DNA from: Treponema sp.
GTDB lineage: Bacteria; Spirochaetota; Spirochaetia; Treponematales; Breznakiellaceae
Assembly: GCA_031257105.1 (NCBI GenBank)
Contig: JAIRPG010000130.1
Span: 1 to 36,083 of the forward strand
DNA length: 36,083 nucleotides
Reading direction: 5' to 3'
The position numbers were made by a program, and so were the translations under genes. Below, piece by piece: positions 1-36,083 of this stretch. Numbering within the stretch: the stretch's first letter is position 1; every line of letters starts with the position of its first letter. The notes beneath the pieces were generated by a model. It did no database searches, was not told the origin of the DNA, and saw only the letters and a program-made list of their open reading frames with translations.

Positions 1-491
1 ACGCCCCAGTTTTCGTCTTCCGCCCGCGCAATGCTTGAAGGCACATGGCTTGCCAGGCCGACAATCAAGCCGCTGTCCCGGTATGCCTTGATGGTATTAC
101 GGATCTCGTCAAACTTGCCTGTTTCGCAGCAATAGTCCAGGGTAGAACCGTTGCGGTAAACCGCCAGGGCGTGCGGCGCAAACTGCCGGGCGTGATCGGC
201 GTTCTCTTGGGGCGTTTCGCTGGCAATTCCCTGAAAAATCAGGTTCATCGTGCCCCCGCGTTTATAATATTCGGACAATACGCCGCAGGTGCGCGGCCAG
301 GAAAGCGGCAGCATGGTCTGTATGCCCAAGGCTTCCGCAGCAAACAGGGTTTCAATCTCCTTTTCATCGGTATAAAAGGCTTTCATTTCCTCGGAGGATA
401 CTTCATCCGGAATGTAGGACCAGCCGTTAAAGGGATTATCTCCCAGAATCAACCGCGATATTTTGTGCCCGAAAAAATCTACCGTTTTCAC
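1..491 (-). CDS. unrecognised protein, N-terminal part (runs off the window)
   Basis: Reading leftward from a GTG at 491 gives 163 codons without a stop before the window edge, so the gene is truncated at its 3' side. The start is chosen because GGGAGG lies 5 nt upstream (497-502) and a near-consensus promoter lies further up. The protein begins MKTVDFFGHKISRLILGDNP and continues with FNGWSYIPDE. The pattern of a short strand, a (K/R)-I-S-R-L-I-L-G turn and an N-P-F motif recalls the N-terminus of TIM-barrel aldo/keto-reductase-like proteins, but I cannot assign a family from this fragment. No signal peptide or membrane segment is visible. An open frame on the other strand (45-509) lacks comparable initiation signals and is treated as a shadow. 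Confidence 0.75.
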   Translation of the reverse strand, partial: MKTVDFFGHKISRLILGDNPFNGWSYIPDEVSSEEMKAFYTDEKEIETLFAAEALGIQTMLPLSWPRTCGVLSEYYKRGGTMNLIFQGIASETPQENADHARQFAPHALAVYRNGSTLDYCCETGKFDEIRNTIKAYRDSGLIVGLASHVPSSIARAEDENWG

Positions 492-539
492 GTTATCCTC
501 CCAATTTAACAAGATCACCCCTATTGGGCGTGTAACTAA

Positions 540-567
540 ATTATAGCATTGATTTAAATTCAGTCAA
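540..567 (-). promoter_or_regulatory. sigma-70-type promoter for the partial gene ending at 491
   Basis: On the minus strand TTGACT (562-567) is followed after 16 nt by a perfect TATAAT (540-545). Transcription would start near 533, leaving a leader of about 40 nt before the GTG at 491. This is one of the best promoter matches in the window. Confidence 0.75.
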
Positions 568-587
568 TACGGGATGTTTGCGGCGGA

Positions 588-2711
588 CTACGAAGCCAGT
601 TTCGTTGTCCGGCGCTGGGCCATAACCAGCTTGTAGTAGATTCCCTGCTTCAGCAGGAGTTCCGCATGGGTACCTATTTCCACGACTTTGCCTTTGTCCA
701 GCACGATAAGCCGGTCGGCCTGGCGCAAGGTGGATAACCGGTGGGCAATAGCCAGAGTTGTCCGGCCCTTTATCAGCCTGCCGATGCTTTCTTGAATAGC
801 CGATTCGGTCTCAACATCCAGGGAACTGGTGGCCTCGTCAAGGATCAGTATGGAAGGATTCTTGATAATTGCCCGGGCAATGGCGAGGCGCTGGCGTTCT
901 CCCCCGGAAATGGAATGGCCGTTCTCGCCAATTACCGTGTTGTAGCCGTCGGCGGTACGCATGATAAAATCATGGGCGTTCGCCGCTTTGCACGCCGCGA
1001 TAACTTCTTCCGGCGCGGCGTCAGGTTTCGCGTAGATAATGTTATCGTAAATGGTCCCGGCAAAGAGAAATGTATCCTGGAACACGACGCCGATATTTTC
1101 GTGAAGGTGTTTAGGGGACATTTCCCGCAGATCCGTCCCGCCTATCCGCACACTGCCGGCATTGGGATCGTAGAGCCGCAGGAGCAGGTTGATAAGCGTA
1201 CTCTTGCCAACCCCGGATCTCCCCACGATGCCGATCATCTCCCCGGACTTTATCGTAAGGCTTAAATCTTTAAGTACCGGTTCGTAGGATTTGTAACCAA
1301 AAGACACGCCTTCAAACCGCACCTCCCCCGCAAGGACGGTGTTTTTCGGCTTTTCCCCTTCAACAATGTCCGGATCTTCATCCAGAATCTCAAAAACTTT
1401 CACCATGCTGGTCATAGCGTCGGCCAGCCAGCGGGGGAACGACACGATCCAGCGCAGGGGCCCGTAAATGTAGCCGATATACATCGTAAATTGGACCAGA
1501 ATCCCCATAGAGAACGTTCCCCCCATAATGCCTTTTCCCCCAAAATAAAGGACGAGAAATTCTCCCACTCCGGTCATAAACATCAGCGCAGGAAAGATCA
1601 GCGCCCAGAGGCGCTCGTTGGAACTTGAAACATCCGCCAGATCTTTTGACGCCTTGGCAAATTTAGCGATCTCCGCCTCTTCGTTGCCGAAGGACTTAAC
1701 CGTCCGGATGCCCTTGATGATGTCGTGGAGAATCGACTGACTGCGGGAATGTTTGCGCCACTGCCGCTCGTAGCGGATCAGAATGATTCGCCAGAAGCGG
1801 GAGAGACCGAGCATGGCAATAGGCACCGGTACGAAGGCCAGGAGGGTCAACCGCCAGTTGGTGAACAGCAGAATCGTAATCACCACGGTAAAGGTGATCA
1901 TCTGCTCTACCATCCACCGTCCCGCCTCCTGGAGGAAATCCTTTATCGTCATCGTGTCTTCCATGACCCGGCGAATGAGATCTCCCGGCGTGCGTTTTGA
2001 GAGGGAATTCATGGAAAGCCGCTGCACCTTATCGTAGGCCAGGTTCCGCAGATTGTTGGCGAATTGTATCGCCGTGGCGTGGAAACGCCGGGAACTGAGA
2101 ATAAAGACCACTTCTCCGGTCACGCGGGCCAGAAGCATCCCCCCGGTGAGTATCAGCACATCTCGCAGTCCCCCTTTGAGAGGCCGGAGGTAATCGTCGA
2201 TGAGAAAGCGGGAAAAGAGGGGAACCAGCAGGTATAATATAGAAGAAAGGGTGAGCAGAGATTCTGCCCGGAGGATGCGGGGCAGGTAGGGCTTTAAGAG
2301 GCCGAAGGCCCGGCGCAGAAGCCCAACCCGGTCGTAGCAGAAGATGCACACCGACATACCTTCCACGAAAGGCCGCCCGCACTTGGGGCAGACATGCTGC
2401 TCCTTCGCTTCCGGAATCAGGGCTCTGCCGGTCTGGGCGCAGTAGTTGATCAGCTTACAAAATTCCCCGGCGGGTTTGAGCGCCGACATAGAAAAGCGGC
2501 AGAGGATCCGTTCAGCGCCGCCTTTTAAGCGGACGAACAAGAGCCCCGCGCCGACGCCGGACACAACGCCGGCCTCTTCGATTTCAGAAGCCCGAAGGCC
2601 CTCAGGAGGCGTTTCTCCGCCGTGAATCACGCCGTTTTCGTCAAAAGAAAGCGCGCCGGGAGCGTGATTCATATCCATGCTCAGATCGTATTCAAAGGCG
2701 TAAGTCTTCAT
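588..2711 (-). CDS. ABC exporter half-transporter with zinc ribbon, DUF1854-linked
   Basis: A fused permease-ATPase of 707 aa. Residues 1-100 form an N-terminal domain of unknown role. A four-cysteine zinc ribbon follows (C108, C111, C122, C125), then a six-helix type-I exporter membrane domain (about 145-440) and a nucleotide-binding domain (about 465-700). The ATPase has Walker A GRSGVGKST (497-505), Q-loop FQD, signature ISGGE (601-605), Walker B ILILDE (621-626) and switch histidine H657. All catalytic motifs are intact, so it should hydrolyse ATP. It is last in a three-gene operon, 10 nt after the DUF1854 gene, with a GGGAG ribosome site. Its likely partner is the ABC protein at 3284-5596, which has the same layout, suggesting a heterodimeric exporter. 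The substrate is unknown. From memory, related ABC/DUF1854 sets occur beside cyanophycin-type peptide genes, but no cyanophycin synthetase is visible here. Confidence 0.93.
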   Translation of the reverse strand: MKTYAFEYDLSMDMNHAPGALSFDENGVIHGGETPPEGLRASEIEEAGVVSGVGAGLLFVRLKGGAERILCRFSMSALKPAGEFCKLINYCAQTGRALIPEAKEQHVCPKCGRPFVEGMSVCIFCYDRVGLLRRAFGLLKPYLPRILRAESLLTLSSILYLLVPLFSRFLIDDYLRPLKGGLRDVLILTGGMLLARVTGEVVFILSSRRFHATAIQFANNLRNLAYDKVQRLSMNSLSKRTPGDLIRRVMEDTMTIKDFLQEAGRWMVEQMITFTVVITILLFTNWRLTLLAFVPVPIAMLGLSRFWRIILIRYERQWRKHSRSQSILHDIIKGIRTVKSFGNEEAEIAKFAKASKDLADVSSSNERLWALIFPALMFMTGVGEFLVLYFGGKGIMGGTFSMGILVQFTMYIGYIYGPLRWIVSFPRWLADAMTSMVKVFEILDEDPDIVEGEKPKNTVLAGEVRFEGVSFGYKSYEPVLKDLSLTIKSGEMIGIVGRSGVGKSTLINLLLRLYDPNAGSVRIGGTDLREMSPKHLHENIGVVFQDTFLFAGTIYDNIIYAKPDAAPEEVIAACKAANAHDFIMRTADGYNTVIGENGHSISGGERQRLAIARAIIKNPSILILDEATSSLDVETESAIQESIGRLIKGRTTLAIAHRLSTLRQADRLIVLDKGKVVEIGTHAELLLKQGIYYKLVMAQRRTTKLAS

Positions 2712-2721
2712 AGGTTCTCCC

Positions 2722-3273
2722 TTAAAACATATACGGTTCCAGGCGCTTCTGGCTCTTTTTGTCCAGCTTCTCCAGAGAATTTACCATATAACGGTTTCCA
2801 TCGACGTCAAAGACGAGGAGCCGGTTTGCGTCGAGAAGCCGGATATTTTTGTTTACATCCTTGATCGCCGCGCTGCGCTCATACCGCTTCCCGCCGGATA
2901 GGAGCAGCAGTTCCATATACACGTAGCCCAGCTTATCATGCACAGATTTGATTTCCAGGATTTCCGGACAGTAATAACGGCGATTCAGTTCGTCCGAAAC
3001 GATCCGGAGCTGGTTATCCGCCAGATCCGTGAGGGCGCGGATCATGCCGATCTCCTTGTTTTCATGATCCGCTACGGAAATATATTCCTCCGGGCTCTGA
3101 ACCGGCATGGCCCGCCGGAGTTGGATACGCTTGTATTCTTTACCGTTATAGCGCAGGCCCGTAAAACCTCCTGGGCCGGCGTAAAAATTCGCCTGGGAAA
3201 GATCGAGCCAGCCGATGTCAATAGCTTCCGCGAGGTTTTGCTCCGCAATAGGAGCGTTATCCTGAGTCTGCAT
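2722..3273 (-). CDS. DUF1854 family protein between two ABC exporter genes
   Basis: A 183-aa soluble protein with no signal peptide or membrane segment. The centre carries the pattern I recognise as DUF1854: a G-x-x-Y-x-x-I-x-L-R-R-A-x-P start (near 45-58), a stretch on E-I-G-M-I (near 75) and a closing R-Y-x-V segment near 155. The family has no established biochemical activity; its members typically sit next to ABC exporter genes, as here. The gene is 10 nt downstream of the first ABC gene and 10 nt upstream of the second, with GGAA just before the ATG, so all three are almost certainly co-transcribed. A regulatory or assembly role for the ABC heterodimer is inference from position only. 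Confidence 0.85.
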   Translation of the reverse strand: MQTQDNAPIAEQNLAEAIDIGWLDLSQANFYAGPGGFTGLRYNGKEYKRIQLRRAMPVQSPEEYISVADHENKEIGMIRALTDLADNQLRIVSDELNRRYYCPEILEIKSVHDKLGYVYMELLLLSGGKRYERSAAIKDVNKNIRLLDANRLLVFDVDGNRYMVNSLEKLDKKSQKRLEPYMF

Positions 3274-3283
3274 AGAAGTTCCT

Positions 3284-5596
3284 TTACGCCGCGCCTATGG
3301 CCGCGTCCATATTGATGATTTTGAGTCCTTCCATCTGGATCATGTACAATTTGTGGTATTCGCCTTTTTTCAGCATCAGTTCCCCGTGGGCGCCGCTTTC
3401 CACTACGCGCCCCTCGTGAATAACCGCCAAGCTATCCGCGTCCCGCAAGGTGGAAAGGCGGTGGGCAATCGCAATGGTTGTCCTGCCTTGCTGGAGTTTC
3501 GCCAACGACGCCTGAATCGCCGCCTCGGTTTCCGTGTCCATCGCCGCCGTAGCCTCGTCAAGGATGAGTATCTTTGGGTTCTGGATGATGGTACGGGCGA
3601 TGGAGAGGCGCTGCCGTTCCCCCCCGGAAAGATCCTGTCCCCCCGCGCCGACACGGGTCTCGTAGCCGTCAGGGAGGTTCATAATGAACTCGTGGGCGCT
3701 GGCCGCTTTTGCGGCGCGGATGACATCTTCAATGGAAGCGTCCGGACGGGCATAGCGGATATTATCGGCAATGGAACCGATAAAGAGGTAAATCTCCTGG
3801 GACACGATGCCGATGTTACGGCGCAGAAAGCCCAAGGGAATACGCCGCACATCCACCCCGTCGATTTCGATAACCCCTTCCTTTACGTCGTAAAGCCGGG
3901 CGATAAGGTTCGCCAGCGTGCTTTTACCCGCGCCGGTTTTTCCGACGATACCTAAGAGTTTGCCCGCGCCCACATGGAGATCCAGCCCTTTGAGAACCGG
4001 CGTGGCCGGATCGTACTCAAACCACACGTTTTTTACCATAATATCTCCCCTGAGGCAGGGGATCTCGACCGGGTCCTCCGGTTCGGCGACATCGGCTTTC
4101 GCATCGATAATTTCAAATACCCGCTGGGCCGAGTCAACGCAGCGGGCCCACCAGTTGGACACCCAGGACAGGAACTCCAAGGGGCCGTAGAGCATCGAAA
4201 GGTAGGCGATAAAGGTCAAAAGGGTGCCGATGGTTATGGTCTTCTCCAGCACCATCATGCCCCCTATCGCCGTTACAATCACCTGGCCAAAAAACATAAA
4301 AAGATAGATAAGGGGAAAGGCGGTGAATGAGGTGTTCGTCATTCGCGTATTGAGGGCCGCGTCTTTACCGCCAACCTCCGCGAATCGCTCGGCCTCTTCA
4401 TTTTCCCTGGCAAAGGCCTTGATAACCCGTTGGCCGTTCACCGAATCGCTTACCATGGAGTTAAGCTGAGAACCGTAAACCCAGCTCTTGTGGTGGAAAC
4501 GGCGGAAAAAACTCCAGAGTATGCGGAAGAATACCACCGCGATGGGGATGATGATTACCGACACGAGCGCCAGCTTGAGGTTCAGGACGAACATCAGGAC
4601 GATCACGCCGGCGAACATGAGTACATTGACAATCACAAAGGGAAGTCCGTCAACAAAAAACCAGTAGATATTGGTGGCGTCCCGGATGACCCGGTTCATA
4701 AGCTGCCCCGTGCGCTTGGAGGTATAAAAACCCACCGAGAGCCGCTGCATGGCTTCAAATATCTTGAGCTTGAGGTCATAGACGATCCAGGGGACAATTC
4801 GCGCCAGTAGGTAGGAGTAGCCCACATTCAGCGCCGTATTCAGAAAACGCACGGCAAAGATGAACAACACCATGCCGCCCACCAAGCCGAAATACCGGCC
4901 CCCTTCGGTCAATACCTCGTCGAAGAGGAGCTTCGAACCCGCCAGGGGCGTAAAGATAGAGACCCCGGTACTCAAAAGCATGACGCAAAAGATGATCGCT
5001 ACCCGCCCGCCGTAATGTTTAAAGAAACTCAGCAGCCGCCAGAACAGGGATACCCGATCCATACACTTGGGGCAGATCTTCCGTTCGGGCTCCGGGTAAC
5101 GAGCGCCGCATTTGGGACAAAACAGCTCTTGCTCCTCGGGGATCTCCCGCAGAGGCTCTTCCGCGCCGGACAAAAGCGTTTTCGCTGCCTTCGCAAGCCG
5201 TTCAACCTGGGGCAGATAGCCGGTGGAGAAACACAAGAGCAGCCGAGGGTCTGGAGTTTCGGCGTTTTCTTCCTTCTCCGGTTTTTGGTGAGTCGCCCAG
5301 AGCCGGCCTGTGGTGAGGAGTTTCTCGGTTTCCAAGAGACCCAGTTCCGCCAAGGGATAGGTCTCCAGCCGCTTGATGACGTATTCTCCGGCAATACGGC
5401 GGGCGCCTTCGACATGAACGATCCCTTCCTGCCCGTAGAGAATAAAGAGGGAATCGGCGGAAAGGGCGCAATAAGCGTCCGATAAAGCCCCGTCCGGCTC
5501 CAGATCGGTGTGTATTGCATAGATGAGCCGCGCCGGATCAACACCGGCCTGTTCAAAAGCCGGAATCATATATGAAGGAACCCGCGAATTATTCAC
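3284..5596 (-). CDS. ABC exporter half-transporter with zinc ribbon, first gene of operon
   Basis: A 770-aa permease-ATPase with the same layout as the protein at 588-2711. A 155-residue N-terminal domain leads into a zinc ribbon (C160, C163, C175, C178), a type-I exporter membrane domain (about 195-485) and an ATPase domain. Motifs are Walker A GKTGAGKST (552-560), Q-loop S-Q (599-600), signature LSGGE (656-660), Walker B ILILDE (676-681) and H712, so both halves of the presumed heterodimer look catalytically competent. The start is a GTG at 5596 with GAGG about 11 nt upstream, a little far. The N-terminal domain is longer than in the partner and ends in a Lys/Glu-rich stretch near 105-113. 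The C-terminus extends some 20 residues past the usual end. A promoter lies at 5662-5689. Confidence 0.93.
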   Translation of the reverse strand: MNNSRVPSYMIPAFEQAGVDPARLIYAIHTDLEPDGALSDAYCALSADSLFILYGQEGIVHVEGARRIAGEYVIKRLETYPLAELGLLETEKLLTTGRLWATHQKPEKEENAETPDPRLLLCFSTGYLPQVERLAKAAKTLLSGAEEPLREIPEEQELFCPKCGARYPEPERKICPKCMDRVSLFWRLLSFFKHYGGRVAIIFCVMLLSTGVSIFTPLAGSKLLFDEVLTEGGRYFGLVGGMVLFIFAVRFLNTALNVGYSYLLARIVPWIVYDLKLKIFEAMQRLSVGFYTSKRTGQLMNRVIRDATNIYWFFVDGLPFVIVNVLMFAGVIVLMFVLNLKLALVSVIIIPIAVVFFRILWSFFRRFHHKSWVYGSQLNSMVSDSVNGQRVIKAFARENEEAERFAEVGGKDAALNTRMTNTSFTAFPLIYLFMFFGQVIVTAIGGMMVLEKTITIGTLLTFIAYLSMLYGPLEFLSWVSNWWARCVDSAQRVFEIIDAKADVAEPEDPVEIPCLRGDIMVKNVWFEYDPATPVLKGLDLHVGAGKLLGIVGKTGAGKSTLANLIARLYDVKEGVIEIDGVDVRRIPLGFLRRNIGIVSQEIYLFIGSIADNIRYARPDASIEDVIRAAKAASAHEFIMNLPDGYETRVGAGGQDLSGGERQRLSIARTIIQNPKILILDEATAAMDTETEAAIQASLAKLQQGRTTIAIAHRLSTLRDADSLAVIHEGRVVESGAHGELMLKKGEYHKLYMIQMEGLKIINMDAAIGAA

Positions 5597-5661
5597 TTTG
5601 ATTAAATCCTCACAAACAGCGTTTTTGCGCGCCCGTATTTTTAACGCCGGGTAGCTTTTAC

Positions 5662-5689
5662 CTTATCCGTTTCGCGGAGGCGCTGTCAA
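5662..5689 (-). promoter_or_regulatory. sigma-70-like promoter for the ABC/DUF1854 operon
   Basis: On the minus strand a perfect TTGACA (5684-5689) is followed after 16 nt by GATAAG (5662-5667, 4 of 6 matches to TATAAT). The leader to the GTG at 5596 would be about 60 nt. It lies in the short divergent space shared with the chemoreceptor gene. Confidence 0.55.
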
Positions 5690-5730
5690 TCGGCGATATG
5701 TGTAGTATTATAAAGATCGAGGGTGAATGT

Positions 5731-7632
5731 ATGCGATATATCATGGATGGATCATTCTATACGGGCTGTGAACTGGTGGATACCCAGCATAGCCGGCTGT
5801 TTGATTCAATAAATAACCTGCTTGAAGCCTGTGAAAAGGGCAAGGGGCAGGAAGAATTGAAAAAAAGCCTGGATTTCCTATCGGATTACACGGTGAAGCA
5901 TTTTTTTGATGAGGAACAACTCCTTAAAAAACATGGCTTTACGGATCTGGCCCAGCATCACCGGTATCACGAGGCGTTCAAAAAAACCGTTCGGGATCTT
6001 GCCCATGAATTCATCTTAAAAGGCGTTTCCGATGCCCTTGTTAAAGGCGTTGAAAGCAAGATCGGAAGCTGGCTTATCGAGCATATCAAAGGCCAGGACT
6101 TCCGCTGGGCCGGGGAGCTTCGGGAAAAAGCGCCGGATCTGTTTAAGCCGGTAAGGGGGAAGGTACCCATGCCTCCGGCCTTTGAGCCGCGGACGAGCGA
6201 GAGGCGAGAAACCGCCGCCGCAAAACCGGCCCCTGCGGCAAACTCCGTTCCTTCCGTGGCGGAAAACCGGTATAAACCTGAAAAAAAACGCGCAACCGGC
6301 ATATTGGTAAAGATGACCCTCATCTTCGGGGGCAGCCTCTTCCTGTCCATTGGAACCATGGCCCTACTGGGGATCTTCCATGCGGGGATACCGGCCATCG
6401 TCATGGCCTCCGTGTTCCTGCTGGGGGCGTTGACGCTGCTCAACCGGGGCGTTCTGGAATTTCTCTTCAACCGTCCGGTAAAGCGCATTGCCGGCGTACT
6501 GCAAATGGTCGAGGACGGGGATATTTCCCAGCAGATACGCCTGCGTCCGGGGGACGAAATCGGCGAAATAGCCGGCAGGTTTGATAGGACACTGGAAAAC
6601 TTAAAGCGGCTCGTGATGATCATGCAAAACGAGGCCGAAGCGGTGAGCGACATCGTGACGGCCTTGTCCCAGCACATGACCGAAACCGCCGGAGCGGTGA
6701 ACGAGATGAGCGCCGGTATCGAAAGTATTCAAGGGCAAGCGGATGGTCAAGCCGGATCGGTGAGCGCCGCCAACGCCGCCGTGGAGCGGATAACCGAAAA
6801 CATCAACAAACTTAACCACGAAATAGAACTGCAAACCGAAAGCGTCGCCCAGTCGTCCTCGGCGATTGAAAAGATGCTTACCACGATTGAGTCGGTAACC
6901 CGGATAAGCCGGATAAATTCGGAGAACGTCTCCCGTCTGGCGAAAGTATCGGCGACGGGCCGCGCCGGTTTGCGGGCGGTAGCGAATGATATGCAGGAGA
7001 TAGCCAGAGAATCCGAGGGGCTCCTGGAGATTAACTCGGTGCTGCAGAATATCGCCGGCCAGACAAACCTGCTTTCCATGAACGCCGCCATCGAGGCGGC
7101 TCACGCCGGCGAGTCGGGAAAGGGCTTTGCCGTGGTAGCCGATGAAATCCGTAAACTTGCCGAGAATTCCGGGGCGCAATCCAAGACCATCAGCATCGTG
7201 CTCAAGAAGATCAAGGATTCCATCACGAAGATCTCCGGCGCAACCGGAGAGGTGCTGGATCAATTTGAAACCATCGAATCTGATGTGAAGACCGTGTCGG
7301 ATCAGGAAGAACAGGTTCGGGGCGCAATGGAAGAACAAAATTCAGGCGGCAAGCGGATCCTGGAGGCCATCGGCAAGCTTGCCGAGATAACGCAAACCGT
7401 CAAAAACACCTCTCAAGAGATGCGGACGGGCAGCGGGGAAATCCTCAAGGAGGAGCGGAATCTTTCCACGATAACGGCGAGCATCAGGGCGGAAATAGCC
7501 GAAATCGCCGGACGCGCCGGAGAAATAAATGACGTTCTGGCCCATGTAAACCGCATAAGCTGCAAGAGCGGCGCCAACATCGCCACCCTCAAGGATGCGA
7601 TCTCCCGCTTCACGATCCGGGATACGCATTAG
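5731..7632 (+). CDS. methyl-accepting chemotaxis protein with N-terminal hemerythrin domain
   Basis: Membrane chemoreceptor of 633 aa. I chose the ATG at 5731 over the ATG at 5698 because GAGGG (5719-5723) stands 7 nt before it. Residues 10-135 are a bacteriohemerythrin domain with all seven expected iron ligands: H20, H57-x3-E61, H76-x3-H80 and H118-x4-D123. Hemerythrins bind O2 at a di-iron site, so oxygen or redox sensing is likely. A Pro/Ala linker (about 145-185) leads to two close transmembrane segments (about 190-213 and 218-238) with only a few residues between them, so there is no periplasmic sensor and the sensor is cytoplasmic. A HAMP domain (about 247-300) and the signalling coiled coil follow, with the conserved tip [16 protein letters not shown] near 446-461. 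No C-terminal CheR-docking pentapeptide is visible. Confidence 0.95.
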
Positions 7633-7655
7633 GAAGACCGCCTTTCGGGTTTAAC

Positions 7656-9281
7656 CTACGCCATCGCTGAAAATATATCGTAAGGATCATCCCCGAGGCG
7701 GCGAAACTGAATCGCCTCCAGGAGATGTTCCGGGGTGATGGAATCCATTCCCGACAGATCGGCGATAGTCCGGGCAACCCGGAGAATTCCATGGTAGGCT
7801 CGTCCGGAGAGCCCCATTTCGCGCGCCGTTTCTCTCAAAGTCCGTTCTCCGGCGTCGGTAAGGGGGCAGCAGGTTTCGATAAGTCCTGGGGGCAGCCGGG
7901 CGTTACGGCGCGCGCTTCCCAGACCGTCCGCCGGGACGCGGGCAAGGCCCCTGAACCTGCGCCGTTGGATTTCTACCGCCCGCAATACCCGTTCACGGAT
8001 GACGGCGCTGGACTCTTCCCGCTCCTGCCCCATCTCTTCCGAACCCGGCGGCATCACCGCGGCTCGCAGTTCTACCCGATCCAAGAGGGCCGCGCCGAAT
8101 TTCCGCCAGTAACGGTGTATTTCTTGGGGGCTGCAAAAACAGCCTGTATCGGCATTAACGCCAAGTCTTCCGCAGGGACAGGTATTGGCCGCCAGGAGGA
8201 GTTGAAAATCTGCGGGAAGCCGTACCGGCCCGTCAGCCCTGGAGATGGTGATTACCGCATCTTCCAGTGGTTCCCGCAGCGCCTGGAGTACATGGGCGCG
8301 GAATTCCGGAGCCTCATCCAGGAAGAGAACCCCAAAATTGGCCAGGCTTATCTCCCCAGGCCGGATGCTCTTGCCGCCGCCGAGGATGCCTTCAGCGCTT
8401 GCCGAGTGGTGTGGAGAACGGAAAGGCGGCCTGGTGATGGTTACCGGGCCCGTTTCTGGGCCGGCGGCGATGAGCTGCCCCGCTAGGCTATGGAGGCGGG
8501 TCACTTCCACCGCTTCCCAGGCTTCCAACGGAGGCATGATGGAAGGCATACGCCGGGCCAGCATGGTTTTCCCCGCGCCCGGCGGCCCGAACACCAGAAG
8601 GTTATGCCCTCCGGCGGCGGCGATTTCCAAGGCCCGTTTATACTGCCGCTGGCCTTTTACCTCGGCGAAATCTCCCGTTATGGGTGATGAAGCCGCGACA
8701 TCCCCGGCGCCCGGCGGATTATCCGGCGGAATTTCCGGCGGGAAAACGCCGGTATCGCCTCGGACTATCAGGGCGTGAACCGTTTCTCCTAACGTATGAA
8801 CGGCGGCATAACGATCCTGTGCAAGGATCGCCGCCTCCCCGGCGTTTTCTCCGGGCACAATGAAGTCTTGAATCCCCGCCCGTAGCCCCGCCGCCATTGC
8901 GGCCAACACCCCCCGTACCGGGCGGAGCCTGCCCGAAAGTTCCAACTCCCCCAGAACCATAAGACTTTTTGGAAAGGAAGCGCCTTCCCCAACCGGAGCG
9001 GGGATCAAACCCGCCCCCATCATCACCGCCAGGGCGATGGGTAAATCCAGAGCGGCTCCATCCTTCCGTACCCCTGCCGGGGCTAGGTTGATGAGGATCC
9101 TGTCCTGGGGAAAGACATACCCTGAATTGCGAAAAGCCGCCCGTACCCGTTCACGGGCTTCTCTAACGGCGCCTTCAGCCAGGCCGGTAATATCAACCCC
9201 CGGTATCCCCCGGCGGATATCCGCCTCCACCCGGATAAGAATCCCCTCCGCGCCCCAGGGCGCGTACGCCATAATGTCCAT
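7656..9281 (-). CDS. comM: ComM/YifB-family Mg-chelatase-like AAA+ ATPase
   Basis: A 541-aa protein with the standard layout. An N-terminal ChlI-like domain contains G-I-P-x-V-x-I-x-G-L near 25-34 and INLAPA near 64-69. The AAA+ core has Walker A GPPGAGKT (232-239) and Walker B LFLDEAPEF (319-327). A four-cysteine cluster (C368, C370, C381, C383) and a C-terminal Mg-chelatase lid domain complete it. ComM is a hexameric helicase that helps branch migration during natural transformation in proteobacteria; its role in spirochaetes is not established. The protein is somewhat longer than the usual ~505-510 aa, partly through a Pro-rich loop near 180-195 (V-F-P-P-E-I-P-P-D-N) built from the same coding repeat seen in the two upstream genes. 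GGAGG sits 8 nt before the ATG. It converges on the chemoreceptor gene with a 23-nt gap. Confidence 0.93.
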   Translation of the reverse strand: MDIMAYAPWGAEGILIRVEADIRRGIPGVDITGLAEGAVREARERVRAAFRNSGYVFPQDRILINLAPAGVRKDGAALDLPIALAVMMGAGLIPAPVGEGASFPKSLMVLGELELSGRLRPVRGVLAAMAAGLRAGIQDFIVPGENAGEAAILAQDRYAAVHTLGETVHALIVRGDTGVFPPEIPPDNPPGAGDVAASSPITGDFAEVKGQRQYKRALEIAAAGGHNLLVFGPPGAGKTMLARRMPSIMPPLEAWEAVEVTRLHSLAGQLIAAGPETGPVTITRPPFRSPHHSASAEGILGGGKSIRPGEISLANFGVLFLDEAPEFRAHVLQALREPLEDAVITISRADGPVRLPADFQLLLAANTCPCGRLGVNADTGCFCSPQEIHRYWRKFGAALLDRVELRAAVMPPGSEEMGQEREESSAVIRERVLRAVEIQRRRFRGLARVPADGLGSARRNARLPPGLIETCCPLTDAGERTLRETAREMGLSGRAYHGILRVARTIADLSGMDSITPEHLLEAIQFRRLGDDPYDIFSAMA

Positions 9282-9331
9282 AGGTCATACCTCCGTTTTT
9301 TAACGGTACGACCCAGGAGTTTGCTTTAGGG

Positions 9332-9382
9332 GCTGTTGCAAAACTTCAGGCGAACCGGTTTTGCCGGTTTGATTGCAACAGC
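9332..9382. repeat. compound hairpin repeat between preP-like and comM genes
   Basis: A perfect 10-bp outer stem GCTGTTGCAA (9332-9341) / TTGCAACAGC (9373-9382) encloses an inner stem AACCGG/CCGGTT with a TTTTG loop. The arm-proximal sequence CAAAACTTCAG (9339-9349) recurs exactly at 19697-19707. The element follows the stop of the protease gene on the minus strand but lacks a clear U-tract on that strand, so it may be an mRNA-stabilising or attenuating hairpin rather than a strong terminator. Confidence 0.65.
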
Positions 9383-9397
9383 TTCTTTAAGTCTTTT

Positions 9398-12300
9398 TTA
9401 AGCCGGTAGTTCCCTGACCGTTGTTCCCAGCTTGGCGGCGGCTTCTTCGGCGGCGGCGGGCCCGGCGATAATGACGGGAACCGGCGCCGGCATCGAAGCG
9501 GCAAGACGTTGGGCCGCCTCGGTGAGTTCTTCTTCGGAAATATCGATAAGCTCCCGAAGTTTCCGCTCCCGATGCGAGTCATCGATCCCGTAGAGGAAGC
9601 GGCAGAAATCGGTAAAGCCCTGATCCGAAGGAGTACGGGGGCGGGTTTCCCGGGCATAGCAGCCGATAACCGCTTTTTCTAAGACATCGGCGTTTTCGGC
9701 GGCTTCCTGTTTTATCCGTTCTTGCAATACCGCGCCAAAGATTCCCAGAGAATCGAGGGGGCTGGGATCCCGGTACGTAGAGAAAGCGAACAGCCGTTCA
9801 ACGCCGTCGGCATGGGCGAATGCCCCGTACGCGCCGCCTTGCATTCTGATGCGTTCCCAAAGCGCCCCGGTGGAAAGCTGGTGGGCCAGAATTGTTTCGG
9901 CGGCGTGCCCTTTGGAGGGGTACAAAGCCCCCGGCAGGGTCATCGCCGCGAATCCAACCTGAAGCGACGGAGACGCGAAAACTTCCGCCGGAGATTCCGC
10001 CGGAAATTCCGCCTGACCGGTCAGTTTTAGGAACGCGCCGGCATCCTCACCGGCGGGATTTCGGGGCTGAGGAGGCCCAAAACGGCTCCAGGATGCGCCA
10101 ATATCCCCCAAGGCGGACTTAATGGCGGCGGCTGAACCGGTCACATTGACGATAAGCCCCCCGGCGGCGATCCGATCCCGCAAACTTTGGAGCTTCCGGC
10201 TGATTTCGGCTATGTCGTATTCGGCGGCGGTATGGATGAAGCAGAGCTGATCCACCCCGTGCCAGAGTTCTTCCACCGTCCGCGCTCGGGAGAAGCGCCG
10301 GCTCGCCCGGCTTGAAGCGTAACTGTGTCCGGAAGGGGCCAGACTGGAATCCAGGTCATTTTTCATCTCCAAGACCAGATCTCGAAGCCGCCGTTCATCC
10401 TGAAAATCCGCCTCCAGAATCATACGCAGGGCCAGTTCCAGGGCGGAAGCGTTTTTCTCGTCAAGGGCCTTGAGCCGATACACAAGCCAGTCCCTGCCAA
10501 TCAGATCGAGCCCCGACGGGAGCGCCTGGGTACGGGAAGCGCCGGGCAAGACGGAACCGGTATTGAATACGGTGTAAAATCCACCGGCTATACGGGCTAA
10601 CAGGCTTGATACCTCCGCATAGTCCATGCCGGGAAGTCCCATAGAAACCACTGTTCGGGAAAAGAGGGGCAGCCAGAGGTAATCTTCCGGCGTAAGGATG
10701 TCCACCGGAAAGGCGAATTCCCCATAGGTAATGCCGTTTGTGTGGATCTCGTGTGTTATTACCGGCGTCCCCGAAGCGTCGTGGAAGTTCCGGGGAACCC
10801 GGTCTATCTCTCTGGAAAGATCCCGCCGGGACAAGTGGGGAATCGTGGCCAGCGCTTCGGCGCTATCCCGTTTGCTCTGAATTTCAGCCAGGGCGGCGGA
10901 TTTTTCTTCGATGATCCGCCGTTCTTCTTCGGAAAGCGCCGCTTCTTTTTGGGTAAGCGCTTCCGCCAGCGCCGCTTCTTTCTTTTCAAGAAAATCCGCC
11001 TGGGGTTCCAGCGTCACCAGAGCCCGGTGACGATTGTCCAGCAGACGCTTTTGGATGAGCTTTTCAAAGAACCGGTTATCAGCGGCAAGGCGGCGCTTCA
11101 AATCGGTAAAGGCGGGCATAAAGAGCAGACTGCCCCAAGGGCTGGCTCCGTGCAGCCAACCCCGGAGGGCGCGCCGCATCCACACCAGGGAATAGGGCCC
11201 TCCGGAACGGCGGATCTCCCGGTTGGAAAATTCCATAGAGAGCAGCGCCGCCTCGATCTCCTCCGGGGCTATGCCCTCGGCGACAAGGCGCTTCAATTCA
11301 CCCAGGATAAGTTCCTCTACATCCTCGGCTACCCGCGTCATCTCGTTTTCCGCTTCGCCGGCCACGCCTCGCAGACCGGCGGTAAAGATTATCTCCCGGA
11401 TCTCTCCCTCAAGGCCGGTACAGGGGGCCAGATCTTCTCCCAGGCCGGACTCGATGAGCGCCCGCATGAGAGGAGACCCGTCATGGCCCAAGAGCACCAT
11501 CGTGAGGGCGGACAGCGCCATGCTCTCCTGGGGATCCATCGTATCCCCGATACGCCAAGAGAGGAATACCATGGCCTTCTTTTCCGAGCCTGCGGGACAG
11601 GGAACGCGGAAACGTTGGGGGGAGTCCCAGGGCCGGGCTGTCGCAACCGGCGTCATGGCCTTACCCGCCGGCAACCGGGAGAGGAACTGCTCATTCAGAA
11701 AGGCCAGTTGTTTTTCCGTCGGGATATTTCCCGCCAGAAAGATCCGGCAATTTGCCGGGGAATACCATGTCCGGTGGGATTCACGCAGGCCCCGCCACGT
11801 GAGATCGGGGATCCGCTCAGGGTCGCCGCCGGATTCCTGGGCATAGATCGTATCGGGAAGTACCGACTTGATAGACCAGATCCCCGCAAAAGCGTCCAGA
11901 GAGGAATAAGCCCCCTTCATTTCGTTGTAAACCACGCCGGTAACGCCGAGGCGCTTCTTATCGGACGCTTCTCCATCAGGCGTAAAAATGAAACGATGCC
12001 CTTCCTGCATAAAAGTCCATTCCGAAAGAAGGGGCCGGAACACCGCGTCACCGTAGACTGCCATAAGGTTGAAGTAATCCCGCTCGTTTACCGAACTTGC
12101 GGGGTATACGGTTTTATCGGGAAACGTCCAGGCGTTGAGGAAGGTCTGGAGGCTCCCCTGGGCCAGCACCAGGAAGGCGTCTTTGAGCGGATAGCGCTCC
12201 GAGCCGCAGAGTACCGAATGTTCCAGAATGTGCGCAACCCCGGTAGAGTCTTCCGGAAACGTGGCAAAGGCGAAACCAAAGAGGTTTTCACTGTCATCGT

Positions 12301-12439
12301 TGAGTACATGAAAAACCTGGGCGCCGCTTTTTTGGTGCTGAGCCCAGATACCGGCGGCGTTTAACTCTTCCAGATTAACAACTTCCAGAATCTTAAATCC
12401 GCTGTCTACAATTTGTCCTGCGTGTAAAGTGGTGTTCAT
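9398..12439 (-). CDS. M16C metalloprotease, presequence protease (PreP)-like
   Basis: A 1013-aa insulinase-superfamily peptidase, the length expected for PreP/CymA-type M16C enzymes. The inverted zinc motif HILEH is at 70-74, and a distal glutamate in V-V-Y-N-E-M-K-G (E173) completes the metal site. Near the C-terminus R-M-Q-G-G-A-Y-G followed by a Y-R-D-P motif supplies the Arg/Tyr substrate-binding residues of the second half. Both halves look intact, so it should be an active oligopeptidase clearing short or signal peptides. There is no signal peptide, so it is probably cytoplasmic. Its ATG overlaps the stop of the upstream fliG-like gene by 4 nt (ATGA), implying translational coupling. 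A run A-E-F-P-A-E-S-P-A-E near 815-825 is made of the in-phase repeat seen in its neighbours. Confidence 0.93.
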   Translation of the reverse strand: MNTTLHAGQIVDSGFKILEVVNLEELNAAGIWAQHQKSGAQVFHVLNDDSENLFGFAFATFPEDSTGVAHILEHSVLCGSERYPLKDAFLVLAQGSLQTFLNAWTFPDKTVYPASSVNERDYFNLMAVYGDAVFRPLLSEWTFMQEGHRFIFTPDGEASDKKRLGVTGVVYNEMKGAYSSLDAFAGIWSIKSVLPDTIYAQESGGDPERIPDLTWRGLRESHRTWYSPANCRIFLAGNIPTEKQLAFLNEQFLSRLPAGKAMTPVATARPWDSPQRFRVPCPAGSEKKAMVFLSWRIGDTMDPQESMALSALTMVLLGHDGSPLMRALIESGLGEDLAPCTGLEGEIREIIFTAGLRGVAGEAENEMTRVAEDVEELILGELKRLVAEGIAPEEIEAALLSMEFSNREIRRSGGPYSLVWMRRALRGWLHGASPWGSLLFMPAFTDLKRRLAADNRFFEKLIQKRLLDNRHRALVTLEPQADFLEKKEAALAEALTQKEAALSEEERRIIEEKSAALAEIQSKRDSAEALATIPHLSRRDLSREIDRVPRNFHDASGTPVITHEIHTNGITYGEFAFPVDILTPEDYLWLPLFSRTVVSMGLPGMDYAEVSSLLARIAGGFYTVFNTGSVLPGASRTQALPSGLDLIGRDWLVYRLKALDEKNASALELALRMILEADFQDERRLRDLVLEMKNDLDSSLAPSGHSYASSRASRRFSRARTVEELWHGVDQLCFIHTAAEYDIAEISRKLQSLRDRIAAGGLIVNVTGSAAAIKSALGDIGASWSRFGPPQPRNPAGEDAGAFLKLTGQAEFPAESPAEVFASPSLQVGFAAMTLPGALYPSKGHAAETILAHQLSTGALWERIRMQGGAYGAFAHADGVERLFAFSTYRDPSPLDSLGIFGAVLQERIKQEAAENADVLEKAVIGCYARETRPRTPSDQGFTDFCRFLYGIDDSHRERKLRELIDISEEELTEAAQRLAASMPAPVPVIIAGPAAAEEAAAKLGTTVRELPA

Positions 12440-13980
12440 ACAACTACATCCTTATCATCAATTAAGAGGATATGACCCTCTTCTCGTTTCTGCCTGAACC
12501 AGGCTAAAAAATCCCGAACCGCTTGATCGGCCTCCCGTTTGGGGACGAGACCGATGATCTCCCCTTCTTCCCGGATCCGCTGCCTTCTGCCGGCGGAAAC
12601 ATTGGCGAAGATTTTTTCGCTCAATTCCCCGGCGCGGCCTTTGAGGAGGAGCGCGATGTCCCGGTCGCTCATGGAACGCAGCTTTTCCTGGATCGGCTTA
12701 TCTTCCGCCTTGATCACATCTTCCAGGGTATGAATACGTTCCTTGAGATCCCGGCTGAGCCCGGGATCTTCGTTCTCCAGTTCTTCCAAGAGCCGTCCGC
12801 CAACGTCCAGATCCGTGTGTTTGAGGATAGCCGCCAAGGCGTTCCGTCCGTCCAGAGAAACCGTATCGCCGCCGCCTGAATCGCTGATCTTCCGGGCCTT
12901 TTCCCGCAGCGCCTCGGCAACCCGCTCCAAGGTCTCGGTGTCGGTCTGCCGCAGGCCGGCTATGCGCTTAACCACCTCGAGCTTCCGTTCAGCAGGCAGT
13001 TTCGCCAGCGCCGCGGCGGATTGGTTTGGAGCGAGCCGGGAGAGAACCAGCGCCGCCGCCGCGGGAGACTCCTCCCGGAGGAGCAAGGCGATCTGTTCCC
13101 CAGATAATTCGGCTAAGAAATCGAAGGGATTGTCTTTGCGGCGGGGAACCGCCCGCGCTAAAAAACGCTCCCCCTTTTCAGGGCCAAAGGCGGCGTACAG
13201 GAGCCGCCGGGCGGCGTCCACACCGCCGCTAAAACCGCCCCCCGAAGCGCCGGAAGACCCGAGGAGGGAACGGAATTCATCGAAGATAGCCGCCGCTTCT
13301 TCGCTCGTAATGCCCTTGATAGTGGCGATTTCTTGAGAAATAGCCTCCACCTGGGCAATATCCAGACTGGAGAGGATCTTCGCGGCTTCTTCTCCCCCCA
13401 CGAGGATGAGAAATTTAGCTACCCGCCGGTATTTTGAGTCTTTTTGCGCTTCGCTGTCCGCGGACCGCTTGGCGGGTGTGGTTTTGATAAAACCGCTTGG
13501 AGCCGGAGCGGCCTTTACCGGTTCAACGCGGGACGCCGGAGCCGCGCCGGTTAGAGCGATCTTGGCTAACGGAGCGGCGGTAAGCCAAGGCGCCGGTTTT
13601 ATCCGCGGGTCTAATCCTGCCGTTTGCGAAGGTTTCGGCGAAACTTTCGGCGAAACTTTCGGCAAAGATTTCGGTGGTTTTGGCGAAGCGTTCGGCGGAA
13701 TTTCCGCCGGCAGTGACGGCTGGGCTTCCTCCGCGTTTCGCGTATCGGGGAAACGCGGGGGCAAGGAAACCGCCAGTTCTGGAAAAACCATCAGTTCCGG
13801 GAGTCCCGGTTTGAAGCCGTCTTGTTCCGCGCTTTCGGCGGAATTTCCAGCGGGAATTTCCGCAGAGGGTTCCGGCGGAATTTCCGCCGGAAATTCCGCC
13901 GCCACATCGCTCTGCACCAATGTTTTCCGGTAGGCCGCAATTCCCCGCGCAGCCCCTCCGGAAAGGTTTGAGTTCCCCAT
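12436..13980 (-). CDS. FliG-like flagellar motor switch paralogue with long N-terminal extension
   Basis: A 514-aa protein in which only about residues 185-505 align with FliG, normally 330-350 aa. The FliG part starts at V-A-K-F-L-I-L-V-G-G-E-E-A-A and ends with a torque-helix domain containing E-D-K-P-I-Q and A-L-L-L-K-G-R. The middle domain's EHPQ motif is replaced by E-S-P-A, so the usual FliM contact is altered. Spirochaetes carry two FliG proteins and this is more like the divergent copy (FliG1 type); that assignment is inference. The first ~180 residues are low-complexity, rich in Pro/Ala/Glu/Ser/Lys, with units P-A-E-I-P and P-K-V-S. No clear Shine-Dalgarno precedes the ATG. It is divergent from the LuxR gene and translationally coupled to the protease downstream. 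No other flagellar gene is nearby. Confidence 0.88.
   Translation of the reverse strand: MGNSNLSGGAARGIAAYRKTLVQSDVAAEFPAEIPPEPSAEIPAGNSAESAEQDGFKPGLPELMVFPELAVSLPPRFPDTRNAEEAQPSLPAEIPPNASPKPPKSLPKVSPKVSPKPSQTAGLDPRIKPAPWLTAAPLAKIALTGAAPASRVEPVKAAPAPSGFIKTTPAKRSADSEAQKDSKYRRVAKFLILVGGEEAAKILSSLDIAQVEAISQEIATIKGITSEEAAAIFDEFRSLLGSSGASGGGFSGGVDAARRLLYAAFGPEKGERFLARAVPRRKDNPFDFLAELSGEQIALLLREESPAAAALVLSRLAPNQSAAALAKLPAERKLEVVKRIAGLRQTDTETLERVAEALREKARKISDSGGGDTVSLDGRNALAAILKHTDLDVGGRLLEELENEDPGLSRDLKERIHTLEDVIKAEDKPIQEKLRSMSDRDIALLLKGRAGELSEKIFANVSAGRRQRIREEGEIIGLVPKREADQAVRDFLAWFRQKREEGHILLIDDKDVVV
13694..13900 (-). repeat. in-phase palindromic coding repeats in the fliG-like gene
   Basis: The 15-nt palindrome GGCGGAA-T-TTCCGCC occurs perfectly at 13694-13708 and 13874-13888. 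Degenerate copies lie at 13837-13851 and just after it. On the coding strand each reads in the same frame (GCG GAA ATT/TTT CCG) to give A-E-(I/F)-P. Related units in the same phase occur near 9980-10015 and 8720-8750 in the two downstream genes. Confidence 0.7.
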
Positions 13981-14031
13981 GCTTCATCGTATGCTATTTA
14001 CCGCTTTTACTCAACGCCGCCGTCTTTTGAT

Positions 14032-14070
14032 AGATCTGTTCGGAAACCCGGTTGGTTTCCGGGCGGATCT
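14032..14070. repeat. compound hairpin with CGGTT loop
   Basis: Outer stem AGATC (14032-14036) / GATCT (14066-14070). Inner stem CGGAAACC (14041-14048) / GGTTTCCG (14054-14061) closes a 5-nt CGGTT loop. The same architecture and loop recur at 35929-35965 and 35974-36008. It lies in the divergent space before the fliG-like gene. Confidence 0.6.
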
Positions 14071-14072
14071 CA

Positions 14073-14141
14073 TTTTTTCGGCTCCTTATTGACCGAAAAA
14101 ACGCATTATGTTATATTCTAAATTAATACCGTATGTATTAA
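14073..14141. promoter_or_regulatory. inverted repeats in the AT-rich divergent fliG-like/luxR intergenic region
   Basis: The 276-nt space between the fliG-like gene (start 13980, minus) and the LuxR gene (14257, plus) has an AT-rich core. It contains a perfect 9-bp inverted repeat TTTTTTCGG (14073-14081) / CCGAAAAAA (14093-14101). A second, operator-like repeat is TTAATAC (14123-14129) / GTATTAA (14135-14141) with a 5-nt centre. Several TATAAT-like hexamers occur but none has a convincing -35 at 16-18 nt. The second repeat is a candidate site for a dimeric regulator, perhaps the adjacent LuxR protein; that is inference. Confidence 0.45.
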
Positions 14142-14256
14142 AAATAATATAAGCTCCGTTGTCTTTGGCGGCTGTGCTTACTTTACTATTGAAAAAAGAT
14201 GACGCGCCTATAAACTGTTTCCGCGCTGATCCGCGCGGGTAGTAGGACAGGCTTTA

Positions 14257-16833
14257 ATGCAAAACAAAATAGTTCTCAATACGGAGTTTCCGAATGTACC
14301 GGTGGTTCTCGAGAACCAACTCTATCTGAAACGGCCTTGTATCCACCAATTGCTGGAAAAAGCGGTTAAAAGCCCCCTGGTAACGGTTGTGGCCGGCGCG
14401 GGATACGGCAAGACACACGCGATCTATTCGTTCCTGCGCGAGTATAACGTTATCTCCAGTTGGATTCAGCTTTCCGATCGGGACAACGACGGCAACCGGT
14501 TCTGGGAAAATTTCCTCCATGCGGTAACGCTTATCAGCAAGACCAGCGCCGAAAAGCTGGCCGGATTGGGGTTTCCCCGGACGGAACGGGAGTACGACCG
14601 TTACTTTTCTATCTCCCATGACGATGTGATCTCCGGATTAAAGTACATCTTTGTGTATGATGATTTTCACCTCCTTTACAACACAGATGTACTCCGCTTT
14701 ATGGAACGCACCACGGTTCCATTCCGAAATATCACGTCCATTATCATTTCCCGGAAAGAACCTGCCATTAACCTGATGAGCCTGCTTTCCAAGGGCCTTT
14801 TGGCGCGGGTAACCGAAGATGATCTGCGGTTTACCAAAAAAGAGATGCTGGAATACTTCTCGCTCCAGGGCGTCTCGCTGCCGGAGGACGCGGCGGCGGA
14901 GATCTACCGGGATACGGAAGGCTGGGCCTTTGCCATACACCTCTCCGCGCTGTCCCTGAAAAATGGAGTTCCTCCGGAGCATGGACGCACCTCCATGAAG
15001 CTCAACATCTTTAAGCTCATCGAGAGCGAGGTATTCTCGTCCGTTACAGCGGAACTGCAAAAATACCTGATCAAACTGTCCCTCATCGATCACCTGCCCC
15101 TGGAACTTATCCGGGACATCGCGGAAGACCGGAACCTTATTCAGGAAATGGAGAGGATCGGCGCTTTTATCTACTTCGATACGTACCTCAACTCTTACCG
15201 GATACACCATCTGTTCCAGGCGTACCTTAACGGGAAGCAGGATCTGCTTTCCGCTGATGAGAAGCGGGATGTTTACGCAAAGGCGGGGAAGTGGTGCGCG
15301 GCGCATAACCTCAAGATGGACGCGCTGAATTACTACGAAAAAGCCGGCGATTACACGCAGATCATCGCTTTGGTCTATACCCTGCCTCTGATTATGCATG
15401 AATCCATCGCAAAGCTGTTGATGGATATTTTCAACCGCGCCCCGAAATCGTTATTTGAGACAAACGCCACCGCGCTTGTCGTGCATACCCGGCTTTTTAT
15501 CACCCTGGGGCGGTTTACGGAGGCCGAGACCCTGCTCCGCGCTATCATTAAACAGGCCGAAGGTATGGAAGATTCGGCCTTTAAGAGCAGCCTCCTCTTT
15601 CGGTGTTACAACAACCTGGGCTTTCTCCGAATCCTCACCTGTCCCTTTACCAACGAATACGATTTCGGATCTTATTTTGAAAGAGGCGCCTTCTACCAGC
15701 TTTCAAGCGAGTACCAGACCAGCGGCCCCACGTCGGTTATGGCTATCATGTCCTATGCGTGCCGGGTGGGCGAGACCGCCGGAAAAGAGAGCATGGATAA
15801 ATACCTCGAAGCCATCACCGCCGCGGTTCCCATGCTGGTGAGTTCCCTGAACGGCTGCGCCTACGGCTGGGACGATCTGGCCCGGGCGGAGCTGGAGTTT
15901 TTCAAGGGCCGGCTGGAAGAGGCGGAACAGTACGGCTACCTAACCCTTCGCAAGGCCCCCGCAAAGAACCAGTACGAGATCGAGAACCGCGCCCTTTTTT
16001 ACCTGCTGCGGATCTGCCTTGCGCTGGGGGATTATGAACGGATCAAGAACTTCCTCAAACGCATAGAAACGCAGCGTGAGATACCGATTTTTGCGAACCG
16101 CGCCGCTTTTTGCGACATCGTCAGCGGCTGGTTTTTCGCCCATCTGGGAATGAGCGAAAGGCTGGCCCACTGGCTCAAGAGCGATTTTGAGGAAAGCGAC
16201 CTTAACTCCCTCATACACGGCCTGGAGACCCTGGTTAGGGTTAAATGCCAGTTCGCGGAGAAGCGCTACCCTGCGGTTCTGGCCGCGCTGAAAAGCGCCA
16301 CCATAACCCGTTTCGGCGCGGGGGCCTACCTGTTGGGCAAGATTGAACAGTTGGTCATGGAGGCGGTGTGCCGCTATCATCTGGATGACAAGGAAAACGC
16401 CCTAAAAGCCCTGGAAGCGGCCTACCTTCTGGCGGAACCGAATGGCTTAGATATGCCTTTTATCGAAATGGGCAAAGATATGCGTACCCTCGCCGGGGCG
16501 GCTCTGAAAGAAGCGCGCTGCGCTATTCCCCGGTACTGGCTCGAGAAGGTACAGCGCGCCGCCGCGGCATACGGGAAAAAATTTCTTGTTGTGGTTGAAA
16601 AATTCCGGGAAGAAGACCGGGCGGAAGACAGTGTTTCGAGCCTTTCCCCACGGGAGATGGAGGTTCTCACCGGTCTTTCCCGGGGGCTTACCCGGGAGGA
16701 GTTGGCGGAGGATGGCGATATTTCTATCAATACCGTAAAAAGCGCGCTGCGGAGCGTGTATACCAAGCTGGGAGCGGTGAACCGAGCCGACGCCATCCGG
16801 ATCGCTACCGTCCAGGGTATTATAAAAGGTTGA
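14257..16833 (+). CDS. MalT-like LuxR-family transcriptional regulator (STAND ATPase)
   Basis: A large ATP-binding LuxR regulator of 858 aa. Near the N-terminus is a P-loop AGAGYGKT (46-53) and a Walker B-like IFVYDDFH (131-138). A long helical tetratricopeptide-like middle (about 330-760) probably senses an effector. The C-terminal LuxR helix-turn-helix (about 796-858) contains L-S-P-R-E-M-E-V-L and S-I-N-T-V-K-S-A-L. Proteins of this architecture oligomerise on ATP and inducer binding and activate transcription. AGGA lies just upstream of the ATG. The effector and target genes cannot be read from the sequence; two further regulators follow on the same strand, separated by a hairpin. Confidence 0.92.
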   Translation: MQNKIVLNTEFPNVPVVLENQLYLKRPCIHQLLEKAVKSPLVTVVAGAGYGKTHAIYSFLREYNVISSWIQLSDRDNDGNRFWENFLHAVTLISKTSAEKLAGLGFPRTEREYDRYFSISHDDVISGLKYIFVYDDFHLLYNTDVLRFMERTTVPFRNITSIIISRKEPAINLMSLLSKGLLARVTEDDLRFTKKEMLEYFSLQGVSLPEDAAAEIYRDTEGWAFAIHLSALSLKNGVPPEHGRTSMKLNIFKLIESEVFSSVTAELQKYLIKLSLIDHLPLELIRDIAEDRNLIQEMERIGAFIYFDTYLNSYRIHHLFQAYLNGKQDLLSADEKRDVYAKAGKWCAAHNLKMDALNYYEKAGDYTQIIALVYTLPLIMHESIAKLLMDIFNRAPKSLFETNATALVVHTRLFITLGRFTEAETLLRAIIKQAEGMEDSAFKSSLLFRCYNNLGFLRILTCPFTNEYDFGSYFERGAFYQLSSEYQTSGPTSVMAIMSYACRVGETAGKESMDKYLEAITAAVPMLVSSLNGCAYGWDDLARAELEFFKGRLEEAEQYGYLTLRKAPAKNQYEIENRALFYLLRICLALGDYERIKNFLKRIETQREIPIFANRAAFCDIVSGWFFAHLGMSERLAHWLKSDFEESDLNSLIHGLETLVRVKCQFAEKRYPAVLAALKSATITRFGAGAYLLGKIEQLVMEAVCRYHLDDKENALKALEAAYLLAEPNGLDMPFIEMGKDMRTLAGAALKEARCAIPRYWLEKVQRAAAAYGKKFLVVVEKFREEDRAEDSVSSLSPREMEVLTGLSRGLTREELAEDGDISINTVKSALRSVYTKLGAVNRADAIRIATVQGIIKG

Positions 16834-16847
16834 ACCTGCAACAGGCT

Positions 16848-16870
16848 CTGAAGTTCTTTTGAAACTTCAG
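16848..16870 (+). terminator. terminator-like hairpin after the LuxR gene
   Basis: A perfect 8-bp stem CTGAAGTT (16848-16855) / AACTTCAG (16863-16870) with a 7-nt loop begins 14 nt after the LuxR stop. It is followed by TTGTTT, a weak U-tract. The AAACTTCAG arm resembles the repeats at 9339-9349 and 19697-19707. It may partly separate the LuxR transcript from the PocR genes. Confidence 0.45.
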
Positions 16871-16979
16871 TTGTTTCGCGGAACAGACCATGAAATTATT
16901 AAAAAAAAGAGCGCTTTCACGCCATTAGGGTGTAGTGCGTTCAAAATATCCTTGTATGTTTAAGCATAGGAGGATAGAA

Positions 16980-18341
16980 ATGAACTATACCCGCAATGCA
17001 GGCAGGGTTCATCAACCGGGACATAACGCCCTCAAGGTAGTTACTCCATCTTCTATTATACGGCGCAGAGATATAGAACCGTTGCTCGTCAAAGCCGAAG
17101 AATGTCTCCGCCTGTATGAAAGGGCGACCGGCATACATGTATCGGTACTGGACGAGACGGGTCATAGCATACCGGCTTTTGTGACCGGCGACTCGGCGCG
17201 ATTCTGTACCTTATGCAGAACCTACTGCAAGGATAAGTCCAAAGACTGGGCTCAAGATGAGTATCCTTGCACGGTGATACACCAGGAAAGCGTTATAGAA
17301 GCCCAACGCCGGGGAGGCATCTACATCTATTCATGCGATATGGGATTCACTTTTTGGGTGAGTCCTCTTTTCTCCAGCGGACGTTCCGCGGGCGCCTTGA
17401 TAGCCGGGTGCGTACTGGGGATTGAGCGTGAAAAATGCGTTGAAAAACTGACTGCCTTGACAGACGGCGCCGTCTCCAAAGAGGCGGCGGAACACATGCT
17501 GGCGGACATTCCCGAAAAAAAACACGACACGATAATATCCCTCGCGCAGATGCTTCTGCTCTGCGCTGAACGTATATCCAAAGACGCCGATGATCATTCC
17601 GGCGTGGTAAAAAACGGGGAAAAACAACCGGTTCCGCTTACCGCCCATGGAGAACAGTCCGGCGGCGAGGAAATATACCCGCTGGACAAGGAACGGACGC
17701 TGCTGGCGGCCCTTCGCAGGGGCGACAACGATACGGCGCGGAAAATTCTCAATGAGATGCTGGAAAGTCTGCGGAAAGCCAAACCCGGCGAATTTCAGTT
17801 TCTCCAACTCAGGGCCATAGAACTGGTAGTGCTCCTTTCCCGGGCGGCGGCGCGTTCTCCACGGGCGAGAAATGCTTCCCTGGATACCACGATTCTGGAC
17901 ACCAACAGCCGTTACCTGGGCCGAATCCAGGATACCCAGAGCATCGAGGAACTGACGGATATTATGCACCTTATCGTGGATCGGCTGGCGGGACAGATAT
18001 TCTCTTTCCAGGGCGTCCGTCACGCATCGGCCCTGCGGAAAGCGGAGCGTTTTATCTGGGAAAACTACACTCGAAAGATCAGCCTTAAAGAAATCGCCTC
18101 GGCGTCTGGGCTGTCGGCGCCCTATTTCAGCAGTATCTTCAAGCAGGAAATGGGAGAAAGCCTATCGGGTTATCTGAACCGCCTCCGGGTAGAACGGGCC
18201 GCGGCGTTATTGAAAGAATCGGATCTCTCTTTGAATGAAATTTCCAGTGTCTGCGGATTCGAAGATCAGAGCTGGTTCTCCAAGATATTCAAGAGTCATA
18301 CGGGTATAAGCCCCGGAAAATACCGGGAACAGGGAGCATGA
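16980..18341 (+). CDS. PocR-domain AraC-family transcriptional regulator (copy 1)
   Basis: A 453-aa regulator counted from the ATG at 16980, chosen because AGGAGG (16968-16973) lies 6 nt before it; an in-frame ATG at 16935 has no such site. The N-terminal part (about 25-200) is a PocR sensory domain with its cysteine pattern (C-T-L-C, then E-Y-P-C, then S-C-D-M-G) and F-W-V-S-P. PocR domains are thought to bind small diols or hydrocarbon-like ligands, as in propanediol regulation. The C-terminal ~100 residues hold two AraC helix-turn-helices, including I-S-L-K-E-I-A and C-G-F-E-D-Q-S-W-F-S. A linker region precedes the DNA-binding domain. One nucleotide separates it from a paralogue, so the two are co-transcribed. 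No obvious metabolic target lies nearby. Confidence 0.92.
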   Translation: MNYTRNAGRVHQPGHNALKVVTPSSIIRRRDIEPLLVKAEECLRLYERATGIHVSVLDETGHSIPAFVTGDSARFCTLCRTYCKDKSKDWAQDEYPCTVIHQESVIEAQRRGGIYIYSCDMGFTFWVSPLFSSGRSAGALIAGCVLGIEREKCVEKLTALTDGAVSKEAAEHMLADIPEKKHDTIISLAQMLLLCAERISKDADDHSGVVKNGEKQPVPLTAHGEQSGGEEIYPLDKERTLLAALRRGDNDTARKILNEMLESLRKAKPGEFQFLQLRAIELVVLLSRAAARSPRARNASLDTTILDTNSRYLGRIQDTQSIEELTDIMHLIVDRLAGQIFSFQGVRHASALRKAERFIWENYTRKISLKEIASASGLSAPYFSSIFKQEMGESLSGYLNRLRVERAAALLKESDLSLNEISSVCGFEDQSWFSKIFKSHTGISPGKYREQGA

Positions 18342-18342
18342 T

Positions 18343-19740
18343 ATGGGCGGCGGAACTGCCAAAACGCCTCAGCTTTTACGAAAAGCTTGGAAACTGCTGC
18401 GCGCCTACGGTGAAGCAACGGAAACCATGGCTTGCGTGATAGATCACAACTTTACGCCTATTCCTGAATCGATAGCGGATTTAAACTCCGATAGGAATAT
18501 CTGCCTGTGCTGCGCTAAATTCTACGCCGGGGAAGAACCGGGTAAACCGGATGTTCTCAATTTTCCCTGCTGTATGTTCCACATTAACGCCATGAAGGAA
18601 GCGTATCGTTTCAAAGGTTCCTCCATTTATATGTGCGATAGGGGATTCATGTTTTGGACAAGTCCGGTATTTTCAAACGGGCAGTTTAGCGGGGCCCTCG
18701 TCGGCTCAGGCTGCCTGGGGATAGACGCCATTGAAACCGCCCAGGTTCCGCAGGCAACGGGCATGGAACAAACAACGGCGTATCCCCGCTGCGACCCGGA
18801 ACGGGTCAAGGCGCTGGCGGAACTCCTGCTTATGTGCGCGGAATCGCTGTCCGTTGGAGACGAAAGCTACCATAAAACCCTCAAGCGCCGCGCTGAGCAG
18901 CAGGCCCGCATTACCGAACAGATCGCTTTGCTCAAAGAGCGGTACTCGGATGGTTCTATGCCCGGTTATCCCCTGGACAAGGAACAGATGCTCCTCGACG
19001 CCCTCCGCCGGGGGGAAGGCGAAACGGGGAAAAAACTCCTCGACGAACTCCTGGGCGTTCTTTTCTTTTCGAATCAGGATAAGTTCAAGTACATAAAGTA
19101 CCGGGCCATTGAATTGGCGGTACTCATTTCCCGGACCGCCGTTACCATAGGACATACCGGGAATGCGGCGATGGAAACTATCAGGCAAAACCTCTCGCGT
19201 ATCAGGGAAGTCCGGAATATCGAGGAACTTACCGATGCGCTGCATAGTATCGCGGAGACGACGGCGGAACAGGTTTTTTCCTTCCAAGGATTCCGCCATG
19301 CCGGAGCCCTGCGGAAAGCGGAACGTTTTATCTGGGAAAACTACACCCGCCGGATCAGCCTGCGGGAGATCGCGGACGAAGCGGGGCTCTCGGCGCCCTA
19401 CTTTAGCACCATATTCAAGGAGGAAATGGGAGAAAACCTTTCGTGCTATCTGAACCGCCTGCGGGTGGGCCGGGCCGGACGTATGCTGCTCGAAACAGAC
19501 CTGAACTTGAGCGAAATCGCCGGCTCATGCGGATTTGAGGATCAAAGCTGGTTTTCAAAGATATTTAAAAGTTATACCGGGATGAGTCCTGGAAAATTCA
19601 GAGCCCGGGGAGGCGGTGTTTTTTCGGAAATTTCGGCGCTCAACTTTTCAAAAAACTACCAAAACACCGTGGAAGGAAAAGATGGAGAACCTGCTCCAAA
19701 ACTTCAGCTTGAAACAGGTTCCGCATCAAGGGTCTCCTAA
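18343..19740 (+). CDS. PocR-domain AraC-family transcriptional regulator (copy 2)
   Basis: A 465-aa paralogue of the preceding gene, starting 1 nt after its stop with GGGAG inside the upstream coding end. The PocR domain keeps cysteines (C-L-C-C, F-P-C-C, M-C-D-R-G) and F-W-T-S-P. The AraC domain is nearly identical in places, sharing A-L-R-K-A-E-R-F-I-W-E-N-Y-T-R and Y-F-S-x-I-F-K. The N-terminus is shorter and the C-terminus carries about 40 extra residues, the last of which are encoded by a hairpin repeat (19687-19721). The high similarity suggests tandem duplication, with divergence mainly in the sensory half and so perhaps different ligands at related operators, or heterodimers; both ideas are inference. 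Confidence 0.92.
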   Translation: MGGGTAKTPQLLRKAWKLLRAYGEATETMACVIDHNFTPIPESIADLNSDRNICLCCAKFYAGEEPGKPDVLNFPCCMFHINAMKEAYRFKGSSIYMCDRGFMFWTSPVFSNGQFSGALVGSGCLGIDAIETAQVPQATGMEQTTAYPRCDPERVKALAELLLMCAESLSVGDESYHKTLKRRAEQQARITEQIALLKERYSDGSMPGYPLDKEQMLLDALRRGEGETGKKLLDELLGVLFFSNQDKFKYIKYRAIELAVLISRTAVTIGHTGNAAMETIRQNLSRIREVRNIEELTDALHSIAETTAEQVFSFQGFRHAGALRKAERFIWENYTRRISLREIADEAGLSAPYFSTIFKEEMGENLSCYLNRLRVGRAGRMLLETDLNLSEIAGSCGFEDQSWFSKIFKSYTGMSPGKFRARGGGVFSEISALNFSKNYQNTVEGKDGEPAPKLQLETGSASRVS

Positions 19741-19748
19741 GGAGGCCC
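19687..19748. repeat. two hairpins overlapping the end of the second PocR-AraC gene
   Basis: GAACCTG (19687-19693) pairs with CAGGTTC (19715-19721) and encloses CAAAACTTCAG (19697-19707), an exact copy of the motif at 9339-9349. Directly after, GGGTCTCC (19730-19737) and GGAGGCCC (19741-19748) form an 8-bp stem with one G-U pair. Its three-base loop is the TAA stop codon (19738-19740). The gene's C-terminus therefore appears to read into a repeat element. The following 65 nt to the helicase stop are A-rich and hold no gene. Confidence 0.55.
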
Positions 19749-19813
19749 GTTCATGTAAAAACGTGAGTTAAAAAACATGAGGTAAAAAAAAATTTAAAAA
19801 CGTACAACTCCCG

Positions 19814-21769
19814 CTAGGTTCGGGGCGAAGCCGGTTTAATCACCGGCCCCCCCGCCTTTCGGGAAAACGAACAGGCCCTTCCCGCAGCGGCGGCGGGAAG
19901 GGTGGCAAACGCGCAGAAATCTTTCAACTCGATTGCGTCCACCAGCCGCCCCGGTACACCGCCGGCCCGCATGAGCAGTTCCGCCACCTCCCGTGCGGAG
20001 GCGCCATGGCGCCGGCCAAGGCCAACGTACAGGCGCGTACCGCCGTTTCGTTCCTCTCCTTGGTACGATGAACGGGCGCTTCCATAGGCATGGCGGCCCT
20101 CTCCGAAGTGACGGCCCTCTCCGAGGTGGCGGCCCTCTCCGAGGTGACGGCCCTCTCCGAGGTGGCGGCCCTCTCCGAGGTGGCGGCCCTCTCCGAGGTG
20201 GCGGCCCCGCTGCTTTCCGCCGGTTTCATGTTTGGGCTCGGCGATCTCCGTTACCGGGCCGTACCGGGCCGGGTCTAGGAGTTCCCCATAGACTTTGGTC
20301 ACCAGGGCTTCCACCGCGCCCTCGGCGCCGAGCGTCCCGATAAGCCGTTTGCTCAGCGGGGAAAGGGAAACCGGCGGCCTCTGCGGGGGAACCTCTCCAC
20401 CTTCGGCTGAAACCGCCGTTTCCGGCAAACCCGAAGCCGCGCCATCCGGCAAGCCTGACGATGCGCCATCAGGCAAACCCGGAGCTGCGCCATCCGGCAA
20501 ACCTGACGATGCGCCATCTCCGCCCGGCGGTTCAAGGGCGCCGGCGTCGGGCATTGGATAGGCCGCCAGAATAGAAAGGGCGATCCGTTCACGCTGAGCC
20601 TTCATTACCATTTTGATTGGAGGAACCTTTAACCACTGAATCTTGCCTCCCAGGGTACGCTCTATGCTTCGGGAAAGGTGGTCTATCCGGCCTCGATCCG
20701 AGGGCAGCGCCAGGCTTATCGCCATACCCCGGCGTCCGGCCCGCCCGGTTCTGCCGATGCGGTGTACATAGGTTTCTCTATCGCCGGGAAGATCCCAGTT
20801 TATCACATGGGTCAGCCGTTCAATATCCAAGCCTCTCGCGGCTACATCGGTGGCAACCAGGATTGAAGGGCCGTCTCCGGCTTGGCGGGAACGGAAACGC
20901 CGTAAGGTGCGTTCCCGGGCTTCTTGGGAAAGATCGCCGTGAATAGCCTCGGCGGAATAACCTCCGTCCATGAGCCGCCGGGAAAGCTCGTCAGCCCCGG
21001 CCTTGGTGGCGCAGAAAATGAGGCCGTAGAAGTCTTCCGCCGAATCAATGAGCCGCCTGAGCGCTTCAAGCCGGTCTTCGCGCTTCAGCACCATGTAGAA
21101 CTGATCCACCGCGGGCTTTTCGTCCTCCGGCGCGGTATCTTCCAGTACCTCCACCTCCCCGATATGCTCCCTCACGAGGCGGAGGATCGCTTCGGGCATA
21201 GTAGCGGAAAAAAGGGCCATTCTGCGTCCGCTTTTGAGCGCCGCAAGGATCTTTTCTACATCCTCAAAAAAGCCCATATCAAGCATTTCATCGGCTTCGT
21301 CCAGGATAAACCAATCTACCAGGGAAAGATCCAATACCTTCCGTTCCATAAGGTCGATGATCCTGCCGGGAGTTCCCGTTACAATCTCGGTTCCCCGCTT
21401 CAAGTCCATGATCTGATTCCGCATAGAAGCTCCGCCGTACACCGCCGTAATCCGGGGAAACGAGCCGGGCACAAAAGAGGCGATTTCTTTGGAGATCTGA
21501 AGGGCCAGTTCACGGGTAGGGGTAAGGATTAAAGCGCGGGGAAGCTGCCCCCCAACGGTAAGCCGTTCCACCAGGGGAATCCCAAAAGCCGCCGTTTTCC
21601 CCGTACCGGTACGGGCCTTAACGATAAGATGGTCCTCGCCGGCCAGCAATCTGGGTAAAGCGATGTTTTGAATCGTGGTAGGCGCGCTAAAACCCTTGCG
21701 GGCCAGCGCGTCCAACACCCCTTCGGACAGCCCGAAAGAATGAAAAGCGGAATCTGGTTCTAATGTCAC
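19814..21769 (-). CDS. DEAD-box RNA helicase with DbpA-type RNA-binding domain
   Basis: A 651-aa ATP-dependent RNA helicase. The core shows all motifs: Q-motif, ARTGTGKT (I), PTRELALQ (Ia), TPGR (Ib), DEAD (II), SAT (III), ATDVAARGLDI (V) and HRIGRTGRAG (VI). The last ~75 residues (from T-R-L-Y-V-G-L-G) form a DbpA-like RNA-recognition domain, which targets such helicases to 23S rRNA during large-subunit assembly. Two low-complexity inserts separate core and RNA-binding domain: four 8-aa G-L-P-(D/E)-G-A units and six 6-aa G-E-G-R-H-(L/F) units, the latter basic and possibly RNA-contacting. The start is a GTG at 21769 with only AAGG upstream. A TATAAT at 21851-21856 on the minus strand could be its -10, but no good -35 is seen. 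It converges on the PocR genes. Confidence 0.95.
   Translation of the reverse strand: MTLEPDSAFHSFGLSEGVLDALARKGFSAPTTIQNIALPRLLAGEDHLIVKARTGTGKTAAFGIPLVERLTVGGQLPRALILTPTRELALQISKEIASFVPGSFPRITAVYGGASMRNQIMDLKRGTEIVTGTPGRIIDLMERKVLDLSLVDWFILDEADEMLDMGFFEDVEKILAALKSGRRMALFSATMPEAILRLVREHIGEVEVLEDTAPEDEKPAVDQFYMVLKREDRLEALRRLIDSAEDFYGLIFCATKAGADELSRRLMDGGYSAEAIHGDLSQEARERTLRRFRSRQAGDGPSILVATDVAARGLDIERLTHVINWDLPGDRETYVHRIGRTGRAGRRGMAISLALPSDRGRIDHLSRSIERTLGGKIQWLKVPPIKMVMKAQRERIALSILAAYPMPDAGALEPPGGDGASSGLPDGAAPGLPDGASSGLPDGAASGLPETAVSAEGGEVPPQRPPVSLSPLSKRLIGTLGAEGAVEALVTKVYGELLDPARYGPVTEIAEPKHETGGKQRGRHLGEGRHLGEGRHLGEGRHLGEGRHLGEGRHFGEGRHAYGSARSSYQGEERNGGTRLYVGLGRRHGASAREVAELLMRAGGVPGRLVDAIELKDFCAFATLPAAAAGRACSFSRKAGGPVIKPASPRT
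20095..20202. repeat. coding minisatellite, six 18-bp units, in helicase gene
   Basis: Six tandem 18-nt units of the form GGCCCTCTCCGAGGTGRC begin at 20095, 20113, 20131, 20149, 20167 and 20185, nearly identical at DNA level. Each encodes 6 residues (G-E-G-R-H-L/F), so copy-number change keeps the frame. Confidence 0.9.
20421..20516. repeat. coding minisatellite, four 24-bp units, in helicase gene
   Basis: Four 24-nt units start at 20421, 20445, 20469 and 20493, each opening TCMGGCAARCC and closing GCGCCA. They encode G-L-P-x-G-A-x-S/P units of 8 residues. Units 2 and 4 are almost identical, suggesting duplication of a two-unit block. Confidence 0.85.
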
Positions 21770-21926
21770 TGTTGTTTAACCTTAACCTTAACGTTGAAGC
21801 TTATTAACCTGCCGTAACGCCTCGATTGAATTCCAGGCGGTCAAGGTCAGATTATACCGGGCCTCTTGAGGGCCGTGTTGGCGGATATTACTTTTCACCG
21901 TTTTTTTTACCATATCGAGCCTGTGT

Positions 21927-21963
21927 AAAAAAAAGGGGAACCTCCACCTTTACGGAGGTTCCC
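21927..21963 (-). terminator. rho-independent terminator of the MsmK/UgpC-like gene
   Basis: On the minus strand a perfect 10-bp stem GGGAACCTCC / GGAGGTTCCC (21954-21963 with 21936-21945) has an 8-nt loop and is followed by eight U (21927-21934). It starts 20 nt after the stop of the gene at 21983. Confidence 0.92.
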
Positions 21964-21982
21964 GGTAACCGGTAAGCGCTGT

Positions 21983-23101
21983 TTACCTTCCGTTGTCTAT
22001 GGGCGGCTGCGGTAGGATAGAAAGCTCGGTTTCTCTATCGAAATAGCGGGCTTTTTCCAAGCGAGGCGTAAAGTTGATCGTCTCGCCTACCTTAAAGACA
22101 TGGTGGGGCTCGGTACGGGCCACCAAAGGCTGCGTGTTCGTGGTCAGCCAGAGGTGAATATCGGCGCCCAAGGGCTCTACAACGGTGATCTTTACGGGAA
22201 TATTATTATCCCCGGCAGGTTTATCCGTATAGAGCAGGTCTTCAGGCCGAATACCGAAGTAGATCTCTTTGCCAACGTACTTCTTGAGGTATTCCTGATG
22301 TTCCGCCGACGGTTTTACCTCGAAAGTACCCTCTTCGAGAACGATGCCGCCCTTTTCCACCACCCTGGCGGTGAGGAAGTTCATGGGGGGAGATCCGATA
22401 AAACCGGCTACAAATTTATTCACCGGATGGTTGTAGAGGTACAGCGGAGAACCAATCTGCTGAACCTTTCCGTCCTTCATAACCACGATCTTGTTCGCCA
22501 TGGTCATGGCTTCCACCTGGTCGTGGGTAACGTAGATCATCGTGGCGTTAAGCCTAATATGCAGATCCGAAAGTTCCGCCCGCATCTGTACACGGAGCTT
22601 CGCGTCCAAGTTGGAAAGGGGTTCGTCAAACAGGAAGACTTTGGGTTTGCGGACAATGGCGCGGCCTACGGCGACACGCTGGCGCTGACCGCCGGAAAGA
22701 GCCTTGGGTTTGCGGTCTAAGAACTTCTCAATATCAAGAATACGGGCGGCCTCGTGTACCCGCCGGTCGATTTCTTCTTTTTTTTCTTTCTTGATACGGA
22801 GCCCAAACGCCATGTTTTCATATACCGTCATGTGGGGATACAGGGCGTAGTTCTGGAACACCATGGCGATATTCCGATCTTTGGGGGGAACATCGTTCAT
22901 CAGTTCCCCGTCGATATAAAGTTCGCCTTCGGTTATATCTTCCAATCCGGCGACCATCCGCAACGTAGTCGACTTGCCGCAGCCCGAAGGCCCCACAAAG
23001 ACCACGAATTCCTTGTCCTCTACAACGATATTCGCGTTATCCACAGCGCGAACATTACCGTCATAGACCTTACTGATACCTTTCAGTTCTACTTTGGCCA
23101 T
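21983..23101 (-). CDS. sugar ABC importer ATP-binding protein, MsmK/UgpC family
   Basis: A 372-aa cytoplasmic ATPase of the MalK/MsmK/UgpC group. Motifs are Walker A GPSGCGKST (37-45), Q-loop V-F-Q-N, signature LSGGQ (135-139), Walker B FLFDEP (156-161) and switch histidine H193. A TOBE-type regulatory domain (about 235-365) closes it, ending in G-I-R-P-E-D-L. No permease or binding-protein gene is adjacent, and the gene has its own promoter and terminator, so it is monocistronic. In Gram-positives MsmK-like ATPases power several sugar importers; a similar shared-ATPase role here is inference. GGGAGG precedes the ATG. An A8 tract on the coding strand (22778-22785) encodes a Lys/Glu-rich stretch near residue 105. 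Confidence 0.95.
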   Translation of the reverse strand: MAKVELKGISKVYDGNVRAVDNANIVVEDKEFVVFVGPSGCGKSTTLRMVAGLEDITEGELYIDGELMNDVPPKDRNIAMVFQNYALYPHMTVYENMAFGLRIKKEKKEEIDRRVHEAARILDIEKFLDRKPKALSGGQRQRVAVGRAIVRKPKVFLFDEPLSNLDAKLRVQMRAELSDLHIRLNATMIYVTHDQVEAMTMANKIVVMKDGKVQQIGSPLYLYNHPVNKFVAGFIGSPPMNFLTARVVEKGGIVLEEGTFEVKPSAEHQEYLKKYVGKEIYFGIRPEDLLYTDKPAGDNNIPVKITVVEPLGADIHLWLTTNTQPLVARTEPHHVFKVGETINFTPRLEKARYFDRETELSILPQPPIDNGR

Positions 23102-23134
23102 ACATGCCTCCCTAAAGGGTTAGTTTATAATTTC

Positions 23135-23163
23135 ATTGTAAGCCCGCAATTTCCATTTGTCAA
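23135..23163 (-). promoter_or_regulatory. sigma-70 promoter for the MsmK/UgpC-like gene
   Basis: On the minus strand a perfect TTGACA (23158-23163) is followed after 17 nt by TACAAT (23135-23140, 5 of 6). This suggests strong expression; the leader to the ATG at 23101 is about 27 nt. Confidence 0.85.
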
Positions 23164-23213
23164 GAAAAGAGCGCGTTATTTTGATTTTTGGTGGTAAAGA
23201 TCGGTGAGCCGGC

Positions 23214-24122
23214 TTACGCGCCCAGGATCCGGCGGAGAGCGGCGTCATTGCGCCGCCAATCATGGGCGGTTTTTACCCGGAGATCCAATTCCACCTTCCA
23301 GTCAAACACCAGGTTCAGTTCCCGCTGGGCGGCCAAACGGATAGCTTTGATCATCGCGCCGCCTTTGCCAACCACTATGCCTTTCTGGGAATCCCGTTCG
23401 GTAAGGATAAAGGCCCGAACCCAGAGGCGATTCCCTTCCCGCATTTCCGTGTCGGCAACCTCCACGTAGAGCGCGTGGGGCAGTTCCTCCCTGAGGCGGT
23501 TGATAGCCTGCTCCCGGATGATCTCGGCGATGCGGAACTCAGGCGGCTGATCGGTGTAGTATTCTTCAGGATAGAAGGGCTCCCCTTGTTCCGCCAGGTC
23601 AAAAAGACAGGCGAGGAGTTCCCCGGTTCCCTCGTTTTTCAGCGCCGACACGGGAAAACAGCGCCCGGCTTCCAGGGGTTGAAGGTGGTTTTGGAGAAAC
23701 GCTTTGACTTCGGCGAAATCCGCCCGGGGACTATCCATCTTATTCGCCGCCGCCACAACTCTGCCGGCGGAGGGCATAAGCCAATCCGCAACCGCCGCTT
23801 CCTCTATTCCCGGCGGACGGGTAGCGTCCAGTACGTAGAGGATCAACCCCGCTTCCGCCGCCGCCCTGCCGGCGGTTTCCGTGAGCTTCCGGTTGAGCTT
23901 CCGTTCCGAAAGGTGCCGGCCCGGCGTATCCACAAATACCAACTGCCCCTCGCTCCGGTTCACGATTCCCCGGATAGCGTTCCGGGTGGTCTGGGGTACG
24001 GGGCTCACGATTGCCACCTTTGCGCCGCAGAGACTATTTACCAGCGTTGACTTTCCCGCTGAGGGGCGGCCCACGACCGCTACAAAGGCGGCTTTTTTCT
24101 GTTTTGATTCTTGGACTTCCAT
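23214..24122 (-). CDS. era: GTPase Era
   Basis: A 302-aa ribosome-assembly GTPase, the normal length. G-domain motifs are GRPSAGKST (18-26, G1), the threonines T45-T46 (G2), DTPG (65-68, G3), NKMD (127-130, G4) and V-S-A-L (G5). The C-terminal KH domain carries G-K-G-G in K-G-I-V-V-G-K-G-G. Era binds the 3' end of 16S rRNA and checks 30S maturation. G3 reads D-T-P-G-R-H where most homologues have D-T-P-G-I/L-H, a minor change. Its start is only 3 nt after the stop of the 6.9-kb repeat-protein gene, so this housekeeping gene probably depends at least partly on the giant gene's transcript. No separate promoter is obvious inside the repeat gene's end. Confidence 0.96.
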   Translation of the reverse strand: MEVQESKQKKAAFVAVVGRPSAGKSTLVNSLCGAKVAIVSPVPQTTRNAIRGIVNRSEGQLVFVDTPGRHLSERKLNRKLTETAGRAAAEAGLILYVLDATRPPGIEEAAVADWLMPSAGRVVAAANKMDSPRADFAEVKAFLQNHLQPLEAGRCFPVSALKNEGTGELLACLFDLAEQGEPFYPEEYYTDQPPEFRIAEIIREQAINRLREELPHALYVEVADTEMREGNRLWVRAFILTERDSQKGIVVGKGGAMIKAIRLAAQRELNLVFDWKVELDLRVKTAHDWRRNDAALRRILGA

Positions 24123-24125
24123 AGG

Positions 24126-27100
24126 TTATTTAACCACCATTACTTTACGGATCTCGTCGATGTCCGGCCCTACCACCCGAATAAAGTACATACCGCGGGC
24201 GACATCGCGGTTGCTTTGGTTTTTTCCGTCCCAGGAAACCCGGTATTCGCCGGCGTCCAGAGAAGTTCTCACCAGGGGAGCCACCATCGTCCCGTCCAGG
24301 GTGAACACCGAAATCGTCACCCTGCCGGCCCGTTGTAAATTATAGTTGATATAGGTCTTTTCTCCTTTAACAGGATTTATCACGTTGTTAAGGATCGTCA
24401 CCCCGCTCCGTTGAAGTATTGTATCACGAATTTGAAAAGAAAAGGGTTTTACCCGGCGATACCAGTCCGAAGGCGTCTCGGCTCCCCGGGGAACATCGAG
24501 CCGCGCCGCATAGAGGGGCGTTCTGCCGGAGGAACGGAGGAGGAAATAGAATTCCAACTGAGAAGCGTTGCCGTATTTGCTTTTATCGAGGAGGTAGTTT
24601 GCCAGATTTACATTATCGGCGGAAGCGATGCCGGAAGACGACGCGGCGTTGAACTCCCTGGGGACAAGGTTACCGTACTCGCGGTTTTCGTAATCCTTCT
24701 CGTTTGCGTTCCGTCCGTCTAAGGGCGGCAGCCAGAGCCCCCGGATGCCGTGTTCCTCCCGCGCCCGGTAGTTCTGGGGAATGATTTTGTCGGTGGAATA
24801 GTAGAGTTCCGCGGTAAAAGGAGCGTCCGCCAGCGCTTGGTTTCGCAGCGCCTGCACCGTAATGTTCCGGTATTGAAGGATCCCTTTGCCGGTAAAGTCC
24901 CAGATAAGGCCGCTATCCGCATCCTTTGACTGGTAAAAAATGTCTACGGACGCTTCGGAATCGAGGTGGGAAGTATTGTCGCTTGCGCTGTCATCCCGCG
25001 CCCACACCGGCCAGATAAAGTAACGCTCGTCATCCCGGTTGGCGGGCGGCGCGGAAATGAGCAGATCCGTCAAGCGATGGGTGGCGAAGGGTTCAGGCCG
25101 CTCATCGTTGTGGGCCGTCGAAACCAGCGCATTGGCGGGAACGAGCGCATCCGGCGGGGTTTCGAGGTCGGGCACAAACCGGTAGGTGGAATACGTCCAG
25201 TCGGCGGGATACGAAGGCGGCGGGAACGGACCGCTGTCGGCGCCGCCAACCACGTTCATATCCTGCGCCCGCCGGGACATATCCACCAGGTTATAGAGCG
25301 CTATCTGTACCGAACCTTCGGCAAGATCCCGGATAGTAAAGTTATCCGCGAAGCCGATAAGGAATTCCGATTGAGACAAAGCGTTCCACGACAGGGATTC
25401 TGTTTCCACGCCCCCATTGTCCACCAGACGGAATGCGGCTTCCGCGCCGCCGGCGGCTTGTACCGGCTCGGAAATCTGTACATAGACCTCGTTCTTTCCC
25501 GGCAGCGCCAGGGAATAGGCGATTCGCGGCGGAACCGTATCCACCGTTGTAAGCGGCTCATTGGGACGCCCGATACGGGTAACGCCGGTGACCGCCTCCT
25601 TGAGGCTCCCGTTCTTGACGATCTGCCATTGGAGCGTTTTGCCTCCGTCGTTGTAGTCCTTCTCTTTCAGATATATATAGATAGAAAACGCATCCCCAAA
25701 CGCCCGTTCATAACCGCCATATCCCTTCGATGCGTCTATCTCATAACCGTCTACCTGAACCTCGAAGTCGTCAAACGCATCGCCGTCTGACGCCAATTCA
25801 AAGGCAGCCTGAGCGCGGATAGCGTCGATTTTTCCGTTACCGTTGTGATCTTCCGTAAAGCTGTAGAAGAAGTGATCCATGTTGATCCAGTTGACGTTGT
25901 AGTAATACGCGCTCTGGGCGGAATAATACGGCGAAGCGTGAACCGTGAACGAATCGTCCGAAGGTACCGGAATCGCGCGGCTCGCGTAACTGTAATAGAT
26001 ATTCACAAAATCGATTTCCATTCTTGCGCCGGGGAAGAAGTTGAAGTCCCAAAATTTTCCCCGGTTCCCGCCGTCATTGGAATGGGACAAGTCCGTAGGA
26101 GCGGGATCGTCAATGGTATTACCCGATTCAGGCAGGCGGTGTTCCGGGGGATTCCTGGATTTCGGCGCTTGCCTGGTAACGGTAATCGCGCCTTCGGCGG
26201 AACCTATCACTCTGAACAGATGGTAAACGGTATGCGTATGCAGCAGCGCTGAGTCCGCCGGGACGTTCCCATAAGCCGTGTAATCAAAATAGGTGGAGAA
26301 ATAAATCTCCGCCCCGGGTGATTCGCAGATAAAGTCGTACCAGGCGGTGTTTCCGCTGATGTAGATCCGGGTTCCTTCAAAAACGACAACGCTGTCTTGA
26401 TATTCAAACACGCCGCTTCCGCCGTTGGGAAAATCAGGCGTTACCGCGCCGTCAATGGCTTCGGAGCTGTCCCCCCAGCCCCGGCCCTGAATCCAATTGC
26501 CCCGGACAACGATCTTTCGGGAAACGGCGCCGCCGGCGTTCAGAGTGCTTTCCTCCCGGATTTTAACGCTCCCCTGGAGGATGAGGTCTTCGGCCAGCGT
26601 CACAACCGCCGGCGTCAAAGAGGGCGAGGGCGCGCCGCCTATGATCAAATTTCCCAGGGCAATGCCGTTTCCGCCTCCGCTCAGGCTAACCCCGTTTCCG
26701 GTCATAATGATGGACGCTTGATCCATATCCCGGTTCGGCTCGCCGGACTGTTCGGTATTCCAGGCAACGCGGACATTACCGGGCGACGTCATAGAAGCCG
26801 GCCCGGAGAAGCGGTAGGTTCCCTCAAGGCTGGCGTGACCGGAGACCGTGACGGCGGAGCGGCTCAAGACGGTAACGCTGAAGGTGGAAGCGGTGGTAAA
26901 CACGCCGCCATTGTCCGGGTCGCCGGGGGAAGCGCCGCCGGAAGACAACAAGGCGGGCTGCAATGCGGAATTGTCGCCGAGGGTAAGGCTCCCCTGGATA
27001 CCGTAAAACCCTTTGGCTCCCGAAGGGGGAGCGTCCGTTCCGGCGTACCAGCAGCGCCCGTTAAGGTTCAACTCGCCCGCGGCGATTACCAGCGCGCCAT

Positions 27101-30100
27101 CGGACTGCCGTATATCGCCGGTAATGGTTACGGTATTTCCAGGGGTATTGATCAAGACGCCGCCCACCGTAAAACCGGGGTTTATTCCCAGCGTCTGGTT
27201 TGAGGATCCGGTTAAGGTTACCCGGTTGTTATAAGGGGTAAAATCGCCCAGTTCCACCACCGCGCCCCGGAACTCAAAGCCGGCGTCCGGTATGCCGTTC
27301 CCGTTTAAGGCTCCGCCCGCGCCGTTATAGTCCCCCGAAAAGACCGCCCGGTTCGCGGTAATAACGCCCTCATTCGTTACCGCGCCTTGCGCGCGTATCT
27401 CGCCGCCGATAACCATGAGCCCCGTTGAGGCAATGACCGTAGAGCCGGTTCCGGTTTGAGTATAACCCGCCGCCGCCACGGTATTTTCAAAGCTAATTAT
27501 CCCGGCGCTATCGATAGTCACCGTTCCAAGCGGATTATTCACCGAACCAACCGGCCCGTTTACGCTGACGTCCCCTGTAATGGCGCTTCCGGTGTCCAAG
27601 GTCAGCGCTCGCGGACTTCCATCTGTTTGCACCGTCCCAACCGTGATAGCGCCGCCGCCGGCGCTCGTATTCAGCCTCACGTCCTCCGTTAGGGTAACCG
27701 CCCCCGCAATACTGATGCCGTCCGCGCCGCTTGCGCTGATATTTCCGCCAAGGTATACCGGCCCCCCGCCGCTTTGCGCGAACTTCCCGCTGCTTGCCAC
27801 CGCGCCGGTTATGACGAGGTTTCCGTGGTTGGTAATTTGAATGTCCCCTAAGGGATCGCTTGCCGTGCCGATATTTCCGTTTACGCTGATGTTTCCTCCC
27901 GCAATGGCGCTTCCGGTGTCCAAGGTCAGCGCTCGCGGACTTCCGTCTGTTTGCACCGTCCTAACCGTGATAGCGCCGCTGCCGGCGCCCGTATCCAGCG
28001 TCACGTCCGCCATTAGGGTAACCGCCCCCGCAATACTGATGCCGCCCGCGCCGCTTGCGCTGATATTCCCGCCAAGGCGTACCGGCCCCCCGCCGCTCTG
28101 CGCGAACTTCCCGCTGCTTGCCACTGCGCCGGTTATGACGAGGTTTCCGCCATTGGTAATTTGAATGTCCCCCAAGGGCGCGCTTGCCGTGCCGATATTC
28201 CCGTTTACGCTGATGTCTCCCGTACTGGCGCTTCCGGCGTTCAAGGTCAGCGCTCGCGGACTTCCGTCTGTTTGCACCGTCCCAACCGTGATAGCGCCGC
28301 CGCCGGCGCTCGTATTCAGCGTCACGTCTTCCGTTAGGGTAACCGTCCCCGCAATACTGATGCCGCCCGCGCTACCCACGCCGCTTGCGCTGATATTCCC
28401 GCCAAGGTAGACCGCCCCCGCGCCGGTATATTCAAATTTTCCACCTACAGTGGCAGCGGCGTTGTTTTGCAGCGTAAAGTTGCCTGCGGCTGTACCAATC
28501 AGAAAATCATGCATCACCTCAATGGGGGAGGGTATCGTTCTGTTTCCGGTTTGAATTTGGAGATCGTAAAAGGTCGTTATACCCGCCAGCTCTCCGTTTC
28601 CTGAAAATTCCACCCTCCCGCTGGTACTATTGAAATTTGTTCCCAGCGTCTGCGACCAGCTGATCTTCAACGTACCGTTGTTTGAAAACATCCCTGGCCC
28701 TGCAAGGGTTACATCGTACGTCCGTATGTCAAAAACGCCGCCGCTGTTTATCGTCAGCGTCCCGTATATGGTAGTAGCGTCGCCCGCGGTTCGCTGTCCG
28801 TTGTTAATGATGAGATTGTAAAAGTCCGTTATACCCGCCAGCCCTCCGTTTCCTGAAAATTCCACCGTCCCGCTGGTACCGCTGGTACTATTGAAATATG
28901 TTCCCAGCGTTCCCAGCGTCTGCGACCCGCTGATCTTCAACGTACCGTTGTTTGAAAACATCCCTGGCCCTGCAAGGGTTACAACGTACGTCTGTATGTC
29001 AAAAACGCCGCCGCTGTTTATCGTCAGCGTCCCGTCGATGTCGAAGCTGTTCCCGGCGGTGAGCCTGCCATATATCACCAGCCCTCCGTATATGGTAGTA
29101 GCGTCGCCCGCGGTTCGCTGTCCGTTGTTAATGATGAGATTGTAAAAGGCCGTTATACCCGCCAGCTCTCCGTTTCCTGAAAATTCCACCGTCCCATCGG
29201 TAAAACCGATGGGACTATTGAAATTTATTCCCAGCGTCTGCGTCCCGCTGATCTTCAACGTACCGTAGTTTGAAAACGTCCCTGTAAGGTTTACATCGTG
29301 CGTCTGTATGTCAAAAACGCCGGTATTGGTTATTATCGTCAGCGCTCCGCTGATGTCGAAGCCGCTCCCGGCGGTGTAGGTACCGGATACCGTGACGTTG
29401 CCCAGTGTGGCTGAACCGCTTACCGAGATGGTCTTGCCGGTTCCCGAGAGCGTAATGGTAGAAGTGGCGCTGCAGGTAAGCGTTCCGGCGATGATGAAAT
29501 CACCCTCCTCTTTAAAAGGGCCGCCGCCGGGTATCTCTAGCGTACCGTCGATGACGGTATCACCGGTTACCCATATATTGTTCGCCCCGGTGTCCAGGGA
29601 GCCGCCGCTGTCTACCGCCAGCGCTCCGCCGATGTGTAAGGAGCCGCTCACGACGGTGTAGGAACCGGTTACCGTGACGTTACCCAGTATGCCTGAACCG
29701 TCTATCGAGATGGTCTTGCCGGTTCCCGAGAGCGTAATGGGAGAAGCGGCGTCGCAGGTGAGCGTTCCGGTGCTGGTGCTGGTGAAATTACCCCCCGCTA
29801 CAAAAGCGCCGCCGACGGGTATCTGTAGCGTACCGTCGATGACGGTATCACCGGTTACCGATATGCTGTACGCCCCGATGTCCAGGGAGCCGCCGCTGTC
29901 TACCGCCAGCGCTCCGCTGATGGTGAAGCCGCTCCCGGCGGTGTAGGAACCGGTTACCGTGACGTTGCCCAATGCGCCTGAACCGCTTACCGAGATGGCG
30001 CCGGTTCCCGAGAGCGTAATGGTAGAAGCGGCGTCGCAGGTGAGCGTTCCGGCGCTGGTGAAATTACCCCCCGCTACAAAAGCGCCGCCGACGGGTATCT

Positions 30101-30983
30101 GTAGCGTACCGTCGATGACGGTATCACCGGCTACCGATATGCTGAACGCTCCGATGTCCAGGGAGCCGCCGCTGTTTACCGCCAGCGCTCTGCCGATGTT
30201 GAAGCCGCTCCCGGCGGTGTAGGTACCGGTTACCGTGACGTTGCCCAGTGTGTCTGAACCGCTTACCGAGATGGTCTTGCCGGTTCCCGAGAGCGTAATG
30301 GTAGAAGAGCCGCCGCAGGTGAACGTTCCGGCGTCGGTAAAATTACCGGCTACCGATATGCTGTACGCCCCGATGTCAAGGGAGCCGCCGCTGTTTACCT
30401 CCAGCGCTCCGCCGATGTCGAAGCCGCTCCCGGCGGTGTAGGTACCGGTTACCGTGACGTTGCCCAGTGCGCCTGAACCGCTTACCGAGATAGTCTTGCT
30501 GGTTCCCGAGAGCGTAATGGTAGAAGCGGCGTCGCAGGTGAACGTTCCGGCATCGGTAAAATTACCGGCTACCGATATGCTGTTCGCCCCGATGTACAGG
30601 GAGCCGCCGGTTTGGATATCCACGTCTCTAGAAAAGGTATGCGTTGCAGAGGCATTGCCCGGATCGCTCAGGTCAAACGTGCCGTTCACCGTTACAGAGC
30701 CGGTAACATCCAAATTGCCGCCGGTTTTGGTTAGGACCGCGCCGGCCGCTATGGTTAAAGCCCCTATAGACACATCGGCGTTGATCTCCGGACTATACAT
30801 GCCCGTACCGCTCGTATCGATTATGATAACGTCATCGCCCGAAGCCGGCACGGCGTTTGTATCCCAGTTGCCTGGAGTGTTCCAGGAAGTATCTGTCGAG
30901 CCGTTCCAAGTCGTCGTCGTCTGCCCCCAACTCCAGACGGCGCACGAAACGAAGATACAAGCGGCTAACAGGCGTTGTTTCAC
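24126..30983 (-). CDS. giant secreted beta-rich repeat protein with FlgD-like C-terminal domain
   Basis: I place the start at the GTG at 30983 (2285 aa) because GAGGG (30993-30997) lies 9 nt upstream and the protein then begins with a classical signal peptide (M-K-Q-R-L-L-A-A-C-I-F-V...S-W-G-Q). The open frame extends 22 codons further to a TTG at 31049, which lacks these signals. Roughly residues 25-1500 are Gly/Thr/Ser-rich beta-helix-like repeats in three families, like filamentous adhesins. Residues about 1500-2180 are more complex and include E-D-H-N-G-N-G-K-I-D, an EF-hand-like calcium loop. The last ~90 residues resemble FlgD-type Ig or T9SS-like sorting modules (Y-N-L-Q-R-A-G-R-V, then W-D-G-K-N, then G-M-Y-F-I-R-V). 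No autotransporter barrel or LPXTG is seen. Surface or periplasmic location is likely; a cell-surface adhesin role is inference. Confidence 0.85.
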   Translation of the reverse strand: MKQRLLAACIFVSCAVWSWGQTTTTWNGSTDTSWNTPGNWDTNAVPASGDDVIIIDTSGTGMYSPEINADVSIGALTIAAGAVLTKTGGNLDVTGSVTVNGTFDLSDPGNASATHTFSRDVDIQTGGSLYIGANSISVAGNFTDAGTFTCDAASTITLSGTSKTISVSGSGALGNVTVTGTYTAGSGFDIGGALEVNSGGSLDIGAYSISVAGNFTDAGTFTCGGSSTITLSGTGKTISVSGSDTLGNVTVTGTYTAGSGFNIGRALAVNSGGSLDIGAFSISVAGDTVIDGTLQIPVGGAFVAGGNFTSAGTLTCDAASTITLSGTGAISVSGSGALGNVTVTGSYTAGSGFTISGALAVDSGGSLDIGAYSISVTGDTVIDGTLQIPVGGAFVAGGNFTSTSTGTLTCDAASPITLSGTGKTISIDGSGILGNVTVTGSYTVVSGSLHIGGALAVDSGGSLDTGANNIWVTGDTVIDGTLEIPGGGPFKEEGDFIIAGTLTCSATSTITLSGTGKTISVSGSATLGNVTVSGTYTAGSGFDISGALTIITNTGVFDIQTHDVNLTGTFSNYGTLKISGTQTLGINFNSPIGFTDGTVEFSGNGELAGITAFYNLIINNGQRTAGDATTIYGGLVIYGRLTAGNSFDIDGTLTINSGGVFDIQTYVVTLAGPGMFSNNGTLKISGSQTLGTLGTYFNSTSGTSGTVEFSGNGGLAGITDFYNLIINNGQRTAGDATTIYGTLTINSGGVFDIRTYDVTLAGPGMFSNNGTLKISWSQTLGTNFNSTSGRVEFSGNGELAGITTFYDLQIQTGNRTIPSPIEVMHDFLIGTAAGNFTLQNNAAATVGGKFEYTGAGAVYLGGNISASGVGSAGGISIAGTVTLTEDVTLNTSAGGGAITVGTVQTDGSPRALTLNAGSASTGDISVNGNIGTASAPLGDIQITNGGNLVITGAVASSGKFAQSGGGPVRLGGNISASGAGGISIAGAVTLMADVTLDTGAGSGAITVRTVQTDGSPRALTLDTGSAIAGGNISVNGNIGTASDPLGDIQITNHGNLVITGAVASSGKFAQSGGGPVYLGGNISASGADGISIAGAVTLTEDVRLNTSAGGGAITVGTVQTDGSPRALTLDTGSAITGDVSVNGPVGSVNNPLGTVTIDSAGIISFENTVAAAGYTQTGTGSTVIASTGLMVIGGEIRAQGAVTNEGVITANRAVFSGDYNGAGGALNGNGIPDAGFEFRGAVVELGDFTPYNNRVTLTGSSNQTLGINPGFTVGGVLINTPGNTVTITGDIRQSDGALVIAAGELNLNGRCWYAGTDAPPSGAKGFYGIQGSLTLGDNSALQPALLSSGGASPGDPDNGGVFTTASTFSVTVLSRSAVTVSGHASLEGTYRFSGPASMTSPGNVRVAWNTEQSGEPNRDMDQASIIMTGNGVSLSGGGNGIALGNLIIGGAPSPSLTPAVVTLAEDLILQGSVKIREESTLNAGGAVSRKIVVRGNWIQGRGWGDSSEAIDGAVTPDFPNGGSGVFEYQDSVVVFEGTRIYISGNTAWYDFICESPGAEIYFSTYFDYTAYGNVPADSALLHTHTVYHLFRVIGSAEGAITVTRQAPKSRNPPEHRLPESGNTIDDPAPTDLSHSNDGGNRGKFWDFNFFPGARMEIDFVNIYYSYASRAIPVPSDDSFTVHASPYYSAQSAYYYNVNWINMDHFFYSFTEDHNGNGKIDAIRAQAAFELASDGDAFDDFEVQVDGYEIDASKGYGGYERAFGDAFSIYIYLKEKDYNDGGKTLQWQIVKNGSLKEAVTGVTRIGRPNEPLTTVDTVPPRIAYSLALPGKNEVYVQISEPVQAAGGAEAAFRLVDNGGVETESLSWNALSQSEFLIGFADNFTIRDLAEGSVQIALYNLVDMSRRAQDMNVVGGADSGPFPPPSYPADWTYSTYRFVPDLETPPDALVPANALVSTAHNDERPEPFATHRLTDLLISAPPANRDDERYFIWPVWARDDSASDNTSHLDSEASVDIFYQSKDADSGLIWDFTGKGILQYRNITVQALRNQALADAPFTAELYYSTDKIIPQNYRAREEHGIRGLWLPPLDGRNANEKDYENREYGNLVPREFNAASSSGIASADNVNLANYLLDKSKYGNASQLEFYFLLRSSGRTPLYAARLDVPRGAETPSDWYRRVKPFSFQIRDTILQRSGVTILNNVINPVKGEKTYINYNLQRAGRVTISVFTLDGTMVAPLVRTSLDAGEYRVSWDGKNQSNRDVARGMYFIRVVGPDIDEIRKVMVVK
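27520..28410. repeat. about 324-bp coding repeat, three copies, in the giant gene
   Basis: Three copies with a period of 321-324 nt, anchored by CGCTCGCGGA at 27606, 27930 and 28251 on the plus strand. Each encodes a unit with T-V-Q-T-D-G-S-P-R-A-L-T-L and I-S-V-N-G-N-I-G. DNA identity is high enough to permit homologous recombination between copies. Confidence 0.85.
28560..29370. repeat. about 260-bp coding repeats, three copies, in the giant gene
   Basis: Three related units marked by the protein motif E-F-S-G-N-G-(E/G)-L-A-G-I-T. Two full copies are 261 nt apart, and the third unit is longer. They encode F-S-N-N-G-T-L-K-I-S and N-N-G-Q-R-T-A-G-D-A-T-T-I-Y. Confidence 0.8.
29390..30610. 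repeat. 219-285-bp coding repeats, five copies, in the giant gene
   Basis: Five units, each containing L-G-N-V-T-V near plus-strand positions 29392, 29674, 29959, 30235 and 30454 (spacings 282, 285, 276 and 219 nt). They encode Y-T-A-G-S-G-F-D-I and G-G-S-L-D-I-G-A. Length differences arise from optional sub-blocks (G-T-L-Q-I-P-V-G-G-A-F), typical of unequal exchange. Confidence 0.85.
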
Positions 30984-31077
30984 GGGATTCATCCCTCGCG
31001 CCGCCAGGATAAGACATAAAACAGAGCCTGAGTTCTCATTTTGGTTCAAGTATAGTTGTCTTTGCCCGAAAAACCAA

Positions 31078-31093
31078 TACGTGACGTCACGTA
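31078..31093. promoter_or_regulatory. perfect 16-bp palindrome between the giant gene and enolase
   Basis: TACGTGAC|GTCACGTA is an uninterrupted perfect palindrome in the divergent space. It lies 20 nt upstream of the enolase -35 and about 95 nt upstream of the giant gene's start. It is well placed for a dimeric regulator acting on both genes; the protein is unknown. Confidence 0.6.
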
Positions 31094-31112
31094 CGGCAAT
31101 TCCGAATAGCCC

Positions 31113-31141
31113 TTGACGCGGCTTCCCGAAAACCGGACAAT
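31113..31141 (+). promoter_or_regulatory. sigma-70 promoter of the enolase gene
   Basis: TTGACG (31113-31118) is followed after 17 nt by GACAAT (31136-31141). Transcription would start near 31149, about 30 nt before the ATG. Confidence 0.65.
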
Positions 31142-31143
31142 GA

Positions 31144-32478
<1,335 letters not shown>

Positions 32479-32494
32479 ATCGCTTTTTGCTCAA

Positions 32495-32522
32495 GCCCCG
32501 CGTCCAAGCGGGGCTTTTTTTT
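32495..32522 (+). terminator. rho-independent terminator of enolase
   Basis: A perfect 7-bp GC stem GCCCCGC (32495-32501) / GCGGGGC (32508-32514) with a 6-nt loop is followed by eight T. It begins 16 nt after the enolase stop. Confidence 0.95.
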
Positions 32523-32581
32523 AGCGCAGCGCCGAGGCTCCTTGATTTTCTAAAAAACATACCCTATGCTCCCTACCAAGT

Positions 32582-33370
32582 ATGCGGCGTGATAAAGAAT
32601 GGTTTAACGATGACGATTTCTGGAAACAATTTGCCCCTATCATGTTCGACCGGAAACACTGGGAAGAGGCGCCTGAGGTGGCCGATGGCGTGACCCGGCT
32701 GGCCCGGCTCAAGCTCTACGGAGAGGATGGAGACGGCAATACGGAAAAAAGGGAAGCCCCCCGGCTTTTAGATCTCTGTTGCGGGTTTGGGAGGATCACC
32801 GCCGAACTGGCCCGCCGGGGCTTTAACGCCACCGGGGTAGATATTACCGCCGCCTACCTTGAAACCGCCGAAGATGACGCCGCTTACGAAGGGCTTGATA
32901 TCGAATACGTCCTCGCTGACGCGCGAGCTTATACCCGCCCCGCCTTCTTCGACACCGTAGTAAACCTCTACATTTCCTTTGGATATTTTGCCGATCCCGC
33001 CGATGATCTGCTGCTGGCGCGGAACGCATGGGAATCGCTGAAGAGCGGCGGGGCCTTTATCATCGAGACCTTGGGGAAGGAAATCGCCGTCCGGGATTTT
33101 ATTGAAGGCGAGTGGTTCGAGCGGGCCGGTTGTACGGTACTTACCGAATACGCCGCCCTCGATTCCTGGGGGAGCCTGCGGAACCGCTGGATCCTTCTTA
33201 AAGGAGCGGAACGGATTGAAAAAACCTTTACGCAGCGTTTATACGCGGCTACCGAACTGCGGCGGCTCCTTTTGGACGCGGGATTCGCTTCAGTAGAACT
33301 CTACGGCGGCTGGGACGAATCCCCCTACGATAACCGGTCGGAAACCCTCATCGCCGTGGGGCGAAAATAG
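32582..33370 (+). CDS. class I SAM-dependent methyltransferase
   Basis: A 262-aa cytoplasmic protein with a Rossmann-type methyltransferase fold. Motif I is L-L-D-L-C-C-G-F-G (62-70), the acidic residue binding the SAM ribose is D87 in G-V-D-I-T, and the motif around D113 (A-D-A-R) and V-V-N-L-Y-I-S-F-G follow. It resembles the broad Methyltransf_11/25 group with a C-terminal beta extension; the substrate cannot be inferred. The ATG at 32582 has no visible Shine-Dalgarno and follows the enolase terminator by 60 nt, so promoter and start are less certain; an internal Met at codon 21 is an alternative. The gene converges on the membrane-fusion-protein gene. Confidence 0.9.
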   Translation: MRRDKEWFNDDDFWKQFAPIMFDRKHWEEAPEVADGVTRLARLKLYGEDGDGNTEKREAPRLLDLCCGFGRITAELARRGFNATGVDITAAYLETAEDDAAYEGLDIEYVLADARAYTRPAFFDTVVNLYISFGYFADPADDLLLARNAWESLKSGGAFIIETLGKEIAVRDFIEGEWFERAGCTVLTEYAALDSWGSLRNRWILLKGAERIEKTFTQRLYAATELRRLLLDAGFASVELYGGWDESPYDNRSETLIAVGRK

Positions 33371-33385
33371 GTTACGGGGCGCGCG

Positions 33386-33419
33386 CGGGAACCGCCGATG
33401 CCCATCAGCGGTTCTCCCG
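33386..33419. terminator. hairpin between convergent methyltransferase and efflux genes
   Basis: CGGGAACCGC (33386-33395) pairs with GCGGTTCTCCCG (33408-33419) with one bulged base, and GATG/CATC can pair inside. It lies in the 60-nt gap between two convergent genes and may act on both strands, but neither side has a U-tract. Confidence 0.45.
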
Positions 33420-33430
33420 GAACCCGGCGG

Positions 33431-34477
33431 TTAGAACCGGCCTATCACCCGTACCGGCGCGCCGTTGGAAAGGAACTGCTGGCCCTGCACCACTACCGCT
33501 TCGCCGGGGGTCAGGCCGCTCTTTATCTCTACTTCGCTATCGACCGTTACGCCGGTTACCACTTCCCTCATGCTTACCCGATTAGTCGCGGCGGTAATAC
33601 CGTCGGTAATACCGGCGGTATTACCGGCGGTAGTACCGGCAGTGCTGTCGGCGGTACTACCGGCGGCGTTGTCGGCGGCGTCTAGTACGTAAACCACCAC
33701 GCTTCCCCGGTTGTCAACCAGCGCCTCCTGGGGGATGGATATGACGTCTGGGTATGTCCTGGTGTTAAGGCGTATCCGGGCGAACATTCCCGGGTTGATC
33801 CGCCGGTCTTCTTTGGTAAAGCGAAGGGTGACCTTCTTGGTTCTCGAAACGGCGTCCACTACCGGGGACAGTTGCGTTAGTTCCGCGGGAAAGACCTCGC
33901 CGGGAAACGCTTCAAGCCGCGCTTCCGCCCTAAGGCCGGCGCGGAGCTGCCCCACTTCCCGTTCCGGGATCAACGCCTCTATCTCGATGGAACCCGCCGC
34001 GGAGATAGTTAATAAGGTCGTGCCGGTAGAAACCGTGGAGCCGACGGTCAGCGGGTTGGATATAACGATACCCGAAACCGGCGCGTATACCGGACTGAGC
34101 GAGAACGCGCTGCCGGGACGGGAAGGATCCACCTCCGCGATAAGCGCGCCCTTTTGAACCGCCGCCCCCAGGCTTACCTTCATGGAAGCCAGCTTCCCCC
34201 CCGCGTCCGGCACCACCGCCACCTGCTGTTCGCTCACAATGTTACCGTTCACTTCGATATAAGCCTGAAGGGTGCGTTTTTCCGCATCCGCGACACGGAC
34301 GGCGAACACCGTCCCGGAACCGCTCCCCCGGCCTCCCGCGCCCCCTGTAGGAGGTCTGCCCCCGCCGGGAAAGCCGGGCATTTGAGCGGTTTGACCGTTC
34401 CCCGCCAGCAAGGAGGGGATAAATACCAATCCCGCCGCTACAAGCAGCGCGGCGATAATAATGATCGCTTTCTTCAT
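33431..34477 (-). CDS. RND-type efflux periplasmic adaptor (membrane fusion protein)
   Basis: A 348-aa HlyD/AcrA-type adaptor. It has an N-terminal membrane anchor or signal (residues 4-25) and a Gly/Pro-rich linker (33-55). A split biotinyl-lipoyl domain follows (G-N-I-V-S-E-Q-Q-V-A-V-V-P near 78-90, and Y-A-P-V-S-G-I-V near 131-138) with hardly any helical hairpin between its halves, then a beta-barrel and a membrane-proximal domain. It would bridge an inner-membrane pump and TolC. The ATG overlaps the TolC stop by 4 nt, with AGGAGG inside the TolC end. A Thr/Ala/Gly/Asn-rich insertion (267-299) interrupts the C-terminal domain. No pump gene follows; the next gene is convergent. Confidence 0.92.
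   Translation of the reverse strand: MKKAIIIIAALLVAAGLVFIPSLLAGNGQTAQMPGFPGGGRPPTGGAGGRGSGSGTVFAVRVADAEKRTLQAYIEVNGNIVSEQQVAVVPDAGGKLASMKVSLGAAVQKGALIAEVDPSRPGSAFSLSPVYAPVSGIVISNPLTVGSTVSTGTTLLTISAAGSIEIEALIPEREVGQLRAGLRAEARLEAFPGEVFPAELTQLSPVVDAVSRTKKVTLRFTKEDRRINPGMFARIRLNTRTYPDVISIPQEALVDNRGSVVVYVLDAADNAAGSTADSTAGTTAGNTAGITDGITAATNRVSMREVVTGVTVDSEVEIKSGLTPGEAVVVQGQQFLSNGAPVRVIGRF
33581..33679. repeat. degenerate 12-bp coding repeat in the adaptor gene
   Basis: About eight units of roughly GGCGGTARTACC encode a tandem of (A/N/S/I)-T-A-G residues 267-299 of the adaptor. Many units contain ACCGGCGGT. The array keeps the frame and lies in a loop of the membrane-proximal domain. Confidence 0.75.
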
Positions 34478-35787
34478 TTCTGTCCTCCTAATGTTCCAAA
34501 TGGAACGTTTAATTCTTTTTCCAGATCTAAGATTGTCGATATAAGATTGTACTGTTCCTGCTGAAGCTGGTTTTCCACCTGAAGCGAACTATCGGCGGCG
34601 TTCCGGAGGCTCTGATAATCCGCCGTCCCGTTCCGGTAAGCTTCCTCGTACATTGCATAGGTGCTCTGGGCCAATTCTACGTTGAGTTTCGCCGCGGCGA
34701 TAGATTCCATCGTTTTTTCAATCGTCCGCCGGTACTGGCTTATCCGGTCTTCCCGAGAGCGCAGCGTTTCCGCCAGCCTCATCTGGGAAGAACGGACGCT
34801 GTCGTCCAGGCTTTCCAACTTGGTCTTTGATGCCGACCAGGGGAAGAAGTTGTCCAGATTGAGGCTCACGCTTATGGAGAAAGAGCTGGAACCGCCTTCG
34901 CTCCAGGCGTTGTTGCCGTACTGAAAACTGGGGTTCCACTGGAGGGTAAGGTTTGGCAGATACGCCTGATACCAGGCTTCTTTGCGCTGAATCTCCAGGT
35001 TTTCGATGGTTTTTTGAAGCGCTGCGGTTTCCAAGGAGCCGTTACCGGCGGTATCGCGCTCCAGAAAAGCGCCCGCGCCGGCAATGCTTTCATCAGAGCC
35101 CAGATCGCCCCTAAGGGTTATTTCCGTTCCCCGGGGAAGGCCGATAAGCGTCTTAAAGGTATCCAGGGCGTTTTCGTACAACATCTGGGTGTTCCGTACG
35201 GTAGGCCGCTGTTTTTCCAGATCCACCCTGGCGGTAAGCTCGTCCAGCCGGGAAGCCTGGCCAACCTTTGCCCGGGCGGCGCTCTGGTCATACCGCGCTT
35301 GGGCGCTTTCCAGATTCCGCTGAGCCAGGTTTACGTTCGCTTGATAGAGCAGTATTTGGTAGAACAGTTTCCGGGTTTGTAATTCCACATCCGTCTTGGC
35401 CTGTTCAAGGGTTAAAAGTCCTGCCTCATAATCGGAACGGGCCTTCTTGATGGTCTCCAGCGCCGATACGGACAGGGTAAGCGAGGAGGACACCGAAAGC
35501 GAGGTTGTCCAATTGTTCTGCCCCGGCGGCAGTTCCGTATAGAACCGTGTGGGATGGCTTTCTTGCGCGCTCGCCCTAATCGTGGGAATCAGCATATTCC
35601 ATGAGCGGGCGGAAGCCCGTTTTTTCCCCTCCGCATCCAGAGCGCCGCGCTTAAGGCTTAGGTTGTTATCCAAGGCAAGCTTTACCGCGTCATCAACGGT
35701 TAGTTCAGCCGCGCCGGAAGTCTGCGCCCCCGCTCCTATCAGGAAGCCGGTTGTCAAAACAAATAAGAACACGAGTTGCTTCTTCAT
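34474..35787 (-). CDS. TolC-family outer-membrane efflux protein
   Basis: A 437-aa protein with an N-terminal signal peptide (M-K-K-Q-L-V-F-L-F-V-L...G-A-G-A-Q) and the two-fold repeat of TolC: L-T-V-D-D-A-V-K-L-A-L-D-N-N-L near 29-43, long coiled-coil helices (about 130-215 and 330-420), and a beta segment with L-T-L-Q-W-N-P. It would form a trimeric outer-membrane exit duct. It is the first gene of a two-gene operon with the adaptor. The Shine-Dalgarno is weak (AGGAAAGG is about 13 nt before the ATG). AT-rich upstream DNA contains a TATAGT and an ATAACA inverted repeat. Confidence 0.92.
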   Translation of the reverse strand: MKKQLVFLFVLTTGFLIGAGAQTSGAAELTVDDAVKLALDNNLSLKRGALDAEGKKRASARSWNMLIPTIRASAQESHPTRFYTELPPGQNNWTTSLSVSSSLTLSVSALETIKKARSDYEAGLLTLEQAKTDVELQTRKLFYQILLYQANVNLAQRNLESAQARYDQSAARAKVGQASRLDELTARVDLEKQRPTVRNTQMLYENALDTFKTLIGLPRGTEITLRGDLGSDESIAGAGAFLERDTAGNGSLETAALQKTIENLEIQRKEAWYQAYLPNLTLQWNPSFQYGNNAWSEGGSSSFSISVSLNLDNFFPWSASKTKLESLDDSVRSSQMRLAETLRSREDRISQYRRTIEKTMESIAAAKLNVELAQSTYAMYEEAYRNGTADYQSLRNAADSSLQVENQLQQEQYNLISTILDLEKELNVPFGTLGGQK

Positions 35788-35843
35788 GGGAAAAAAATAA
35801 GCCTTTCCTGTAAAAAAAACTATAAATCAAAACTAAAATATTT

Positions 35844-35858
35844 ATAACATTTTGTTAT
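35844..35858. promoter_or_regulatory. inverted repeat upstream of the TolC/adaptor operon
   Basis: ATAACA (35844-35849) / TGTTAT (35853-35858) with a 3-nt centre lies about 57 nt upstream of the TolC ATG, within AT-rich DNA that probably holds its promoter. It could be an operator for a repressor of the efflux operon; no regulator gene is adjacent. Confidence 0.35.
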
Positions 35859-35877
35859 GAGCCGAGGCTGTTGCGCC

Positions 35878-35924
35878 GAACGGGCGCGTCAGTAAACGGA
35901 CACGCCCGTTTACTGACGGCGTTC
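35878..35924. repeat. long hairpin, start of an intergenic hairpin chain
   Basis: Perfect 13-bp arms CGTCAGTAAACGG (35887-35899) / CCGTTTACTGACG (35906-35918) with a 6-nt loop, plus an outer GAACG/CGTTC stem (35878-35882 with 35920-35924). No open frame covers this stretch. Confidence 0.8.
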
Positions 35925-35928
35925 ATGA

Positions 35929-35965
35929 GAGTTGTTCAGTAACCCGGTTGGTTATTAAACAACTC
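35929..35965. repeat. compound hairpin with CGGTT loop
   Basis: Outer stem GAGTTGTT (35929-35936) / AACAACTC (35958-35965). Inner stem TAACC (35940-35944) / GGTTA (35950-35954) around a CGGTT loop. It begins 4 nt after the preceding hairpin. Confidence 0.75.
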
Positions 35966-35973
35966 TATTTAGT

Positions 35974-36008
35974 GTCTGTCCACAAAGTCGGTTACTTTGC
36001 GGACAGAC
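35974..36008. repeat. compound hairpin with CGGTT loop
   Basis: Outer stem GTCTGTCC (35974-35981) / GGACAGAC (36001-36008). Inner stem CAAAGT (35983-35988) / ACTTTG (35994-35999) around a CGGTT loop (35989-35993). The right arm can also pair with a second GGTCTGTCC at 36055-36063. Confidence 0.75.
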
Positions 36009-36083
36009 CTTGCATTTTCTCGCCTAACGGCTGCGAAAATGCGTTTTTTAAGGTGGTCTGTCCATAATGTGTCTACATTATGG
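36001..36083. repeat. nested inverted repeats at the window end
   Basis: GGACAGACC (36001-36009) / GGTCTGTCC (36055-36063) encloses GCATTTTC (36012-36019) / GAAAATGC (36035-36042), itself enclosing GCC-TAAC-GGC. A last hairpin, CCATAATGT (36062-36070) / ACATTATGG (36075-36083), has a 4-nt loop and ends at the window edge. The structure may continue beyond it. Confidence 0.75.

Follow-up and report, generated by a model that had tools for sequence, protein, structure and literature searches.

The rightmost 112 bp of the window very probably represent a truncated MITE (miniature inverted-repeat transposable element) of 119-120 bp that entered a TATTTA site next to a hairpin left over from another MITE family, to which it is homologous. 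(The window is the whole stretch of Treponema sp. DNA that was analysed, 36,083 nucleotides.) We refer to the truncated element as family 1 and to its homolog as family 2. Family 1 is dispersed, has no coding capacity, and displays identical ends, 6-bp duplications, and three covarying hairpins. This reading explains both the run of hairpins at the window end and many assembly breaks in the source genome, and it adds the description of a pair of related MITE families from bacteria akin to the treponemes of termite guts.

Inverted repeats at the window end

A sequence-only reading of this DNA had described positions 35876-36083 as one chain of at least five nested hairpins. The inverted-repeat arms that it listed are all present: a perfect 13-bp pair (35887-35899/35906-35918), arms of 17 nt matching at 88% (35928-35944/35950-35966) and of 15 nt matching at 93% (35974-35988/35994-36008), and pairs of 8 bp (36012-36019/36035-36042) and 9 bp (36062-36070/36075-36083). 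The alternative pairing of 35994-36009 with 36055-36070 is also present. When both strands were folded, as had been suggested, each strand of the 208 nt gave a better energy than every one of 200 dinucleotide-shuffled sequences (z -10.0 and -11.2). The inverted repeats at the window end are real and far beyond chance. The single chain did not hold up, however, since the hairpins belong to at least two separate repeats (one from 35972, the other at 35929-35965) and to one single-copy palindrome. In order, a leftover family-2 hairpin appears to be followed directly by a family-1 insertion.

The single-copy member, hairpin 1, is a quasi-palindrome (35879-35924) in which outer pairs extend the 13-bp arms, and it can be folded in two overlapping ways. 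In a whole-genome search it matched itself and no second copy. An outer-membrane efflux protein (PF02321) is encoded ~90-140 bp downstream of it, and hairpin 1 is a possible candidate for an operator or a terminator; no sigma-70-like promoter or terminator match was found in 35500-36083.

The window is an entire contig (C127) in an assembly of 160 contigs and 2.54 Mb, and position 36083 is the contig end. Elsewhere in the window, a very long open reading frame (2307 aa) occupies 24126-31049 on the minus strand. Many contigs of the same assembly terminate in or at a family-1 element, which is expected of a short-read assembler meeting a high-copy repeat. The earlier concern that the structure might be an assembly artefact was thus half right: the edge is an assembly break, but the repeat itself is real.

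Family-1 copies, ends, and target duplications

The proposal to look for copies elsewhere proved fruitful. A whole-genome search with the 208 nt listed 48 matches in the 2.54 Mb, of which ~40 or more are nearly complete, and most of the 48 listed matches span only query positions ~84-106 to 208; these copy counts rest on genome searches together with retrieved stretches. In a flanked alignment of copies, the element is 119-120 bp long, starts with GTGTCTGTCCACAAAG, and finishes with ATTATGGACAGACAC. Both ends of the 119-120 bp copies carry 10-bp terminal inverted repeats, GTGTCTGTCC/GGACAGACAC. The consensus of the ends is TA-GTGTCTGTCC.

In the window, bases 1-112 of the 120 bp occupy 35972-36083 on the forward strand, with the left terminal inverted repeat at 35972-35981 (forward strand). 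TATTTA, the left copy of the 6-bp target duplication, is placed by homology at 35966-35971 (forward strand), the consensus being taken from the exact duplications of other copies. The last 8 bases of the element (ACAGACAC) are lost at the contig end, and the right copy of TATTTA falls beyond it. The 120-bp copies elsewhere therefore bear out the earlier suggestion of a nested repeat running past the edge, what is missing here being 8 bp and a 6-bp target duplication.

Exact 6-bp duplications were found at 21 of 81 candidate end pairs, compared to a mean of 1.8 expected when the right flanks were shuffled. In this same catalogue of 81 pairs, there were no exact direct repeats of 5, 7, 8, 9, or 10 bp at the copy borders. 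The catalogue, which was built automatically, contains false pairs that join an element end to an internal arm, and these can only dilute the duplication signal. Among full-length clean copies, the duplication length is constant, with exact 6-bp duplications in 13 of 22 and one mismatch in 3 more. The consensus of the duplications, TAWWTA, is a palindromic target. Because such ends and 6-bp duplications are the defining marks of a MITE, and the element is also short, non-coding, and dispersed, we call family 1 a MITE.

No convincing interrupted gene was observed among the 37 copies checked. Genes interrupted by copies had been considered as empty sites and were rejected, as the junction-spanning frames look spurious or run upstream of genes. 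Our searches met no same-genus genome and accordingly yielded no orthologous empty site for a family-1 insertion. Variants of 135-136 bp are present at L198, L199, and L205 (G034) and at L212 and L214 (G046); they contain an extra small hairpin (AAGGAACCTTCGGTTCC or GGACTTTAGTCC) and represent nested hairpin gains.

Three local hairpins

On the forward strand of the window, family 1 comprises hairpin A (35974-36008; 15-bp stem, loop CGGTT), a middle hairpin (36012-36042; GCATTTTC/GAAAATGC enclosing a GCC/GGC stem), and hairpin B (36056-36083; 15-bp stem, loop GTCT). The contig end truncates hairpin B, which by homology would end at 36089-36090. Across 28 distinct copies, local hairpin pairs are formed in 97.9% of cells, and 6 local pairs are changed on both sides, in 21 cells (for example, columns 93-112, with C-G in 15 and U-A in 12).

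The sequence-only reading had also proposed switching between folds. The alternative pairings do exist, because each element contains four copies of the terminal motif in alternating orientation. Nevertheless, the alternative long-range fold has two doubly changed pairs, both in the middle hairpin that the folds share, and among the 28 distinct copies none of the long-range pairs found in that fold alone is changed on both sides. Furthermore, both selection and hairpin-templated repair may contribute to the agreement between arms. Since repair within a hairpin can produce the same agreement, the covariation shows that the local hairpins are kept and does not establish an RNA function.

These results bear on the idea that the stretch is an RNA element, whether structured, regulatory, or switching between conformations like a riboswitch. 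The very stable folds, the alternative partners for GGACAGACC, and the local covariation all speak for it, yet we regard it as scarcely credible: beyond the lack of double changes in the pairs unique to the alternative fold, the only Rfam matches are sub-threshold chance matches, none of them within 35876-36083, the copies lie between genes in unrelated contexts and have target duplications, and the promoter and terminator search of 35500-36083 mentioned above was negative. A recombination locus, which had been suggested as well, was not supported.

A second, homologous family

Hairpin 2 (35929-35965, forward strand) is a solo 37-bp hairpin, designated A', with the loop CGGTT. It matches one end of the full family-2 elements, which are 117-118 bp long except for two variants that reach 127 and 135 bp, and it has matches at six other places in the genome (the best, 93% over 40 bp). 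Family-2 ends read GA(G/C)NTGTT, and the element consists of left, middle, and right hairpins, the left one sharing its CGGTT loop with family 1. Its duplications are 5 bp: TAGTA at L117 and TAATA at L184.

A global alignment of family 1 with family 2 scored 82, whereas the maximum for shuffles was 51 and the reverse complement scored 40. Judging from this alignment, the two families appear to be homologous, with shared order and orientation, well above chance. At L110 (2017-2133), a family-2 element interrupts hairpin B of a family-1 copy. TAATG is preserved on its right side, and TAATA (one mismatch) stands on its left, giving an apparent 5-bp duplication, and the locus seems to be a natural example of an insertion into known sequence. 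Together the two families offer a testable case in which the three-hairpin blueprint was kept while the terminal repeats, the stems, and the duplication length (6 versus 5 bp) changed.

Solo hairpins

Single hairpins of 30-39 bp with family-1 ends also occur, many of them with exact 6-bp duplications. Eight tested solo or A/B hybrid forms can each be derived from the full element by one internal deletion, with 0-1 mismatch, and direct repeats of 8 and 9 bp mark the deletion junctions in solo A and solo B. From this one-deletion match and the position of the junctions, we infer that the solos are remnants, generated by deletion in place from full elements, and not separate transposons. Such remnants would form through slippage between the repeated GTCTGTCC/GGACAGAC motifs across hairpins. 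Singlets of REP have also been explained by the REPIN authors as deletion remnants of a larger unit (PMC3116915).

Alternatively, the 30-39 bp hairpin could be the mobile basic unit, with the 120-bp element formed by two solos around a spacer. That the solos carry their own exact 6-bp duplications and are present in several phyla fits such an origin, but we consider it unlikely, given that one deletion in the full element accounts for each solo and hybrid form observed and that A/B hybrids are expected only from deletion. Solo A hairpins also lean toward greater divergence than the A hairpins in full copies (mean of 1.4 versus 0.6 substitutions, p = 0.06). In addition, two ends with transposase bound to them would hardly fit on a 38-bp duplex.

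We think it distinctly unlikely that the hairpins themselves are recognised by the mobilising enzyme and that the 30-39 bp solos are still mobile. This idea comes from the observation that the two homologous families differ in their ends and stems but have in common the three-hairpin blueprint and a left hairpin with a CGGTT loop. If it were true, the solos would be among the smallest DNA transposons leaving target duplications and would bear on the minimum size of a DNA transposon. We favor deletion from full elements as the source of the solos.

Mobilisation and the search for a partner

In the mechanism that we propose for the full element, a transposase acting in trans would bind GTGTCTGTCC(RNAAA), cut both ends, and insert the element at TAWWTA with a 6-bp stagger. 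The combination of terminal inverted repeats and a target duplication of fixed length makes an enzyme of the DDE type probable. Neither the element's own genome nor the carrier loci yielded an autonomous element or a transposase with GTGTCTGTCC ends. DDE_Tnp_1 (PF01609) and rve (PF00665) are absent from its own genome, and paired GTGTCTGTCC ends are absent around the DDE_Tnp_1 loci (ten carriers), the Y1 loci, and the ISNCY_1 loci of carriers. At L311/L313, GTGTCTGTCC is located within or beside transposase coding sequence, and at L241 a MITE copy abuts an IS gene. A generic scan of the carrier transposase loci for inverted repeats with duplications yielded only two weak, unrelated pairs. We rejected a 3.2-kb TIR pair (G034, L197) and a 1.2-kb pair (G079, L217), which look like chance or degenerate copies. 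A multi-copy IS may be missing from fragmented, incomplete MAGs. A literature search on the TIR, TANNTA, or treponeme MITEs found nothing relevant.

Small intergenic hairpins present as doublets and singlets and at high copy number recall REPINs (PMC3116915), and the elements might accordingly be REP/REPIN-type palindromes moved as single strands by RAYT, the Y1 tyrosine transposase. This route is very unlikely. The duplications are of fixed length, exact at 6 bp, and Y1_Tnp (PF01797) is absent from the element's own genome (86% complete), both of which argue against it; moreover, these hairpins do not flank the Y1 loci found in relatives, and family-1 ends do not have GTAG or CGTC tags at the hairpin foot (compared with PMC3733652). 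An element derived from IS200/IS605 was also rejected, since it would be expected to have no target duplication, whereas family 1 has duplications of 6 bp. A transposase supplied in trans is thus the route that we retain.

Distribution

Within the same bacterial family, 41 of 160 genomes, from 23 of 57 genera, contain the exact hairpin-core pattern, and the source genome carries the most sites (63). An earlier scan used a solo-hairpin pattern: all 8 matching genomes belong to the same family, with none among 31 genomes from the order's other families. Record titles of the matching contigs are mostly Treponema and Spirochaetaceae MAGs.

Desulfobulbaceae contain MITEs of 141-267 bp that have the same GTGTCTGTCC ends and TAWWTA-like 6-bp duplications, several of them exact (L218-L223, L235; G079), and solos with exact 6-bp duplications are found there too. 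In one Desulfobulbaceae genome (G079), we observed more than 120 end motifs. Single solos occur in a few other groups, and solos span several phyla. Phage and plasmid collections gave no match, and pattern matches in IMG/VR were discarded because they look like chance single 10-mers within viral sequence.

Palindromes with GTGTCTGTCCC, seen in Lachnospiraceae, Atopobiaceae, Caulobacter, and others, share the core but lack exact 6-bp duplications and were set aside as a different repeat. At L133, L148, L154, L179, L182, L192, and L195 (Firmicutes, Actinobacteria, Caulobacter), the palindromes have the form GTGTCTGTCCC...GGGACAGACAC; these are probably an unrelated REP-type repeat.

Comparison with known systems

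By description, the small dispersed repeats (SDR) of Nostoc resemble the present elements in being very small, with predicted hairpins and nested insertions. They differ in having a length of 21-27 nt and in being described as possibly moving through RNA.

Like the elements here, REP/REPIN sequences (PMC3116915, PMC3733652) are intergenic hairpins, single and multiple, whose singlets have been attributed to deletion. Unlike them, the present elements have target duplications and carry neither an associated Y1 transposase nor a GTAG/CGTC tag.

Bacterial MITEs such as Correia elements and Chunjie (PMC10969869, PMC2229807), like family 1, are short, non-coding, and dispersed, with terminal inverted repeats, a target duplication, and a strong fold. 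In contrast to those MITEs, no parent insertion sequence was found for family 1, which has three separate hairpins, a terminal repeat that occurs four times per element, and a homolog, family 2, whose ends differ and whose duplication is 5 bp. We conclude that family 1 is a new MITE family, an ordinary kind of element rather than a novel type of system. Two features stand out: the three-hairpin blueprint is common to two families that differ in their ends and duplication lengths, and single-hairpin remnants are abundant.
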